This document shows positions 1 to 64,000 of a DNA stretch of 64,000 nucleotides, piece after piece. The translations under genes and the position numbers were made by a program. This DNA comes from an uncultured Kushneria sp. GTDB lineage: Bacteria > Pseudomonadota > Gammaproteobacteria > Pseudomonadales > Halomonadaceae. The stretch is from contig NZ_CANMFC010000003.1 of NCBI RefSeq assembly GCF_947497025.1, positions 124,001 to 188,000 of the forward strand. The letters run 5' to 3'. Every line of letters starts with the position of its first letter. The stretch's first letter is position 1. The notes under the pieces are model-generated. The model was not told the DNA's origin. It saw nothing but the letters and a program-made list of their open reading frames with translations, and did not search any database.

Positions 1-2
1 CA

Positions 3-2615
3 TTGGCTCCGGTGGCGTCAGGTAACACGGAAAATGAAGAAACCAACCGCAAACAGGTTCGCGTTCTTCAGCTGATCAACGCCTACCGTTTCAGAGGCCA
101 TCAAAAGGCCAATATTGATCCGTTGGGACTGCGCGTTGCAGAAACCGTCCCCGACCTTGAACTCTCCTTTCATCAGCTTTCCGATGCCGACATGGATACC
201 GAGTTTCAGACCGGTTCCCTGTTCATTGGCAAGGACAGCGCGCCGCTGAAGGAGATCATTCAGGCGCTCGAGCAGACCTATTGTCGCTCGATCGGTTGCG
301 AGTTCATGCACATCGTCAACACTGAAGAAAAGCGCTGGCTCGAGCAGCGGTTTGAATCGGTGCGCTCCAAACCCGATTACTCGGCGGATGTGCGCAAGCA
401 CGTACTGGAGCGTCTGACGGCGGCTGAAGGTCTGGAAAACTACCTTGCCAGCCGGTACCCGGGGACCAAACGCTTTGGTCTGGAAGGCGGTGAGAGCTTT
501 ATCCCCATGGTGGATGAGCTGATTCAGCGCTCGGGTAATTACGGCGTGCGCGAAGTCGTTATCGGCATGGCGCACCGTGGTCGCCTCAATCTTCTGGTCA
601 ATATCCTGGGCAAGAGCCCGAGTGAACTCATTGACGAGTTCGATGGCAAGAAGATGATCGAGCATGGTTCAGGTGACGTGAAATATCACCAGGGCTTCAG
701 CTCAAATGTCATGACACCGGGCGGCGAAGTGCATCTGGCGCTGGCCTTCAACCCGTCACACCTCGAAATCGTCATGCCGGTCGTTGAAGGCTCGGTGCGG
801 GCTCGTCAGGACCGTCGTGAAGACAGCGAAGGCGATCAGGTACTACCCCTGGTAGTGCATGGTGATGCGGCAGTGGCGGGTCAGGGCGTCGTCATGGAAA
901 CCTTCCAGATGTCGCAGCTGCGTGGTTACAAGACGGGTGGCACGGTTCACATTGTCATCAATAACCAGGTCGGATTTACGACATCCCGACAGGATGATGC
1001 CCGCTCTACCGAGTATTGCACCGATATCGCCAAGATGGTTCAGTCGCCGATCTTCCACGTCAACGGTGATGATCCCGACGCCGTCCTGCATGCCACCCAG
1101 GTGGCCATCGACTATCGTCAACAGTTCAAAAAGGATGTGGTCATTGACCTCATCTGCTACCGCCGGCGTGGTCACAACGAAGCGGATGAGCCTTCCGGCA
1201 CCCAGCCGCTCATGTATCAAAAGATCAAGAGCCATGACAGCTCGCGAACGATCTATGCCCGTCGTCTGGTTGAGGAAGGCGTGCTGGATGAAGACGAGGT
1301 AAAAGGTCTGATCGACGGTTATCGAGAAGATCTCGATAACGGCAATCACGTTGCCAATGCACTGGTTCAGGAGCCCAACAGCAATCTCTTTGTTGATTGG
1401 ACGCCTTACTTGGGGCATCGCTGGACCGGAGAAGCCGATACCTCCTTCGACCTCAAGCGTATGCAGGAACTGGCGACCAAAATGTGCGACATCCCCGATG
1501 ATGTCGATACGCAGCGTCAGGTGGCAAAGGTCTATGAGGATCGCCGCAAGATGGTGGCCGGCAGCCTGGGCATCAACTGGGGTTTTGCTGAAACTCTTGC
1601 CTATGCAACCCTGATTGATCAGGGGCATCCGGTACGCCTGACGGGTCAGGACACCGGGCGAGGAACCTTCTCTCACCGTCATGCGGTCGTGCATAACCAG
1701 AAGGACGGCTCGATATGGACACCGCTTTGCCATCTCAAGCCCAATCAGCCGGACTTCACGATCTATGACTCCTTCCTGTCCGAGGAAGGGGCTATGGCCT
1801 TTGAATACGGTTACGCCACGACCACGCCCAATGCCCTGATTGCCTGGGAAGCGCAGTTTGGTGATTTTGCCAACGGCGCTCAGGTGGTCATCGATCAGTT
1901 CATTTCCTCGGGCGAAACCAAGTGGGGACGCCTATGCGGTCTCACCCTGTTGCTGCCTCATGGCTATGAAGGACAGGGGCCGGAGCACTCCTCGGCGCGT
2001 CTGGAGCGTTTCCTGCAGCTGTGTGCTGAAGAGAACATGCAGGTCTGCGTGCCGACCACGCCGGCGCAAATCTTCCATCTACTGCGTCGTCAGGTCATCC
2101 GTGGGCTGCGCAAGCCTCTGATCATTCTGTCACCCAAGAGCCTTTTGCGTCACAAGGATGCGACGTCCTCGCTGGAAGACCTGTCTGATGGTCGCTTCCA
2201 GATGGTCATTCCCGACCAGGGCAGGCTCGAGGCCGAGCAGGTCAAGCGTGTGATCTTCTGCTCCGGCAAGGTTTACTATGACCTTGCCACGTGGCGTGTT
2301 GAAAATGAGCGTTCCGATACGGCCATCATTCGTATCGAGCAGCTCTATCCGTTCCCGGAAGAGTCACTTTTGGCTGCCATCGAAAGCTATACCAACCTCG
2401 AACGTGTGGTCTGGTGTCAGGAAGAGCCCAAGAATCAGGGCGCCTGGTATCAAAGTCAGCATCACATGCGCAAGGTGGCGGATCAGGTGAAGCCCGGACT
2501 GGGCGGTGAACTCGGCTTTGCGGGTCGTGCCGAGTCGGCAGCGCCGGCGGCTGGATACATGGCAGTACACAGTGAGCAGCAGCGATCGCTGGTAGACAAG
2601 GCGTTCAACGGTTGA
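3..2615 (+). CDS. sucA: 2-oxoglutarate dehydrogenase E1 component (5'-truncated by window edge)
   Basis: Thiamine-diphosphate-dependent E1 subunit that decarboxylates 2-oxoglutarate and transfers the succinyl group to the lipoyl arm of SucB. The visible 870 residues carry the E1o signatures: GMAHRGRLNLLVN near residue 188, the GDAAVAGQG motif of the diphosphate site, RRGHNEADEPS, and the transketolase-like pyrimidine domain ending in WCQEEPKNQGAW. The family is usually about 940 residues, so roughly 70 N-terminal residues lie before base 1. The TTG at base 3 offered by the ORF track is an internal codon, not the start. It is followed after 70 bp by sucB in the same direction, so the two are probably cotranscribed. 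Identity is certain; only the start is missing. Confidence 0.97.
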   Translation: MAPVASGNTENEETNRKQVRVLQLINAYRFRGHQKANIDPLGLRVAETVPDLELSFHQLSDADMDTEFQTGSLFIGKDSAPLKEIIQALEQTYCRSIGCEFMHIVNTEEKRWLEQRFESVRSKPDYSADVRKHVLERLTAAEGLENYLASRYPGTKRFGLEGGESFIPMVDELIQRSGNYGVREVVIGMAHRGRLNLLVNILGKSPSELIDEFDGKKMIEHGSGDVKYHQGFSSNVMTPGGEVHLALAFNPSHLEIVMPVVEGSVRARQDRREDSEGDQVLPLVVHGDAAVAGQGVVMETFQMSQLRGYKTGGTVHIVINNQVGFTTSRQDDARSTEYCTDIAKMVQSPIFHVNGDDPDAVLHATQVAIDYRQQFKKDVVIDLICYRRRGHNEADEPSGTQPLMYQKIKSHDSSRTIYARRLVEEGVLDEDEVKGLIDGYREDLDNGNHVANALVQEPNSNLFVDWTPYLGHRWTGEADTSFDLKRMQELATKMCDIPDDVDTQRQVAKVYEDRRKMVAGSLGINWGFAETLAYATLIDQGHPVRLTGQDTGRGTFSHRHAVVHNQKDGSIWTPLCHLKPNQPDFTIYDSFLSEEGAMAFEYGYATTTPNALIAWEAQFGDFANGAQVVIDQFISSGETKWGRLCGLTLLLPHGYEGQGPEHSSARLERFLQLCAEENMQVCVPTTPAQIFHLLRRQVIRGLRKPLIILSPKSLLRHKDATSSLEDLSDGRFQMVIPDQGRLEAEQVKRVIFCSGKVYYDLATWRVENERSDTAIIRIEQLYPFPEESLLAAIESYTNLERVVWCQEEPKNQGAWYQSQHHMRKVADQVKPGLGGELGFAGRAESAAPAAGYMAVHSEQQRSLVDKAFNG

Positions 2616-2685
2616 GCGCCTGAAAGCTCAGGAACATGAGTGCCGCGATTGCCGGCTACCGAGAAGAGGATATTAAGGAATAATC

Positions 2686-4314
2686 ATGGCAACAGACATC
2701 AAGGCGCCAAGCTTTCCCGAATCCGTTGCGGAAGGGACCGTGGCTACCTGGCACAAGAAGCCGGGAGACAGTGTCTCGCGTGACGAGCTGATCGTTGAAA
2801 TCGAAACTGACAAGGTGGTGCTCGAGGTCGTGGCACCGGCCGATGGCACGTTGGAAGAAATTACCGTTCAGGAAGGCGAGACCTGTGATTCCGAGCAGGT
2901 GCTGGGCCGTTTGGGCGAGGGTGGCCAGTCCGCGAAACAGGATGACAAAAAGGCCGACCAGGACAAGGAAGAGAAGGCCGCCGAAAGCAAGGCGTCTTCT
3001 GACAAGCCTGCCGAGGCTCGTGAAAGTGGCGACGAAAAGCCCTCGACATCAGGTGCTTCTGTCGACGTCAAGGCACCTTCCTTCCCCGAGTCCGTTCAGG
3101 AAGGCACCGTGGCCAGCTGGAACAAGAAGGTCGGTGATTCGGTCAAGCGCGATGAAGTGCTCGCAGAGATCGAAACCGACAAGGTCGTGCTGGAAGTTGT
3201 GGCGCCTTCCGATGGTGCCCTGACCGAGATTCTTGCCGATGAAGGCAGCCAGGTAACCTCCGAGCAGGTACTGGCGCGCTTCGGTGAAGGCAGTGGCGAT
3301 GCGGCAGGTGCCTCTGCTGAATCCCGCGGCGATGACAGTCAGGCCGAATCGGGCGATGCCAACGCCGAGCAGGATGAGAAGGTCGGTGACAAGGTGCTGG
3401 CACCGGCGGCACGCAAGCTGGTAGCCGAGCATGACCTTGACGTAAACAGAATCGAGGGCACCGGCAAGGGTGGCCGCATTTTGAAGGAAGACGTGCAAAA
3501 GGCCATCGACGCCGGCAGTGCCAAAAAGGGCGGTGGCGACAAGCAGAGCACGTCAAACAGTGGCGGTGTCAGCCAGAAGGCAGCCGCGCCTGCAACCGCT
3601 GCCATTCAGGGTGAACGTCCCGAACAGCGGGTGCCGATGAGCCGTCTGCGTCAGACCATCGCCAAGCGTCTGGTACAGGCTCAGCAGACCGCCGCGATGC
3701 TCACCACCTATAACGAGGTGGACATGAGCGCCGTGATGGCGCTGCGCAGTCAGTACAAGGATGATTTCCAGAAGGCACATGACGTGAAGCTTGGCTTCAT
3801 GGGCTTTTTCGTCAAGGCGGCCACCGAGGCGCTCAAGCGCTTCCCGGATGTCAATGCCTCCATTGACGGCACTGATATTGTCTACCATGGCTATCAGGAT
3901 ATTGGCGTTGCCGTTTCCACGCCGCGTGGTCTGGTCGTGCCGGTTCTGCGTGACACGGACTCCATGAAGCTGGCCGATGTCGAGAAGGGCATCGGTGACT
4001 TTGGCAAGCGTGGTCGCGATGGCAAGCTTGGCATCGAGGACATGCAGGGCGGTACCTTTACCATTACCAATGGCGGTATCTTCGGCTCGCTGCTCTCGAC
4101 GCCCATTCTTAACCCGCCGCAGACGGCCATTCTGGGGATGCACAAGATCCAGGAACGTCCAATGGCGATCAACGGCAAGGTCGAGATTCGCCCGATGATG
4201 TATCTGGCGCTTTCCTACGATCACCGCATGATCGATGGAAAGGACGCCGTTCAGTTCCTCGTGGCCATCAAGAGCCTGCTTGAGGATCCTGCGCGTTTCC
4301 TGCTTGACGTTTGA
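2686..4314 (+). CDS. sucB: Dihydrolipoyllysine succinyltransferase E2 with two lipoyl domains
   Basis: E2 core of 2-oxoglutarate dehydrogenase; moves succinyl from E1 to CoA. Domain order: lipoyl domain 1 (about 1-76, lipoyl lysine K43 in [11 protein letters not shown]), a charged Lys/Glu/Ala linker, lipoyl domain 2 (about 125-200, K166 in the same motif), another linker, the peripheral-subunit-binding domain ([14 protein letters not shown], about 235-275), then the acyltransferase domain with the catalytic [12 protein letters not shown] near the C-terminus. E. coli SucB has one lipoyl domain and about 405 residues; this one is 542, and the difference is essentially one extra lipoyl domain plus linker. 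The pairing with sucA and the [19 protein letters not shown] start favour SucB over AceF. AAGGA lies a few bases before the ATG. Confidence 0.96.
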
Positions 4315-4324
4315 GCTTGTTAAC

Positions 4325-4356
4325 CCCGCCCGGTCTCGTACCGGGCGGGTTGTTTT
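4325..4356 (+). terminator. Rho-independent terminator-like hairpin between sucB and lpdA
   Basis: CCCGCCCGGT-CTCGT-ACCGGGCGGG is a 10-bp perfect stem followed by TTGTTTT. It lies 10 bases after the sucB stop and about 55 before the lpdA start, so it probably attenuates or ends the sucAB transcript rather than closing the whole cluster. Confidence 0.75.
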
Positions 4357-4385
4357 ATAACGATCACCGGCTGCGTGTCGGATGA

Positions 4386-5849
<1,464 letters not shown>

Positions 5850-5872
5850 TGCATCGACATTGACGTTGAACC

Positions 5873-5896
5873 TCACTTCGGCCGTGGCTGAAGTGA
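5873..5896. promoter_or_regulatory. Imperfect palindrome upstream of sucC
   Basis: TCACTTC-G-GCC-GT-GGC-T-GAAGTGA: two 7-bp outer arms and two 3-bp inner arms separated by single mismatches. It sits in the 119-bp lpdA-sucC spacer, 73 bp before the sucC start. No U tract follows, so it is more likely an operator or an RNA structure than a terminator. The function is inferred only from position and symmetry. Confidence 0.35.
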
Positions 5897-5968
5897 ATCG
5901 GGATGGGGTGACATGCCAATGGCTGCCGCCCCATCGATCGAGTCCAATGCAACCAATGGCATGAGACG

Positions 5969-7135
5969 ATGAATCTTCACGAGTATCAGTCAAAACAGTT
6001 ATTTGCTGATTATGGTCTGCCGGTCTCCAAAGGGTACGCGGTAGATACCCCCGAAGAAGCAGCCAAGGCATGCCAGAAAATTGGCGGGGACCGCTGGGTC
6101 GTCAAGGCGCAGGTGCATGCCGGTGGTCGCGGCAAGGCAGGCGGTGTCAAGCTGGTAGAAAGCCCGGAGGCCGCCAGTGCCTTTGCCGAGCAGTGGCTGG
6201 GCAAGAATCTGGTCACCTATCAGACGGATGAAAAGGGCCAGCCTGTCACGAAGATTCTGGTCGAAAACTGCACCGATATTGCCACCGAGCTGTATCTGGG
6301 CGCCGTCGTGGATCGCGGTTCACGTCGTATCGTGTTCATGGCCTCCACCGAAGGCGGTGTCGAGATCGAGAAGGTGGCTGAAGAGACACCGGAAAAGATT
6401 CTCAAGGCCGAAATCGATCCGCTGGTCGGCCCGCAGCCCTATCAGGCGCGTGAGCTGGCGTTCAAGCTGGGCCTGAACAAGGAACAGATCAAGCAGTTCA
6501 CCAAAATCTTTCTGGGTCTGGCCAAGATGTTTGCCGACAAGGATTTTGCGCTGCTGGAGATCAACCCGCTGGTCATCACTGAAAGCGGCGATCTGCACTG
6601 CCTGGATGCCAAGATCAACCTGGACAGCAATGCGCTGTATCGTCATCCCGATCTCGAAGAGATGCGCGATCCCAGCCAGGAAGACGAGCGTGAAGCCAAT
6701 GCCCAGAAGTGGGAGCTCAACTATGTCGCGCTTGATGGCAACATCGGCTGCATGGTGAACGGCGCAGGCCTTGCCATGGGCACGATGGATATCATCAAGC
6801 TCTCCGGCGGTCAGCCGGCCAACTTCCTTGATGTCGGAGGCGGGGCGACCAAAGAGCGCGTGGCGGAAGCGTTCAAGATCATCCTGTCCGATACCTCGGT
6901 GAAGGCTGTTCTGGTCAACATCTTCGGCGGTATCGTGCGCTGCGACATGATCGCCGAGGGCATCATGGGTGCGGTAGAACAGGTTGGCGTCAACGTGCCC
7001 GTGGTGGTTCGTCTTGAAGGCAACAATGCCGAGCTGGGCACGCAAAAGCTTGCCGAAAGCGGCCTCAACATCATTGCAGCAACCAGCCTGACCGATGCGG
7101 CGCAACAGGTGGTTAAAGCAGCGGAGGGCAAATAA
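5969..7135 (+). CDS. sucC: Succinyl-CoA synthetase beta subunit
   Basis: Beta subunit of ADP-forming succinyl-CoA synthetase, which couples succinyl-CoA cleavage to nucleotide phosphorylation. The 388-residue length and the [19 protein letters not shown] start are typical. The ATP-grasp domain occupies the first 240 or so residues ([17 protein letters not shown]), and the C-terminal ligase domain carries [13 protein letters not shown]. Its stop codon overlaps the sucD start by one base (TAATG), so the two subunits are translationally coupled, as expected for a 1:1 complex. Confidence 0.97.
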
Positions 7136-8007
7136 TGAGTATCCTGATTGACAAGAACACCAAGGTAATCTGCCAGGGATTTACCGGTGGTCAGGGCACG
7201 TTCCATTCGGAACAGGCCATTGAGTACGGCACCAACATGGTCGGCGGTGTCACGCCGGGCAAGGGCGGTCAGACCCACCTTGGCCTGCCGGTGTTCAATA
7301 CCGTTTCCGAGGCCGTCGAGCAGACGGGCGCAGAAGCGACCGTCATCTACGTGCCGGCCGCCTTTTGCAAGGATTCCATCCTTGAAGCGGCCAATGCGGG
7401 CATCAAGCTGATCATCTGCATCACTGAAGGCATCCCGACGCTGGACATGCTGGATGTGAAGGTCAAGTGTGACGAGCTGGGTGTTCGTCTGATCGGTCCC
7501 AACTGCCCGGGCGTGATTACTCCCGGTCAGTCGAAGATCGGCATCATGCCCGGCCACATTCACAAGCCCGGGCGTGTCGGCATCGTCTCGCGCTCCGGTA
7601 CCCTGACCTATGAAGCGGTCAAGCAGACGACCGATCACGGTTTTGGTCAGTCCACCTGTGTCGGCATCGGTGGCGATCCGATCCCGGGCTCCAACTTCAT
7701 CGACATCCTCGAGATGTTCGAGAAGGACCCGGCGACTGAAGCCATCGTCATGATCGGTGAGATCGGCGGTACGGCCGAAGAGGAAGCGGCTCAGTACATC
7801 AAGGAGCACGTCACCAAGCCGGTAGTTGCCTACATTGCAGGCGTAACCGCACCTCCTGGCAAGCGCATGGGCCATGCAGGCGCCATCATTGCCGGCGGCA
7901 AGGGTACTGCGGACGACAAGTTCCAGGCCCTTGAAGCCGCAGGTGTTCGCACGGTGCGTTCGCTGGCAGAGATCGGTGACAAGCTCAAGGAAGCGACCGG
8001 CTGGTAA
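7135..8007 (+). CDS. sucD: Succinyl-CoA synthetase alpha subunit
   Basis: Alpha subunit of succinyl-CoA synthetase; binds CoA in its N-terminal Rossmann domain and carries the phosphohistidine. The phospho-His is the histidine of [18 protein letters not shown] near the C-terminus, and the CoA-binding motif is [16 protein letters not shown] at the N-terminus. Length 290 is typical. It is the last gene of the suc cluster: a strong bidirectional terminator follows 26 bp after the stop and a minus-strand operon converges from the other side. Confidence 0.97.
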
Positions 8008-8027
8008 AATAGCGGTAGCAATTGAGC

Positions 8028-8056
8028 AAAAAAGGGGCCATACGGCCCCTTTTTTT
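8028..8056. terminator. Bidirectional rho-independent terminator after sucD
   Basis: AAAAAA-GGGGCC-ATAC-GGCCCC-TTTTTTT. The A-run on one side and the T-run on the other let the hairpin serve both sucD (plus) and the convergent flippase-like gene (minus). Confidence 0.88.
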
Positions 8057-8079
8057 GTACGTGACTGAAGCCCCGAACA

Positions 8080-9096
8080 TCAGACATCCGAGGGTTTTTC
8101 GGCTTTGCGCCCTTCGAATACCTTTTTCAGCAGAGGGCGTCCGGCCATCAGCATGAAGACCGGAGCGCCTGCGACCAGATAAAAATAGTAGGTGACGGCG
8201 CGCCAGATCAGAATGGCCGCTGCTGCAGTGCTCTGTCCCACCATGGGTGCCAGTAGCGCCGATGACGACAGCTCGGCACCACCGGCGCCGCCCGGCAGTA
8301 GCGTCAACTGCCCAGCAGCCATGGACAGCATCTGCACCAGAAAGGTCCATGCCCAGTCCAGGTGCTGATTCAGGCCATAAAGCGTGACGAACAAAATGCT
8401 GTAGCGCACGATCCAGTGCACGATCCCCAGCCCGAAAGCCAGTGCCAGTGCCGAGCGAGGCAGTTGCAGGGTTTCGGTAAAGGCCTTCTTGAAGATCAGG
8501 ATACGCCGGACCATGGTCTGCTGAAGTCGCGGACTGACCTTCATTTTGTTGAGCAACCTGCCGGACACCACCAGAAAGCGACGGTGATAGCGACTCATCA
8601 GTACCACGCCCAGCAGTGCCAGGCACAACAGGGTCATCGGCAGCACGAGCATCCATCCCAGGCGGGCATCAATGGAGCGGGTAATGACATAGATCATCAT
8701 CGCGATCATTGAGCACAGGAAAAACAGCAGATCGATGATCTGGTCCACGGCGAAGATCGCCGTGGTCTGTGCCGGGCGAACGCCGCGCCGGGTCAGCAGG
8801 GCGATCAGCGTCAGCGGGCCGCCGCTGCCACCGGGGGTGGCACAGATGGCAAATTCCGTGGCAATCACCGTGCCGGTGGCGCGCATGAGCCCCATTTCAC
8901 CGGCACGTCCGGCCAGCAAAACCCTCAACTTGGCGCCGTTAAGCAGCCAGCACAGCAGGACCATGCCCAGCATCAGGGCAAAAATGCCGGGGGGAAAGCC
9001 GGGGAGCAGGTGCAGTAGATCGCGGCCGCCGAGCATGACAGGGATGGCCATGACGGCAAAGAGGCCTGCTACCAGCAGCCAGAGTGTTCTTTTCAT
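8080..9096 (-). CDS. YbhN/AglD-type flippase-like integral membrane protein (UPF0104)
   Basis: Polytopic inner-membrane protein of 338 residues with about eight hydrophobic segments, starting MKRTLWLLVAGLFAVMA. The pattern of glycine-rich loops (ATPGGSGGPLTLIALLTRRG, LPGGAGGAELSSSALLAPM) matches the lysylphosphatidylglycerol synthase TM-region family, whose better-studied members include the flippase half of MprF and AglD. It is the last gene of a three-gene minus-strand operon behind a glycosyltransferase and a deacetylase. In that setting a role in moving a glycolipid or lipid-linked sugar across the inner membrane is a reasonable inference but is not shown by the sequence. The catalytic MprF synthase domain is absent. 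Confidence 0.8.
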   Translation of the reverse strand: MKRTLWLLVAGLFAVMAIPVMLGGRDLLHLLPGFPPGIFALMLGMVLLCWLLNGAKLRVLLAGRAGEMGLMRATGTVIATEFAICATPGGSGGPLTLIALLTRRGVRPAQTTAIFAVDQIIDLLFFLCSMIAMMIYVITRSIDARLGWMLVLPMTLLCLALLGVVLMSRYHRRFLVVSGRLLNKMKVSPRLQQTMVRRILIFKKAFTETLQLPRSALALAFGLGIVHWIVRYSILFVTLYGLNQHLDWAWTFLVQMLSMAAGQLTLLPGGAGGAELSSSALLAPMVGQSTAAAAILIWRAVTYYFYLVAGAPVFMLMAGRPLLKKVFEGRKAEKPSDV

Positions 9097-9159
9097 GACG
9101 TTAACTGATCAGGAAGTGGTTCATATCCAAACGGGGCGTCGCACCGTGCGCCGAACCGT

Positions 9160-9939
9160 TCAGGATGATGACATTGCCATGGATTCTGGCGTCGAGTTGG
9201 ATTGACGATGCAGCCAGCTGATCTTGGTAGTGGGCTGATACCCTTCATCAAGCAGGCGCCGGATCGTATCAATCCAGTAGCGGCGTGAAATGTCATGGCG
9301 CATATCGACCGGATGCAACCCCAGTCGAATCAGCGGTTCATGCCGATGGCGTCGCCGGGCGCGCTCATTGACCACCCAGGACATGCCGCGTCGCCAGCGG
9401 CTACGGGCGCTCCAGACCAGTGAGGGCGCCTTGATGGCGGTGTAGTCCGGCAGTCGATACAGATGGTCCGGGTCGCTGGTGTAGGTAAATCCCTGGGTCC
9501 TGAGCGCGCGGCGCGCGCCATCGCCCAGCAGCCACGCCGGCGCTACAAAGCCATCCAGTGGCCAGTCCTGCTGACGAAAGAGCTCGGCACCACGTTCCAA
9601 CCGTTGAAGTGCCTCATCGTAACCGATGGGATAGAACTCGCCTTCATAGGTATAGAGCCTGCGCATGAAATAGTCGCGCGGCGTACGAGGCGGCGGCGCA
9701 TCATCACAGTGATAGAAGCCGTGCAACGCCAGCTCGTCACCTCGTGCCATGCGCTGATGCAAAAGGCGCAGCATGCCGGCATCTTCGAAGGTGTTGCTGC
9801 GATGATGAAAGTCCGGTACGACCAGCCAGGTCATGGGAATCTGTCCCATACCGTCAATCTGCTCGACAAAGGAGCGATAGTCGGGCCAGGTCGCCGGTGC
9901 AATATCATGCAGTACCAGTGCAAATTCCCGGTCAGCCAT
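9160..9939 (-). CDS. DUF2334-type polysaccharide deacetylase family protein
   Basis: A 259-residue protein of the carbohydrate-deacetylase superfamily (NodB-like fold). The first metal/catalytic motif is LVLHDIAPATW at residue 8 or so and the metal-binding His motif is ALHGFYHCDD near residue 95; the order and spacing fit DUF2334. No signal peptide is visible, so it is probably cytoplasmic. It overlaps the upstream glycosyltransferase by 8 bp and is followed 63 bp later by the flippase-like gene. By analogy with GT/deacetylase pairs it may remove the N-acetyl group from a sugar attached by the neighbour. The substrate is unknown. Confidence 0.8.
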   Translation of the reverse strand: MADREFALVLHDIAPATWPDYRSFVEQIDGMGQIPMTWLVVPDFHHRSNTFEDAGMLRLLHQRMARGDELALHGFYHCDDAPPPRTPRDYFMRRLYTYEGEFYPIGYDEALQRLERGAELFRQQDWPLDGFVAPAWLLGDGARRALRTQGFTYTSDPDHLYRLPDYTAIKAPSLVWSARSRWRRGMSWVVNERARRRHRHEPLIRLGLHPVDMRHDISRRYWIDTIRRLLDEGYQPTTKISWLHRQSNSTPESMAMSSS

Positions 9940-11071
9940 GTTGTACGCTCACTTCTGCCGTCGTGCTGATCCCCAGCAGTTCCTGATAATGATGCGTCAC
10001 GCCCTGCACCACGATATTCCAGTCATGATGGCGCTCGACGTGCGCGCGCGCCTTCTGACCCATTGCTCTTGCGTCGTTTTCAAACAGCGCGAGAATGCTT
10101 TGTACCATGTCATCGCTGTTCAGCGGCTGACACAGCATGCCACACCCTTCCGGCACGTTTTCAGCCAGCGCACCGGCGCGCGTGGCGACGACCGGTATGC
10201 CACAGGCCATGGCTTCAAGCACGACGAGGCCGAAGGTTTCCTGCGTACCGGCATGCAGCAGGGCATCGCTGCTGGCGAAATAGCGCGCGATCTCGGCGGT
10301 CGGACAGAAGTGGTTGATCACCGTCACGTTGTCCGTTACCTGAGTCGGCATGGAGGAGCCGACCAGCAGCAGATGAAAGGGCTGCGAGCCCCTGGCGGCA
10401 AGCTTTTGCATCGTCTCCAGCAGGATATGAAGGTTCTTTTCCTGGGAGCCACGTCCGGCAAATACCAGCAGGCGGGTATCCTCGGAAAGCCCCAGCTCGA
10501 TCTTGACGCTGTCATCGCGCAATGAGGGGTGAAAGGTGGTCAGATCCACCCCCAGTGGCTGTACTCGAACGTGCTGAATGCCGAGGCCTTCAAGGCGCTG
10601 CGCCATGACGTTACTGGGTGCCAGCACCCGGTCATAGTGCGCGTAAAGTTTTTTGATGTAGGTATTGATCAGCGGACGAGACCAGTTGCCCAGTCGGTTG
10701 CTGATCATGGTGGGCAGGTCAGAGTGATAAAAGGCCACCAGAGGGATATCAAGCTCGCGTGCACCGGCAACGGCCGCCCATCCAACCGTATAGGGATCGC
10801 CTGCCTCGATCAGATCCGGCCCGACATCGCGCAGGGCACGCCGCCACGGGCCGCGGGTCAGAGGAAAGCGATAGCCATTGCTGAACGGCAGGGGCGCGGC
10901 AGGCACATTGACACGGTGGTCATCTGGCTGATGCGTATACGCCTCTCCCGGCACCAGCAACGTATGTCGAATATCGGCGGTAGCGTTCAAGCGACGGCGT
11001 TTGGCATCGAGATAGGTGCGCACACCACCGCTGGATGGCGCATAAAACATGGTCATGTCGGCAATATGCAC
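9932..11071 (-). CDS. GT4-family glycosyltransferase
   Basis: GT-B fold glycosyltransferase of 379 residues. The N-terminal acceptor domain opens with HIADMTMFYAPSSGGVRTYL; the C-terminal nucleotide-sugar domain has VFAGRGSQEKNLHILLE and the EX7E signature in HAGTQETFGLVVLEAMACG. The start is GTG at 11071, preceded by GGAGG about 11 bases upstream. The ATG five codons further in would cut the first beta strand and is less likely. It is first of the operon glycosyltransferase, deacetylase, flippase. It lacks membrane segments and probably acts at the cytoplasmic face on a lipid acceptor (inference). Confidence 0.85.
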   Translation of the reverse strand: MHIADMTMFYAPSSGGVRTYLDAKRRRLNATADIRHTLLVPGEAYTHQPDDHRVNVPAAPLPFSNGYRFPLTRGPWRRALRDVGPDLIEAGDPYTVGWAAVAGARELDIPLVAFYHSDLPTMISNRLGNWSRPLINTYIKKLYAHYDRVLAPSNVMAQRLEGLGIQHVRVQPLGVDLTTFHPSLRDDSVKIELGLSEDTRLLVFAGRGSQEKNLHILLETMQKLAARGSQPFHLLLVGSSMPTQVTDNVTVINHFCPTAEIARYFASSDALLHAGTQETFGLVVLEAMACGIPVVATRAGALAENVPEGCGMLCQPLNSDDMVQSILALFENDARAMGQKARAHVERHHDWNIVVQGVTHHYQELLGISTTAEVSVQHG

Positions 11072-11218
11072 TGCGCCGAACCCTCCTCGAACCGCACGTA
11101 TTTAATCGGACAACTCATTGCAAGGCACAGGTCGCCAGCAAGCGCTCCAGTATAATGTGTCAATCGGATGACTGCTGCTGTAACGGGTAACAGACTGTAG
11201 CCTGCAGGCCAACGAGCA

Positions 11219-11243
11219 GCTCGCCCTGATCATCAGGGCGAGC
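11219..11243. terminator. Perfect 12-bp palindromic hairpin downstream of rnb
   Basis: GCTCGCCCTGAT-C-ATCAGGGCGAGC, 8 bp beyond the rnb stop. The stem is strong but no run of T follows, so it may be a transcript-stabilising 3' hairpin or a weak terminator. Confidence 0.5.
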
Positions 11244-11250
11244 ATGCGGT

Positions 11251-13209
11251 TCAGGCAGGGCGTGCCACCAGCGAACGCGTCTCTTCACGAGCTTCGATCA
11301 GCACGACGTTCAGGACGTCACCCAGTCGATAGCGCAGTTCGCCGCCAATGTTGATCAAACCTTCCTTGTCATCAATGGCCACAGCGTCACGATCGGTATG
11401 CAGCATGGAGGCGGGCACAAAGGCCGAGGCGCCATTGGCTGACAGACGAACGCGAAGACCACCGCGGCGGATATCAACGATTTCGCCTTCAAAGGTGGTC
11501 TCGCTGGCGACGGCATCGGTCAGGTAGCGAACGTAGAGCCAGTCCTTGACGTCGCGTTCTGCCATGCGGTTCAGGCGTCGGCGCTCGCTCAGGTGATCAG
11601 TCACCGACACATCGGTCGCCTTGTCATGCTCGGCGTCGCCGCGCAGTACCTGCTTGATCAGGCGGTGATTGATCATGTCGCCGTATTTACGGATCGGGGA
11701 GGTCCAGGTGGCATAGGCCGGCAGACCCATGCCGAAGTGCGGTCCCGGTTCACTCTGCATGACGCTGTAGCCCTGGAAGCGGCGAAGGCGGGCATCAAGC
11801 CAGGCATCCTTGCGCTCATCGAGCTGATGACGAAGTGCGCGCCAGGCCGCAATATCGTTGAACTGCTCCGGAGTGGCCTCGACCGACTGGCTGGCCAGAA
11901 ATGCCTGGGCCTGTTCGGCCTTTTCAGTGGCAATGCCCTGATGCACATTGAAGATGCCGTGGCCGACGTGCTTGCTGAGCAGGTTGGCGCAGCAGACATT
12001 GGCGGCAATCATGGCTTCTTCCACCATGCGATGACCGATACGACGCTCTTCCGTGACGATATCCAGCACGTTGCCGGTCTCATCAAGCTTGAAGACATAG
12101 TCGGGACGGTCACCAAAGACCAGCGCATGCTGCTGACGCCAGGTCTGGCGTGCTTTGGTCAATCCGGCCAAAGCCTTGATCTGCGCCTCGCCCTGTTCAA
12201 AGTCCGGCGTCCATGACGGCGTCGTACCGGCTTCGAGCGCCTCGATATAATCAGAGACCTGCTCGTAGTTCAGACGGGCCTTTGAGCTCACGGTGGCGGC
12301 CTCAAAGTGATACTCACCGATCACGCCATCAGCACCGACTTCAAGCGTGCAGACCAGCGCAGGACGGTTTTCGTCCTGTTTGAGCGAACACAGGTCATCG
12401 GCCAGCGGCTCGGGCAGCATGGTCACGTTCTGGCCCGGCAGATAGACGGTGAAGGCACGCTGACGTGCTTCCTGGTCGACCCTGTCGCCCTGCTCGACAT
12501 AGGCCGTGGGGTCGGCAATGGCGACCTTCATGCGGAAGCGGCCGTCGTCCAGCGCCTCAACGCTGAGTGCGTCGTCCATGTCGGTCGTGGTGGCATTGTC
12601 GATGGTAAAAAAAGCCACATCGGTCAGATCACGACGTTCCAGACCTTCTTCGCGCAGGGGCCAGTCATTACCGGCTTCCGGCGAAGCCTGCTCCAGCGCA
12701 TGACGTGCCAGGGTCACGCGCCATGGCACTGACGGATGTGAGCCTTCTGCAATGACGTCATCGATCTGGACAAAAAAACCGCGATCGTTTTCACGCAGCG
12801 GATGACGCAGCAGGTGGGCCACTACCCAGTCGCCTTCATTGAGCGTGTTCTCCTCGATACTGCGATGAGTGCGGGCACGCAGCGCTATATTGATGGAGGG
12901 ATGATCAGGAACGACAGAAAGACGCCCGTCACGCTTTTTGACGCGACCGATGAAGCGGCCGAGGCCGGCTTCAATCAGGCTTTCCGGCTCGACACTCTTG
13001 CGTTCTTTCTCCTCGTTGAGCACGGCTTCGACACGATCACCGTGTACGACCTGCTTCATGGCGGGGGGCGGCACGAAAAAGGACTGGCCGTCGTCGGTTT
13101 CCAAAAAACCGTAACCCTTGTCGGTGGCCTTGATCACACCGGTCACACGGGGTGTTTTTTCACGGATATTTTGCTTGAGCTGGGCGAGCTGGCTGTTGTT
13201 CGAGAGCAT
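11251..13209 (-). CDS. rnb: Exoribonuclease II
   Basis: Processive 3'-5' exoribonuclease. The protein aligns by eye along its length with E. coli RNase II: the LAQLKQNIREKTPRVTGVIKA start, two cold-shock OB domains, the RNB catalytic core with the Asp cluster in TIDNATTTDMDDAL, the WTSPIRKYGDMINHRL motif, and a C-terminal S1 domain ending ETRSLVARPA. The ORF track begins 45 codons earlier, but the ATG at 13209 (MLSNNSQLAQLKQ) matches the family start and gives 652 residues against 644 in E. coli. The length and absence of a Lys-rich tail distinguish it from RNase R. Confidence 0.95.
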   Translation of the reverse strand: MLSNNSQLAQLKQNIREKTPRVTGVIKATDKGYGFLETDDGQSFFVPPPAMKQVVHGDRVEAVLNEEKERKSVEPESLIEAGLGRFIGRVKKRDGRLSVVPDHPSINIALRARTHRSIEENTLNEGDWVVAHLLRHPLRENDRGFFVQIDDVIAEGSHPSVPWRVTLARHALEQASPEAGNDWPLREEGLERRDLTDVAFFTIDNATTTDMDDALSVEALDDGRFRMKVAIADPTAYVEQGDRVDQEARQRAFTVYLPGQNVTMLPEPLADDLCSLKQDENRPALVCTLEVGADGVIGEYHFEAATVSSKARLNYEQVSDYIEALEAGTTPSWTPDFEQGEAQIKALAGLTKARQTWRQQHALVFGDRPDYVFKLDETGNVLDIVTEERRIGHRMVEEAMIAANVCCANLLSKHVGHGIFNVHQGIATEKAEQAQAFLASQSVEATPEQFNDIAAWRALRHQLDERKDAWLDARLRRFQGYSVMQSEPGPHFGMGLPAYATWTSPIRKYGDMINHRLIKQVLRGDAEHDKATDVSVTDHLSERRRLNRMAERDVKDWLYVRYLTDAVASETTFEGEIVDIRRGGLRVRLSANGASAFVPASMLHTDRDAVAIDDKEGLINIGGELRYRLGDVLNVVLIEAREETRSLVARPA

Positions 13210-13309
13210 CTCGTTAATCGGTTGGGGAATCGGGGGCCCACTATAAGGCCTCATACGACCCGGTGAAAGAGGCACCCTGACCACCGGGTGGTGGCAGGGG
13301 AGGCACGGA

Positions 13310-13936
13310 TTATCCCAGCACCTGTTCGATGGGCCGATTGCCATCGAGCAAAACGATCTCGGTGGGGGCGGGCGTATGGCGTTCCAGCAGGGTCAAAAGC
13401 GCCGTGGCGACGTTGTCTCGTGAGACGTCTCCGGTAGCGGCCTGTTCTGCATCGGTTTCGATGTGATCGCTGCCGGTGTCGTCGCTGAGTCGGCCCGGAC
13501 GCAAAATGACATGCTCAAGGCCTGAAGACTGCAGATAGGCATCGGCGGCGCGCTTGGCAACCAGATAGGGTTTGAGCTTTTCCGGACCTTCAAGCGGGTC
13601 GACATGCAGGGTGCTGACCATGAAAAAGCGCCGGATTCCGTGTTCTCTTGCAAGGTCGATGGCACGCATCGCGCCATTGAGATCCACCATCAGCGTATGG
13701 TCCAGGCCGGTCGAGGCGCCGGAGCCGGCAGTAAAGACCACCTGGTCGCAGTCTTCAAACGCATGGGCCATTTCGCCGGTCAAATCGCCCGTGATGGTGT
13801 CAACGCCGAGCGACTCAAAAAACGCCTTTTGCTGCTCATCGCGCACCATGGCGCGAACCGGGTGACCGCGGCGGGCGGCCTGCTCGCAAAGACGACGACC
13901 AATCTTGCCGTTGGCGCCAATGATCAATGTGGTCAT
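13310..13936 (-). CDS. NAD(P)-binding atypical short-chain dehydrogenase (NmrA/YwnB-like)
   Basis: A 208-residue Rossmann-fold protein. The dinucleotide motif is LIIGANGKIGRRLCEQAA at the N-terminus, and the YLVAKRAADAYL segment occupies the place of the SDR Tyr-x3-Lys pair. ILRPGRLSDD near residue 150 is typical of the atypical SDR_a5 group. The start is ATG at 13936 with AGAGG nine bases upstream; the TTG two codons earlier in the ORF track is less likely. It lies 100 bp upstream of rnb in the same direction. The substrate cannot be inferred. Confidence 0.85.
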   Translation of the reverse strand: MTTLIIGANGKIGRRLCEQAARRGHPVRAMVRDEQQKAFFESLGVDTITGDLTGEMAHAFEDCDQVVFTAGSGASTGLDHTLMVDLNGAMRAIDLAREHGIRRFFMVSTLHVDPLEGPEKLKPYLVAKRAADAYLQSSGLEHVILRPGRLSDDTGSDHIETDAEQAATGDVSRDNVATALLTLLERHTPAPTEIVLLDGNRPIEQVLG

Positions 13937-13960
13937 TACCAATACCTCTTGTCTGAAGAC

Positions 13961-14010
13961 CTTGATTGAAGACAGTGCAGCGCTGCTTGATTGAAGACAA
14001 TGCAGCGCTG
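13961..14010. repeat. 25-bp tandem duplication between divergent genes
   Basis: CTTGATTGAAGACAGTGCAGCGCTG is followed directly by a second copy with one change (G to A at unit position 15). It occupies the intergenic space between the divergent SDR gene and nagA, about 100 bp before the nagA start, where operator sites would be expected. Confidence 0.9.
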
Positions 14011-14107
14011 AAGATATGACGGTATTGAATTGGGGTGTCGTGAAGGAATATCAATCAGGACACTTTCAATGAGGCGGGCCACGCATGGGCAGACAGGGAA
14101 ACGGGCG

Positions 14108-15226
14108 ATGACACTGGAAGGCAACATACTGACGCCGGAAGGGTGGTTCAAGGGCGAGCTGACGTTCCGGCAAGGCCGGATCGCCGGGATCAGCGGGACA
14201 CCGGTGGATCCTGAAGACCCGGTGGATCCTGAAGACAATGATGCGCCGCGAATCATCCCGGGGTTTATCGATCTGCACGTTCATGGTGGCGGTGGAGCGG
14301 ATCTGATGGAAGGTGGCGACGCGCTGGCCGTGCTGGCCCGCACGCATGCCCGATTTGGCACCACAAGCCTTCTGGGCACCAGCATGACGGCCTCCCGGGA
14401 GGCACTTTTACAGGCCTTTCGTGATGCCGGAAGTGTCATGGCCACGCCGCCTGCTCGGGCAGCCGACATTCTGGGTATTCACCTTGAAGGACCCTTCATC
14501 AGTCCAGACATGCTGGGTGCCCAGCCACCTCACGCCCGCCCGGGAACGCTTGAAGCGTTTGACGAGCTTGATGCGCTGGCGCCCATTCGTGTCATTACCA
14601 TGGCGTCGGAAATCGAGGGGCACATGGCCTTGATCGAGGCGCTGGCCGCCCGCGGCGTCAGGGTCCAGCTGGGGCACACGGCCGCCACGCATGATCAGTG
14701 TGTCGAGGCGCTTCATCTCGGTGCCAGGGGCTTTACCCACCTTTATAACGCCATGGGCGGGCTGCATCATCGCGCGCCCGGCGTCGTGGGCGCGGCACTG
14801 GCACACGCCGACTACGCCGAACTGATCGGGGATCTGATTCATGTCGAGCCCGGCGCTCTGCTGGCCGCGCGCCGTGCCATACCGCATCTTTATGTGGTCA
14901 CCGACGCCACGGCAGCGGCAGGCATGCCCGATGGCGAATATCGCCTGGGCGAGCACCGGGTCTTCAAGCACGGTGACAGCGTACGTCTGGCCGATGGCGG
15001 GCTGGCCGGCAGCGCCCTGACCATGGATGTGGCGCTGCGCAATCTGACCGGGCTCGGGCTCACGCTTGCAGAAGCCTCCCAGCGCCTGTCGCTGTGGCCG
15101 GCGCGCTATCTGGGGTTAAATGATCGCGGGATGCTCGCGCCGGGCTGTCGCGCCGATATTGTAACGCTCTCTTCAAACCTTGATGTCGAACAGGTGTGGG
15201 TTGCCGGGTGTCCGGTGATCGAATGA
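14108..15226 (+). CDS. nagA: N-acetylglucosamine-6-phosphate deacetylase
   Basis: Amidohydrolase that converts GlcNAc-6-P to GlcN-6-P, the first cytoplasmic step after PTS uptake. Metal and substrate motifs are visible in order: PGFIDLHVHGGGG, GIHLEGPFISPDMLGA, GHTAATHDQC, THLYNAMGGLHHRAPG and the catalytic Asp in YVVTDATAAAGMPDG. The ATG at 14108 (MTLEGNILTPEGW) has AGGG about ten bases upstream and gives 372 residues; the ORF track starts earlier at a TTG. Residues near 33-44 contain a perfectly duplicated six-residue unit PVDPED (see repeat). It is first gene of the nag cluster. Confidence 0.95.
   Translation: MTLEGNILTPEGWFKGELTFRQGRIAGISGTPVDPEDPVDPEDNDAPRIIPGFIDLHVHGGGGADLMEGGDALAVLARTHARFGTTSLLGTSMTASREALLQAFRDAGSVMATPPARAADILGIHLEGPFISPDMLGAQPPHARPGTLEAFDELDALAPIRVITMASEIEGHMALIEALAARGVRVQLGHTAATHDQCVEALHLGARGFTHLYNAMGGLHHRAPGVVGAALAHADYAELIGDLIHVEPGALLAARRAIPHLYVVTDATAAAGMPDGEYRLGEHRVFKHGDSVRLADGGLAGSALTMDVALRNLTGLGLTLAEASQRLSLWPARYLGLNDRGMLAPGCRADIVTLSSNLDVEQVWVAGCPVIE
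14201..14236. repeat. Perfect 18-bp in-frame tandem duplication in nagA
   Basis: CCGGTGGATCCTGAAGAC occurs twice head to tail and encodes PVDPED twice. It falls in the N-terminal beta-sandwich region, where a loop extension is likely tolerated. The unit length is a multiple of three, so the frame is kept. Confidence 0.95.
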
Positions 15227-15275
15227 CCTGCCCGGCGGTTTATCCTTTTTGCGACCCTGAAACCGGAGAGTGATC

Positions 15276-16295
15276 ATGTCCCTGATGCGCGACGAGGCGC
15301 TGAGTGCACCACAACGCATTGCCGAGCAGTGGCGTGTCAATCGCGACACCATGGCGCAGCTGGGCGAGGTACTGCGTCATCGACCCCTGCATGACGCCAT
15401 GACCGTGGCGCGCGGCAGCTCCGATCACGCGGCCGCCTATTTTGCCCGACTGATGATGCAGATGACCGGCCGGCCCTGTGCGTCTTTGCCGCTGTCGCTG
15501 TGCACGCTGGATGATACCGTCTGGCAGGTCGAACATACCCTGGCGCTGGCCGTGTCACAGTCGGGGCGCAGCCCTGATCTGATCGAGGCGCAAAAGGCCC
15601 TGAAAAGTGGTGGAGCCCTGAGCCTTGCCATGGTCAATGCCATGGATTCGCCGCTGGCCCACGGCGCCGATCATGTGATCGACCTACAGGCCGGGGAAGA
15701 AAAAAGCGTGGCCGCCACCAAAAGCTTTCTGGCCACGCTCTCGGCCAGTGCCTCGGTAATGGCGCACTGGCAGCAGGACCACGCTCTGCTGGAAGGGCTG
15801 GCCGCGCTGCCCGAGTCACTGGCACAGGCCTGTCGCCATGAGTGGGACTTCGGCGTAGAGGCGTTGCGTGATGTGGACAAGCTTTTGGTCATCGGCCGCG
15901 GCGCCGGTCTGCCGATCGCTCAGGAAGCGGCGCTCAAGTTCAAGGAAACCTGCGTGATTCAGGCCGAAGCCTTCAGCGGTGCCGAGGTGCAGCACGGGCC
16001 GATGGCGCTGGTGGGGCGCGACTATTCCGTGCTGATTCTGGCGCCAAAGGGTAATGCGCAGAAGGGACTTGTGGCGCTTGCCGACACCTTTCGCGCGCGC
16101 GGGGCGCGAGTGCTGCTGGCGGCCGATGCCTCGGTAGCCTCGCGAGACCTCACCGTGGCCGACGCGCCGCACGAGGCCCTGGCGCCCCTTTGTGCCATTC
16201 AGAGCTTTTATTTAATGATTGAGGCACTGTCGCGGGTAACAGGGCATGATCCCGACCGCCCCGAATTTCTTGACAAGGTCACTCAGACGCGCTGA
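15276..16295 (+). CDS. nagB-II: SIS-domain glucosamine-6-phosphate deaminase (NagB-II type)
   Basis: Two tandem sugar-isomerase (SIS) domains, 339 residues, without the glutaminase domain of GlmS. ARGSSDHAAAYFARL marks the first phosphosugar-binding loop, SQSGRSPDLIEA the second, EEKSVAATKSF follows, and the second SIS domain has RGAGLPIAQEAALKFKET and EVQHGPMAL. This architecture, next to nagA and a GlcNAc PTS, fits the NagB-II type deaminase that replaces classical NagB in Shewanella and many other proteobacteria. The start is ATG at 15276 with GGAGAG six bases upstream. It converts GlcN-6-P to fructose-6-P and ammonia. Confidence 0.88.
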   Translation: MSLMRDEALSAPQRIAEQWRVNRDTMAQLGEVLRHRPLHDAMTVARGSSDHAAAYFARLMMQMTGRPCASLPLSLCTLDDTVWQVEHTLALAVSQSGRSPDLIEAQKALKSGGALSLAMVNAMDSPLAHGADHVIDLQAGEEKSVAATKSFLATLSASASVMAHWQQDHALLEGLAALPESLAQACRHEWDFGVEALRDVDKLLVIGRGAGLPIAQEAALKFKETCVIQAEAFSGAEVQHGPMALVGRDYSVLILAPKGNAQKGLVALADTFRARGARVLLAADASVASRDLTVADAPHEALAPLCAIQSFYLMIEALSRVTGHDPDRPEFLDKVTQTR

Positions 16296-16363
16296 AGGCG
16301 TGTCGGTGTGAACCAACTGACAGGACGGCCATGACGCCATGACAATGACAACAGGACCCTCTC

Positions 16364-18982
16364 ATGTCCGAGACTGCTGATCCGACGCCTGCGCAGACGC
16401 TGCTGCATGCGCCCCTGAAAGCGGTGCTGGTGCCGCTTGATCAGGTCCCCGATCCCGTGTTTGCCCAGCAGACCATGGGACCGGGCATTGCGATGGAACC
16501 GCTGGAGTCGCAGCTGTTCGCCCCCTGTGACGGCGAGGTGGTGCATCTGGCACGCACGCGCCATGCCCTGACGCTCAAGACCGATCAGGGTTGCGATATT
16601 CTGATTCACCTTGGGCTGGATACCGTGGACCTGGAAGGTGAGGGCATCACCGTACATGTAGCCCCGGGCGATCGCGTCCAGCGTGGCGATCTGTTGTGGG
16701 ATTTCGATGCGGATCTTCTGGCCTGCCGGGCATTGAGCCTGATCACGCCGCTGGTCGTGACCAGCAATGATCAATGGCGCTGTGAGCTTGAGAAGGCAAC
16801 ACCCGGCAGTGTGATCGAGCGCGGCGCACCGCTGATGACGCTTGTGGCGCTGTCTGCAAGCGCATCTTCCGGTATGGCGGAGGGCGCCAACAATGAATAC
16901 CGCGAGCAGGTCACGCTGGCGCTGGCCGCCGGGTTGCACGCGCGTCCGGCAGCGCGTCTGCGCGGCATTGCCCGACAGTATGATTGTACCCTCGTGCTTG
17001 AGCGCGGCGAGCATCAGGCCGACGCCGCCAGTCTGACAGCGTTGATGGGGCTCTCCCTGCGTCATGGCGATACGCTGGCCATCATTGCGCGTGGCTCCAA
17101 TGCTGCCGCCGCTCTGGGTGAGGCCGCCGCGCTCTTGACCACGCCGGAAGCCGTCGAGAATGATCCCGTTCATGGCGGGCAGACTGATGAGGCGCCAGCG
17201 GCAGTGCCCACCGGCAATGACACTACCGCCTATGGGCTGATGGCCAGTCCGGGCCTCGCCGTGGGTCCGCTGGTGCGCCTTGAGCGTTCCCGCATTGAGA
17301 TCAATGCTGAGCGTGAAGAAAGTGCCGAGGCCGCCGAGCGACAGCTGGCGGAAGCCATCAATGCGCTCAACGACACACTGATCAACGACATCAAGCAGGC
17401 ACGGGAGCACGGGCGTCGCGAAGAGGCCGATATTCTGGAAGCGCATCAGGCCTGGCTGGATGACCCGGCCCTGCGGGAGGAGAGCCTGGCGCATATCCAG
17501 GCCGGGCGCAGCGCTGCCTTTGCCTGGCGAGAGGTGCTGGAAAGCCGCGCCAGGACGCTTCGTCAGAGTGAGAACCGACTGCTGGCCGCGCGTGCCGATG
17601 ACCTGCGTGATTTACAGGAGCGGCTGGTCGCGCTGCTGGTGCCGCACGCCGCAGCAGCCAGTCATGTCGAGATGGCACCGGGTGCCATCGTGGTGGCCGA
17701 GGAGATCACGCCTTCGCAGTTGCTGGCGCTGGATCGCGTGGCACCTGCCGGCCTCTGTCTGGCCGGTGGGGGCACGACCTCGCACGTGGCACTGCTGGCG
17801 CGGGCTCGCGGCCTGCCCTGTCTGGCCGCCATGGGCGCCGGGCTCATGGCGGCCCTGGGCCACCATGAAGGGGCCACCGCCATTCTGGATGCGCAAAAGG
17901 GGTCGTTGACCTTCAGGCCAACGCCGGATCAGCTGGATGACGCACGCGAGCAGGTCGAGCAGGCACAGACGAGGGCCATGGCCGAGCGCGCGGTCGCCCA
18001 TGAGTCAGCTCGCACGCAGGACAACGCAATGATCGAGGTCTGTGCCAACGTTGCAGACCCCGAAGAAGCCCGCCTGGCCCATGAGGCCGGCGCCGATGGA
18101 ATCGGGCTGATGCGCAGCGAGTTCCTGTTCATGGCACGCAAGCAGGCGCCGGATCAGGAAACACAGCGCGAGATCTACCAGCAGGCGCTGGACAGTATGG
18201 GGTCCCATTCGGTCATTATCCGCACGCTGGATATCGGCGCCGACAAGCAGCTCGATTATCTCTCGCTGCCCCGTGTGCCCAATCCGGCGCTGGGCACGCG
18301 CGGCGTACGTTTAATGACGCGCCATCAGGCGCTGCTGGACGTTCAGCTCCGTGCGCTGTTATCGGTCAGGCCGTTGGACCGCCTGCGTATCATGGTGCCC
18401 ATGGTGACCGAGGCCGCTGAACTGGTGGCCGTGCGCGAGCGTATCGAGGCCCTGGCCCGTGAAATGAATCTTGAGGAGCGGCCCGAACTGGGGGCGATGA
18501 TCGAGGTCCCTGCCGCCGCCCTGTGTGCTGACCGGATCGCGCGCGTGGCGGATTTTCTCTCCATTGGCACCAATGACCTGACCCAGTACACCCTGGCCAT
18601 GGACCGGGAGGACCCTGACCTGGCCGGTCGCGCCGATGTACTGCACCCCGCGGTTCTGCGATTGATCGACATGACCGTGAAGGGCGCCTCCGGTCACCGT
18701 TGTCCGGTGGGGGTGTGCGGTGCCGCAGCGGGCGACCCGCAGGCCTGGGCGGCGCTGGTGGCGCTCGGCGTGGACGAGCTTTCAGTGGAGCCGGCGCGTG
18801 TGGCTGCCATCAAGGCCGGTATTCGATGGCTGGACCGCGCGGCCCTGGCCCGCCGGCTGCGCGAATGGCTCGATGACGCCATTGACAGTGTCACTCTGCG
18901 ACAGCGCCTGGAACAGTGGTTGAGCGAGCAGGCATCGACCTCTACAACAATCCATCAGGGAGCACCACGCAATGCGATTTGA
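16364..18982 (+). CDS. nagF: Fused PTS protein EIIA(Glc-type)-HPr-EI
   Basis: One 872-residue polypeptide carries three phosphotransfer modules. EIIA of the Crr type occupies about 1-165, with active His82 in DILIHLGLDTV and the assisting His67. HPr occupies about 178-260, with His192 in AAGLHARPAARL. Enzyme I occupies about 287-855, with phospho-His473 in GGGTTSHVALLARA, the PEP-binding LSIGTNDLTQYTL and the C-terminal CPVGVCGAAAGDP. It therefore takes phosphate from PEP down to EIIA without help. It overlaps nagE by 11 bp, so the partner EIICB is translated with it. The name NagF follows the same arrangement in pseudomonads. Confidence 0.93.
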   Translation: MSETADPTPAQTLLHAPLKAVLVPLDQVPDPVFAQQTMGPGIAMEPLESQLFAPCDGEVVHLARTRHALTLKTDQGCDILIHLGLDTVDLEGEGITVHVAPGDRVQRGDLLWDFDADLLACRALSLITPLVVTSNDQWRCELEKATPGSVIERGAPLMTLVALSASASSGMAEGANNEYREQVTLALAAGLHARPAARLRGIARQYDCTLVLERGEHQADAASLTALMGLSLRHGDTLAIIARGSNAAAALGEAAALLTTPEAVENDPVHGGQTDEAPAAVPTGNDTTAYGLMASPGLAVGPLVRLERSRIEINAEREESAEAAERQLAEAINALNDTLINDIKQAREHGRREEADILEAHQAWLDDPALREESLAHIQAGRSAAFAWREVLESRARTLRQSENRLLAARADDLRDLQERLVALLVPHAAAASHVEMAPGAIVVAEEITPSQLLALDRVAPAGLCLAGGGTTSHVALLARARGLPCLAAMGAGLMAALGHHEGATAILDAQKGSLTFRPTPDQLDDAREQVEQAQTRAMAERAVAHESARTQDNAMIEVCANVADPEEARLAHEAGADGIGLMRSEFLFMARKQAPDQETQREIYQQALDSMGSHSVIIRTLDIGADKQLDYLSLPRVPNPALGTRGVRLMTRHQALLDVQLRALLSVRPLDRLRIMVPMVTEAAELVAVRERIEALAREMNLEERPELGAMIEVPAAALCADRIARVADFLSIGTNDLTQYTLAMDREDPDLAGRADVLHPAVLRLIDMTVKGASGHRCPVGVCGAAAGDPQAWAALVALGVDELSVEPARVAAIKAGIRWLDRAALARRLREWLDDAIDSVTLRQRLEQWLSEQASTSTTIHQGAPRNAI

Positions 18983-20678
18983 TCCCATGGGGGCGCTTCA
19001 GCAGCTCGGACGTTCCCTGATGCTGCCGATTGCGGTATTGCCCATTGCCGGGCTTTTGTTGCGCATGGGCCAGCCCGATCTGCTGGACATTGCCTTCATT
19101 GCCCAGGCCGGCAATGCCATCTTTGAACATCTGCCGTTGATCTTTGCCATTGGTGTGGCGGTAGGGATTGCCGATGACAGCAATGGGGCTGCGGGCCTGG
19201 CGGGGGCGATCGGCTACCTGGTCATTACCGCGGTACTTGAAGCGCTCAATCCCGACATCAATATGGGGGTGCTGGCCGGCATTATCGCAGGTGTGGTGGC
19301 CGGGCTCTGGTACAACCGCTGCAAGAACATTGCGCTGCCCGATTATCTGGCCTTTTTTGCCGGGCGGCGCTTTATTCCGATCGTGACCGGGCTGACGGCG
19401 CTGGCGCTGGGGTGGGGACTTGGCTGGGTCTGGCCGCCGGTTCAAAACGCCATCGATCAGAGCGGGCAGTGGATGATCGATTCCGGCGAACTGGGGCTTT
19501 TTGTCTATGGCACGCTCAACCGGCTTTTGATCGTGACCGGGCTGCATCACGTGCTCAACTCGCTGGTGTGGTTTGTCTTTGGCAACTATGAAGGCGCCAC
19601 CGGTGATCTTCACCGGTTCTTTGCCGGCGACCCGAACGCCGGCAGCTTCATGACCGGATTTTTTCCGGTGATGATGTTCGGCCTGCCGGCGGCAGCACTG
19701 GCGATGTATCACACCGCTGCAAGGGATCAGCGCGCCCGGGTGGGTGGCATGCTCTTTTCGCTGGCCCTGACCGCCTTTCTGACCGGTATCACCGAGCCGC
19801 TGGAATTTACCTTTATCTTCCTTGCGCCTGCGCTATATGCCGTGCATGCGCTGCTCACCGGCGTGTCGATGGCGCTGATGAGCTGGCTGGGGGTAAAGCT
19901 GGGCTTTACCTTCTCGGCCGGCACCTTTGACTATCTGCTCTCCTATGGTCTTTCCAGTCGCGGTTGGCTGCTGATCCCGGTCGGGCTTTTGTACGCAGTG
20001 CTCTATTACATGATCTTTCGCTGGGCCATCGTGCGCTTTGATCTCAAAACGCCGGGGCGTGAACCCATGAGCCAGACGGCAGCGCCTGAAGAAGGGGAAG
20101 TGCAGGCACGCGGCCCGGCCTTCGTCACGGCACTGGGCGGCGGTGACAATCTGACCTCGGTCGGGGCCTGTACCACGCGACTGAGACTGGTGGTTCAGGA
20201 CGTTGAGCAGATTGATGAGGCCGCGCTCAAGGGGCTGGGTGCCCGAGGCGTGCTCAGGCTCAAGGGGGGGCACCTGCAGGTGGTCATGGGACCGATTGCC
20301 GATGGCGTGGCCGAGGATATCCGTACGGCACTGAAAGCGCGCGGCAAGCCGGTGCAAACGCCGGATATCGCACGAACCATGGCGCCGGCGGCCGAGCAGG
20401 AAAGGTCCGGACAGAGCGCCCTGAAGGATGCAGACCTGTCCCGCTGGCTCGAAGCGCTCGGGGGCGTTAATAATCTTCGCCGCAGCGAGCTGGTGGCGCT
20501 GTCGCGCGTGCGTCTTGAGATCAGCGAACCGTCACATCTTGACCACGACGCCCTGTCATCGCTGGGTGCCGCGGGCGTACAGCGCATCGGTGATCATTGC
20601 CTGCATCTGATTCTGGGCGAGCAGGCCTGGATTGTGGCGCAGCAGCTCCAGGCGGAGATTCAGCGCGATGGCCGCTGA
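18972..20678 (+). CDS. nagE: PTS N-acetylglucosamine EIICB with an extra Cys-less EIIB
   Basis: Membrane permease of the glucose/GlcNAc PTS family that imports and phosphorylates GlcNAc. The EIIC domain (about 1-375) has the family motifs GLHHVLNSLVW and GITEPLEFTFIFLAP. EIIB domain 1 (about 385-460) has the phosphocysteine C400 in SVGACTTRLRL. A second EIIB-like domain (about 485-565) repeats the fold (ALGGVNNLRRSELVALSRVRL, then GVQRIGDHCLHLILG) but has Ala509 at the phosphocysteine position. EIIA is absent and is supplied by the fused protein upstream. GGGAG lies nine bases before the ATG. The length of 568 is explained by the second EIIB. Confidence 0.93.
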   Translation: MRFDPMGALQQLGRSLMLPIAVLPIAGLLLRMGQPDLLDIAFIAQAGNAIFEHLPLIFAIGVAVGIADDSNGAAGLAGAIGYLVITAVLEALNPDINMGVLAGIIAGVVAGLWYNRCKNIALPDYLAFFAGRRFIPIVTGLTALALGWGLGWVWPPVQNAIDQSGQWMIDSGELGLFVYGTLNRLLIVTGLHHVLNSLVWFVFGNYEGATGDLHRFFAGDPNAGSFMTGFFPVMMFGLPAAALAMYHTAARDQRARVGGMLFSLALTAFLTGITEPLEFTFIFLAPALYAVHALLTGVSMALMSWLGVKLGFTFSAGTFDYLLSYGLSSRGWLLIPVGLLYAVLYYMIFRWAIVRFDLKTPGREPMSQTAAPEEGEVQARGPAFVTALGGGDNLTSVGACTTRLRLVVQDVEQIDEAALKGLGARGVLRLKGGHLQVVMGPIADGVAEDIRTALKARGKPVQTPDIARTMAPAAEQERSGQSALKDADLSRWLEALGGVNNLRRSELVALSRVRLEISEPSHLDHDALSSLGAAGVQRIGDHCLHLILGEQAWIVAQQLQAEIQRDGR

Positions 20679-21579
20679 AGATGCGCTTTTGGTGGGGATA
20701 GACGGCGGCGGCAGCGGCACTCGACTGATGGCGCAGTGGCAGGGCCGTTGCGTTGAGGTCACGGGTGGCCCGTCGGGGCTTGCCCTGGGGGTGGCGCGGG
20801 CCTGGCGCACCATCCTTGCGCTGCTGGAAGAGGCTCGGCAGGCACTGGGCGCCACGTTGCCCGTTGAGCAGTGCCATCTGGCGCTGGGGCTGGCTGGTGC
20901 CAATCAGTGGTCGTGGCGCGATGCCTTTTTTCAGGCGGCGCCAGACCTTGCAGGCCTGAGACTTGAAAGCGATGCCTTCACCACACTGGTGGGGGCGCAT
21001 CAGGGGCTGCACGGCGCCATTGTGGCGCTGGGGACCGGCAGTGTCGGTGAGGCGCTGCATGGCGATGGCCGGCGTGTCAGCGTGGGTGGCTACGGGTTTC
21101 CCTCGGGGGATGAGGCGAGCGGTGCCTGGCTGGGGCTTCGGGCCAGTCGCCATGCACAGCACGCACTTGATGGGCGTGTCGCGCCGGATGATTTTTCCCG
21201 CGCGCTGTGCGAGACGATGTCGATGCTGGCCAGCGCCCCCGCCACCTGTGCGGCCACACTGACACACTGGCTTTCCAGCGCCGATCAGACCCGGTTCGCC
21301 GCGCTTGCCCCGGTGGTTATCCGACACGGTGATCATCCGGTCGCTCAGGCACTGTTGCATCAGGCCGGTGAGGATATCGCGCTGATGTATCAGGCGCTCG
21401 ACCCGCGCGGGCAGCTGCCGCTGGCGCTTTGTGGCGGGCTGGCCGACGCGCTTGAACCGTGGGTGCCGCAGGCGCTTGCAACGCAGCTGGTTCGTCCGAA
21501 GGGCAGCAGCGTCGAAGGAGCGTTACGGCTGGCAGGTGAGCTGTGCCCATCATCACAGGGCAGGCAGACGTTACAATGA
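20668..21579 (+). CDS. BadF/BadG-type ATPase, probable N-acetylglucosamine kinase
   Basis: ASKHA-fold sugar kinase of 303 residues. The phosphate-1 motif is LLVGIDGGGSGTRLMAQ at the N-terminus, phosphate-2 is IVALGTGSVGEAL near residue 115, the adjacent YGFPSGDEASGAWLGL segment is typical of GlcNAc kinases of this family, and the adenosine motif is LALCGGLADAL. The start at 20668 overlaps the nagE stop by 11 bp, so it is translationally coupled to the PTS genes. In this context it probably phosphorylates aminosugar released inside the cell, for example during wall recycling, feeding NagA or NagB-II. GlcN kinase activity is an alternative. Confidence 0.82.
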   Translation: MAAEDALLVGIDGGGSGTRLMAQWQGRCVEVTGGPSGLALGVARAWRTILALLEEARQALGATLPVEQCHLALGLAGANQWSWRDAFFQAAPDLAGLRLESDAFTTLVGAHQGLHGAIVALGTGSVGEALHGDGRRVSVGGYGFPSGDEASGAWLGLRASRHAQHALDGRVAPDDFSRALCETMSMLASAPATCAATLTHWLSSADQTRFAALAPVVIRHGDHPVAQALLHQAGEDIALMYQALDPRGQLPLALCGGLADALEPWVPQALATQLVRPKGSSVEGALRLAGELCPSSQGRQTLQ

Positions 21580-21619
21580 AGGTCTGCCATGCCGGCTTTT
21601 ACCACGTACAGGAGATTGC

Positions 21620-22417
21620 ATGACGCCTCATCTGATCGTGACCGATCTGGATCGAACGCTGCTCAACGCCGATCATGGCCTTGATGACATCACCATTGAG
21701 ACCTTTCAGACGCTCGAGCGACAGGGCCATTCACTGGCCATCGCCTCGGGGCGCCATTATCAGGATATCCGCGAGGTTCGGCGCCAGCTCGGGGTCAACG
21801 CGCATATCATTTCGGCCAACGGGGCACATCTGCACGGCCCTGACGATCAATTGATCCATGAAATTCTGGTGCCACAGGACATCGTGCGCACGGTGCTGGA
21901 GATGGACGTACCCAAAGAGGTGCGTATCAATCTCTACACCAGCGATCGCTGGTTGATCGATGCGCCCGAGCCGAAGCTGCTGGCCTTTCACGAAAGTACC
22001 GGGTTTACCTACAACGTGGTGGATATGGCCGGCGTTGACGGGCAGCAGGTGGGCAAGGTGCTCTTTATCGGCGATCCCGTGTTGCTCAAGGCGATCGAAA
22101 CGCGCATTCGTGCTCATTTCGAGGAGCGCACCCACATTACCTATTCGCTGGAGAACTCACTGGAAGTGATGGACCAGGAAGCCTCCAAGGGAAAGATGCT
22201 CAATCGCCTGGCGGCGCAGCTTGATATTCCGGTATCGCATACCGTCGCCTTTGGGGACAACCTCAACGATACCGACATGCTGCAAAATGCCGGCCGTGCC
22301 TTTGCGATGGGCAACGCGCACCCCGAGCTTTTGATCCGGGCGCCCGATGCCGAGCTGATCAAGGCGCACACCGAAGCCGGTGTGGCCGTGAAGCTGCGCG
22401 AGCTGTTTGCCCTCTAG
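21620..22417 (+). CDS. Cof-type HAD-IIB sugar-phosphatase
   Basis: HAD-superfamily phosphatase of 265 residues, resembling E. coli YidA/YbhA. Motif I is TDLDRTLLNAD at the N-terminus, motif II sits in AIASGRHYQD, the conserved lysine is in ASKGKMLNRLA and motif IV is FGDNLNDTDML. The large insertion between motifs II and III is the C2B cap. The true start is the ATG at 21620 with GGAG seven bases upstream; the track ORF begins far upstream inside the kinase gene. It follows the nag cluster by 40 bp and may be cotranscribed. The substrate is not evident. Confidence 0.9.
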   Translation: MTPHLIVTDLDRTLLNADHGLDDITIETFQTLERQGHSLAIASGRHYQDIREVRRQLGVNAHIISANGAHLHGPDDQLIHEILVPQDIVRTVLEMDVPKEVRINLYTSDRWLIDAPEPKLLAFHESTGFTYNVVDMAGVDGQQVGKVLFIGDPVLLKAIETRIRAHFEERTHITYSLENSLEVMDQEASKGKMLNRLAAQLDIPVSHTVAFGDNLNDTDMLQNAGRAFAMGNAHPELLIRAPDAELIKAHTEAGVAVKLRELFAL

Positions 22418-22444
22418 GTGCCACGCCTGTGCTTTAGCGCTTCT

Positions 22445-22469
22445 GCGTCAGGATCTACCGTCCTGACGC
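22445..22469. terminator. Inverted repeat between convergent genes
   Basis: GCGTCAGGA-TCTACCG-TCCTGACGC, a 9-bp perfect stem in the 91-bp gap between the Cof phosphatase and ycjF. No T-run is present on either strand, so its terminator role is only positional. Confidence 0.45.
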
Positions 22470-22508
22470 CCAGGCCTTGCGACCACAGATGACGCCGAAT
22501 GGCTGGCA

Positions 22509-23606
22509 TCAGACATCCTTGGCCTTTTTCCGATCAGCCTTGCCGTCATCGACACGCCTCATCTGCTGCCAGAGCTGGCGGCGCAGATCGGCGAGCTTCG
22601 GCGCGCGGTCATCCTCAAACGGCAGCGGGCGCAGCATTTTCAAAGTGCGAATGCCCAGACGTGCGGTCAAAAGGCCACTGGCCATGCCCTGTCCGGCGCG
22701 ACCGGACAGGCGGCTGGCCAGATTCATCGATAGAAGGTCCATGCTGACCTCGGTGGCAAGTTCACTGGCACCGGCAAACGCCATGTTGGCCAGCACCGCC
22801 CGGAACAGGCGCAGACGGCTGGCATAGCCCAGCTCCAGCCCGTAGAGCGCCGCCAGACGATCGATCATGCGCAGATTGCGCCAGGCCATCAGCCCCATGT
22901 CGATCAGCGTGACAGGGCTGATGGCCACCAGCAGAGCCGTTTCGCTCGACATGCGGGTGATCAGTCTGCGAGCGCTGGCATCACGTGGCGCCAGCACGTA
23001 GTAGTTGAAAAGGTCGCGGGTTTCGCGGGCATTGTGATGCGCCTGTCGAGCGCGCAGAAAGTCCTGCCAGTGCGGGTCACGATGGCCCAGACCCATCTGA
23101 AGGCGCAGGCGGTTGCACAAGCCCTGCATCCGATCGCCGTCCATCTGCGTATCCATGATGTGCGCGTCGATGTCCTCGCGCAGCCGCGCGTGTCGGCGCA
23201 GCCGCTTGAGACGCACCAGTTCACGTGTCAGCGAGGTGCCGGCCAGCGTGACGACGCCCAGACCCAGCACACTCCAGGCCCCACTGACCCAGTCACCGCC
23301 AAACCAGGCGTTCTGGAAGGTGTCGACGGCCTGAACGCCGCCCATGACCAGCGTGCCCGCCAGTACGCTCAAAAGCCCCCAGCGCCGCTTTTTGGGTCTG
23401 GCCAGTGCGTGGTCAAGGGCGCTGTCGATCTGCTCGGGCGGTGCTTCCTCTTCCAGTGGGTGATGAAGGCTGTCGAGCTGGTAACGCGCGCCGGGGGCCG
23501 GGTCCACTGGCACAAAGTGCTGCTCGAAGGCCTGCGCTTCGGGAGCGGTGGTGCTCCTGGCCTCGTTTTGAACATCAAAGCGCCTGCCCGGACGTGGATC
23601 ACTCAT
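22509..23606 (-). CDS. ycjF: YcjF/TIGR01620 family membrane protein (DUF697)
   Basis: A 365-residue inner-membrane protein starting MSDPRPGRRFDVQNEARST, with a polar N-terminal tail, two hydrophobic segments near residues 78-125 (VLAGTLVMGGVQAVDTF and VLGLGVVTLAGTSL), then a C-terminal DUF697-like helical region (LLVAISPVTLIDMGLMAWRN). It overlaps the ycjX stop by four bases (ATGA), so the two are translationally coupled. In enterobacteria the pair is associated with the phage-shock and envelope-stress regulon, but no psp gene is in view here. Confidence 0.88.
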   Translation of the reverse strand: MSDPRPGRRFDVQNEARSTTAPEAQAFEQHFVPVDPAPGARYQLDSLHHPLEEEAPPEQIDSALDHALARPKKRRWGLLSVLAGTLVMGGVQAVDTFQNAWFGGDWVSGAWSVLGLGVVTLAGTSLTRELVRLKRLRRHARLREDIDAHIMDTQMDGDRMQGLCNRLRLQMGLGHRDPHWQDFLRARQAHHNARETRDLFNYYVLAPRDASARRLITRMSSETALLVAISPVTLIDMGLMAWRNLRMIDRLAALYGLELGYASRLRLFRAVLANMAFAGASELATEVSMDLLSMNLASRLSGRAGQGMASGLLTARLGIRTLKMLRPLPFEDDRAPKLADLRRQLWQQMRRVDDGKADRKKAKDV

Positions 23607-25003
23607 CGCAGCTTGTCTCCCAGTAACCAGTCCAGTGCACTGTCCATGCGAATGTGGGGCAGGGCTTCTCCCGCGCCCTGCGGTGCCGGCTTGAAGGCCG
23701 TAAAGTCAAATCCCTGACGCTGCCAGAAATCGGCATCCGGCAGACGCGAGGGCACCTCGCCCGGGAACATCAGCACCTCCTCGCCTGATTCGGTAGTGCC
23801 CTTGAGCGCCGGATGACGCTTGCCGTCATGCTCGACCGTGCGGGCCTGAGTGGCGCGAATGGCGGCCAGCGACAGCGACTTGACCGGGACATCGGCGTAG
23901 CGCAAATCCCTCAGCGGTTCGGCCATCAGCGCCTGCACCAGTGACAGCAGATTGTCATGCTGCTCGGGTGTGACGTGATCGGCCTTGGTCGCCGCGATCG
24001 CCAGTCGATCGATACGCGGATTGAAAAGCCGCGATAGAAGGCTGCGGCTGCCGTAGTCAAAGCTTTGCATCAGTGTTGCGATGGCGTGGCGCAGATCATC
24101 GAAGACATCCGGCCCGGCATTGAGCGCCGAGAGCACATCCACCAGCACAATCTGGCGGTCAAAGCGGCGAAAGTGCTGGCGGTAAAAGGGGCCGATGACG
24201 GTGCGCTTGTAGTGTTCAAAACGCCGTGCCAGCGTCTGGTAATTGCTGTCGGCCGGTAGTTCGGCCAGCGCCGCCGGGTCGCCGAGCTGTTCCATGGGCA
24301 GCGGAAAAAACTGCAACACCGGCGCACCATCAAGCTCGCCGGGCAGCAGAAAGCGCCCCGGTTGCACCCAGGTATAGCCGCCTTCGTTGCGCGCACTGTT
24401 GAGCGAACGAGCGTATTCCGCACTGATATCGGCCAGCTGTTGTTCGTCGGCCGTGGCCGAGGGATCAAGGTCACTGACCCGGTTTAAAAAGCCTTCGGCA
24501 AAGCGGCGCCGGCGTCCAGTGAGCTGGGTTCCAAGCGCTTCACACCACTGCTGATAGCTCTGGCGCAGCATGGGCAGATCCAGCAGCCACTCTCCGGGAT
24601 AATCGATCAGATCCAGAGTAAGCGTGCGCTGCTCGCCCAGAAAATGGCGGCTGCCGGTACGACTCTTGTAGCGGATGAGCAAACGAAGTTCGCTGATGCC
24701 GCGGGTCGGTGAGGGCCAGTCGGGGGGCATGGCCTCAAGTGCAGCCAGCGCCTGATCATAGGGAAAGCGGGGGACGGAAAGGTCCGGCTGGGTCTGGCGC
24801 TGTGCCCCCAGCAGCCGGCCTTCACGGGCGCAGTTCATCATGTCCAGACGGGCATCAAGACCTGCATGGCGCAGCTGGTTGACCAGCGAGGTCAGAAAGG
24901 CGGTCTTGCCGGCGCGCGACAGCCCGGTAACTGCCAGGCGCACCTGCCGGTCAAGGCTGCGTTCAAGCCAGTCACCGGCATAACCGGGCAGCGATAGCGG
25001 CAT
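23603..25003 (-). CDS. ycjX: YcjX family (DUF463) P-loop NTPase
   Basis: A 466-residue GTPase-like protein. Walker A is VTGLSRAGKTAFLTSL near residue 27; a Walker-B-like LDLIDYPGEWLLDLPML and the base-recognition-like IAATKADHVTPEQ follow. These features and the length match YcjX. ATG at 25003 has AAGGA seven bases upstream. It is the first gene of the ycjX-ycjF operon, divergent from the small membrane protein at 25.2 kb. A membrane-stress role is inferred from the family. Confidence 0.9.
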   Translation of the reverse strand: MPLSLPGYAGDWLERSLDRQVRLAVTGLSRAGKTAFLTSLVNQLRHAGLDARLDMMNCAREGRLLGAQRQTQPDLSVPRFPYDQALAALEAMPPDWPSPTRGISELRLLIRYKSRTGSRHFLGEQRTLTLDLIDYPGEWLLDLPMLRQSYQQWCEALGTQLTGRRRRFAEGFLNRVSDLDPSATADEQQLADISAEYARSLNSARNEGGYTWVQPGRFLLPGELDGAPVLQFFPLPMEQLGDPAALAELPADSNYQTLARRFEHYKRTVIGPFYRQHFRRFDRQIVLVDVLSALNAGPDVFDDLRHAIATLMQSFDYGSRSLLSRLFNPRIDRLAIAATKADHVTPEQHDNLLSLVQALMAEPLRDLRYADVPVKSLSLAAIRATQARTVEHDGKRHPALKGTTESGEEVLMFPGEVPSRLPDADFWQRQGFDFTAFKPAPQGAGEALPHIRMDSALDWLLGDKLR

Positions 25004-25086
25004 GGTTGTCCTTGTTCACGGTCGTTGTCGGATGAATGGTCTCGATTGTAGCGAATTGCAGGTCACACCGCCTGAAAGCAATGTGA

Positions 25087-25115
25087 TTGGTAACATGGCA
25101 CACAACGTCTATAGT
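25087..25115 (+). promoter_or_regulatory. Sigma-70-type promoter for the GlsB/YeaQ-like gene
   Basis: TTGGTA, a 17-base spacer, then TATAGT. The -10 box matches five of six positions and the -35 four of six. It lies about 90 bp before the start of the small membrane protein gene, leaving a leader of roughly 80 bases. Confidence 0.6.
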
Positions 25116-25201
25116 CTAGGCAGTACTGCAGGTTACCTGCAGGCTCCCCGGCCGGGGCAAGGGCAAAACATTCAAGCAGGGTGGTTATCAGGGAGAAGAC
25201 C

Positions 25202-25459
25202 ATGAGCATTATTCTTTGGCTGATCATTGGCGGTCTGGCTGGCTGGATTGCCGGCAAGATCATGCGTGGTGGCGGCTTCGGTATCCTGGGCAATATTGTC
25301 GTGGGTATCGTGGGTGCCGTACTGGGTGGTGCCATCTTCAGCATGCTGGGCATTGGCTCCAATAACATCATTGGATCACTGGTGGTAGCCATTATCGGTT
25401 CAGTGATTCTTTTGTGGCTGGTCTCTCTGATCAAGGGCAAGGGGAACGGCAAGGTCTGA
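25202..25459 (+). CDS. GlsB/YeaQ/YmgE family stress-response membrane protein
   Basis: An 85-residue, very hydrophobic, glycine-rich protein with three predicted membrane segments: IILWLIIGGLAGWIAG, ILGNIVVGIVGAVLGGAIF and IIGSLVVAIIGSVILLWLV. The pattern is that of the transglycosylase-associated/YeaQ family. The ATG at 25202 has GGGAGA at good distance; the GTG seven codons upstream in the ORF track has none. It is monocistronic, between a recognisable promoter and a GC-rich hairpin. The family is stress-associated; the biochemical role is unknown. Confidence 0.9.
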   Translation: MSIILWLIIGGLAGWIAGKIMRGGGFGILGNIVVGIVGAVLGGAIFSMLGIGSNNIIGSLVVAIIGSVILLWLVSLIKGKGNGKV

Positions 25460-25482
25460 TCCTGCCGAACGCTTTCTCCCTT

Positions 25483-25512
25483 CGACGCCCGGTCAAGCCG
25501 GGCGTCGTTGTA
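25483..25512 (+). terminator. Terminator hairpin after the GlsB/YeaQ-like gene
   Basis: CGACGCCCGG-TCAAG-CCGGGCGTCG, a 10-bp perfect stem followed by TTGT, 23 bases after the stop codon. Confidence 0.75.
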
Positions 25513-25646
25513 TCTGAACATGGCATGATCGCAGGCCCCATTCAGCGTTGAACCCATCTGCCGTGTCATGATAGCGATGAATGTGTCGAGAAACGTCTCA
25601 AGGCATTGCCTGACAGGTAATCGCTTTTTATCAGGCAACATCAAAG

Positions 25647-25676
25647 GCTGACGGGTATTGCCCGGCAGCTTTTTTA
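25647..25676 (+). terminator. Orphan rho-independent terminator, possible sRNA 3' end
   Basis: GCTG-A-CGGG-TATTG-CCCG-G-CAGC followed by TTTTTTA. It lies 140 bp beyond the preceding gene's own terminator and 270 bp before katE, so it has no obvious protein gene to terminate. Confidence 0.55.
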
Positions 25677-25738
25677 TCAGCTGTTCGACAGGAAACCGGT
25701 GTTATATCAATAAATTCTTTTGTGTCAGTTATTTAAAA

Positions 25739-25757
25739 GAAAATGATTGTCATGCTG
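25739..25757. promoter_or_regulatory. Fur-box-like sequence upstream of katE
   Basis: GAAAATGATTGTCATGCTG matches about 13 of 19 positions of the classical Fur box GATAATGATAATCATTATC. It lies about 190 bp upstream of the catalase gene. Iron control of a haem enzyme is plausible, but the match is by eye only. Confidence 0.35.
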
Positions 25758-25945
25758 ATCAGTGATTCAGTTTTGGCATGGAAGAAGAAAGACACCTACG
25801 CTGATTATCTGCAAGATGCCATGAATTGCTTGCCCAGTGTCCTGACACACTGGGTAGTGGGTAATCGAGCGCTTCCCTGAAGCGCCGCCGATGGACAGGC
25901 AGACCGGTAATGTTTTATTGCCGAATTCGATGAGGAGAGAATACC

Positions 25946-28090
25946 GTGGCCAACAATCCCTATAGCGCGTCCAACACTGACGGTCCGCACGATACTGATT
26001 TCAAAACCAGTGATCAGAGCAAGAACGAGAATCTCGAGCAGTTTCGCAACGATGCCGAAGGTCATGACCTGCGTACTAACAATGGCGTACGCATTGCCGA
26101 TAACCACAACTCCCTGAAGGCCGGTGAGCGTGGTCCGACGCTGATGGAAGACTTTATCTTCCGCGAGAAGATGAATCATTTCGACCATGAGCGTATTCCC
26201 GAGCGCATCGTGCATGCTCGTGGTGCTGCTGCACACGGTGTTTTCGAGGCCTATCCGGAGGCCGAGAAGTATTCAAAGGCGGCGGTTTTCAGGGCCGGCC
26301 AGCAAACCCCGACCTTTGTACGCTTCTCCACCGTTCAGGGCTCGCGCGGCTCCAACGACACTGTCCGTGACGTGCGCGGTTTCGCGACCAAGTTTTACAC
26401 CGAAGAGGGCAACTGGGATCTGGTCGGCAACGACATGCCGGTCTTTTTTATCCAGGATGCGATCAAGTTCCCCGACTTCGTGCACGCCGTCAAACCCGAG
26501 CCGCACAACGAAATTCCGCAGGGCCAATCAGCGCATGACACCTTCTGGGATTTTGTCTCCCTGATGCCGGAGTCGGCGCACATGGTGCTGTGGACCATGT
26601 CGGACCGTGCCCTCCCACGCAGCTATCGCTCCATGGAAGGCTTTGGCGTTCATACCTTCCGGCTGGTCGACAAGCAGGGCAAATCGCGCTTTGTGAAGTT
26701 TCACTGGAAGCCGCTGGCGGGTACCTATTCCTTCATCTGGGACGAGGCGCAGCTGCTGTGGGGTCGTGATCCGGATTTCAACCGCCGCGAGATGGCCACC
26801 GATATCAGCAACGGCGACTACCTCGAATGGGAACTGTGTGCGCAGATCATCGAGGAAGAGGACGAGCACAAGTTCGACTTCGATATTCTGGATGCGACCA
26901 AGCTGATTCCCGAGGAACAGGTGCCGGTGACGCCGCTGGGCAAGATGACGCTCAACCGCAACCCGGACAACTATTTTGCCGAAACCGAACAGGTGGCCTT
27001 CAATCCGGGCCATATCGTGCCGGGCATCGACTTCACCAACGATCCGCTCCTGCAGGGACGTCTGTTTTCCTATCTCGATACCCAGATGCTGCGTCTGGGT
27101 GGGCCGAACTTCAAGGAAATCCCGATCAACCGTCCCGTCACGCCGGTGCATAACAACCAGCGTGACAGCTTCCACCGCATGACGATCAACAAGGGGCAGG
27201 CGTCCTACGAGCCCAACTCGATCGATGACGGCTGGCCGCGTGAAACGCCGCCGGCGGCAGAAAACGGCGGGTTTGAATCGGTCAACGAGCGTGTTGATGC
27301 CCACAAGATTCGCGGGCGCAGTGCCTCCTTTGCCGATCACTATTCGCAGGCCACCCTGTTCTGGAACAGCCAGACAGACGTGGAAAAGGAGCACATCGTT
27401 CAGGCCTACGGCTTCGAGCTTTCCAAGGTCGAGCGTCCCTGGATTCGTGAGCGTGTGATCCAGCAGATCCTGCCCAATATCGATCTGGACCTGGCCCGTC
27501 GCGTGGGCGAGATTCATGGTATCGAGGCACCCACGGAAAAGCCGGCCTCGGCGGAAGAGCTGGGCAGGAGCACGCTGACCGAGTCGCCAGCGCTGAGCCT
27601 GATGGCACGTCTGCCCGGCAACATCAAATACCGCAAGGTGGCCATTCTGGTCGCGGACGGTGTTGATCTTGATCAGGTCACGGCACTGCAGTCGAAGCTC
27701 AAGGCCGAAGGCGCGAAGGGCATGATCATTGCGCCAACCATGGCGCCGGTGAAGGCCAGCAATGGCAACACTATTACGCCGGATGCGATGCTCAATGGTC
27801 TGCCGTCAGTCACCATGGATGCGGTACTGATCGCCGGTGGCGCCAAAAGCGTTGAAACGCTCAAGGCCAGCGGTCAGGGTCGCTACTATCCGCAGGAGGC
27901 CTGGAAGCACCTGAAGGTGATTGCGGCGGTAGGTGAGGGCAAGGCGCTGCTGGAAGCTGCCAATATCAAGCTGGATGAGGGTGTCCTGACCGGTGACAGC
28001 GTGGATGCCATTTTTGATGACTTCAAAAAGGCGCTGGGCCAGCATCGTGTCTGGAGCCGTAATCCGGAAGCCAATACTCAGCCCGCCTAA
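25946..28090 (+). CDS. katE: Catalase HPII (large-subunit, clade 2)
   Basis: Haem catalase of 714 residues that removes hydrogen peroxide. The catalytic histidine is in [15 protein letters not shown], the catalytic asparagine region is [18 protein letters not shown], and the haem-ligand tyrosine is in [14 protein letters not shown]. Beyond about residue 570 comes the C-terminal DJ-1/flavodoxin-like domain ([18 protein letters not shown]) that defines large-subunit catalases. The start is GTG at 25946, preceded by GAGGAGA; no ATG in frame fits. It is monocistronic with a strong terminator. No signal peptide, so cytoplasmic. Confidence 0.96.
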
Positions 28091-28120
28091 GGAGACTGAC
28101 GGATCGCATCTATCCTCTAA

Positions 28121-28150
28121 TAAAAAACCCCGGCCTGGCCGGGGTTTTTT
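28121..28150. terminator. Rho-independent terminator after katE
   Basis: AAAAAACCCCGGCC-T-GGCCGGGGTTTTTT, a long symmetric GC stem flanked by an A-run and a T-run, 31 bases after the katE stop. Confidence 0.88.
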
Positions 28151-28300
28151 ATGTGTCGGCGGATTAACATATTATGACCCTTCGGAGTGGACGTTGGCAC
28201 GAGAGCTGCGTATGTTGCTTGCCAAACCGGCATCTGTCAGTCATATGCCAAAGGGCATGGCGGATTTGCCCCGCTTACGTCAGTGCTTTGAGTGGATATC

Positions 28301-29593
28301 ATGGCCTCTTCCAAAGAGCGATTTATTGGACTTGAGTGGCTGAGATTCTTTCTCGGTCTCTACATCGTCATCTTTCATACCCTGCATAACTACCCGTCCA
28401 TCAGAAGCTGGTCGGGCTATGTCACGGATCTCGGGTTTTTCTCGACCAGTACCTTTTTTATCCTGTCCGGCTTTTTGCTGGCGCATGTGTATCTCAATGA
28501 CAAGCACGAAATGCGCGAGCCAGCCAGAAGCTTCATGACCAAGCGGTTTGCCAACCTCTATCCGATTCATATCGGTTCGTGCCTTCTGGCCATGGCGGTT
28601 TCGGCAGGTGTGGGCTATCTGGCACTGACGGCTCAGGATGCCGGGACGTCACTGCGCTTTGTGCTCTATGACGTCAACAACGACACCGGTATCGTTAATC
28701 CCGAGGCCCTTCGCCACACCATGGGCGACTTTGAGCTCTGGTTTAACGTCGTGCTCAACGTGTTCATGCTGCACGCCTGGAACCCCTATTACCTGACATT
28801 CAATCCGCCGTCCTGGTCCATCTCGGCACTGTTTTTCTTCTATCTGACCTTTCCCTTTATTGCCCCCAGGCTCATGAAGATCAAAAGGACGCGGCTGGCG
28901 ATCCTGCTTACCAACCTGGTCTATCTGGTACCGCCATTGCTGGTTGTGGCCTTTACCCCTTATGACATGCCGGAAACAGGTATCCTGCACCGCAATCCGA
29001 TTATTCGGCTGCCCGAGTTCATTGCAGGGATTTTGCTGTGCGCCTTTTATATGCAGCAAAAAAATGCCGGGCAACTGCTCAAGCGGCAAGGAAAACTGGC
29101 TCTGGCGCTGTATATCGCGGTGTGCTGTCTGGTCGCGACCTGGCTGCTCGAGCATGGACGCGCCTGGTACTACTTGCTCCATAACGGATTATTGCTCACG
29201 GCTGAAATGGCACTGATCTATCTGTGCGTGCACATTCCCACCCCCGACAGTAAGCGACTGACCAAATTTGCCGGACGTCTGGGTGGGGCATCCCTGCCCA
29301 TGTTTGCCCTGCATGTACCGCTTTATGTCATCTTCACCAGAAGCGAGCAGATTCTGAAGGGTGAGCCTTCCCTGTGTGCTGACAACCTGCGCCTGTGTCT
29401 GGCGGCGGCCGGCACCAGTTCCATATGGCTCTACCCGGTCTACCTGCTGATCACCATCATCCTTTGCATTCTCTTTCAGGAGCAGTTTGTCGTTCGTATA
29501 CGCCGCTGGATTCTGAGCTGGATGCTGCCCACAGCACCTGTGCGAAACAAGACGCATGCCGAGCGAATGGCCGATCCGCAGGAACCCCGCTGA
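28301..29593 (+). CDS. Acyltransferase-3 family membrane protein
   Basis: A polytopic membrane protein of 430 residues, with ten or so hydrophobic segments, of the OatA/NodX acyltransferase-3 family. The N-terminal helix carries the family's histidine in LGLYIVIFHTLHNY, and FFILSGFLLAHVYL follows in the second segment as usual. Such proteins O-acylate peptidoglycan, lipopolysaccharide or exopolysaccharide. There is no SGNH domain and no polysaccharide gene nearby, so the acceptor is unknown. ATG at 28301 is preferred over the GTG at 28292; neither has a strong ribosome-binding site. Confidence 0.88.
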   Translation: MASSKERFIGLEWLRFFLGLYIVIFHTLHNYPSIRSWSGYVTDLGFFSTSTFFILSGFLLAHVYLNDKHEMREPARSFMTKRFANLYPIHIGSCLLAMAVSAGVGYLALTAQDAGTSLRFVLYDVNNDTGIVNPEALRHTMGDFELWFNVVLNVFMLHAWNPYYLTFNPPSWSISALFFFYLTFPFIAPRLMKIKRTRLAILLTNLVYLVPPLLVVAFTPYDMPETGILHRNPIIRLPEFIAGILLCAFYMQQKNAGQLLKRQGKLALALYIAVCCLVATWLLEHGRAWYYLLHNGLLLTAEMALIYLCVHIPTPDSKRLTKFAGRLGGASLPMFALHVPLYVIFTRSEQILKGEPSLCADNLRLCLAAAGTSSIWLYPVYLLITIILCILFQEQFVVRIRRWILSWMLPTAPVRNKTHAERMADPQEPR

Positions 29594-29659
29594 GACAAGG
29601 GGGCGGTCCAGGTTACAATGAGGGCTGCTCCCGCAACAGCGGGACCGAATATTTGTCTC

Positions 29660-31945
29660 ATGAGGTATTTTTTGAAAGAAAGCCTGCAGATCTGGTGTGC
29701 CCAGCGTCTGGCCAGCCACGGCTGGCATCGTGAGGTGCCGCCCGAGCGTGGCATGAGTATGTCCCGTGCCCTTGCACGCCTGCGCAGCATGGAGATCGAG
29801 GAGCCGGGCGCACTGGGGTGGCAAATGATAGGGCGTCTTGATCAGGCGCAGCGTGATGAAGCCGTCACCATGCTGGTGCTGGCTTTTAACGCGCATTGGC
29901 TGGATGAGCAGGCGCTCTCGCAATGGCTGACCTGGCTCAAGGAAGGTGCTGCTTCACAGGCCCCCTGGCCCGATGACGGCGACAGCGCCATATGGCGGGC
30001 CCGCGCGCCCTTTGCGCCCATCATGATCGATAGCATGGCGGCAGCTGGACTGGAGCGTGATCACACCGGACATTTCCTGGGCCGGGTCTGGTCGATTCAT
30101 GAGCGTGATGAGTTGATCCGTATGCTGCTCTGGCTGGCAGGGCAGGGTCATCGCCATGGCTGGGAGCTGGATCATCAGCGGTTTGGGGCCATGACCACGG
30201 CCCAGCGCCTGCAATGGCACGTACGCATGGCACCACAGGCGACTTATGCCGCCACAATGGAGGCCTTTGTCGTGCAGGGACAGCCTCGGGATGTGGCCGC
30301 CTGGGACTGGTTGCGTCTGGTGGATCTGGCCTGGGCCGGGATGGCCATGGGATGGCTGGATCAGGATGAGGCCAGAGGCTTTGCCGCGCATGGAGTGGAT
30401 CTTCTGACGCGCCGCTATGACAACTGGCATGCCGTGGCGCTGGCCTGGCAGCGCGGCCGCAGTCTGCATGAAGGGCTCGATTTGATGGAGAACTTCACTG
30501 ATGACTGGCAGTTGCTGCTGGACGCGAGCGACAGCCCATGGCAAAGGCCGCTGCATCAGTTGCTCGACGATGATCTTCGCGATCGCTCGCGAGCCATGAT
30601 CCGCGGACTGCGCAGCAGTGCACGCCATTGGGCGCTCGCGGTAGCCTCGGTCAGAGAATCGGATCTGCTGTATCGTCAGTCAACGGCTCCGGCTGTCAAC
30701 GATGAGCAACGCCGACAGAGCCGGGAGTATCTTCATGAGGTGCTGGACTGGCGTCCGGAAGAGGGGGTGGCAGGGCTTTCGCGCTTCTGGATGCCGGGAC
30801 AGGTACATCATCTCAATCAGCTGGCCTCCGATGCGCTGCATGACAGAATGCCGGAGGTCGACACCCCCTTTGGTACGCCATCTCCCGAACTGCTGGCCTA
30901 TCGCCAGGAACTGGCGGCCTGCGCGTCGGTCTCGGCCACGATCATCATGGCAGAGAAATATGCCTTTCATCTTCAGATGTTTGAAAGCGCCGACTATGGT
31001 GAAGACGAACTGCTGACGCGCTATTACACAAGGCTTGCCGCCATGCTGGATCGTCACTATCTCTGTGTGGATGCCATGCTGGAGGCCTGGGCGCGATGGG
31101 AGCAGGCCCTGCCCGAGGACAGCACTCAGGAGTCTCTGATCGAGGACATCGAATGGCATCGCCATGACCCCGGCAGCCCCTTTCACTGGCTGACCGCGCC
31201 GACCGGCTTCCAAAAGGAGCCGGGCAGGCGCCCGTCACTGTCGCGATTTACCGCACTCTCGCTGTCAGGACCGCTCAATGCCGCGCTCTGGGGTGAACCT
31301 GACAGACAATACGGCGTTCAGGCCAGCGAAATCCGGGACTGGCTCGACAGTCATTATGGTCTCGGGGGCACCGCGCCGTTGATTCGATTTCTCGACTTTC
31401 TGGTCGAGGCGGGGGATCGCCAGGAATACCTGATTAACTACGGCCCCTACACGCTCAACCAGCGTCGCCTGCGTCAGGAAATTGCCGTGCTTGAATCTGC
31501 CGAGCGCAGTGAAGACGAGGGCGTGCATCTGGAGAGGCTGCGTCGCGTGCTGAAAAACGATCATCACTGCAACGATATCGATATGGCCGCGTGGGACATC
31601 GCGCAGCTGGTAGACCTTGCGGCTGCCGGGCGGCAGCTTGGCTGGCTGAGTTCAGACAAGTTTCATCACTATCTGGACCAGGCGCTGCAGCTGGCATCCC
31701 GTCACTATAGCGACTGGTGGGCCTATGGAAAGGGGATGCTGGCAGGGTACAGTTTCTTCATGGTGGTCACGCCCGAACGCGATTATTTCCTGGCGGAGTT
31801 CAATCATGCCATGACCGCCTGGCAGACAGGGCTGCCACCGCTGGCGGGTTGCTGGGCCAGTCTTGATTTTCCGGGCACTCAGCCCCGACGCTGGCCGCCT
31901 TTGCACGCAGATACGCTGCCAGGGGATGCGCGCATTCTGCACTAG
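29660..31945 (+). CDS. Large protein with two DUF1266-like domains
   Basis: A soluble-looking, Trp-rich protein of 761 residues with no signal peptide. Two segments look alike: AAWDWLRLVDLAWAGMAMGW followed by a YDNWHAVALAWQRGRSL tail (ORF residues about 228-282), and AAWDIAQLVDLAAAGRQLGW followed by YSDWWAYGKGMLAGYSFF near the C-terminus. This is the pattern of DUF1266, known from E. coli YbeU and YbeR, usually present once. The function is unknown. The start is uncertain: ATG at 29660 (MRYFLKESLQIW) or 29618, neither with a clear ribosome-binding site. It follows the acyltransferase gene by 66 bp. Confidence 0.75.
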   Translation: MRYFLKESLQIWCAQRLASHGWHREVPPERGMSMSRALARLRSMEIEEPGALGWQMIGRLDQAQRDEAVTMLVLAFNAHWLDEQALSQWLTWLKEGAASQAPWPDDGDSAIWRARAPFAPIMIDSMAAAGLERDHTGHFLGRVWSIHERDELIRMLLWLAGQGHRHGWELDHQRFGAMTTAQRLQWHVRMAPQATYAATMEAFVVQGQPRDVAAWDWLRLVDLAWAGMAMGWLDQDEARGFAAHGVDLLTRRYDNWHAVALAWQRGRSLHEGLDLMENFTDDWQLLLDASDSPWQRPLHQLLDDDLRDRSRAMIRGLRSSARHWALAVASVRESDLLYRQSTAPAVNDEQRRQSREYLHEVLDWRPEEGVAGLSRFWMPGQVHHLNQLASDALHDRMPEVDTPFGTPSPELLAYRQELAACASVSATIIMAEKYAFHLQMFESADYGEDELLTRYYTRLAAMLDRHYLCVDAMLEAWARWEQALPEDSTQESLIEDIEWHRHDPGSPFHWLTAPTGFQKEPGRRPSLSRFTALSLSGPLNAALWGEPDRQYGVQASEIRDWLDSHYGLGGTAPLIRFLDFLVEAGDRQEYLINYGPYTLNQRRLRQEIAVLESAERSEDEGVHLERLRRVLKNDHHCNDIDMAAWDIAQLVDLAAAGRQLGWLSSDKFHHYLDQALQLASRHYSDWWAYGKGMLAGYSFFMVVTPERDYFLAEFNHAMTAWQTGLPPLAGCWASLDFPGTQPRRWPPLHADTLPGDARILH

Positions 31946-32167
31946 GATCACCAAAGGTAACTGGATGGTGTGGTTTGGTTACTTTCGTATGGCTTTCGAT
32001 TAATACTTTGGTCACAACAAGGGTGGTTTGATTAATTTTTAATACTCGTCAGACAAGGCCAAATTCCTTAACATCCTGAAAGCGTTTTGTTCGACGCCTT
32101 TTTCCTATCTGTCACGCGATATTTTCAGGATGCTTCCAGTGCTCGATCAACAAAAAGGGCCGTATAC

Positions 32168-32764
32168 ATGCGGCGAATAATCATGAGTGGTCTGGTTTGT
32201 CTTGCTTTAGGAGGGTGTGCGGCCTCGCAGCCCGGTTCACAGGATGGTTTAAAGGATACGGCAATGCTTTCGCTTTCGACGGTGAAAACGTCGAAAGCGA
32301 AAGCGGGAAGAAATGCCGGCCAGGCGCCCCGATATGATTATACGTCGCCCGAGGATGCTTACCCGGTCGATATAGAGGCCGCGTTGTTGGCTGAATACGA
32401 TACCTGGGAGGGGACACCCTATAGATTCGGGGGCGAAAGCAGCAGTGGCATTGATTGTTCGGCACTGGTGCAGCAGGTCTTTCGTGACAGCTTCAACTTT
32501 GACCTTCCCCGGACCACGGCCGGACAGGTGCTGACCGGCCGCCGCATCGAGAAAACGGCGCTCAAGGCCGGTGATCTGGTTTTTTTCAGGCCATGGCGCG
32601 GTGATCGCCATGTCGGAATCTATCTTGGTGATGGCCGCTTCATGCATGCTTCAAGCTCGCGAGGCGTCAAGATTTCTCGGCTGGATAATCCCTACTGGAG
32701 CCGACATTACTGGCAGTCACGCCGAACTCTGGATGCCAATGCGCTGGCCATGCGCACGCCCTGA
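32168..32764 (+). CDS. NlpC/P60 family lipoprotein (probable peptidoglycan endopeptidase)
   Basis: A 198-residue exported lipoprotein: MRRIIMSGLVCLALGGC gives a short signal with lipobox Cys17. After a variable linker comes the NlpC/P60 domain with catalytic Cys97 in SSSGIDCSALVQ, His148 in RHVGIYLGDG and a third polar position at His160 (FMHASSS). The family cleaves D-Glu to diamino-acid bonds in peptide stems, as in Spr/MepS and NlpC. The ATG at 32168 (AAGGG nine bases upstream) is chosen because it creates the signal peptide; the track ORF starts 27 codons earlier. The coding sequence contains an unusually strong hairpin just after the signal peptide. Confidence 0.9.
   Translation: MRRIIMSGLVCLALGGCAASQPGSQDGLKDTAMLSLSTVKTSKAKAGRNAGQAPRYDYTSPEDAYPVDIEAALLAEYDTWEGTPYRFGGESSSGIDCSALVQQVFRDSFNFDLPRTTAGQVLTGRRIEKTALKAGDLVFFRPWRGDRHVGIYLGDGRFMHASSSRGVKISRLDNPYWSRHYWQSRRTLDANALAMRTP
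32266..32304. repeat. Perfect 16-bp inverted repeat inside the NlpC/P60 gene
   Basis: GCTTTCGCTTTCGACG, seven-base loop GTGAAAA, then CGTCGAAAGCGAAAGC. It encodes residues 33-46 in the linker after the lipobox. Such a stem is rare in coding sequence and could pause transcription or translation. Confidence 0.95.
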
Positions 32765-32778
32765 TTTTCTGAAATGTC

Positions 32779-32818
32779 AAAGTGGGCCGGTACTGTGACA
32801 GTATCGGCCCACTTTTTT
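32779..32818 (+). terminator. Rho-independent terminator after the NlpC/P60 gene
   Basis: AAAGTGGGCCGGTACTG pairs with CAGTATCGGCCCACTTT around a two-base centre with one wobble position, followed by TTTTTT. It lies 15 bases after the stop codon. Confidence 0.9.
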
Positions 32819-32942
32819 GTGTGCTGACGGTAATGAGAGTGAGCTGATCTGTACGGGTTCTTTTCCATGTCGCTGGTTTTTGAGCCCGTCAATCAAGCTT
32901 TCCAGGTGTCTCCAGTACTAATGCTTTATAAACCGGCATTTG

Positions 32943-32971
32943 TTGTACAAGATGTATAAAAATATTGTACA
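32943..32971. promoter_or_regulatory. TTGTACA direct repeats upstream of the pseudo-methyltransferase gene
   Basis: TTGTACA at 32943-32949 and again at 32965-32971, 22 bp apart (about two helical turns), flanking an AT-rich TATAAAAATA. It lies 60-90 bp before the 33034 start. The layout suggests a regulator site around a -10 element, but no -35 box stands out. Confidence 0.3.
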
Positions 32972-33033
32972 GTGATGGTGGCAAGCGGCTGGCAGGATGC
33001 CGGCCTGAATATTGATTTCAGGATTTCTCAGGT

Positions 33034-33744
33034 ATGGATACCCGATGCTCAGGGCTTTCAGCCCCAGCGGCCGAAGCGATACCCGCTTCTTTGACATCAT
33101 CCGGACTCGATGGAACATTAGCGCCTCGGACTGCATGTGAGCGCTCGAACCATCATGGGATATCGCTGCTGGACATGGCGCCCCATCATCGCGTACTGGA
33201 CATGTATGGCTCCAGTCGACAGCGCATGCACCTGATTGGCCGAAAGCTCGATGAGCGAGGTGAACTGGTCGCCAATATCACGGGCGCACTGTCGCTTGAA
33301 AGCGCTGAGCTTTGCCATGTTCCGGACAATGTGATCATGACCCGCCTTGATGATGAGCGTCTATCACTGGAAGAGGTGGGCACCTTTGATCGTGTCCTGC
33401 TGGATATCCCGGTCCTGATGGGGCGACACCTGTCTTCACGTCAGCGTTCAGAGCGTCTTGTGTCATTGCTGTTGCGTGCCATCGCACTATGTCGCGAGGG
33501 TGGGCGCGTCGTGTATGTAACGCACGGTCATCTGAAACAGAACAATGAGATGGTGGTCGACCAGGTGATCAATGATGCCCACAAGGGTATTGCCCTGAAC
33601 AACATTGCATTCGCCGGCAGCTCGGGCAGTACTTTCTGTGGCGGCCAGCAGCTGGATGCAAGGGTTGCCAGAACCCTCTATGTGGACAGTGAAACGGGCA
33701 GCGATAATCGTTTCCTGGCCGTACTTGAGTGCAGTCGCGCCTGA
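33034..33744 (+). CDS. Degenerate RsmB/RsmF-like (NSUN) methyltransferase homologue, probably inactive
   Basis: A 236-residue protein whose order of segments follows the SAM-dependent m5C RNA methyltransferases. HRVLDMYGSSRQRMHLIGRK sits where VLDxAAAPGxKT is expected, RGELVANITGALSLESAELC follows as the second motif, TFDRVLLDIPVLMG replaces the DAPCSG motif, and GGRVVYVTHGHLKQNNEMVV replaces GGxLVYSTCSxxxxEN. Both catalytic cysteines and the glycine-rich SAM loop are missing. The N-terminal RNA-binding part of RsmF and its C-terminal PUA-like region are also absent. I infer a pseudo-enzyme, perhaps an rRNA- or protein-binding factor. The ATG at 33034 is preceded by CAGG. Short gap to the next gene. 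Confidence 0.65.
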   Translation: MDTRCSGLSAPAAEAIPASLTSSGLDGTLAPRTACERSNHHGISLLDMAPHHRVLDMYGSSRQRMHLIGRKLDERGELVANITGALSLESAELCHVPDNVIMTRLDDERLSLEEVGTFDRVLLDIPVLMGRHLSSRQRSERLVSLLLRAIALCREGGRVVYVTHGHLKQNNEMVVDQVINDAHKGIALNNIAFAGSSGSTFCGGQQLDARVARTLYVDSETGSDNRFLAVLECSRA

Positions 33745-33829
33745 GTCCAGGAGCGTCTGACGCAGCCGGCATCGACGTCGTTGCAGCCCATCACTACAAT
33801 GACGCCTCTTTTACCTGCCGGTACCGAGA

Positions 33830-34522
33830 ATGTCTCACCTGATGTTTCGTTTGCATCGTTTTCGTCACACCTTTATGGCATGGGCGGCGCATCAGCTTGT
33901 GGCCTGGCGCGTCTCGCCGGCGGGGCTTGCCCTTTCAGCCATCGCGCTTGGCATTGCCACAATGCCTCTGCTGTATGCACGCCAGCCTTTGTTAGCTGCA
34001 CTGTTCGTTGTTTTATATCGTCTGCTGAGCATGTTGTCGGGCTGGGTATCCATGGCACTCGGGCACTTTGATGCCAGGCAGCGCTACCTGCGCCCCTTCA
34101 TGGAAATCGTTTTGATTTTGTCGGTCATGGGTGGGCTTTCACTTTACCAGCCTGAGCGACTTTTCCAGCCTGCGCTTGTGCTGGTCATTGTCATACTCGT
34201 ATTTGATCTTGAAAGGCGACTGGCAGCGCTGCTTCAGGAAGCGCAAATGATCGTGGTCAGGGTCGGCGGAGTCGAGCGTCTGGTCGATGTTGCTACAGGA
34301 AGTGTCGGACGAACGCTGCTCTTGATTGCTGCCTGCTACTGGCCGCAGACCTTTTTCTGGAGCGGATTCGGATTTGCAGGTAGCTGTCTGGTGGTGCTGA
34401 TCTGGCGGCTAATTTTCAACTATCGAGCACTTGGCAGGCATTCAAATGCCGCTACATTCGCCTCTGCTGACGTGCCAAACGCCACGGTCTCGCAAGGTAC
34501 GAAACGGCAAGAGCAGGCATAA
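33830..34522 (+). CDS. Membrane protein resembling a CDP-alcohol phosphatidyltransferase without its active site
   Basis: A 230-residue protein with about five hydrophobic segments. WRVSPAGLALSAIALGIAT resembles the N-terminal region of CDP-alcohol phosphatidyltransferases (ITPNxLT...), and the following LYRLLSMLSGWVSMALGHFD aligns with the catalytic DGxDGxxAR region, but every expected Asp/Gly/Arg catalytic residue is changed. The later FMEIVLILSVMGGL takes the place of the GxxxDxxxD half. The tail after residue 205 is polar and low in complexity. It therefore looks like a structural relic or pseudo-enzyme. The gene follows the degenerate methyltransferase by 85 bp and ends at a terminator. 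The family assignment is by eye. Confidence 0.6.
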   Translation: MSHLMFRLHRFRHTFMAWAAHQLVAWRVSPAGLALSAIALGIATMPLLYARQPLLAALFVVLYRLLSMLSGWVSMALGHFDARQRYLRPFMEIVLILSVMGGLSLYQPERLFQPALVLVIVILVFDLERRLAALLQEAQMIVVRVGGVERLVDVATGSVGRTLLLIAACYWPQTFFWSGFGFAGSCLVVLIWRLIFNYRALGRHSNAATFASADVPNATVSQGTKRQEQA

Positions 34523-34550
34523 AAAAAGGCAGCCCATGGGCTGCCTTTTT
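34519..34550. terminator. Bidirectional terminator between convergent genes
   Basis: AAAAAAAGGCAGCCC-AT-GGGCTGCCTTTTT. It overlaps the stop codon of the plus-strand membrane protein gene and lies 20 bp from the slyD stop on the minus strand, so it can serve both. Confidence 0.88.
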
Positions 34551-34569
34551 AAACGCTGGGCGCTGGCAA

Positions 34570-35052
34570 TCAGTGCTGATGACCGCCTTCGCCATGTACA
34601 TGGCCGTGCTCGAGCTCTTCGGCACTGGCTTCGCGTACGGATTCAACGCTCACGTCAAAATTCAGGGTCTCACCTGCCAGCGGATGGTTACCGTCAACAG
34701 TCACGGTGTCACCTTCAAGCTTGGTGACGGTGACCAGCAGCGGGCCGCCTTCGGTCTGAGCCTGAAACTGCATGCCCGGCTGGATGTCTTCAACACCCTG
34801 AAAGGCATCGCGCGGTACTTCCTGCACCAGAGAGGGCTGGACTTCGCCATAGCCTTCGCCGGGTTCAACGCGCGCCTGAAGGGTATCGCCTGTCGTCTTG
34901 CCCGATAGTTCCTTCTCGAGGCCAGGAATGATGTTGCCTGAACCGTGCAGATAGGAAAGCGGATCACGACCTTCGGAGCTGTCGAGGACTTCTCCAGCGT
35001 CGTTTTTCAGGGTGTAATGAAACGCTACTACCGTGTTCTCTGCGATCTGCAT
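34570..35052 (-). CDS. slyD: FKBP-type peptidyl-prolyl isomerase, SlyD-like
   Basis: Cytoplasmic prolyl isomerase and chaperone of 160 residues. It aligns by eye along the whole E. coli SlyD core: VVAFHYTLKNDAGEVLDSS, DPLSYLHGSGNIIPGLEKEL, the insert-in-flap region LVQEVPRDAFQGVEDIQPGM, and DGNHPLAGETLNFDVSV. The metal-binding tail is short, ending EHGHVHGEGGHQH, compared with about 45 residues in E. coli, so nickel delivery to hydrogenase may be weaker. It is monocistronic on the minus strand. Confidence 0.93.
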   Translation of the reverse strand: MQIAENTVVAFHYTLKNDAGEVLDSSEGRDPLSYLHGSGNIIPGLEKELSGKTTGDTLQARVEPGEGYGEVQPSLVQEVPRDAFQGVEDIQPGMQFQAQTEGGPLLVTVTKLEGDTVTVDGNHPLAGETLNFDVSVESVREASAEELEHGHVHGEGGHQH

Positions 35053-35340
35053 GATAAGGGTCCTTTTGCGTCGGTACGTGTTGGTTGCTCTAAAACTGTC
35101 GGGGCATTGTTTTCAAGGATGGTCTCCATGAATGCGTGCCGACGTGCTTATCCACCAAGATGGCGACGGCCATATAATTTTCAACCCCGAGAGGTTCATC
35201 AATCGCGCTTTTTTTGCGATATCATGCCAGCATGGTGCTTACCTGTGTGCAGGCCGGCGTCATGAGGGCCCAGCGGCACAGGCATTGTGCCCAGGGTCAC
35301 ACTGAATTATAGACATTTAAACATTCGCGCAGGAGAGCTT

Positions 35341-35625
35341 ATGACCATTGCTGTCATCTGGATCGTTATTTTTGCCATTGCTACCGCACTGGCCTGGAAG
35401 GGCTGGGAGAGTGGTTTTGGCAAAATGGTCAATCGGTGGGTGCCTGCCATTCTTCGTCTTGATGACGATCAGGTCAATCGCATGACCTGGTCGATCGTGG
35501 CAGGTGTACTATTGGCCACGCTGATGACCAACCCTGCTTCGATGCTGTTGACCCTGCTGCTGATTGCTCTGATCGCCTTGATCGTACGGGCAGTCATTCG
35601 CTTTGCGTTGAGCAAGGTGCATTGA
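35341..35625 (+). CDS. Small two-helix membrane protein of unknown function
   Basis: A 94-residue protein starting MTIAVIWIVIFAIATALAWK, with one hydrophobic segment at the N-terminus and a second long one at about 54-85 (VAGVLLATLM and LLTLLLIALIALIVRAV). CAGGAGAG lies at ideal distance before the ATG at 35341, which is why the upstream codons of the track ORF are excluded. It is monocistronic with a clear terminator. I do not recognise the family. The basic ends (GFGKMVNRW, IRFALSKVH) suggest a positive-inside orientation on both sides. Confidence 0.75.
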   Translation: MTIAVIWIVIFAIATALAWKGWESGFGKMVNRWVPAILRLDDDQVNRMTWSIVAGVLLATLMTNPASMLLTLLLIALIALIVRAVIRFALSKVH

Positions 35626-35706
35626 GAGAGCTTGGGGTAGCCTTCTGACGCCCGCAGGCTGATCGATCGGCCCCAGGCTCTGGAAACGCCCCTGATTGAA
35701 CGCCAT

Positions 35707-35735
35707 CAAAAAGGGCTCCCTCGGGAGCCCTTTTT
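35707..35735. terminator. Bidirectional terminator before putP
   Basis: AAAAAGGGCTCCC-TC-GGGAGCCCTTTTT, an eight-base GC stem extended by A/T pairs. It sits between the small membrane protein gene (plus) and putP (minus) and can end both transcripts. Confidence 0.9.
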
Positions 35736-35762
35736 AACGTTCGATGCACTGTAAAGGCGCGA

Positions 35763-37253
35763 TCAGCGAGAGATTTGCTTGTACTCGCCGGAATCACTGG
35801 TGGCTCTGCTGACGATCACAATGGCGATCAGTGAGGCAATGAAGCCCGGAATGATTTCATAAATACCGGGACCACCCATGAATGACGCGTTCCAGCCCAG
35901 CGTGATCCAGACCATGACCGTAACGGCCCCTACGATCATGCCTGCGATGGCGCCGGCGCCGTTGGTGCGTGACCACATCAGCGACAGCAGGATCAGCGGA
36001 CCGAATGCTGCACCAAAGCCTGCCCAGGCGTTGCTCACCAGTCCCAGCACCTGAGAGTTCGGGTCGGAGGCAATGATGGCGGCGACGATGCCCACCAGCA
36101 GGACGCTGACTCGACCGACCGTGACCGCTTCCTTCTCGGAGGCTTCCTTGCGCAGGAAAAGACGATAGAAGTCTTCGGTCAACGAGGAAGAGGCCACCAG
36201 CAACTGACTGGAGATGGTGCTCATGATCGCTGCCAGCAGTGCGGCATAAAGGAAACCGGTGACCAGCGGATGGAACAGCAGGTTTGCCAGAATGATAAAG
36301 ATCGTTTCCGGGTCATCGACCTGCATGCCATTGCGAACGGCATAGGCCCGGCCGAATATCCCCAGCGACACGGCGCCAATCATGGAAATGAGCATCCAGC
36401 TCATGCCGATATTGCGCGCTACGGGAACGTCCTTCAGGGACCGAATGGCCATGAAACGCACGATGATGTGCGGCTGTCCGAAATAGCCCAGCCCCCAGGT
36501 GACGGCAGAAAGCCAGCCGATGAAGGTCAGACCATCTGTCCAGGATAATAATGTGGGATCAATCTCATTAAGGGTCTGTGATGCCTGAGCGAAACCGCCG
36601 CCGCCTTCGCCGAAAAGCACCACGGCCGGCATGATGACCAGCGCCAGCATCATGATGCAGCCCTGTACGAAATCCGTCAGGCTGACGGCCAGAAAGCCCC
36701 CGACGACCGTATAGACCAGCACTACCCCCAGGGTAATGACGATGCCCGTGCCGTAATCGCCCAGCCCGCCAATGTTGATCAGGCCCGAAAAGGCGCTCTG
36801 GAACAGTTTGCCGCCGGCGACAAGGCCCGAGGCCGTATAAATGGCAAAGAAGATCACGATGACGATGGCAGACACCACCCGCAAGGACATGGCGCGGGTA
36901 GGAAAACGGTTGGCCAGAAAGGCCGGGATGGTGATGGCATTGCCATAGTGGACTGTCTGTTCACGAAGACGCGGTGCCACCAGCAGCCAGTTGAAAAAGG
37001 CCCCTACCAGCAGACCGATACCGATCCATGCCGATCCAAGGCCGGAGGCGAACATGGCGCCGGGAAGGCCCAGCAGCAACCAGCCGCTCATGTCCGATGC
37101 GCCGGCCGACAGTGCGGCTACCTGCGGGCTGAGGGTTCGTCCGCCGAGCATATAATCCTCGGAGGTGGAGGTAGAGGTGCGCATGGCATACAAGCCGATA
37201 CCGATCATGAGCGCAAAATAAACAAAAAGGCTGATCCAGACGCCGATAGCCAT
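35763..37253 (-). CDS. putP: Sodium/proline symporter
   Basis: SSS-family transporter of 496 residues with about 13 membrane helices. The family-defining stretches are present: TSTSTSEDYMLGGRTLSP, LSAGASDMSGWLLLGLPGA in the sodium-binding region, and GWLSAVTWGLGYFGQPHI. Together with putA 140 bp upstream in the same direction it forms a proline uptake and degradation unit, useful for proline as carbon source and as osmolyte in a halophile. AGGAGA lies seven or so bases before the ATG. The spacer to putA leaves room for a separate promoter. Confidence 0.95.
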   Translation of the reverse strand: MAIGVWISLFVYFALMIGIGLYAMRTSTSTSEDYMLGGRTLSPQVAALSAGASDMSGWLLLGLPGAMFASGLGSAWIGIGLLVGAFFNWLLVAPRLREQTVHYGNAITIPAFLANRFPTRAMSLRVVSAIVIVIFFAIYTASGLVAGGKLFQSAFSGLINIGGLGDYGTGIVITLGVVLVYTVVGGFLAVSLTDFVQGCIMMLALVIMPAVVLFGEGGGGFAQASQTLNEIDPTLLSWTDGLTFIGWLSAVTWGLGYFGQPHIIVRFMAIRSLKDVPVARNIGMSWMLISMIGAVSLGIFGRAYAVRNGMQVDDPETIFIILANLLFHPLVTGFLYAALLAAIMSTISSQLLVASSSLTEDFYRLFLRKEASEKEAVTVGRVSVLLVGIVAAIIASDPNSQVLGLVSNAWAGFGAAFGPLILLSLMWSRTNGAGAIAGMIVGAVTVMVWITLGWNASFMGGPGIYEIIPGFIASLIAIVIVSRATSDSGEYKQISR

Positions 37254-37393
37254 AAATTTCTCCTGTGTTCTGATTATTAGGCCGGAATGTTTCCTGCAAG
37301 GGTCATGAGCAGGGCGCGCGCGAATGAGAAACCCTTTTTAATGTTGTTTTCAACCACAAACGGTTTCCCATCGCTTGCGTCATGAGTGCTGTA

Positions 37394-40300
37394 TCAACCG
37401 TCGCCCATGGCCAGAAGGGATGCATTGCCCCCCAGAGCTGCTGTATTGATCGTACGCGTTTTTTCATTGGCAAAACGCAGTAAATAGTGGGGGCCGCCGG
37501 CCTTGGGCCCGGTGCCAGAGAAGCCTTGCCCGCCAAAGGGCTGTACGCCTACCACGGCACCTATGATATTACGGTTGACATAGACATTGCCGACCCGGAT
37601 ACGACTTGCCACGCGATTGGCAAAGGTTTCGTTGCGGCTGTGCACGCCAAAGGTCAGACCGTAGCCACGTTCATTGATGGTATCGATGACCTGATCAATC
37701 TCGCTGGCCTTGAACGTCGCCACATGCAGAATGGGCCCGAACTGCTCGGTCTCCAGCGCATCAATGCCATCGATCCTGAACGCCGTCGGGGCAATGAAGG
37801 TGCCGTTGGCCGCAATGGCCGGATCAATTTCGGTCTCGGCAATCAGGCGGCCTTCGCCCTTGAGGCGATCGATATGGGCCTGAAGCCCCTTGCGGGCGTC
37901 CTCATCGATGACCGGGCCGACATCCGTGGAGAGCCTTGTCGGATCGCCGATGTTGAGCTCGGCCATGGCCCCCTTGAGGGTATCGATGACGCGCTCGGCG
38001 ATGTCTTCCTGAACGTACAGCACTCGCAGCGCCGAACAGCGCTGGCCGGCGCTCTGATAGCTCGAAGCCACCACATCCTTGACCACCTGCTCGGGCAGGG
38101 CAGTGGAGTCCACGATCATGGCATTCAGGCCGCCGGTTTCTGCCACCAGTGTGGGCAGGGGGGCGTTTTCCCGGGCAGCCAGCGAGCGATTGATCAGCTG
38201 TGCCGTCTGGGTGGAGCCGGTGAAGGCCACACCGGTAATGCGACGATCGCTAGAGAGCACGGCGCCTACCGTGGCGCCATCCCCCGGCAGCAGCTGGACA
38301 ACCTCGCGCGGCATGCCGGCTTCATACAACAGCTCAATGACGCGATGAGCGATCAGCGAGGTCTGTTCGGCCGGCTTGGCCAGCACGGTATTACCGGTCA
38401 CGGCCGCCGCCACAGTCTGACCGCAGAAGATCGCGATCGGGAAATTCCACGGACTGATGGTGGCAAAGACCCCCTTGCCCTGCATGATGAGCTCGTTGGA
38501 CTCTCCCGTTGGGCCGGGCAAAACCGTGGGCGCTTCAAAGATTTCCCGGGCACGGGCGGCGTAGTAGCGACAGAAATCCACCGCTTCGCGCACTTCGGCC
38601 ACCCCGTCGGGCAAAAGCTTGCCGCCTTCCATGCAGCACAGGGCCATCAGCTCTGCCATGTGCTTTTCCATCAGATCGGCGAAACGCTCCAGAATAGCGG
38701 CGCGCTCCTCGACCGGCGTGTCATTCCAGTCGGGGAAAGCCTTCCAGGCCACCTCAATGGCGTGCGAGGTTTCCTCGGCACTGGTCCAGCGCACCCGGCC
38801 GACGGTGCGGCCATGATTCCAGGGGCAGATAACGTCGTGGTGCTCACCGTCACTGTCCTTCAGATCGAACCCTACCAGCGGGCCGGCACTGTAGTTACGC
38901 TGGAAAAAGGACGACATGTCCTCCATCAACGGCTTGAACTGACTGTTGACGTTGAGATTGATGCCTCGAGCGTTGCGGCGGCCGTCCGGATAGATCGCAG
39001 CGGGCATCGGGATGTTGGCATTGAAGTACTGGCCCACACCGGTCAGATTTTCGACCGGATGAACGCACAGGGAGTCCACTGGCACGCGCGGGTCGACCAG
39101 CTGATGGACGAAGGAGGAGTTGGCGCCGTTTTCCAGCAGGCGGCGTACCAGGTAGGGGAGCAGGTCCTTATGGGCACCGACCGGGGCGTAAATGCGACAC
39201 CAGGTGCCCTTGGGCGCCTGCTTGAGGGCCGCCTCATAAAGGGCCTCGCCCATGCCGTGCAGACGCTGGAACTCAAAGGCGCGATCCCCCTGACGGGCCA
39301 GGTCGATAATGGTCGAGATGGTGTGCGCGTTATGGGTGGCAAACTGGGGAAAAAGACGGCCACGGGTATTGTCGGACAGCAGATAGGTGGCGCAGGCCAG
39401 GTAGGAGACATCCGTGCAGGCCTTGCGGGTAAAGACCGGGTACCCATCAACGCCAAGCTGCTGGGATTCCTTGATCTCGCTGTCCCAGTAGGCGCCCTTG
39501 ACCAGGCGCACCGGAATTTCATCTCCCTGATCACTGGCCACGCGTGTCAGCCATTGCAGGGCCGGCAGGGCGCGCTTGGAGTAGGCCTGAATGACCAGAC
39601 CAAATTTGCCCCAGCCCCGGCAGGCACTGGAGGTATAGACCGCCTTGAAGACATCGAAGGACAGTTCGAGTCGATCCACCTCTTCGGCATCAATGGTCAG
39701 GGCGACATCCAGCCCGCGCGCCAGCTCGACCAGTTGTTGAACGGTCCCGACCAGTTCTTCAAGGACCTGCTCGCGCCGTCCGGCTTCATAGCGGGGATGC
39801 AACGCCGAGAGTTTGATGGAGATTGATGGTGCCGGTGTGCTCGAAGAAAGCTTCTGGCTGGTCTTGCCGACGGCGCGAATGGCGTTGGTGTAGTCATCGA
39901 AATAGCGTTTGGCATCCTGACGGGTCAGCGCGGCTTCCCCCAGCATGTCGTATGAATAGGTGTAGCCCTTGTCAAACTGCGGTCTGGAGCGCTTGAGCGC
40001 TTCGTCAATATCGCGACCCAGCACGAACTGGCGGCCCATGACCTTCATCGCCTGGCGCATGGCCTGACGAATAACCGGCTCGCCCATGCGGTTGACCATG
40101 CGGTTGATGAAGCCAGCCGGGCGCCCATCCTGCGGATGGTCCAGCTTGATCACACGACCGGTAGTCAAAAGCCCCCAGGTTGAGGCGTTTACGAACCATG
40201 ATTCGCTCTGGCCGGCGTATTTTTCCCAGTCACCGACACTGAGACGATCCTCGATCAGGGCATCGGTCGTGGCGGTATCGGGCACCCGCAGCAGGGCTTC

Positions 40301-40585
40301 TGCCAGGCACATGAGCATCAGGCCTTCCTGGGTGCCCAGGCTGTATTGCTGCAAAAGCTCATCAATGGAATCCACCGCGGTATCCATGGCGCGAACTTCG
40401 CGCACCAGCGCCGCCGTACTGTCAGCAATCCGCTTGAAATCCCTTTCATCGGTTTGCAGAAGTTCGATGAACTGCTGCACCAGATCATTTTCATTGACGA
40501 TGTAGTGATCGCTGATGCGGTCAAAAAGGGCTTCAGGCGTCTGCTGCCAGGTATTGGCATCCAGTATTTGTTGGCTGTTGAGCAT
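37394..40585 (-). CDS. putA: Bifunctional proline dehydrogenase / P5C dehydrogenase without DNA-binding domain
   Basis: Trifunctional-family PutA of 1063 residues that oxidises proline to glutamate. The PRODH barrel is marked by RLVKGAYWDSEIKESQQLG and the RRLLENGANSSFVHQL stretch. The aldehyde dehydrogenase half has the general-base motif LVAETGGLNAMIVDS and the nucleophile in SAGQRCSALRVLYVQ, and ends FGGQGFSGTGPKAGG. The protein starts directly with MLNSQQILDANTWQQTPEAL; the roughly 50-residue ribbon-helix-helix repressor domain of E. coli PutA is missing, and so is the extra C-terminal domain of the longest forms. It therefore cannot repress its own operon; the adjacent AraC-type gene is the likely regulator. 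Confidence 0.96.
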   Translation of the reverse strand: MLNSQQILDANTWQQTPEALFDRISDHYIVNENDLVQQFIELLQTDERDFKRIADSTAALVREVRAMDTAVDSIDELLQQYSLGTQEGLMLMCLAEALLRVPDTATTDALIEDRLSVGDWEKYAGQSESWFVNASTWGLLTTGRVIKLDHPQDGRPAGFINRMVNRMGEPVIRQAMRQAMKVMGRQFVLGRDIDEALKRSRPQFDKGYTYSYDMLGEAALTRQDAKRYFDDYTNAIRAVGKTSQKLSSSTPAPSISIKLSALHPRYEAGRREQVLEELVGTVQQLVELARGLDVALTIDAEEVDRLELSFDVFKAVYTSSACRGWGKFGLVIQAYSKRALPALQWLTRVASDQGDEIPVRLVKGAYWDSEIKESQQLGVDGYPVFTRKACTDVSYLACATYLLSDNTRGRLFPQFATHNAHTISTIIDLARQGDRAFEFQRLHGMGEALYEAALKQAPKGTWCRIYAPVGAHKDLLPYLVRRLLENGANSSFVHQLVDPRVPVDSLCVHPVENLTGVGQYFNANIPMPAAIYPDGRRNARGINLNVNSQFKPLMEDMSSFFQRNYSAGPLVGFDLKDSDGEHHDVICPWNHGRTVGRVRWTSAEETSHAIEVAWKAFPDWNDTPVEERAAILERFADLMEKHMAELMALCCMEGGKLLPDGVAEVREAVDFCRYYAARAREIFEAPTVLPGPTGESNELIMQGKGVFATISPWNFPIAIFCGQTVAAAVTGNTVLAKPAEQTSLIAHRVIELLYEAGMPREVVQLLPGDGATVGAVLSSDRRITGVAFTGSTQTAQLINRSLAARENAPLPTLVAETGGLNAMIVDSTALPEQVVKDVVASSYQSAGQRCSALRVLYVQEDIAERVIDTLKGAMAELNIGDPTRLSTDVGPVIDEDARKGLQAHIDRLKGEGRLIAETEIDPAIAANGTFIAPTAFRIDGIDALETEQFGPILHVATFKASEIDQVIDTINERGYGLTFGVHSRNETFANRVASRIRVGNVYVNRNIIGAVVGVQPFGGQGFSGTGPKAGGPHYLLRFANEKTRTINTAALGGNASLLAMGDG

Positions 40586-40854
40586 AGTGAAGTTCCTTGC
40601 CGCGACGGGCAGCCAGCCTGGATTTCAAGCGCGCAGACAGGCGGCGCGCCGATGGCTGGCGGTTACGAGAGGATGATGAGTTTTTTGACTTTAGGCCGCC
40701 TCATGCGGCGCCGTCTTGTCGATTTGCCGGGAAGGATTGTCAGATTGGCGGGAGTTGCGCACGCAGGCCGTCAAGGCAAAAAAGCAGGCTTTTCAGCAAT
40801 ACATCTTTGGTCTTAAACGACAGGAGCGTAATGATTGGTGCTGTATCGATTTAC

Positions 40855-41628
40855 CTATGAGCCGGCCGTCTGGCGCAGTGCGCCCGGGGAGTGCCCGAAA
40901 TGGCGTCTAAAGGCATGTGACAGGGCGCTTTGATTGGCAAAGCCCGAGCGCTCGGCAATATCAATCAGGGGCAGCCGGGTTTCCAGCAGCAGCTTGCGGG
41001 CGGCATTAAGGCGTTTGCGCAGGATGTACTGATAGGGGGGAAGCCCCGTGCGTATACGAAAAAGCTCGGTAAAGTGGGCGCTGGAGAGATGCGCCAGTCC
41101 GGCCAGGTCTTCAACGCGAATACCGCGGGCCAGATGTCGGTCGATGTAATGGTCCAGCATGACCAGATCGAGCCGCGACTGGGGCGTCGCCTGACGGTCG
41201 AGCAGGCGATGGGAGAGTATCGAGAGCAGGGTGGTCACCAACAGATCGCGATCGACGTCCGGCTGATGCGTGATCTCCTCCACCATAAAGGTGATATAGG
41301 CACAGGCTGCGCTGTCGAGCTCGAAATGCAGAGGGTGAGAAAAAAGCTGAAAGTGATGTCGATAGGCGCCTGACAGCCCCGGTGCGTCATCAAAAAGATC
41401 CAGTAGCAGCTGGGAGTTATCGCCGATGCCGCGATAGCAGTGCTCCCGATCCCCTGGAATGGTACAGCCGTGAAACGGTGAGATATGCAGCGGGCGACCG
41501 TCAATGATGATTTCCGCTTCACCTTCCAGCCCGATCACGATCTGGTGAAAGGGATGGGAATGCGCCAGGGAAATTTCCTCGAGCGGCGCGCGGCGAATGA
41601 CGTTGGTGCTGGTCAGCGCGATGGCCAT
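40855..41628 (-). CDS. AraC-family regulator, probable activator of put genes
   Basis: A 257-residue transcription factor with an N-terminal cupin-like sensing domain (HSHPFHQIVIGLEGEAEI) and a C-terminal pair of helix-turn-helix motifs (VEDLAGLAHLSSAHFTELFR and IDIAERSGFANQSALSHAFR, then the typical GHSPGALRQ). It lies upstream of putA in the same orientation, separated by 269 bp. AraC-type regulators control proline catabolism in pseudomonads (PruR). The lack of a regulatory domain in PutA supports the same job here. This target is inferred from position. Confidence 0.85.
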   Translation of the reverse strand: MAIALTSTNVIRRAPLEEISLAHSHPFHQIVIGLEGEAEIIIDGRPLHISPFHGCTIPGDREHCYRGIGDNSQLLLDLFDDAPGLSGAYRHHFQLFSHPLHFELDSAACAYITFMVEEITHQPDVDRDLLVTTLLSILSHRLLDRQATPQSRLDLVMLDHYIDRHLARGIRVEDLAGLAHLSSAHFTELFRIRTGLPPYQYILRKRLNAARKLLLETRLPLIDIAERSGFANQSALSHAFRRHFGHSPGALRQTAGS

Positions 41629-41669
41629 GGCAGTTCACTATCCGGACAGAAGACGCTCATCGGCCTGTA

Positions 41670-42038
41670 TTAAAAGGCGCGTCGGTCATTGAGTGACAGT
41701 CGCGCCGTCAGGTGCTCGCGCAAGGCGCGAATCTCCTCGAGCCCGGTGACTGAAAACAGTGCGCCTCCCTGCTCAAAGCGCCAGGGCTGGCCATATTCAT
41801 CCATGATGACCTGGCAGCGCCGGCGCACATTTTCCAGATAGGGATCATGGCGAATCGGGTAGCCGACAATGGTATGCCAGCGTGCTTCTGAGACGCGATT
41901 TTCCAGCGTTTCATCGAGCAGGGTCAGCAGGTCGTCGGCGCTGGTGCGATATCGCGGCGTTCGCGACAATAGCAACGCCGCGACCATGAAGCCGCAGATC
42001 AGCAGACAGACGACAAAGGTCAGCAAAAAGGTAGCCAT
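41670..42038 (-). CDS. Small membrane-anchored protein of unknown function
   Basis: A 122-residue protein with one N-terminal membrane segment (FLLTFVVCLLICGFMVAALLL) followed by a soluble basic domain of about 95 residues containing VGYPIRHDPYLENVRRRC and WRFEQGGALFSVTGL. I do not recognise the family with certainty. It lies 41 bp upstream of the AraC-type gene and 64 bp downstream of the DUF21/CBS gene on the same strand, so it may be cotranscribed with either. Orientation is predicted as N-in-membrane with a cytoplasmic domain; this is an inference. Confidence 0.7.
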   Translation of the reverse strand: MATFLLTFVVCLLICGFMVAALLLSRTPRYRTSADDLLTLLDETLENRVSEARWHTIVGYPIRHDPYLENVRRRCQVIMDEYGQPWRFEQGGALFSVTGLEEIRALREHLTARLSLNDRRAF

Positions 42039-42102
42039 GGAGGGTCATCGGTTGCCGGATCGAGACGTCATTCTAGCATGTCCCGATCCTCAACCGAGAG
42101 GG

Positions 42103-43155
42103 TCAGCGTTTGGGCAGTTTATCGTTGACGGCCCCTTCGCGACTGCGCCGAATGCGCTTGAGCCAGAGCTGCCTGGCGTGATGCCGAAGATTGGAAACAT
42201 CGTCGGTTTCATCCACGATGTCCTGACCCAGAATGGTTTCGAGAATGTCTTCCATCGTCAGCACGCCCACCCAATTACCGTGGTCGTCGTACACCACACA
42301 CATGTGATGGTGGTCATTAAGCATGCGAATGAACACCTGCTCGACGCTATCCTCGCTGTCCACTGAATCGATGGGATGCATGATCGATTCGAGTGTGGCG
42401 TTATCGTCGGCGTGATAGGTATCCATCTTGTGAACATAACCCATGGTCTGTTCCGGCGGCGTCATGACGGGGTAGCGGGTAAAGGGCAGATTGCCGTAGC
42501 CGGCATCAAATTCGGTGACCGTCATCCCGGGCGTTACGGTGGTGCATACCGTTCGTGGCGTCATGACATCGCGCACCGGAATATTGTGCAAATTCAGAAT
42601 GTTAATGATGGTTCTGCCTTCATCGGCATCCACGACGCCTCGCTCCTGGCCCAGTTTTGCAAGGGCCTTGATCTCTTCGCGAACATCAACGTCGTCTTCT
42701 CCGTTGCCACCGATTCGGTGCGTGATCTGTTCCGATAGCCAGATAAAGGGCAGCAGTGTCCAGATCATGCCCTTGAGGGTGGGGGCCATGATCGGGGCCA
42801 GCTGGCGCCAGTAACGCGCACCGATGGTCTTTGGCAGGATTTCCGACAGCACAAGAATCAACAGTGTCATGACCGCCGAGGCCACACCGATCCACGTTTC
42901 ACCGAAAAGCGCTGAAACCTGTGCGCCCACACCGGTGGCGCCGGCCGTGTGAGCAATGGTATTGAGCGTGAGGATAGCAGCCAGCGGCCGGTCAACGTTG
43001 TCCTTGAGCTTGCGCAGCGAGTGATGCAGCGCCGGTCTTGATTCCTGCAGGCGCGCGATATGGCTGGGGGTCAGAGAGAGCAGTGCTGCTTCAAGTACCG
43101 AACATATAAAGGAAATGGTAATTGCAGAGAGGGCAAAAACGATCAGAAGAATCAT
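42103..43155 (-). CDS. DUF21/CBS domain membrane protein (CNNM/CorC-like, hemolysin family)
   Basis: A 350-residue protein with an N-terminal DUF21/CNNM transmembrane domain (segments at about 1-25, 60-85, 95-120) and a cytoplasmic CBS pair (IPVRDVMTPRTVCTTVTPG and GNWVGVLTMEDILETILGQ, followed by the usual DETDDV). The LNTIAHTAGATGVGA segment is a family hallmark. Relatives are linked to magnesium or sodium transport. The CorC_HlyC C-terminal domain is missing, so it belongs to the short subgroup. The first CBS domain opens with the standard RDVMTPR motif. Confidence 0.88.
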   Translation of the reverse strand: MILLIVFALSAITISFICSVLEAALLSLTPSHIARLQESRPALHHSLRKLKDNVDRPLAAILTLNTIAHTAGATGVGAQVSALFGETWIGVASAVMTLLILVLSEILPKTIGARYWRQLAPIMAPTLKGMIWTLLPFIWLSEQITHRIGGNGEDDVDVREEIKALAKLGQERGVVDADEGRTIINILNLHNIPVRDVMTPRTVCTTVTPGMTVTEFDAGYGNLPFTRYPVMTPPEQTMGYVHKMDTYHADDNATLESIMHPIDSVDSEDSVEQVFIRMLNDHHHMCVVYDDHGNWVGVLTMEDILETILGQDIVDETDDVSNLRHHARQLWLKRIRRSREGAVNDKLPKR

Positions 43156-43490
43156 GGGGGCTCAATGTGGTAACCAGACGGTCATTAATGCCATTTCTGG
43201 CAGAGCAATGGATTAAGGGAATATTAAAATCCTCAAGGATTGTGTAAATCTATGTAAATATTAAGGTTGGTTTCTGACTTGTGCCCGGATGGATTAAAGC
43301 GGTGTTTTCTCGTAGAGATGTCGCTATTTTGAGACATTTGTGAAGTATATTAATATAAGCTTTTCGAAATTAAATAAATTGATCACAAAATGTGTTTCTT
43401 TTAATACTTTAGCCTTGATGTCTGATGGGTATAATTCGAGTGGTACCAAATTATTAACCCATGTAATGTTAAAAGGCTTACGCGTTCGGT
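43156..43490. other. AT-rich 335-bp intergenic region
   Basis: Markedly AT-richer than its neighbours (runs such as TATATTAATATAAGC and AAATTAAATAAATTG). It holds the start region of the minus-strand DUF21 gene and, at 43430-43435, a perfect TATAAT hexamer that could be the -10 box of the small ORF at 43491; no good -35 box is present. No coding potential seen on either strand. Confidence 0.6.
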
Positions 43491-43766
43491 ATGCAATCCC
43501 TTGACTCGCTCGAGCTGGCCATCCTGACCCGTCTGCTCAATACAGGCCGATACCAACGTGTCCATGTCAAGGCATTCGAATTTGGTGTCACGGATATCGA
43601 ATTTGCTCGTGCCGTGCGCTACCTCACCCGAAGAGGACTTATTGACGCGGTCTGGCAGGATCAGCCATCCCCTCAGCGGTGGTGGCGTTTTTTTCGCCGC
43701 TCCTGTTTTGACCAGTGTTGTGGGCGTATTACCGCGCACGGCATGCATGTCGTCATGACCGGCTAA
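43491..43766 (+). CDS. Small winged-helix-like protein (hypothetical)
   Basis: A 91-residue ORF. The N-terminal half (LELAILTRLLNTGRYQRV, then DIEFARAVRYLTRRGLI) has the helix spacing of a winged helix-turn-helix, and GRITAHGMHVVMTG at the end resembles the wing and closing strand of such domains. A perfect TATAAT lies 55 bp upstream. No Shine-Dalgarno sequence is evident before the ATG, and a minus-strand ORF of similar length overlaps, so the gene is only probable. If real it would be a small DNA-binding protein of unknown target. Confidence 0.45.
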   Translation: MQSLDSLELAILTRLLNTGRYQRVHVKAFEFGVTDIEFARAVRYLTRRGLIDAVWQDQPSPQRWWRFFRRSCFDQCCGRITAHGMHVVMTG

Positions 43767-44234
43767 AGCCTGTCATTGCCCTCTTCCTTATCCTCCGCGC
43801 TGGGGCAGTCCTGATGCCCTTGTCACATCAGTGAATCTGCCCTTGAACGGCAGGGCACGGGTCGTCTGTATGACCACGCCCGAAAGGCCCGCGAAAACGC
43901 TGATGGCACAGAAAGTGACGTGCATTCCGACCGGTGCGAGGAGGGTGGCAGAGCAACACACCCGCCATGAAGGAGTGACCCTGGAGAGCAGGGGGCTGGC
44001 GGTAGGTCAGGCCGATCGGTGGTTTTTTGTCCGGGCTTTGATCAGGCATAAAAAAACCGCCACAACGAGGTGGCGGCCATGCAAGGAACAGTTAGTCCAA
44101 AACGCATTCCTCAGCGACTGAAGAAGAACGTCTTGCTTACTATGACCATCGCGTTCGCGGTTTGATCCCCAAAATCGAAATTTTTTTTACCCGGAGATTT
44201 TTTGCCCTGGAAACAGCAGTTTGCGGCACGCTGC
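43767..44234. other. Non-coding 470-bp region before tRNA-Gly
   Basis: Track ORFs on both strands here lack ribosome-binding sites and recognisable domains. The clearest signal is a minus-strand intrinsic terminator at 44049-44076. Two very short frames, 44079-44165 on plus and 44111-44149 on minus, are noted but unsupported. Confidence 0.55.
44049..44076 (-). terminator. Minus-strand rho-independent terminator without an obvious gene
   Basis: Read on the minus strand: CCGCCAC-CTCGTT-GTGGCGG followed by TTTTTTT. The nearest minus-strand protein gene ends 350 bp upstream, beyond the tRNA, so it may end a small RNA transcribed from about 44.1-44.2 kb. Confidence 0.6.
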
Positions 44235-44263
44235 TTGTGTTTGCCGACGCGGGCTTTTATGAT
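44235..44263 (+). promoter_or_regulatory. Promoter of tRNA-Gly(CCC)
   Basis: TTGTGT, a 17-base spacer and TATGAT, ending 9 bases before the mature tRNA 5' end. The -10 box matches five of six positions, the -35 box three of six. Confidence 0.55.
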
Positions 44264-44272
44264 GAGCACCAT

Positions 44273-44348
<76 letters not shown>

Positions 44349-44429
44349 ATTCCTTTTTGTATTTCCCCTCTTGCTGTTCAGAAGTCTACAGTCACTCGTG
44401 ACAATGTTTTCACTTTTGCATGTCACTGA

Positions 44430-44702
44430 TTATCGTCTGCTGAAAAAATTCAGAACCCGGTCCACGCCCAGACTGTCCGACCAGGCCGCCGGTGTCTGAA
44501 TGACGGCAATGAACATCTGATCTTCAACGTCCACATATTGCTCAAGATCGGCAAGGACAAGGTCAGGCGTGGCATTGATTCGGACAAGCCAGGTGCTCTC
44601 GAGCACCTGCAGGCTATCCGGGTAGCGCGACAGCGCCCCGATCAGGTGGTGATACTCCTGGCCGGGACGTTTTAAATCGCAGGTAATCATATAGTCGGCC
44701 AT
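44430..44702 (-). CDS. SinR-family/Cas2-fold-like small protein
   Basis: A 90-residue protein starting MADYMITCDLKRPGQEYHHL. The first strand YMITCDL with its Asp, followed by the helix and SLQVLESTWLVRI strand, is the pattern of the standalone ferredoxin-fold proteins related to Cas2 and VapD and often annotated SinR-like. The start at 44702 has CAGGAG at good distance, better than the upstream start of the track ORF. No CRISPR array, cas gene or antitoxin-like gene is next to it. The conserved Asp near residue 9 is retained, so metal-dependent nuclease activity is possible but unproven. Confidence 0.68.
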   Translation of the reverse strand: MADYMITCDLKRPGQEYHHLIGALSRYPDSLQVLESTWLVRINATPDLVLADLEQYVDVEDQMFIAVIQTPAAWSDSLGVDRVLNFFSRR

Positions 44703-44779
44703 GTCTGGCTCCTGAGAGGTTGCCGGAAACACCATCCGGCCCCCGGTATGGTATGGCGTCTGGTGCGCACCGTCGTCCC

Positions 44780-46204
44780 TTAATGCCGGCCAGGCCCGAG
44801 GTTCGCCTCAAGATCGCGCAGGGCACTGCGCAGCCCTTCTTCAAGGCAGGGGTGATAAAAGGGCATCTCCAATATCTGCGCCACGCTCATGCGCTGCTGA
44901 TGACACCAGGCCAGCAAATGGCCCAGGTGCTCTGCCTGCGGGCCGAACATCTCGGCGCCCAGAAACAGCCCGGAACCCTGTTCGCCATAAACGCGCAGCA
45001 GGCCGTGGTTCTGGTGCATGATGCGGGCACGGCCCTGATGTTCAAGGTTGACTTCCCCGATGGCGTAACTGTCGCGGGCACGTTTTTCGATCTCGCTCCA
45101 TGAAAGCCCGACGATGGCAATCTGCGGATCGGTAAAGACCACCATCAGCATCGAACGTTGGCGCCCGGCACGAATGTCCGGATAGCGCCCGGCATTGTCA
45201 CCGGCAATACGGCCTTCATCGGAGGCTTCATGCAGCAGGGGTAGCTCGGCATTGGCATCGCCTGCGATAAAGATGGAGGAAAGCGTGCCATCCCTGCGCT
45301 GACACTGCAGTGTGTCGCGATCAAATACCGGCAGTCCCTCATGCATGCGCAGATCCGCACGGGCGATCTCGAGTCCTTCGAGATTGGGTGGGCGTCCCGT
45401 GGCAGCCAGCAGATAGTCAAACTGCTCGGTCACCTCGCGCCCTCCGCCGCGCTCAATAAAGGTGATTTCCACCCGGCCGTCGACGAGTGCCACGTTGCGT
45501 GTCTCGGCTTCAGGGTCGAGATAGAACTCCCTGTTGAACTGCTGATCGGCACGGTTACGGATGACAGGGTCGCCGATCGGTCCGATGGCGCCGCCCACCC
45601 CGAACATCCGTACTCGAACCCCCAGTCGCGACAGCGCCTGCCCCAGCTCGAGGCCAACCACGCCCGGACCGAATACAGCCACGGATTCAGGCAGATCGTC
45701 CAGATCAAAAAGATCGTTGTTGGTAATCAGGCGATTGCCGGCAGCCTTGAGAAAGTCTGGATAATCGGGGCTGGAACCGGTGGCAATCACGATGCGCCCG
45801 GCATGAAGACGAGTATGGTCATCGATGATCAGGGTGTTGTGGCTTTCAAATGTCGCATGACCGCGAAGGCGCTGATCGGCATCAATACCTTCTATTGAGT
45901 CGATGACACCATCGACAAAATGGTCGCGCTCGCGCTGGACGCGCGCCATGACATCACGACCATTGATGCGAATGTTCCCGTCAATGTGAACGCCAAAGGC
46001 ACCCGCGTCACGAGCGTGATGCGCGGCATCGGCAGCTGCAATCAAAAGCTTGCTGGGCATGCAGCCCACTCTGGCACAAGTGGTGCCGTAAGGGCCTCCT
46101 TCGATCATGAGAACGCTGTCAGTGTGAGCGCAGGCCGCATGATAGGCCTCCAGGCCGGCGCTTCCTGCGCCAATGATCGCAACGTCTACGCGTCTTTCCT
46201 GCAT
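44780..46204 (-). CDS. Dihydrolipoyl dehydrogenase-like disulfide oxidoreductase
   Basis: Class I pyridine-nucleotide disulfide oxidoreductase of 474 residues. The FAD motif is VAIIGAGSAGLEAYHAA, the redox cysteines are in GTTCARVGCMPSKLL, the NAD(P) motif is VFGPGVVGLELGQALSRLG, and the C-terminal active-site base is in FYHPCLEEGL. It differs from the TCA-linked LpdA at 4.4 kb in the active-site loop and dimer interface, so it need not act on lipoamide. The start at 46204 (MQERRVDVAIIG) has GGAG nine bases upstream. Its neighbour is a peroxiredoxin-glutaredoxin fusion, suggesting a thiol-redox or detoxification role. Confidence 0.88.
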   Translation of the reverse strand: MQERRVDVAIIGAGSAGLEAYHAACAHTDSVLMIEGGPYGTTCARVGCMPSKLLIAAADAAHHARDAGAFGVHIDGNIRINGRDVMARVQRERDHFVDGVIDSIEGIDADQRLRGHATFESHNTLIIDDHTRLHAGRIVIATGSSPDYPDFLKAAGNRLITNNDLFDLDDLPESVAVFGPGVVGLELGQALSRLGVRVRMFGVGGAIGPIGDPVIRNRADQQFNREFYLDPEAETRNVALVDGRVEITFIERGGGREVTEQFDYLLAATGRPPNLEGLEIARADLRMHEGLPVFDRDTLQCQRRDGTLSSIFIAGDANAELPLLHEASDEGRIAGDNAGRYPDIRAGRQRSMLMVVFTDPQIAIVGLSWSEIEKRARDSYAIGEVNLEHQGRARIMHQNHGLLRVYGEQGSGLFLGAEMFGPQAEHLGHLLAWCHQQRMSVAQILEMPFYHPCLEEGLRSALRDLEANLGPGRH

Positions 46205-46246
46205 GCCGAGACTCCATTGCCTGACCAAACAGTAGGGGACTGTACA

Positions 46247-46275
46247 TATAAAAACGGCCACCCGAAGGTGGCCGT
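46247..46275 (-). terminator. Rho-independent terminator after the Prx-Grx gene (minus strand)
   Basis: On the minus strand: ACGGCCACC-TTCG-GGTGGCCGT then TTTTATA. The UUCG tetraloop makes it very stable. It separates the peroxiredoxin gene from the Lpd-like gene 40 bp further on. Confidence 0.9.
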
Positions 46276-46299
46276 CATGATCAGGAGGCAATCAATCGA

Positions 46300-47046
46300 T
46301 CAGGCAACAGCCTGCTCGAGATGCGCCTTCAGATCCTCGGCACCGCCGATGTGGCGACCATCGATCCATACCTGCGGTACGGTGGCATGACCGGTCATGG
46401 CACGCAGCGAGCGGCTGGTGATGTCACGATTGCCGATGGTGATGTCTTCATAGGCAATACGGTTATCGGCCAGCGCCTGCTTGGCGCGGGCACAGTGCGG
46501 GCAGCCGGGCTTGCTGATAATGGTAGCAAAGCTGGGACGCTCTGCTTCAGGATTGAGGTAATCGAGCATGGTATCAGCGTCGGAAACCTCGAAGGGGTCG
46601 CCCGGCTTTTGCGGCTCGATGAACATCTTCTCGATTTTGCCGTCGCGAACGACCATTGAATAGCGCCAGCTACGCTTGCCAAAGCCCAGATCGGTCTTGT
46701 CCACCAGCATGCCCATGCCTTCGGTGAACTCGCCGTTACCGTCGGCCAGCAGGGTCAGATGCTCGGCTTCCTGATGCTCGCCCCAGGCTTCCATGACGAA
46801 AGCGTCGTTAACAGACAGGCAGAGGATTTCATCGACGCCGCTGGCGAAAAGCTGCTCTGCCAGCTCGTTGTAGCGCGGCAGATGCGTGGAGGAACAGGTC
46901 GGGGTGTAAGCGCCCGGAAGGGAGAAAACGGCGACAGTACGGTTGGCAAAGATATCCTTGGTCTGGACATCGACCAGGTTGCCGCCCTTGCGCTGTTTGA
47001 GGGTCACTTCCGGAACATGCTGTCCTTCACGATTTTGCAATTCCAT
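46300..47046 (-). CDS. Peroxiredoxin-glutaredoxin fusion (Prx5-Grx hybrid)
   Basis: A glutathione-dependent peroxidase of about 248 residues. The N-terminal Prx5-type domain has its peroxidatic cysteine in PGAYTPTCSSTHLPRY; the C-terminal glutaredoxin domain has the CPHC active site (IISKPGCPHCARAK) and the TVPQVWIDGRHIGGAEDL glutathione-binding segment. The fused Grx can regenerate the Prx with GSH, so no separate reductase is needed. The start at 47046 has GGAG seven bases upstream; the track start four codons earlier has none. It ends at a strong terminator. Confidence 0.93.
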   Translation of the reverse strand: MELQNREGQHVPEVTLKQRKGGNLVDVQTKDIFANRTVAVFSLPGAYTPTCSSTHLPRYNELAEQLFASGVDEILCLSVNDAFVMEAWGEHQEAEHLTLLADGNGEFTEGMGMLVDKTDLGFGKRSWRYSMVVRDGKIEKMFIEPQKPGDPFEVSDADTMLDYLNPEAERPSFATIISKPGCPHCARAKQALADNRIAYEDITIGNRDITSRSLRAMTGHATVPQVWIDGRHIGGAEDLKAHLEQAVA

Positions 47047-47243
47047 CATTTGCTCCATGTATTATTGAAATACTGCGGTGAAAACACCGCTGCCAGAAAA
47101 CATCCTGCAGTGTATGGGCTCGAGTCTCATCATGATATTTGAATAAGACAAAGGTCGTAATAGGAAAGGATAATTGAAAGGATTTGGCTAGTGTTATGGT
47201 TCGAGCCAAATGACCCTCTTTCCATTCATCCATGATCGGGCTG

Positions 47244-47723
47244 CTATCGATAGCAGTAGTGGATGTGCTCCTGCTTGCGTGGTCCTTCAACCGTCCAGGT
47301 CAGATCAAAACCGCCGTCTTTCATGATCAGTTCGCCGCTATAGAGATCCCGCACGCACAGATGCGGGGAGAGGCTCATCAAGCGATTTTCCTCCACCACG
47401 ATCAGCGGAAACAGAAACACTGCCTCCTGCTGGCCGCGGCGTTCGTGATAAAGCTCCACGCGATCCTCGATGACTTCAAAGCGATAAACGTTGCTAAAGG
47501 CCATCCTGCGGCCGTTGGCATGAGTGAAATGGCCCTGTTCATGAAAGCGGAAAGTGGCGTCGTCACCGCTGACAAGGACGTCTCCGGTGCCATGGCCCGA
47601 CCAGTCACTGGAAGATTGTGGTCCGGGTGAAGCCGTAAAGGTGAGCTGCCGGGTTGCCTTGAGGCATTCGGTCAGGCGTATAATTGTTGTTAACCTTGAA
47701 AATCTATCTGGTTGACAAAGCAT
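47244..47723 (-). CDS. DUF6314-like protein
   Basis: A 159-residue protein. TFRFHEQGHFTHANGRRMAF, FSNVYRFEVIEDRVELYHE and the terminal VEGPRKQEHIHYCYR follow the strand pattern of DUF6314 (small beta-barrel, calycin-like, unknown function). The start is doubtful: the first ATG at 47723 abuts, back to back, the ATG of the divergent transporter (CATATG), and the first 25 or so residues do not look like the family. No good ribosome-binding site is seen. The C-terminal two thirds are convincing. Confidence 0.7.
   Translation of the reverse strand: MLCQPDRFSRLTTIIRLTECLKATRQLTFTASPGPQSSSDWSGHGTGDVLVSGDDATFRFHEQGHFTHANGRRMAFSNVYRFEVIEDRVELYHERRGQQEAVFLFPLIVVEENRLMSLSPHLCVRDLYSGELIMKDGGFDLTWTVEGPRKQEHIHYCYR
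47654..47684 (+). promoter_or_regulatory. Possible promoter for the EamA transporter gene
   Basis: TATAAT at 47679-47684 with TTGCCT 19 bases upstream. The -10 box is perfect, the spacing is long. It lies 40 bp before the transporter start, inside the 5' part of the divergent DUF6314-like ORF. Confidence 0.4.
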
Positions 47724-48611
47724 ATGGGCTATCTACTCGGGGTCACACTGTTGTGGTCCTTCTCGTTCAGTCTGATCGGTGTGTATCTGGCCGGTCAGGT
47801 GGACAGCTATTTTGCCGTATTAACGCGTATCTCGCTTGCCTGTCTGGTATTTTTGCCCAGTGTTCGGCCCCGCCTGCTGGACCGGCGCCGAACACTGGGG
47901 CTGATGGGCGTGGGGGCCATTCAGCTGGGGCTGATGTATGTGTGCTACTACCAGTCCTTTGTGTTGCTTGGCGTGCCCGAAATTCTGCTGTTTACCATTT
48001 TTACGCCGATTTACATTGCGCTGCTGGATAACCTTCTTTGCCGTCGACTGGATATCTTTCAGCTGGCAATGGCCGGGCTTGCCGTACTGGGCGCGGCGCT
48101 GATTCGCTACCAGGGGGTGGGCGAGGACTACTGGACCGGTTTCCTCATGGTGCAGGGTGCCAACCTGTGCTTTGCCTTCGGCCAGGTCGGCTACCGACAT
48201 CTCATGCGCGGTGTTGAAGGGACGTTTCCGGCCCTCAATGTGTTCGGCTGGTTCTACATCGGAGCGCTGCTGGTCGCTGTGCCGGCCTGGTGGTGGCTGG
48301 GCGACGCCACCCATCTGCCGACGACATCGGTTCAGTGGGGCGTGCTGATTTGGCTGGGCATGGTGGCCTCGGGCGCCGGCTATTTCTTCTGGAATCAGGG
48401 CGCTCGGCGCGTCGATGCCGCAACGCTTGCTGTCATGAACAATCTGCTGATTCCCGCAGGACTTCTGGTCAATCTGTTGATCTGGAATCGCGAGGCGGAC
48501 CTTTCCCGGATCGCGTTGGGTGGCGCTGTCATGCTACTGGCCCTTTTGGGCAGTGAATGGTGGCGCCGGCGCATGATATCGCCGTCATCGCCATCGACTG
48601 AATTTTCCTGA
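47724..48611 (+). CDS. EamA/DMT-family transporter
   Basis: A 295-residue inner-membrane protein with ten hydrophobic helices arranged as two EamA repeats (MGYLLGVTLLWSFSFSLIGV opens the first, MVQGANLCFAFGQVGYRHLM the second). It resembles the YdcZ/CmpB-type carboxylate or amino-acid exporters, but the substrate cannot be read from the sequence. The ATG at 47724 is preferred over the TTG at 47712. It precedes nadK by 67 bp. Confidence 0.85.
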   Translation: MGYLLGVTLLWSFSFSLIGVYLAGQVDSYFAVLTRISLACLVFLPSVRPRLLDRRRTLGLMGVGAIQLGLMYVCYYQSFVLLGVPEILLFTIFTPIYIALLDNLLCRRLDIFQLAMAGLAVLGAALIRYQGVGEDYWTGFLMVQGANLCFAFGQVGYRHLMRGVEGTFPALNVFGWFYIGALLVAVPAWWWLGDATHLPTTSVQWGVLIWLGMVASGAGYFFWNQGARRVDAATLAVMNNLLIPAGLLVNLLIWNREADLSRIALGGAVMLLALLGSEWWRRRMISPSSPSTEFS

Positions 48612-48678
48612 GCCGCGATTTGCCCCCGTCCAGGGCGGAACGCATAATGCCGGCTCGATGAAACAGTCTGGACACGGC

Positions 48679-49560
48679 ATGACACAGTTCAACCGGGTGG
48701 GGTTGGTGGGGCGGCCTGACAGTGACAAGGTCGTTGAAACACTTGAGCGTCTGACGGTGTTTCTGAAGTCGCGCGGGCTTGAAGTGTATCTGGAAACGGA
48801 TACCGCGAGGACCTGCTCGCTTCAACAGGGCATCAGTCTTTCGCTCGAAGAGATCGGTCGGCAGTGTGATCTGGCCATTGTGGTCGGCGGTGACGGCAGT
48901 CTGCTGGGCGCCGGGCGTATGCTGTGTCGCTTCAATACGCCCATACTGGGGGTCAATCGAGGTCGGTTGGGGTTTTTGACCGACATCAACCCCGATGAGG
49001 TCGAGCATCGCATCGATGAGGTGCTCAACGGCCAGTATGAAGTGGAAAGGCGGTTTCTGCTGGATACCGAGGTCAATCGTGATGGCGTTGTCATCGGGTC
49101 GGCCTGCAGTCTCAACGATGTCGTGCTCCATCCGGCCGCTGCCGTACGCATGATCGAGTTCGAGCTTTATATCGATCGCCAGTTTGTCTACCGCCAGCGC
49201 TCCGATGGTTTGATCGTGGCAACCCCGACCGGTTCGACGGCCTATGCGCTCTCGGGGGGTGGCCCCATTTTGCATCCCCGGCTCGAGGCGATTGTGCTGG
49301 TGCCGATGTTCCCGCATACCCTGTCGAGTCGGCCGATCGTGGTCGACGCTGCCAGTGACATCCTGCTGGAGGTCGTGGACAGCCACGATGCCGAGCTTCA
49401 GGTCAGCTGTGACGGGCAGATGAAAGTGGTGGTACAGCCTGGTGACATGGTTTCCATTCGGCGCAAGCCTGAATACCTCAAGCTGCTTCATCCGCCGGGA
49501 TACAGCTATTTCGAAGCCTGTCGCAGCAAGCTGGGCTGGAGTAGTGGCCTTGCTGGTTGA
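48679..49560 (+). CDS. nadK: NAD kinase
   Basis: Phosphorylates NAD to NADP. The 293-residue protein has the NAD-kinase glycine motif AIVVGGDGSLLGAGRM, the NRGRLGFLTDINPDE segment and the C-terminal TPTGSTAYALSGGGPI and LSSRPIVV motifs. Starting at ATG 48679 (MTQFNRVGLVGRP) matches the family N-terminus; the ATG seven codons earlier has no support. The 3' end overlaps the probable start of the next gene, indicating translational coupling. Confidence 0.95.
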   Translation: MTQFNRVGLVGRPDSDKVVETLERLTVFLKSRGLEVYLETDTARTCSLQQGISLSLEEIGRQCDLAIVVGGDGSLLGAGRMLCRFNTPILGVNRGRLGFLTDINPDEVEHRIDEVLNGQYEVERRFLLDTEVNRDGVVIGSACSLNDVVLHPAAAVRMIEFELYIDRQFVYRQRSDGLIVATPTGSTAYALSGGGPILHPRLEAIVLVPMFPHTLSSRPIVVDAASDILLEVVDSHDAELQVSCDGQMKVVVQPGDMVSIRRKPEYLKLLHPPGYSYFEACRSKLGWSSGLAG

Positions 49561-50524
49561 GCCTGCTCCCAAAGTGTCTGCCTCGGAGACCGATCAAGGA
49601 TTTGACCTGATCGGTGATGTCCATGGCTGCGGTGATCTGCTCGAATGTCTGTTGGAGCGGATGGGCTATCAAAGACAGGGCGAGGTATACACACACGCCT
49701 CCCGGCGCGCCATCTTTCTGGGCGACCTGATCGATCGCGGCCCCCATGTCCAGAAGGCGCTCGACATCGTACGTCGTATGGTGGATGCGGGCACCGCCCT
49801 GGTAGTCATGGGCAATCATGAAGCCCATGCCCTGAAGCAGTGCCTGAGAGAAGGGGGGCGCGATTTCATCCTGCCGCGTGTCGGGGGCCGCAGTGAACGG
49901 GTCATGCATGAAACGCTCAAGCAGTTCGAGCGGGCACCAGGGCTTTGGGCTTCATATCTTGAGTGGTTTCTCGAGATGCCGCTGTGTCTTGAGTTCGAGC
50001 ATTTTCGCGTGGCGCATGCCTGCTGGGACGAGACGCTACTGCGGCCCTTTCTGGCAGAGCACCCGGACGGCCGGATTGATCGACGCTTTCTGTTGGCGGC
50101 AAGTGAGACGGGCAGCCCTGAACATCGTGTACTGGATCGCACGACGCGCGGCACACAGCTGCGTCTGCCCAACGGGCAGATGATTCGCTCGCTGGATGGT
50201 ACCCGTCGCGGCCTGTTTCGCACGCATTTCTGGGCACGCTCCCCGCAGACCTATGGCGATGTGGTCTTTCAGCCCGACCCGCTGCCGCCCGAATTCGAGG
50301 ACCAGCTGCTTCGCGACGACGAGCGCCGCAGGCTGGTACATTATGATCCTTCACAGCGTCCGCTTTTTGTCGGTCATTACTGGTGTGAAGGTATTCCCAG
50401 CCTGGCAACGCCCAATATTGCCTGTCTGGATTATAGTGCTGTCAGGGGCGGGCGTCTGGTCGCCTACCGCTTTAACGGCGAGTCAGCGCTGGATGCCGGG
50501 CGGTTTTGCTGGGTCAGTGCCTGA
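49550..50524 (+). CDS. Metallophosphoesterase (PrpE/ApaH-like phosphatase)
   Basis: A protein of about 324 residues of the calcineurin-like phosphoesterase superfamily with all metal-binding motifs: DLIGDVHGCGDLL, IFLGDLIDRGPHVQ, VVMGNHEAHAL and the C-terminal FVGHYWCEG. It may act on phosphoproteins or diadenosine polyphosphates. No ATG lies between the nadK stop and the first motif. A TTG at 49550 with GGAG eight bases before it, overlapping the nadK stop, is the best start; the GTG at 49575 is an alternative. A terminator follows 109 bp after the stop. Confidence 0.85.
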   Translation: MLVEPAPKVSASETDQGFDLIGDVHGCGDLLECLLERMGYQRQGEVYTHASRRAIFLGDLIDRGPHVQKALDIVRRMVDAGTALVVMGNHEAHALKQCLREGGRDFILPRVGGRSERVMHETLKQFERAPGLWASYLEWFLEMPLCLEFEHFRVAHACWDETLLRPFLAEHPDGRIDRRFLLAASETGSPEHRVLDRTTRGTQLRLPNGQMIRSLDGTRRGLFRTHFWARSPQTYGDVVFQPDPLPPEFEDQLLRDDERRRLVHYDPSQRPLFVGHYWCEGIPSLATPNIACLDYSAVRGGRLVAYRFNGESALDAGRFCWVSA

Positions 50525-50632
50525 GATATAAAGACGGTCATTAAATAAAACTCGGATTTTTTAAATGCATCCGGAACTTTTGAGTCACTCTGTCGTCAGA
50601 GTAAGTGTTCCCTTGAATGATCCCTTGCTCTT

Positions 50633-50665
50633 GTCCGGCGGACCCTCTCCGCCGGACTTCTTTTT
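50633..50665 (+). terminator. Rho-independent terminator after the phosphatase
   Basis: GTCCGGCGGA-CCCTC-TCCGCCGGAC followed by TTCTTTTTG. Closes the transporter-nadK-phosphatase group before glpG. Confidence 0.85.
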
Positions 50666-50736
50666 GTGTTTGTCATTTAACGTCCGAATCCATGAGCATG
50701 ACCGGCTGGCAGGTTCCAGCCTCAAATGGAGTCAGC

Positions 50737-51621
50737 ATGCCTCAGGCGCTGCGTTTTCCTCTTGATGCCGATATTGACGGGCTGCGTCACGCACTCTGGA
50801 AGCATCGCATCGGCCACCACTATTCCCGTGACCAGAGTGGGCAGGTACTCTGGCTGATCGAGGATGCCCAGCTCGACCAGGCTCGTGAGCTGATCAACAA
50901 GTGGCATCAGGGTGTCTCCATGACACTCGATGAGCCTCATGAGCCGGTCGCTCGCGCAGGCTCGGTCATGGGGGCGCTGCGCTCGGCACCAATGACAACG
51001 CTTGTGATCGTGATGTGTCTGGCCGTCTTTGCATGGCAGGGAATCGATAATATTCAGGCGCTGACGGCGCTGGCCATTGCGCCCATTGCCATCGAAGGAC
51101 AGCAGCTTTATGCCTCCACTCTGGGTTACGCCCTGTCACAGGCAGAAATCTGGCGGCTGTTTTCGCCGGCCTTTTTGCATTTCAGCCTGATGCATCTTGT
51201 CTTCAACCTGCTCTGGCTCTGGTATTTTGGCCGGCAGGTGGAAGCCCTGCAGGGTCGCTGGCGGCTGCTGGCACTGCTGGTTTCCGCCATGCTGGTGTCC
51301 AATCTTGCCCAGTACGCCACCGGCACGGTGCTTTTTGGCGGCATGTCCGGTGTGGTCTATGCACTGGTCGGATTCGTCTGGCTCTATTCGCGTCTGGTGC
51401 CTGACAGTGGCTTCCAGTTCCCGGCCATGCTGATGGTGTTCATGGTGGGATGGCTGGTGCTGTGCATGACGCCGGCCGCCGACTGGCTCGGCTTTGGGAA
51501 CGTGGCCAACGAGGCCCATCTTGGTGGGCTATTGCTGGGGCTGGCAGCCGGGCTTCTGGGCTCGCGCTTTCATCCGCGTCAGGTAGTGCCCGGAGACAAA
51601 CACAAGGATATTGACGGATAA
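50737..51621 (+). CDS. glpG: Rhomboid intramembrane serine protease GlpG
   Basis: A 294-residue protein with an N-terminal cytoplasmic domain (MPQALRFPLDADIDGLRHAL) followed by six membrane helices. The catalytic serine is in VLFGGMSGVVYALVG and the catalytic histidine in NVANEAHLGGLLLGLAAG; HLVFNLLWLWYFG is the helix-2 signature. The ATG at 50737 has GGAG six bases upstream and matches the family start, so the 40 extra codons of the track ORF are excluded. It cleaves membrane-protein helices. It is followed within 3 bp by yeaC. Confidence 0.93.
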   Translation: MPQALRFPLDADIDGLRHALWKHRIGHHYSRDQSGQVLWLIEDAQLDQARELINKWHQGVSMTLDEPHEPVARAGSVMGALRSAPMTTLVIVMCLAVFAWQGIDNIQALTALAIAPIAIEGQQLYASTLGYALSQAEIWRLFSPAFLHFSLMHLVFNLLWLWYFGRQVEALQGRWRLLALLVSAMLVSNLAQYATGTVLFGGMSGVVYALVGFVWLYSRLVPDSGFQFPAMLMVFMVGWLVLCMTPAADWLGFGNVANEAHLGGLLLGLAAGLLGSRFHPRQVVPGDKHKDIDG

Positions 51622-51624
51622 ACC

Positions 51625-51891
51625 ATGAGCGACATGAATTTCGAGCGCATGATCGAACAGCTGACGCCGCAAATGTATGAAGGGCTCAAGCGGGGTGTGG
51701 AGCTGGGCAAGTGGCCTGACGGCCGTACCCTGAGCAGTGAGCAGCGCGAGTTGTGTCTCGAGGCGATTCTGCGCTTTGAAGCGAAACACAACGTGGCGCC
51801 CGAGCAGCGCACCGGGCACATCGATCGTCATGGCTGCGGCAGTGACCAGCACGGCGAGGCTCAGGGTGACAGCATTAAATGGGTCAATTAG
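51625..51891 (+). CDS. yeaC: YeaC family protein (DUF1315)
   Basis: An 88-residue soluble protein that matches YeaC along its length: FERMIEQLTPQMYEGLKRGV, ELGKWPDGRTLSSEQRELCL, and EAILRFEAKHNVAPEQRTGH. The function is unknown. The C-terminal tail (DRHGCGSDQHGEAQGDSIKW) is polar. Its last codons overlap the next gene by 13 bp, so it is translated together with the DUF2797 protein; glpG sits immediately upstream. Confidence 0.9.
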   Translation: MSDMNFERMIEQLTPQMYEGLKRGVELGKWPDGRTLSSEQRELCLEAILRFEAKHNVAPEQRTGHIDRHGCGSDQHGEAQGDSIKWVN

Positions 51892-52775
51892 ACCTCGAGC
51901 CGCTCTGGTGTCTCCAGACGCCGCCCGAGGCGCGGTCTGAATGCGCCGGGGAGCTGTCCCGAATGGCCATCACGGTGGACGCCGCAGGCCGAGCGCACTA
52001 TCGGCTGCGCGTCGGTGAGCACAGTCAGCCGCTCAACGCCTGGCTGGGGCATGACATTACACTGCGCTTTGCCGGGCGTATTGTCTGCGTTAACTGCCAG
52101 CAGTCCACCCGCAAGAGTTTTGGTCAGGGCCATTGCTATCGCTGCTTTCGGCGTCTGGCGCGCTGTGATACCTGCATGATGGCCCCCGAGCGCTGTCATT
52201 ATTTTCAGGGCACCTGCCGCGAACCCGAATGGGGAGAGCGACACTGCTTTGCCCCTCATGTGGTGTATCTGGCCAGCAGCTCGGGGGCCAAGGTCGGCAT
52301 TACCAAACCTTCTCAAATGCCCACGCGCTGGCTCGATCAGGGGGCGGTTCAGGCCCTGCCGATTCTATCAGTGGCGTCGCGTCGTCAGTCGGGCATGGTC
52401 GAGGCGCTGTTTCGAAGCGAAATCAGTGATCGCACTCACTGGCAGCGCATGCTCAAGGGCGAAGTCGCCAATGTCGATCTCCTCGCCTTGAGAGATGATC
52501 TGATGACCCGGCTGGCCCCGGGAATGGCTGCGCTCAGGGCGCAATTTGGTGAAGACAATATCCAGGCGCATGCCGAGCCGTCCGTCGCTCGATTTGATTA
52601 TCCGGTGCTGGCCTGGCCCGACCGCGTCAGCGCCTTCAATCTGGATCGCACGCCGCAGGTTGAAGGGCGTCTGATGGGCATGAAGGGCCAGTATCTGATT
52701 CTTGATACCGGTGTGATCAATCTGCGCAAGTACACCGGCTATCAGGTCAGCGTGACGCTCTCGTCACGTTCATGA
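51879..52775 (+). CDS. DUF2797 protein: Cys-rich domain plus GIY-YIG-like segment
   Basis: A 298-residue protein. After an OB-like N-terminus it has a dense Cys/His cluster (CVNCQQSTRKSFGQGHCYRC, RLARCDTCM, ERCHYFQGTCREPEW, ERHCFAPH) with at least eight cysteines likely to bind zinc, then VVYLASSSGAKVGITKPSQM and TRWLDQGA, which resemble the first two motifs of GIY-YIG nucleases. The family is DUF2797, known mainly by sequence. It overlaps yeaC at its start and converges on the RimK-like gene with a 6-bp overlap at its end. No biochemical function is established that I know of. Confidence 0.85.
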   Translation: MGQLDLEPLWCLQTPPEARSECAGELSRMAITVDAAGRAHYRLRVGEHSQPLNAWLGHDITLRFAGRIVCVNCQQSTRKSFGQGHCYRCFRRLARCDTCMMAPERCHYFQGTCREPEWGERHCFAPHVVYLASSSGAKVGITKPSQMPTRWLDQGAVQALPILSVASRRQSGMVEALFRSEISDRTHWQRMLKGEVANVDLLALRDDLMTRLAPGMAALRAQFGEDNIQAHAEPSVARFDYPVLAWPDRVSAFNLDRTPQVEGRLMGMKGQYLILDTGVINLRKYTGYQVSVTLSSRS

Positions 52776-54281
52776 TGTCGGTAGCTGGCGGCCCGTCACC
52801 TGCCTGGGCTGGCGCTTGCGTTCCATCTGCTCCAGAAACCACGCCATGATGCGCCGGTAAAGCTCTGGTCCCAGTACGACATCTTCGACGCCAACATCCA
52901 GATTGGGGTTGTCGTTGACCTCGATGACCACGACCCGATCACCGCTTTGCTTGAGATCGACCCCGTAAAGACCGTTGCCAATCAGACGCGTGGCCTTGAG
53001 GGCGGTTTTAATCACCTTCTCGGGCGCTCTGGCCGGGTCCATCGTTTCAAATCCACCGCTACGTACCCGTCCGCCGCTGTGGTCATAGATCTGCCAGTGG
53101 CCGCGGGCCATGTAGTAGCGGCTGGCAAACAGCACCTGCCCGTCCAGAATACCGATGCGCCAGTCATATTCGGTGGGCATCCATTCCTGCAGGAGCAGCA
53201 GGGCCGAATCCTCGAAAAGTCGCCGGGCCTCCTCGATCAACTGAGTTTTGGAACTGATCTTGACCACGCCGCGGGAAAAGGCACCGTCCGGTATTTTCAA
53301 CACCTGTGGGAAGTCGAGGGTGTCGGCCAGCGTGTCCAGGCGATCAAGGTCGCTGCGGTTGAGCAGATGTCCCTCGGGCGCGGGAATGCCTTTGGCGCGT
53401 AGCAGGGCATGCAGATAGACCTTGTTGGTACAGCGAAGAATCGACTGGGGATCATCGATCACCACCAGCCCTTCGTGTTCGGCGCGACGGGCCATGCGCC
53501 AGGTGTGGTGATCAAGACGTGTGGTTTCGCGAATGAACAGGGCATCGAATTCAGCCAGTCGGCCTTCATCGCGACGGGTGATCAGGCTGACATCGATACC
53601 CATCGAGCGCCCGGCACGGATGAACTGCTTGATCGCACTCTTGTTGCTGGGCGGCATGGCTTCGGCAGGGTCCACCAGAATGGCCAGATCGAAACGGTAG
53701 CGTCGTTTGGCGGCAGGCGTACGCCAGACCTGGCGGGAGTGGCCGTTGAGGGCACGCGCAAAGCGATCTTCTTCGTCCGGGGCAATGTCTCTCAGCGAAA
53801 GCGCTTTCAGTCGCGCCAGTCGCCAGTCACCGTGGCGTTTGGTAAACCGTGCTTCCATGATCGGACAGGGTAAATGCGAAAAGAGCCGGCGTCCGAGTCG
53901 TGCCAGCACCTCACTGCCGGTATCGCCAAAGAAAAGCCGCAGATCCAGCCGCTCGCCCTGCAGGGCGCCGCGGCGGTCCAGCTCGGCCATCATGTCATTG
54001 AGCCCGTCAAGCTGCAGATCGATCAGTGCCTTGCGCTTGAGCTGATTGAGCGTTTCCACGTCAGGCTGCACGCGCTGCCCGCGCGCCTGGGCCAGCAGCG
54101 AGACGTAGTAGCCGGTTTCCAGATAATCCAGCCCGCTGCACAGGTTGATGACGTGGGTGGCCCGGTCCTGATCAGGGGTTTCTTCCAGCGCCAGAAAGTC
54201 ATCGGCGCTGACCAGATCATCGCTGGGGTAGTAGGGGCGCCAGTCGCTGGGGTGATCCACAACAATACGCAAACGTGACAT
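52770..54281 (-). CDS. RimK-family ATP-grasp ligase with N-terminal extension
   Basis: A 503-residue protein. The C-terminal half is an ATP-grasp domain: LRCTNKVYLHALLRAKGIPA, DFPQVLKIPDGAFSRGVVKI, LLQEWMPTEYDWRIGIL and VVIEVNDNPNLDVGVED. The N-terminal 200 residues (SRLRIVVDHPSDWRPYYPSDD on) form the RimK-like N-terminal extension of the long subfamily, absent in RimK itself (about 300 residues). Members form peptide bonds such as glutamylation; the substrate is unknown here. The start at 54281 has GGAG seven bases upstream. It lies 75 bp downstream of the antiporter on the same strand. Confidence 0.88.
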   Translation of the reverse strand: MSRLRIVVDHPSDWRPYYPSDDLVSADDFLALEETPDQDRATHVINLCSGLDYLETGYYVSLLAQARGQRVQPDVETLNQLKRKALIDLQLDGLNDMMAELDRRGALQGERLDLRLFFGDTGSEVLARLGRRLFSHLPCPIMEARFTKRHGDWRLARLKALSLRDIAPDEEDRFARALNGHSRQVWRTPAAKRRYRFDLAILVDPAEAMPPSNKSAIKQFIRAGRSMGIDVSLITRRDEGRLAEFDALFIRETTRLDHHTWRMARRAEHEGLVVIDDPQSILRCTNKVYLHALLRAKGIPAPEGHLLNRSDLDRLDTLADTLDFPQVLKIPDGAFSRGVVKISSKTQLIEEARRLFEDSALLLLQEWMPTEYDWRIGILDGQVLFASRYYMARGHWQIYDHSGGRVRSGGFETMDPARAPEKVIKTALKATRLIGNGLYGVDLKQSGDRVVVIEVNDNPNLDVGVEDVVLGPELYRRIMAWFLEQMERKRQPRQVTGRQLPTS

Positions 54282-54356
54282 GACGCGCTCCGCGGTGTGA
54301 GGGGAAACAGGCGCATCATAGGACGCCGCAGCCTGTCGTGGAATAGTGGCAGGCAC

Positions 54357-55601
54357 TCAGGAGCGGCTGTCCTGATCATGATGGCGGGCATAGGCGCGCG
54401 CCGACACGATGCTGGAGCTGCCATGAATGACGACCGAGGCCACCACGACCAGCGTGACGAGCGGCCAGGCAAGGTCAAGGTCTGTTTTCTCACGCACTTC
54501 CAGCGCATAGAGCAGAGCGGCCACACCCAATGGTCCGATCCATCCAAGCCAGGCGGCGGTTCTGATGCCCTTGAGTGGCCCCAGCAGTGGCGACAGCAGT
54601 AAAAGGGCCGGCAGGCGACGCAGCAGCACGATCAGGATGGCGGCAACCAGGGCCATCCAGCCCAGCGATAGCCAGCCCTGCCAGGGCAGGACAATTCCCA
54701 GCAGGAAAAACACTGGAATGGTGAAAAGACGCTCGAGCGTTGATTGCATCTCCTCCTGCTGTAGATCCTCGTTTTCGGTCACGGTATGCGACAGGCCCAG
54801 ATTGCCGATAAAGACCCCGATGATGGCATTCATGCCCACCATGTGAAGACCGAAGAGCAGTAGCAGGGTAAAGGCCAGTGAAAAGGGCAGCAGGGTGCTT
54901 TGCGACATCCAGCCGGCCTGATGGGCCCTCTGCAGCACCCGGCCGGCTGCCAGCCCGAGCACATAGGCCAGTGCTGCGCACAGCACGTTTTCATACCCGA
55001 CCGTCATTAAAAGCCAGTGCATGCCCTCCAGGGGCTGTCCCTGCGTCACGCTTGACCAGAGCGCCATGGCGAGCATAACCATGGGAGAGGCCAGCCCGTC
55101 ATTGATGCCGGATTCGTAGGTAATGGCATGGCGCATGGGCGCCGGAATCAGCTTCTGTGCCTGTTCGCCCTGTACGACGGTCGCTGTGACGACCGGGTCG
55201 GTGGGGGTCAGTATCCAGCCCAGCAGAAATGCCAGCGCCCAGCCGGTGGCCATGGTGATCTGTATCAGTACGGTCGTGAACGCCGCCATCAAAACCATGC
55301 CACCGATGACGATGACGGCAAGTGGTCGCCAGCAGGTTTCAAGAAAGTGTCGCTCCATCTGCAGGGCGGCCGAACTCAGTGCCATGGCCATCGTGATGCG
55401 ACAGGCCCATTCCATGAGAATCGTGACGTCTCCCAGCGAGGAGAGCGGCACCACCTGGGTGACAGGCCCCATGAGGATGCCGGCCAGAAGGGCAAACTGT
55501 ACTTCCGTGGCATACCACTTCCGGATTTTCTTGATCATCAGGCCATTGACAAGCCACAGGCATGAGATGGAAACGGCAATGAGCAAAATAGTGTGGGTCA
55601 T
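54357..55601 (-). CDS. Cation:proton antiporter (NhaP/CPA1 family)
   Basis: A 414-residue membrane protein with about twelve helices. The CPA hallmark is in FLLGWILTPTDPVVTATVVQG (ion-binding TDP) and in AITYESGINDGLASPMVMLA (the SGxNDG signature of the NhaP/SOD type). It exchanges Na+ or K+ for protons, a role expected in a halophile. The start is probably ATG 55601 (MTHTILLIAVSI); the GTG 20 codons upstream has no support and no strong ribosome-binding site is visible at either. Tail SRAYARHHDQDSRS is basic and cytoplasmic. Confidence 0.85.
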   Translation of the reverse strand: MTHTILLIAVSISCLWLVNGLMIKKIRKWYATEVQFALLAGILMGPVTQVVPLSSLGDVTILMEWACRITMAMALSSAALQMERHFLETCWRPLAVIVIGGMVLMAAFTTVLIQITMATGWALAFLLGWILTPTDPVVTATVVQGEQAQKLIPAPMRHAITYESGINDGLASPMVMLAMALWSSVTQGQPLEGMHWLLMTVGYENVLCAALAYVLGLAAGRVLQRAHQAGWMSQSTLLPFSLAFTLLLLFGLHMVGMNAIIGVFIGNLGLSHTVTENEDLQQEEMQSTLERLFTIPVFFLLGIVLPWQGWLSLGWMALVAAILIVLLRRLPALLLLSPLLGPLKGIRTAAWLGWIGPLGVAALLYALEVREKTDLDLAWPLVTLVVVASVVIHGSSSIVSARAYARHHDQDSRS

Positions 55602-55758
55602 GCAAGCAATACCGGCCGGGTTGTTCACGGATAGAAAAAGTCCTCCCAGTGTAGTCGCCACAAACTATTGTTGTGGTCGATGCGCTACCCGGCAGGGTCT
55701 TGAGAAGAGAGAAATGGTAGGATTGCGGCCTTTTGGATCCTGACCTGGAGAAGATCGC

Positions 55759-56238
55759 ATGGCTTTCACGCTGCGTGCAGCGGACGGTAGGGATGCGGCG
55801 GCACTCAATGCCCTGGAGCGCACCTGCTTTGGCGACGATGAGGACAGCTTCAGCCCCTCACAGCTGAAGTATCTGGTCACGAAGGCCAACGCACAGACGC
55901 GTCTGGTCATCGATGACGATGGAGTCCTGATGGGATACGGGACGCTGCTTTTTCGACGCAACGAAAAAAAGGCGCGCCTTTACTCCTTTTGCCTGCATCC
56001 GGACGTTCGCGGGCAGGGGCTGGGGCAGCGTCTGCTGCTGGCGCTGGAGGCGGTGGCCCTGGCGCGTGGCTGTGACAGCATCTATCTGGAAGTGCGTGCC
56101 GATAACCGCTCGGCCATCTCGCTGTATCGGCGCATGGGCTATGAGGTACTGCACTGGATGGAAGATTATTATCACGATGGCTGTGCGGCCTGGAAAATGC
56201 TGCGCTGCCTGGGTGAAGGCAACAGTGCGTCCTCCTAG
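55759..56238 (+). CDS. GNAT-family N-acetyltransferase
   Basis: A 159-residue acetyl-CoA-dependent transferase, RimI-like. The acetyl-CoA motif is HPDVRGQGLGQRLLLALEAV and the C-terminal part has LEVRADNRSAISLYRRMGYE, both standard for the fold. The ATG at 55759 follows GGAG at about eight bases. It is divergent from the antiporter gene and precedes the DUF454 pair. The acceptor substrate is unknown. Confidence 0.9.
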   Translation: MAFTLRAADGRDAAALNALERTCFGDDEDSFSPSQLKYLVTKANAQTRLVIDDDGVLMGYGTLLFRRNEKKARLYSFCLHPDVRGQGLGQRLLLALEAVALARGCDSIYLEVRADNRSAISLYRRMGYEVLHWMEDYYHDGCAAWKMLRCLGEGNSASS

Positions 56239-56330
56239 CTTCCTGCAGCTTTGCAGGCAGTAGACGCAGGGTTGGTGACAGGCGCCTTGAACGCTATGAT
56301 CGGCGGTTCACGTTTTCGCGGGAGTGTGGC

Positions 56331-56765
56331 ATGTCAGGTCTTCCTCCGGATCCCGCCGCGGATCATCGCGCGCGCTCTCCGATCAATCGTGCCATCTGGA
56401 TCTCGCTGGCAGCGCTTTGTTTCGGGATCGGGATAGTTGGTATCTTTTTGCCGCTGCTGCCGGCCACTGATTTCATGCTGCTGGCGGTGATCTGTGCATC
56501 AAAGGGCTCAAAACGCTTTGAACGCTGGATTCGGCGCAATCGTTTCGCGGGGCCATTGATCCGGGCATGGGAGGAGGAGCGCGCCATTCCCCTGCCGGCC
56601 AAGCTCGTGTCGATCGCCATGATGTTTTTCAGTGCCTGGGTCATCTGGATTCATACCGGTTTCAACTGGGTTTTCTGGCTGCTTTTGATGGTGCTGACGG
56701 TCGTGGGGGCGTTCGTGGCAACCCGGCCACTGCCTTCCGGAAAGCCCCGTGTTTCCAATGACTGA
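56331..56765 (+). CDS. DUF454 (YbaN-like) inner-membrane protein, copy 1
   Basis: A 144-residue protein with two to three hydrophobic segments: ISLAALCFGIGIVGIFLPLL, PATDFMLLAVICASKGSKRF and ITMMFFSAWVIWIH-like helices. It matches YbaN/DUF454 through LPxTPFxLLA-type spacing, here with ATDFMLLAV. GGGAG precedes the ATG at 56331. It is followed by a paralogue 100 bp downstream. Function unknown. Confidence 0.85.
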   Translation: MSGLPPDPAADHRARSPINRAIWISLAALCFGIGIVGIFLPLLPATDFMLLAVICASKGSKRFERWIRRNRFAGPLIRAWEEERAIPLPAKLVSIAMMFFSAWVIWIHTGFNWVFWLLLMVLTVVGAFVATRPLPSGKPRVSND

Positions 56766-56864
56766 TTATTCAGATGCCCTGCGTGTCTTCCTGGCCATCG
56801 CCGGCTCTCCTGTCGGGCTGACAGTTGTCGTCTCGCCGAGCAGGCCGTCCTGCAGGAAGGTGCC

Positions 56865-57236
56865 ATGCGCTATCTCTGGATAGGCCTTGCCGGACTCTGC
56901 TTTGCGCTGGGCGCGGCAGGCGTCATCGTGCCGCTGCTGCCGACCACACCCTTCATGCTGGCCGCCGTGGCGCTGGCATCAAAAGGCTCGCCGCAATTTG
57001 CCCGCTGGATTCGACAGCACCGGCTGGCAGGCCCTGCGATAAGGCACTGGGAGCATGAGCGCGCCATCTCATTACGTGCCAAGGCGTTGGCAGTCGCGAC
57101 CCTGGTCTTCAGCGCCGTAGTGATCTGGATCACCATCCCTTCTCTGGCCGTGCGTATCGGTGTGACCCTGCTGCTGGCTGGTATTGGCAGCTGGCTCATC
57201 ACACGGGCCACCCCCTCGCAGCGTCATAAACCATAA
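56865..57236 (+). CDS. DUF454 (YbaN-like) inner-membrane protein, copy 2
   Basis: A 123-residue protein with the same layout as the gene before it: RYLWIGLAGLCFALGAAGVI, LPTTPFMLAAVALASKGSPQF, the basic WIRQHRLAGPAIRHWEHERA loop shared with copy 1, then two helices at the end. It is closer to the canonical YbaN sequence than copy 1. CAGGAAGG lies seven or so bases before the ATG. The two genes look like a tandem duplication. Function unknown. Confidence 0.88.
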   Translation: MRYLWIGLAGLCFALGAAGVIVPLLPTTPFMLAAVALASKGSPQFARWIRQHRLAGPAIRHWEHERAISLRAKALAVATLVFSAVVIWITIPSLAVRIGVTLLLAGIGSWLITRATPSQRHKP

Positions 57237-57324
57237 GTCCGCTTTTCCGAGCGCATGCGCTTTGAGCCGGCAAGGGCTTGCAGCGTACACTAGACCCACG
57301 ATCGACCCATTTCAGGAGCCCTTC

Positions 57325-59955
57325 ATGGCCGAGCCGCAAGCCATTTATCTAAGCGATTACCGTCCTCCGGCCTACTGCGTCGACAAAACAGAGCTGACCT
57401 TCGACCTTGATCCGAGTGCGACACGAGTCAGGGCGCGTCTTCATATGCAGCGTCACACCGAATACGGCGAAGACACGGCGTTGACGCTGTACGGCCATGG
57501 GCTGACCACCGAGCGCATTGCCATTGATGGCCAGGTGCTGCTGGACAATGAATATCGCATTGACGGCGAGCAGCTGGTGATCGATCGAGTGCCGGGTGCG
57601 TTTGTGCTGGATACGGAAGTGGTCATCGATCCGGCCAATAATACGGCGCTGGAAGGGCTTTACGTTTCCGGACCGATATTTTGCACTCAGTGTGAGCCCG
57701 AAGGCTTTCGTCGCATCACCTGGTATCCCGACCGGCCCGATGTGATGGCCGTGTTCACCACCACGGTCATCGGTGATCAAAAGCGCCAGCCGGTGCTGCT
57801 CTCCAACGGTAATCCCGTCGAGCGCGGCGAGCTGCCCAATGGTCGTCATTTCGTCACCTGGGAGGACCCGCACCCCAAGCCTTCCTATCTCTTTGCGCTG
57901 GTGGCCGGCTCGCTCGAGTGCGTGCGCGACAGCTTCACCACCATGAGCGGGCGCGAAGTGGCCCTCGAGCTGTGGGTCGAGGCGCAGAATCTGGAAAAGA
58001 CCGACTGGGCCATGGCCTCGCTCAAGCGCGCCATGAAATGGGATGAGCAGGCCTACGGACGCGAATACGATCTGGATCTTTTCATGATCGTCGCCGTGGA
58101 CGACTTCAACATGGGCGCCATGGAGAACAAGGGGCTCAATATCTTCAACAGTGCCGCGGTGCTGGCCAATCCGCAGACCACGACGGATGCCACCTTCCAG
58201 CGTATTGAAGGGATCGTGGCGCATGAGTACTTCCATAACTGGTCGGGCAACCGAGTTACCTGCCGCGACTGGTTCCAGCTGGCGCTCAAGGAAGGCTTTA
58301 CCGTCTTTCGTGATCAGAGCTTTTCTTCCGACATCAACTCGGCACCGGTCAAGCGCATCGAGGATGCCGCGCTGATGCGCACGCTGCAGTTTGCAGAGGA
58401 TGCCGGCCCCACCGCGCATCCGGTGCGTCCCGATCATTTCATCGAGATCTCGAACTTCTACACCCTGACCATTTATGAAAAGGGTGCCGAGATCGTGCGC
58501 ATGCTCAGCAATCTGCTGGGAGAAGAGACCTTTCGCCGCGGCAGCGACCTCTACTTTGATCGCTTTGACGGTCAGGCAGTGCGGGTCGAGGACTTTGTCG
58601 AGACCATGGCTGAGGTGTCGGGCGAAGATCTGACCCGGTTCATGCGTTGGTATGCTCAGGCGGGGACCCCGCAGCTCACGGCGCGCAGCGATTACGACGC
58701 CGGCCAGCGTCAGCTTACTTTGAGCATCAGCCAGCAGACACCGCCCACGCCGGGTCAGGACGACAAGCAGCCTCTGCATGTGCCGGTACGCATGGGGCTG
58801 ATCGCGGCCGATGGCCAGCCGGTCGAGCTGATCATCAATGGTGAGTCGCACGGCACCGATACCGTACTGCATCTGCGTGAGGCCGAGCAGCAGTGGGTAT
58901 TTGACAATGTCGATGAGGGTGCCGTGCCCTCGCTGCTGCGCGGCTTTTCGGCGCCGGTTCGCCTGGAATATCCCTGGTCGCGTGATGCGCTCTCGCATCT
59001 GATGCGCTTTGACGAGGATGGTTTTAATCGCTGGGATGCCACACAGCGACTGGCGTTGATGGCGATCGAAGAGATGATGGCCGCCCATCAGCGCGGTGAG
59101 CTGATGACACTGGACAGTCGGCTGATCGAAGCTTTCCGACATCTGCTGTGCGAACCGACCGATGACAAGGCGGTGCTGGCCGAAATGCTGCGTCTGCCCA
59201 GCGAGGCGTGGATTGCCGAGCAGCAAGATCGAGTGGATATCGACGCCATCCACGGCGCCCGCCGCGCGGCGATCGAACAGCTGGCGGATAATCTTTTTCC
59301 CGAGTTCGAAAGCGTCTATCACGCCAATCAGCAGGTGGAAGCGTACGCGCCCACGCCCGAGCAGATCGCCTCACGCAGTCTCAAGAACGTGGCACTCTCC
59401 TATCTGGTCGCCAGCGGTGAGGTTGAGGCGCTCAACATGGCGCGTGCCCAGTATGAGGCCGACGACAACATGACCGACGTGCGCGCGGCACTGACATTGC
59501 TGGCGCACTCGGATCGCACTGATCTGGGCGACCCGGCGATTCGCGCCTTTGGCGAGCGCTGGGCCCATGATTCGCTGGTGATGGATCAGTGGTTTGCCAC
59601 CCAGGTGACACGTCCACAGGCGGATGCGCTGGAACGCGTACGCTTTCTGATGAAGCATCCGGCGTTTTCGATCAAAAATCCCAACCGGGTACGGGCACTG
59701 ATCGGTGCCTTTACCCAGCAGAACCGGGTCAACTTCCATCGCCTCGATGCAGAGGGGTATCGGCTGCTGGCGGATGTGGTCATCGAGCTCAACCGGCTCA
59801 ATCCGGAAATTGCCGCGCGCATGATCGTGCCGCTGACGCGTTACCATCGCCTGGATGAGAAGCGTCAGGCATTGATGCGTGGCGAGCTTGAGCGCATTCG
59901 CAGTGAAAATCTTTCGCGCAATGTGTTTGAGGTGGTGGAGAAGGCGCTGGCCTGA
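57325..59955 (+). CDS. pepN: Aminopeptidase N (M1 family)
   Basis: Zinc metallopeptidase of 876 residues that trims N-terminal residues from peptides. The substrate-anchor motif is NMGAMENKGLN and the zinc site is VAHEYFHNWSGNRVTCRDWF with the distal Glu in LKEGFTVFRDQ (HExxH-x18-E). The N-terminal saddle domain and the C-terminal alpha-helical domain complete the PepN type. The ATG at 57325 follows AGGAG at eight bases; the track ORF starts 47 codons earlier inside the 3' end of the DUF454 gene. A strong terminator follows. Confidence 0.96.
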   Translation: MAEPQAIYLSDYRPPAYCVDKTELTFDLDPSATRVRARLHMQRHTEYGEDTALTLYGHGLTTERIAIDGQVLLDNEYRIDGEQLVIDRVPGAFVLDTEVVIDPANNTALEGLYVSGPIFCTQCEPEGFRRITWYPDRPDVMAVFTTTVIGDQKRQPVLLSNGNPVERGELPNGRHFVTWEDPHPKPSYLFALVAGSLECVRDSFTTMSGREVALELWVEAQNLEKTDWAMASLKRAMKWDEQAYGREYDLDLFMIVAVDDFNMGAMENKGLNIFNSAAVLANPQTTTDATFQRIEGIVAHEYFHNWSGNRVTCRDWFQLALKEGFTVFRDQSFSSDINSAPVKRIEDAALMRTLQFAEDAGPTAHPVRPDHFIEISNFYTLTIYEKGAEIVRMLSNLLGEETFRRGSDLYFDRFDGQAVRVEDFVETMAEVSGEDLTRFMRWYAQAGTPQLTARSDYDAGQRQLTLSISQQTPPTPGQDDKQPLHVPVRMGLIAADGQPVELIINGESHGTDTVLHLREAEQQWVFDNVDEGAVPSLLRGFSAPVRLEYPWSRDALSHLMRFDEDGFNRWDATQRLALMAIEEMMAAHQRGELMTLDSRLIEAFRHLLCEPTDDKAVLAEMLRLPSEAWIAEQQDRVDIDAIHGARRAAIEQLADNLFPEFESVYHANQQVEAYAPTPEQIASRSLKNVALSYLVASGEVEALNMARAQYEADDNMTDVRAALTLLAHSDRTDLGDPAIRAFGERWAHDSLVMDQWFATQVTRPQADALERVRFLMKHPAFSIKNPNRVRALIGAFTQQNRVNFHRLDAEGYRLLADVVIELNRLNPEIAARMIVPLTRYHRLDEKRQALMRGELERIRSENLSRNVFEVVEKALA

Positions 59956-59978
59956 GGTTGTCCTGATGGCCATGCAAA

Positions 59979-60007
59979 ACGGCGCCCTATGGGGCGCCGT
60001 TTTTTTG
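59979..60007 (+). terminator. Rho-independent terminator after pepN
   Basis: ACGGCGCCC-TATG-GGGCGCCGT followed by TTTTTTT, 24 bases after the stop codon. Confidence 0.92.
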
Positions 60008-60055
60008 ATGCCAGCGGACGAGTTGTGTCGGGCGCTGTCAGGGTCTGGACTCTGC

Positions 60056-60586
60056 TCAGGGCGCGATGGCGCGAGTGGCGTCGGTAAAGCCCAGCAGTGA
60101 GATATTGGTGTCCAGACGCTTGCCGTTGGGATCAAACAGGCTGACCGTGGCCTTCGTGCCGCCACGCAGCTGGCTGAGCAGCTGACCCTGCAGGGGCAGG
60201 TCGGCGCGGCAGGCGTCATCCATGCAGACCTGATACGGGAAGGGGATTTCCTTGCCGTTATCGACCTGGAGCTGCATGCCGGGAGCAAGGCGCACGCCCA
60301 GCGGCAGCAGAAAGACCATGACCGGGTCACTGCTCTGCGGCGGATAGGCCACGACGACCCGCATGACGGGGCGGTCACTGCTGGGGCTGTTGACCAGCTG
60401 TGTCATGGTGCAGCGTGCGTCATTGCCACCACCCTTCGGGCAGCGGACTTCCCAGTCCCTGAATTGCTTGATATCGGCATCCGGTGCGTTTTGCGGCTGC
60501 GCCTGGGCAGCGGGCACCATGTAGAGGGAAAATAGCGTCGCCATCAGGGCCATAAGCCCTGAAGCCGACATGCGGCGTAACAGCAT
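60056..60586 (-). CDS. Invasion-associated locus B (IalB) family periplasmic protein
   Basis: A 176-residue exported protein. The signal peptide MLLRRMSASGLMALMATLFSLYMVPAAQAQ ends at an AxA site; the mature part has FRDWEVRCPKGGGNDARC and the paired Cys motif CMDDACRADLPL of the IalB fold, known from Bartonella but widespread in proteobacteria. AGGAGA lies eight bases before the ATG at 60586; the track ORF starts 18 codons earlier. It probably acts in the periplasm, perhaps in envelope homeostasis; the function outside Bartonella is unclear. Confidence 0.88.
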   Translation of the reverse strand: MLLRRMSASGLMALMATLFSLYMVPAAQAQPQNAPDADIKQFRDWEVRCPKGGGNDARCTMTQLVNSPSSDRPVMRVVVAYPPQSSDPVMVFLLPLGVRLAPGMQLQVDNGKEIPFPYQVCMDDACRADLPLQGQLLSQLRGGTKATVSLFDPNGKRLDTNISLLGFTDATRAIAP

Positions 60587-60748
60587 GTGCAGTCTCTCCT
60601 GTAAATGACGGGTACGGGTATGACCACGCATGGCGCCCAACCCGAAGCGCTACACACTAAGCCCTGACGCCTGTTTTATAAAGTCCTGCGCCGGCGAAGG
60701 AGCTTTAACGCCCTGTCTGACGAGACGGGCGCTGGCCGATGCAGGCTA

Positions 60749-61246
60749 TCAGCGTGCCACCAGATCCGTGGAGATGGGGCGATTGCCAAAGACAGGACGC
60801 AGCACAAAATTGGAGTGGACGCCGGTGACGCCTTCGATCGGGGTGATGTGCTCCAGCAACAGGCGCTGGTAGTCATCCATGTCCTCGACGCGAATCTTGA
60901 GTTGATAGTCGACTTCCTGACCGGTGATCATCAGGCATTCGATCACTTCAGGCAGGGCCGCGACGCGCTGCTCAAAATTGGCAAAGCGTTCGGGCGTATG
61001 GCGATCCATGGAGATGTGGACCAGCGCCATCAGGCGATAGCCCAGCCTTCGGGCATCCACCTGCGCCTGATAGCCGGTAATCAAGCCGCTCTCTTCAAGT
61101 GCACGCACTCGTCTCAGACAGGGCGACGGTGACAGGCCAACGCGATCGGCCAGCGCCTGGTTGCTGATACGACCGTCCGTCTGCAGTATTTCAAGGATAT
61201 GTCGATCATGGCGGTCGATCGCAATAGTCGGTTGCCTCTCAAACAT
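60749..61246 (-). CDS. Lrp/AsnC-family transcriptional regulator
   Basis: A 165-residue regulator with an N-terminal helix-turn-helix (RISNQALADRVGLSPSPCLR) and a C-terminal RAM effector domain (ALPEVIECLMITGQEVDYQL). It is divergent from leuA, with 226 bp between the starts, a classical arrangement for an Lrp-type protein controlling branched-chain amino-acid synthesis. AAGG lies nine bases before the ATG. Effector and target remain inferences from family and position. Confidence 0.9.
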   Translation of the reverse strand: MFERQPTIAIDRHDRHILEILQTDGRISNQALADRVGLSPSPCLRRVRALEESGLITGYQAQVDARRLGYRLMALVHISMDRHTPERFANFEQRVAALPEVIECLMITGQEVDYQLKIRVEDMDDYQRLLLEHITPIEGVTGVHSNFVLRPVFGNRPISTDLVAR

Positions 61247-61285
61247 TTATTGGTGCCTTCTGCTAAAAAGTTATTCAATACTGGA

Positions 61286-61291
61286 ATTATA
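61286..61291 (-). promoter_or_regulatory. Putative -10 element of the Lrp-type gene
   Basis: Perfect TATAAT on the minus strand, about 40 bp before the regulator's ATG. No good -35 box is found 16-19 bases upstream. Confidence 0.35.
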
Positions 61292-61472
61292 TTGCTTTAA
61301 GGGGACGATTTACCACGATAATCGCAAGGACCTGTCAGGATGACGGCGCTATACTGATCCCACTGTCACAAGCAGTGCCGATTCGGCTCATGAGTCCGCT
61401 TCACGAGAGTAGACATCAATGATGCCCCTGCTCAGGCATGAAACATCCCTTCAGCGCTTATCAGAGGTCAAC

Positions 61473-63170
61473 ATGACGGCTTTCAATCATCGCAAGTACA
61501 GTCCCGCGCCGCGGGTGCCCGCCTTCCATCGCCAGTGGCCCGATCGTGATATTGAATCCGCGCCGATCTGGGTCAGCGAAGACCTTCGCGATGGCAATCA
61601 GGCGCTACTGGAACCGATGAGCGTGGAGCAGAAGAAACGTTTCTGGAAGCAGATCATTCGAGTCGGCATCAAGGAAGTCATGGTCGGGTTTCCGTCTGCC
61701 AGTCAGCCCGACTATGACTTCGTGCGCTGGCTGATCGAGGAGGACCAGATTCCCGACGATGTCACCATTGCCGTACTGGTGCAGTGTCGTGAGCACCTGA
61801 TCGAGAAGAGCTTTGAGGCATTGGTGGGCGTCAAGCGCGCTATTATCCATCTTTACAACTCCACCTCGACCACCCAGCGCGAGCGCGTGTTCGAGATGGA
61901 TCGTGATGGCATTATCAATATTGCCGTCAGCGGCGCGCAGTGGGTCAAGGAGCACGCCGACCGCTACCCGCAGGTCGACTGGCGTTTTCAGTATTCCCCG
62001 GAAAGCTTTTCCAGCACCGAGATCGACTTTTCGCTGGCCATCTGTGAAGCCGTCATGGATGTCTGGCAGCCCACACCGGACAACCGCTGCATCCTGAATC
62101 TGCCCAACACGGTGGAAGTGGCCGGTCCGCATCATCACGCCGATCAGATCGAATATTTCTGTCAGAACATCAGCCGCCGCGATAGCGTCATCATCTCGGT
62201 GCATACGCACAATGACCGTGGCGGCGCGGTGGCAGCCGCCGAGCTGGCGCTGCTGGCCGGTGCCGAACGCGTCGAAGGGACGCTGCTTGGCAACGGTGAA
62301 CGTACCGGCAACATGGATATCGTCACGCTGGCGATGAATCTCTACAGTCAGGGCATTGATCCGGAGCTTGATCTGTCGCGCCCTGATGAAATCATTCAGG
62401 TGGTGACCGAGTGCACCGGCATTACCATGCACCCGCGCCACCCCTGGGTGGGGGAAATGGTGTACACCGCCTTTTCCGGCAGCCATCAGGATGCCATTCG
62501 CAAGTCACTCAAAAAGCAGGGTGATGACGAGCCCTGGCAGGTGGCCTACCTGCCGATCGACCCGCGGGATATCGGCCGCGACTATCAGGCCGTGATTCGC
62601 GTCAACAGTCAGTCGGGCAAGGGCGGCATGGCCTTTTTGCTGGAGCGCGATTATGGCATCAGCCTGCCGCGCTGGATGATGCTGGCGCTGGCGCCCCATG
62701 TGCAAAAGGAAAGCGAGCGTCTGAGCGGTGAGCTCTCCAGCGAGTCCATCCGTCGCCTGCTGTTTGCCACGTTCATGCGGGAGGGGCCGCTGTCACTGGT
62801 CGACTATCGCCTGTCGCGGGCCAGTGAAGAGGGCCTGTCCATTACGCTTGAACAGGACGGCGAGCGCCTGACGCTGGAAGGCAGCGGTAACGGTGCCATG
62901 TCGGCCTTCATGAATGCCTGGCAGCGTTACAGTGGCCAGCAGGTCGGCATTCTTGACTACAACGAGCATTCGCTGGGCGAGGACAGTGACGCCAATGCCA
63001 TTGCCTTTGTGCAGCTCAATGTGGATGGCCAGCGTATCTGCGCCGTGGCCGAAGACAGTGATACCGTCAGCGCCTCGCTCAAGGCCGTGATTGCGGGCAT
63101 CAACCTGTGCAATGAAGCCACCCATGCCAGGGATGGCCTGACGGCCATCGCCAATAGCGCCAGCGTCTGA
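61473..63170 (+). CDS. leuA: 2-isopropylmalate synthase
   Basis: First committed enzyme of leucine synthesis, condensing 2-ketoisovalerate with acetyl-CoA. The 565 residues place it in the LeuA subfamily of actinobacteria and many gammaproteobacteria: catalytic HMGL-type barrel with VSEDLRDGNQALLEPMS, the VHTHNDRGGAVAAAEL metal-binding motif and GNGERTGNMDIVTLAMN, then a C-terminal regulatory domain (about 430-565) for leucine feedback. The ATG at 61473 follows AGAGG at seven bases and starts MTAFNHRKYSPAPRVPAF as in the family. It is divergent from the Lrp-type gene. Confidence 0.95.
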   Translation: MTAFNHRKYSPAPRVPAFHRQWPDRDIESAPIWVSEDLRDGNQALLEPMSVEQKKRFWKQIIRVGIKEVMVGFPSASQPDYDFVRWLIEEDQIPDDVTIAVLVQCREHLIEKSFEALVGVKRAIIHLYNSTSTTQRERVFEMDRDGIINIAVSGAQWVKEHADRYPQVDWRFQYSPESFSSTEIDFSLAICEAVMDVWQPTPDNRCILNLPNTVEVAGPHHHADQIEYFCQNISRRDSVIISVHTHNDRGGAVAAAELALLAGAERVEGTLLGNGERTGNMDIVTLAMNLYSQGIDPELDLSRPDEIIQVVTECTGITMHPRHPWVGEMVYTAFSGSHQDAIRKSLKKQGDDEPWQVAYLPIDPRDIGRDYQAVIRVNSQSGKGGMAFLLERDYGISLPRWMMLALAPHVQKESERLSGELSSESIRRLLFATFMREGPLSLVDYRLSRASEEGLSITLEQDGERLTLEGSGNGAMSAFMNAWQRYSGQQVGILDYNEHSLGEDSDANAIAFVQLNVDGQRICAVAEDSDTVSASLKAVIAGINLCNEATHARDGLTAIANSASV

Positions 63171-63199
63171 CAGGCCCGGGCCTCATGCACTAAAAAAGA

Positions 63200-63230
63200 C
63201 CTGTTGCCACAGTGGCAACAGGCCTTTTGC
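63200..63230 (+). terminator. Rho-independent terminator after leuA
   Basis: CCTGTTGCCA-CAG-TGGCAACAGG followed by CCTTTTG. The stem is ten bases long, 30 bases after the leuA stop, and lies before a convergent minus-strand gene. Confidence 0.8.
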
Positions 63231-63257
63231 GTTTTGGGCCCGTGTGGCTTTATGGCA

Positions 63258-63812
63258 TCAGTAGGGCGACGTCAGCAGCATCTGGACGTCGGCATCCATG
63301 GGAATCCGGAAGCTGCTGGCGCCGAGGACAAGCTGATCGGCAAGACGCACGAGTCTGGCATTGACGAAAACTTCGCCACGGGCCACTGCATAGGTGCCCA
63401 GCAGGACGGCGCTGGCGTTGTAGTTGTTCCCCAGACGCTGCACGTTGCGAGACAAGATCATCTCGCCGGCGTACTCCTCGATATAGAGACTGTCGCGCAG
63501 TTTGACCTCAATGACATTGAGGCCATGTTCAACCAGTTTGGAGGTCATGGCTTCCGTGAGCGTGCGGCCCAGCGTGGAGGAGCGTCCCAGCTGGTCCACA
63601 TCAACGAAGGTGGTCGCAATGATGGTGTCGCTGGGTGAGAGTCGGCCATGGGCGTTCCTGACCAGGCGGTCGGCGGCGATATCGACCCGAGAGAGCAGCG
63701 TCGGCCGCTCGGGTACGGTATTGTGGCCCGGCAGGGCGGAGCAGCCTGTGACCAGCATGGAGAGCAGTAATATCATCGTCAGGGAAAAACGCGAAAGTCG
63801 TTGGCTTACCAT
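63258..63812 (-). CDS. flgO: FlgO-family outer-membrane lipoprotein
   Basis: A 184-residue exported lipoprotein: SLTMILLLSMLVTGC gives the signal and lipobox. The mature part (SDTIIATTFVDVDQLGRSSTLGRTLTEAMTS in shape, then GTYAVARGEVFVNARLVRL) is the FlgO domain, also known from a Vibrio protein needed for flagellar stability or motility. It starts one base inside the 3' end of the next minus-strand gene (TGGTAA overlap), so the two form an operon. The symbol follows family membership; a flagellar role is not shown here. Confidence 0.82.
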   Translation of the reverse strand: MVSQRLSRFSLTMILLLSMLVTGCSALPGHNTVPERPTLLSRVDIAADRLVRNAHGRLSPSDTIIATTFVDVDQLGRSSTLGRTLTEAMTSKLVEHGLNVIEVKLRDSLYIEEYAGEMILSRNVQRLGNNYNASAVLLGTYAVARGEVFVNARLVRLADQLVLGASSFRIPMDADVQMLLTSPY

Positions 63813-64000
63813 TGCGATGAGACCCTCAGCCCGTTCCGGTTTTCATAGTGATTGCTGTCACCGGCATTGATGTAATAGATGTTGGAAGACGAATACAGCA
63901 GCGTGTCGAATTCTCTCGCCCGGGTCGTGATGATGACTTCCGTATTGCCGACCTCGGTGATGTTGCCGCTGAAAGCGTCAAGCAGTGCAGCACCCGGGAT
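63806..64000 (-). CDS. C-terminal end of an upstream gene (partial)
   Basis: An open frame enters from the right edge of the window and ends at TAA 63806, encoding at least 64 residues that finish SNHYENRNGLRVSSQW. Its stop overlaps the flgO-like start, indicating translational coupling. The fragment is too short to name; a beta-rich pattern and the FlgO partner suggest an envelope or flagellum-associated protein such as an LPP20/FlgP- or FlgT-type neighbour, but this is a guess. Confidence 0.7.
   Translation of the reverse strand: MPGAALLDAFSGNITEVGNTEVIITTRAREFDTLLYSSSNIYYINAGDSNHYENRNGLRVSSQW

Follow-up and report, generated by a model that had tools for sequence, protein, structure and literature searches.

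A maintained methyltransferase core of RsmF-like descent, probably non-catalytic, in the genus Kushneria

Enzymes that methylate cytosine in RNA depend on a small set of conserved motifs, and the locus described here raises the question of what an intact reading frame of this family encodes when these motifs are replaced, where it came from and what it may be kept for. The window, i.e. the whole stretch of 64,000 nucleotides from an uncultured Kushneria sp. that was analysed, contains an open reading frame at 33034-33744 (+) with an ATG start, no internal stop and a product of 236 aa. A reading made from the letters alone (sequence-only reading) had taken the product for a dead relative of the RsmB/RsmF methyltransferases that is maintained rather than decaying, and had proposed an RNA- or ribosome-associated role. 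Based on PF01189 matches, an AlphaFold2 model and a motif alignment, we annotate 33034-33744 (+) as a pseudo-methyltransferase gene, coding for a putative RsmF-derived Rossmann core without catalytic residues.

Family membership and predicted fold

The proposed homology to the RsmB/RsmF (NSUN) family held up. Against Pfam Methyltr_RsmB-F (PF01189), the window protein scored 28.2 bits, a narrow pass of the curated cut-off of 27, and the same family was matched by 8/8 orthologues from Kushneria; the remaining Pfam matches were weak and scattered. A profile of the eight orthologues compared with PDB chains by sequence matched Nop2 (8fkt, E 1.1e-9), Thermus RsmF (3m6u, 5e-6) and E. coli RsmF (2frx, 0.003). 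The structure prediction suggested for this locus gave the same picture: an AlphaFold2 model with pLDDT 81.6 and pTM 0.78 found Nop2, RsmF and aTrm4 as best PDB folds (E 2.9e-10, TM 0.69 in a range of 0.6-0.7), with NSUN proteins also among the nearest folds, and since the underlying alignment of 24 rows included active relatives, this model leans towards the RsmF/Nop2-type fold. The model built from the eight orthologues only was poor (pLDDT 53.5), and its fold matches were to the same families (Nop2/RsmF). By HMM cut-off and predicted class I Rossmann fold, the protein is thus assigned to the RsmB/RsmF (NSUN) superfamily. It missed the NCBIfam equivalog cut-offs for RsmF, reaching 24.3 bits where 690 are required and 13.8 where 588 are, and by these scores it would not count as an RsmF orthologue.

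Nop2 was the best PDB match both by sequence and by fold. Nop2/NSUN1 and NSUN4 keep the catalytic cysteines and the SAM site. Thermus RsmF (3m6u/3m6w) and E. coli RsmF/YebU (2frx), which gave significant profile and fold matches, are active multidomain enzymes, whereas the window protein appears to be a bare dead core. Neither PF17125 (RsmF N-terminal) nor PF13636 (PUA) was matched in a Pfam search with the window protein and the eight orthologues. Codons 1-43 (33034-33162, +) seem to stand where RsmF has its N-terminal RNA-binding domain; this stretch evolves fast (dN/dS 0.13-0.33), has no PF17125 match and is mostly of low predicted confidence (pLDDT <50 across residues 9-37).

Catalytic and structural motifs

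The eight Kushneria orthologues were aligned with 16 active relatives. As had been claimed, both catalytic cysteines and the SAM loop are gone, replaced in 8/8; in the window protein, CAAPGGKT of the active enzymes has become YGSSRQRM, DAPC has become DIPV, and STC has become VTH. The degenerate SAM-binding motif I (codons 56-65; 33199-33228, +) reads D-MYGSSRQRM, for D-[ML]CAAPGGKT in active enzymes; P61 and G62 are lost, K64 is changed to Arg and D56 is retained, each in all eight orthologues. At the acid position of motif II (codon 82; 33277-33279, +) every orthologue has Ile, while active relatives have Asp (13/16) or otherwise Glu. In the degenerate motif IV (codons 124-132; 33403-33429, +; DIPVLMGRH for DAPCSxEG), the catalytic cysteine at position 127 is lost in 8/8, and the subsequent loop, on the substrate side, is shorter in the Kushneria proteins than in active relatives. 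The cysteine of the degenerate motif VI (codons 163-166; 33520-33531, +; THGH for TCT/TCS), at position 164, is His in seven orthologues and Ser in genome G006. Taken together, none of the eight orthologues has either catalytic cysteine, the SAM loop or the ribose-binding acid, and all have lost part of the active-site loop. With both cysteines, the AAPGGK loop and the motif II acid replaced throughout, the protein would not qualify as a catalytic RNA m5C methyltransferase, and methyl transfer by it is predicted to be very unlikely because neither a SAM site nor the catalytic cysteines are present. An enzyme still active through migrated catalytic residues would agree with the kept fold and motif I aspartate, and with C153 and further cysteines elsewhere in the protein; the loss of the glycine-rich SAM loop, the motif II acid and both cysteines in 8/8, with no cysteine at either catalytic position, renders it extremely improbable.

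Residues that hold the fold are retained (D56, G76, A80-N81, F118-D119, D124, G156-G157, Y161, T163, N171-E172). The least changed dead copy is that of G006, in which a PEENE-like segment and Trp positions are kept and which is 34% identical to the active protein L105. The C-terminal strand is conserved, as had been observed; as a novelty it was rejected, since in the alignment the strand and the GGQQLDPR...RFLAVFEC segment are inherited from the active family. The C-terminal motif of the window protein, GGQQLDARV (codons 203-211; 33640-33666, +), corresponds to GQxLDPxL of that family.

Locus, ancestry and selection

Orthologues were found at the same locus in eight of the ten Kushneria genomes examined, always with an intact frame; the named species among the relatives were K. 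phyllosphaerae, K. pakistanensis, K. indalinina and K. avicenniae. In all eight loci, an NlpC/P60 lipoprotein gene precedes this gene, and an FKBP gene follows directly or one gene later. In the two genomes without the pseudo-methyltransferase gene (G002 and G008), an MFS transporter gene is located at the same place (L060 4308-5507 and L061 4108-5325), between the nlpC gene and a CDP-alcohol phosphatidyltransferase gene.

Upstream of the gene, the seven closest species share a conserved element, TTGTACAA-N14-TTGTAC (32943-32970, +), with TTATAC as second arm in two. Its gapped pattern had two matches in the genome and none in the reversed control, and it probably represents a promoter or operator. 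Conservation of this element and a terminator-like hairpin closing the preceding gene together suggest that the pseudo-methyltransferase gene has its own promoter. A search for a regulon of the dyad gave no functional lead, with only the two genome matches, and a structured 5' leader was dropped as folding was no better than that of shuffles (z 0.56).

The downstream neighbour (33830-34522, +) encodes a 230-aa membrane protein, a degenerate relative of CDP-alcohol phosphatidyltransferases in which the catalytic Asp residues are lost. This product has no Pfam match; it is the syntenic counterpart of the intact CDP-alcohol phosphatidyltransferase in G002 and G008 (PF01066, 41 and 33 bits). The catalytic residues D..DG..AR...G...D...D are lost in 7/7 species carrying the counterpart, frames being intact and dN/dS about 0.2. 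The protein is a possible operon partner of the pseudo-methyltransferase. Two adjacent dead enzymes are an unusual arrangement, but an obligate pair across all species is excluded because G006 has only the pseudo-methyltransferase gene and not its dead neighbour.

In the sample of relatives, no genome outside Kushneria gave a match. A profile search of 250 Halomonadaceae yielded three weak matches outside the genus (16-21 bits), all of them long frames with ordinary catalytic motifs, and a recognisable copy, live or dead, was not found in the other Halomonadaceae genomes searched. A pattern-based scan found no viral relatives. Some Halomonadaceae of genus g5 (L089 of G036 and L091 of G093) encode a further RsmB/F-like protein (409-453 aa) which belongs to a different subgroup, with the motifs DACAGTGGK and DVPC.

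The active proteins closest to the profile were RsmF-like enzymes of 475-560 aa from other Gammaproteobacteria (72-93 bits), whose own best-scoring models were TIGR00446 and those of RsmF/RsmB, at scores below the equivalog cut-offs. These long enzymes (e.g. G906 L105, G683 L104 and G537 L092; TIGR00446/PRK11933-like) share the Rossmann core, the motif order and the C-terminal GQxLDPxL...GGFFxAVLEK segment with the Kushneria protein, but they have CAAPGGKT, DAPC, STC/ATC, an RsmF-type N-terminus and extra C-terminal sequence, all of which it lacks. In a tree, the eight dead proteins grouped together (100/100) as a clade with a long stem. The only RsmB row included was placed among other rows; with this one RsmB row itself very long and the root arbitrary, the placement is supported rather than proven. 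A search with L105 gave one match in nearly all Halomonadaceae genomes, two in a few, and two in the eight Kushneria genomes, there RsmB and the dead protein. Kushneria RsmB belongs to the same superfamily (PF01189), is encoded elsewhere in the genome and has intact motifs in 10/10 genomes, but is not the nearest relative. Descent from the cell's own RsmB was rejected on the basis of identity search and tree; thereby the ancestry given in the sequence-only reading, correct at the level of the RsmB/F family, is refined to the long RsmF-like enzymes. As such enzymes were not encountered in the rest of the Halomonadaceae, we infer that one Kushneria lineage received a foreign RsmF-like gene, inserted downstream of nlpC, and that catalysis was lost afterwards. 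Base composition was uninformative as to a recent foreign origin, the GC content of the gene (56.4%, window 59.1%) being close to that of its neighbours.

Pairwise dN/dS values according to NG86 were 0.10-0.19 for the whole gene and 0.06-0.13 for the core, below those of codons 1-43, and changes were mostly at third codon positions; these are simple estimates, with dS ranging from about 0.5 to saturation, near which the wider pairs lie. When neutral evolution was simulated with as many base changes as observed (1000 runs per pair), the frame stayed free of stops in 73/1000 (G000-G005) down to 1/1000 runs (G000-G007), and the observed amino-acid changes numbered 36, 67 and 89 versus simulated minima of 53, 100 and 122. 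A rival reading, in which the acquired gene has no present function and decays slowly, its constraint being residual or relaxed, would fit the faster evolution of this gene relative to the flanking FKBP and putP genes (dN/dS 0.006-0.10), the fast-evolving N-terminal stretch and the likewise degenerate gene at 33830-34522. We consider such decay improbable, as 8/8 frames are intact over this range of dS, amino-acid changes are far below the neutral expectation, the core dN/dS is low and the upstream element TTGTACAA-N14-TTGTAC is conserved. The gene thus appears to be maintained by selection and not decaying, as the earlier reading had it, and motif loss combined with maintenance would make its product a methyltransferase pseudoenzyme. 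A weak function is possible, since the protein evolves faster than those of the flanking housekeeping genes. The outcomes named beforehand as speaking against a dead but maintained family member, i.e. no family match, cysteines present in orthologues or frameshifts in most relatives, did not occur. Very probably, the protein is a maintained pseudoenzyme from an RsmF-like m5C methyltransferase core without the RNA-binding domains, the SAM site, both cysteines and part of the active-site loop.

Possible role of the dead core

A pseudo-methyltransferase might still recognise rRNA or tRNA and act in ribosome assembly, or compete with an active enzyme. Its ancestry lies among rRNA/tRNA m5C enzymes, and assembly roles independent of methylation exist for rRNA methyltransferases, e.g. 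NSUN4 (PMC3916286). The proposed RNA- or ribosome-associated role nevertheless found no support and appears unlikely: the N-terminal RNA-binding and PUA domains are absent, the loop after motif IV on the substrate side is shortened, none of the immediate neighbour genes examined is RNA-related, and the positive charge of most active cores is lost. Net core charge ranges from -6 to +1 across seven species, with +3 in G006, i.e. neutral or acidic in 7/8 orthologues, while active cores mostly have +2 to +9. As the loss of the RNA-binding domains and the mostly non-basic core make RNA binding doubtful, a non-catalytic role in protein interaction is tentatively favoured by analogy, although we hold it at less than an even chance.

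In such a role, the dead Rossmann core might dock on another protein, as NSUN4 does on MTERF4 or a prozyme on its live partner. NSUN4, without a PUA domain, acts with MTERF4 independently of methylation (PMC3916286), and a PRMT without catalytic activity of its own activates the enzyme it partners (PMC10211241). The Kushneria protein resembles NSUN4 in having no PUA domain. With T. brucei PRMT1 PRO (PMC10211241) it shares the features of a dead Rossmann methyltransferase kept by selection, albeit in another methyltransferase family.

The former SAM and catalytic cleft might also have been re-used, with Y58, R64, R131, H132, H164 and H166 binding a metal or another ligand, possibly for a new chemistry. 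All eight orthologues have R64 and R131, and H132, H164 and H166 (33427-33429, 33523-33525 and 33529-33531, all +), a putative metal or ligand site at the former catalytic loops, are invariant in 7/7 of the main group. In this fold, the loops carrying R64, R131, H132, H164 and H166 are found where strands beta1, beta4 and beta5 have their C-terminal ends, which would suit such a site. The core is, however, generally well conserved among the seven species, so that invariance is weak evidence, and G006 has Cys132 and Ser164; a re-used site is therefore rated as quite unlikely. Still less probable, and put forward as speculation, is that both dead enzymes, the re-used cleft and the membrane protein, constitute a new two-component, membrane-linked unit for sensing or scaffolding in one Kushneria lineage.

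The explanation as a whole, a maintained pseudoenzyme acting as a non-catalytic binding module, we regard as slightly short of an even bet. A limited search of open-access literature did not bring up any bacterial RsmB/F protein described as both stand-alone and dead. The narrow distribution in part of one genus limits the reach of the finding. Within this single genus, an rRNA-methyltransferase core would have been recruited to a new non-catalytic job, and the less changed dead copy of G006 together with the gene-free relatives G002 and G008 could allow the loss of catalysis and the gain of a role to be traced, which in these culturable bacteria is testable by deletion.
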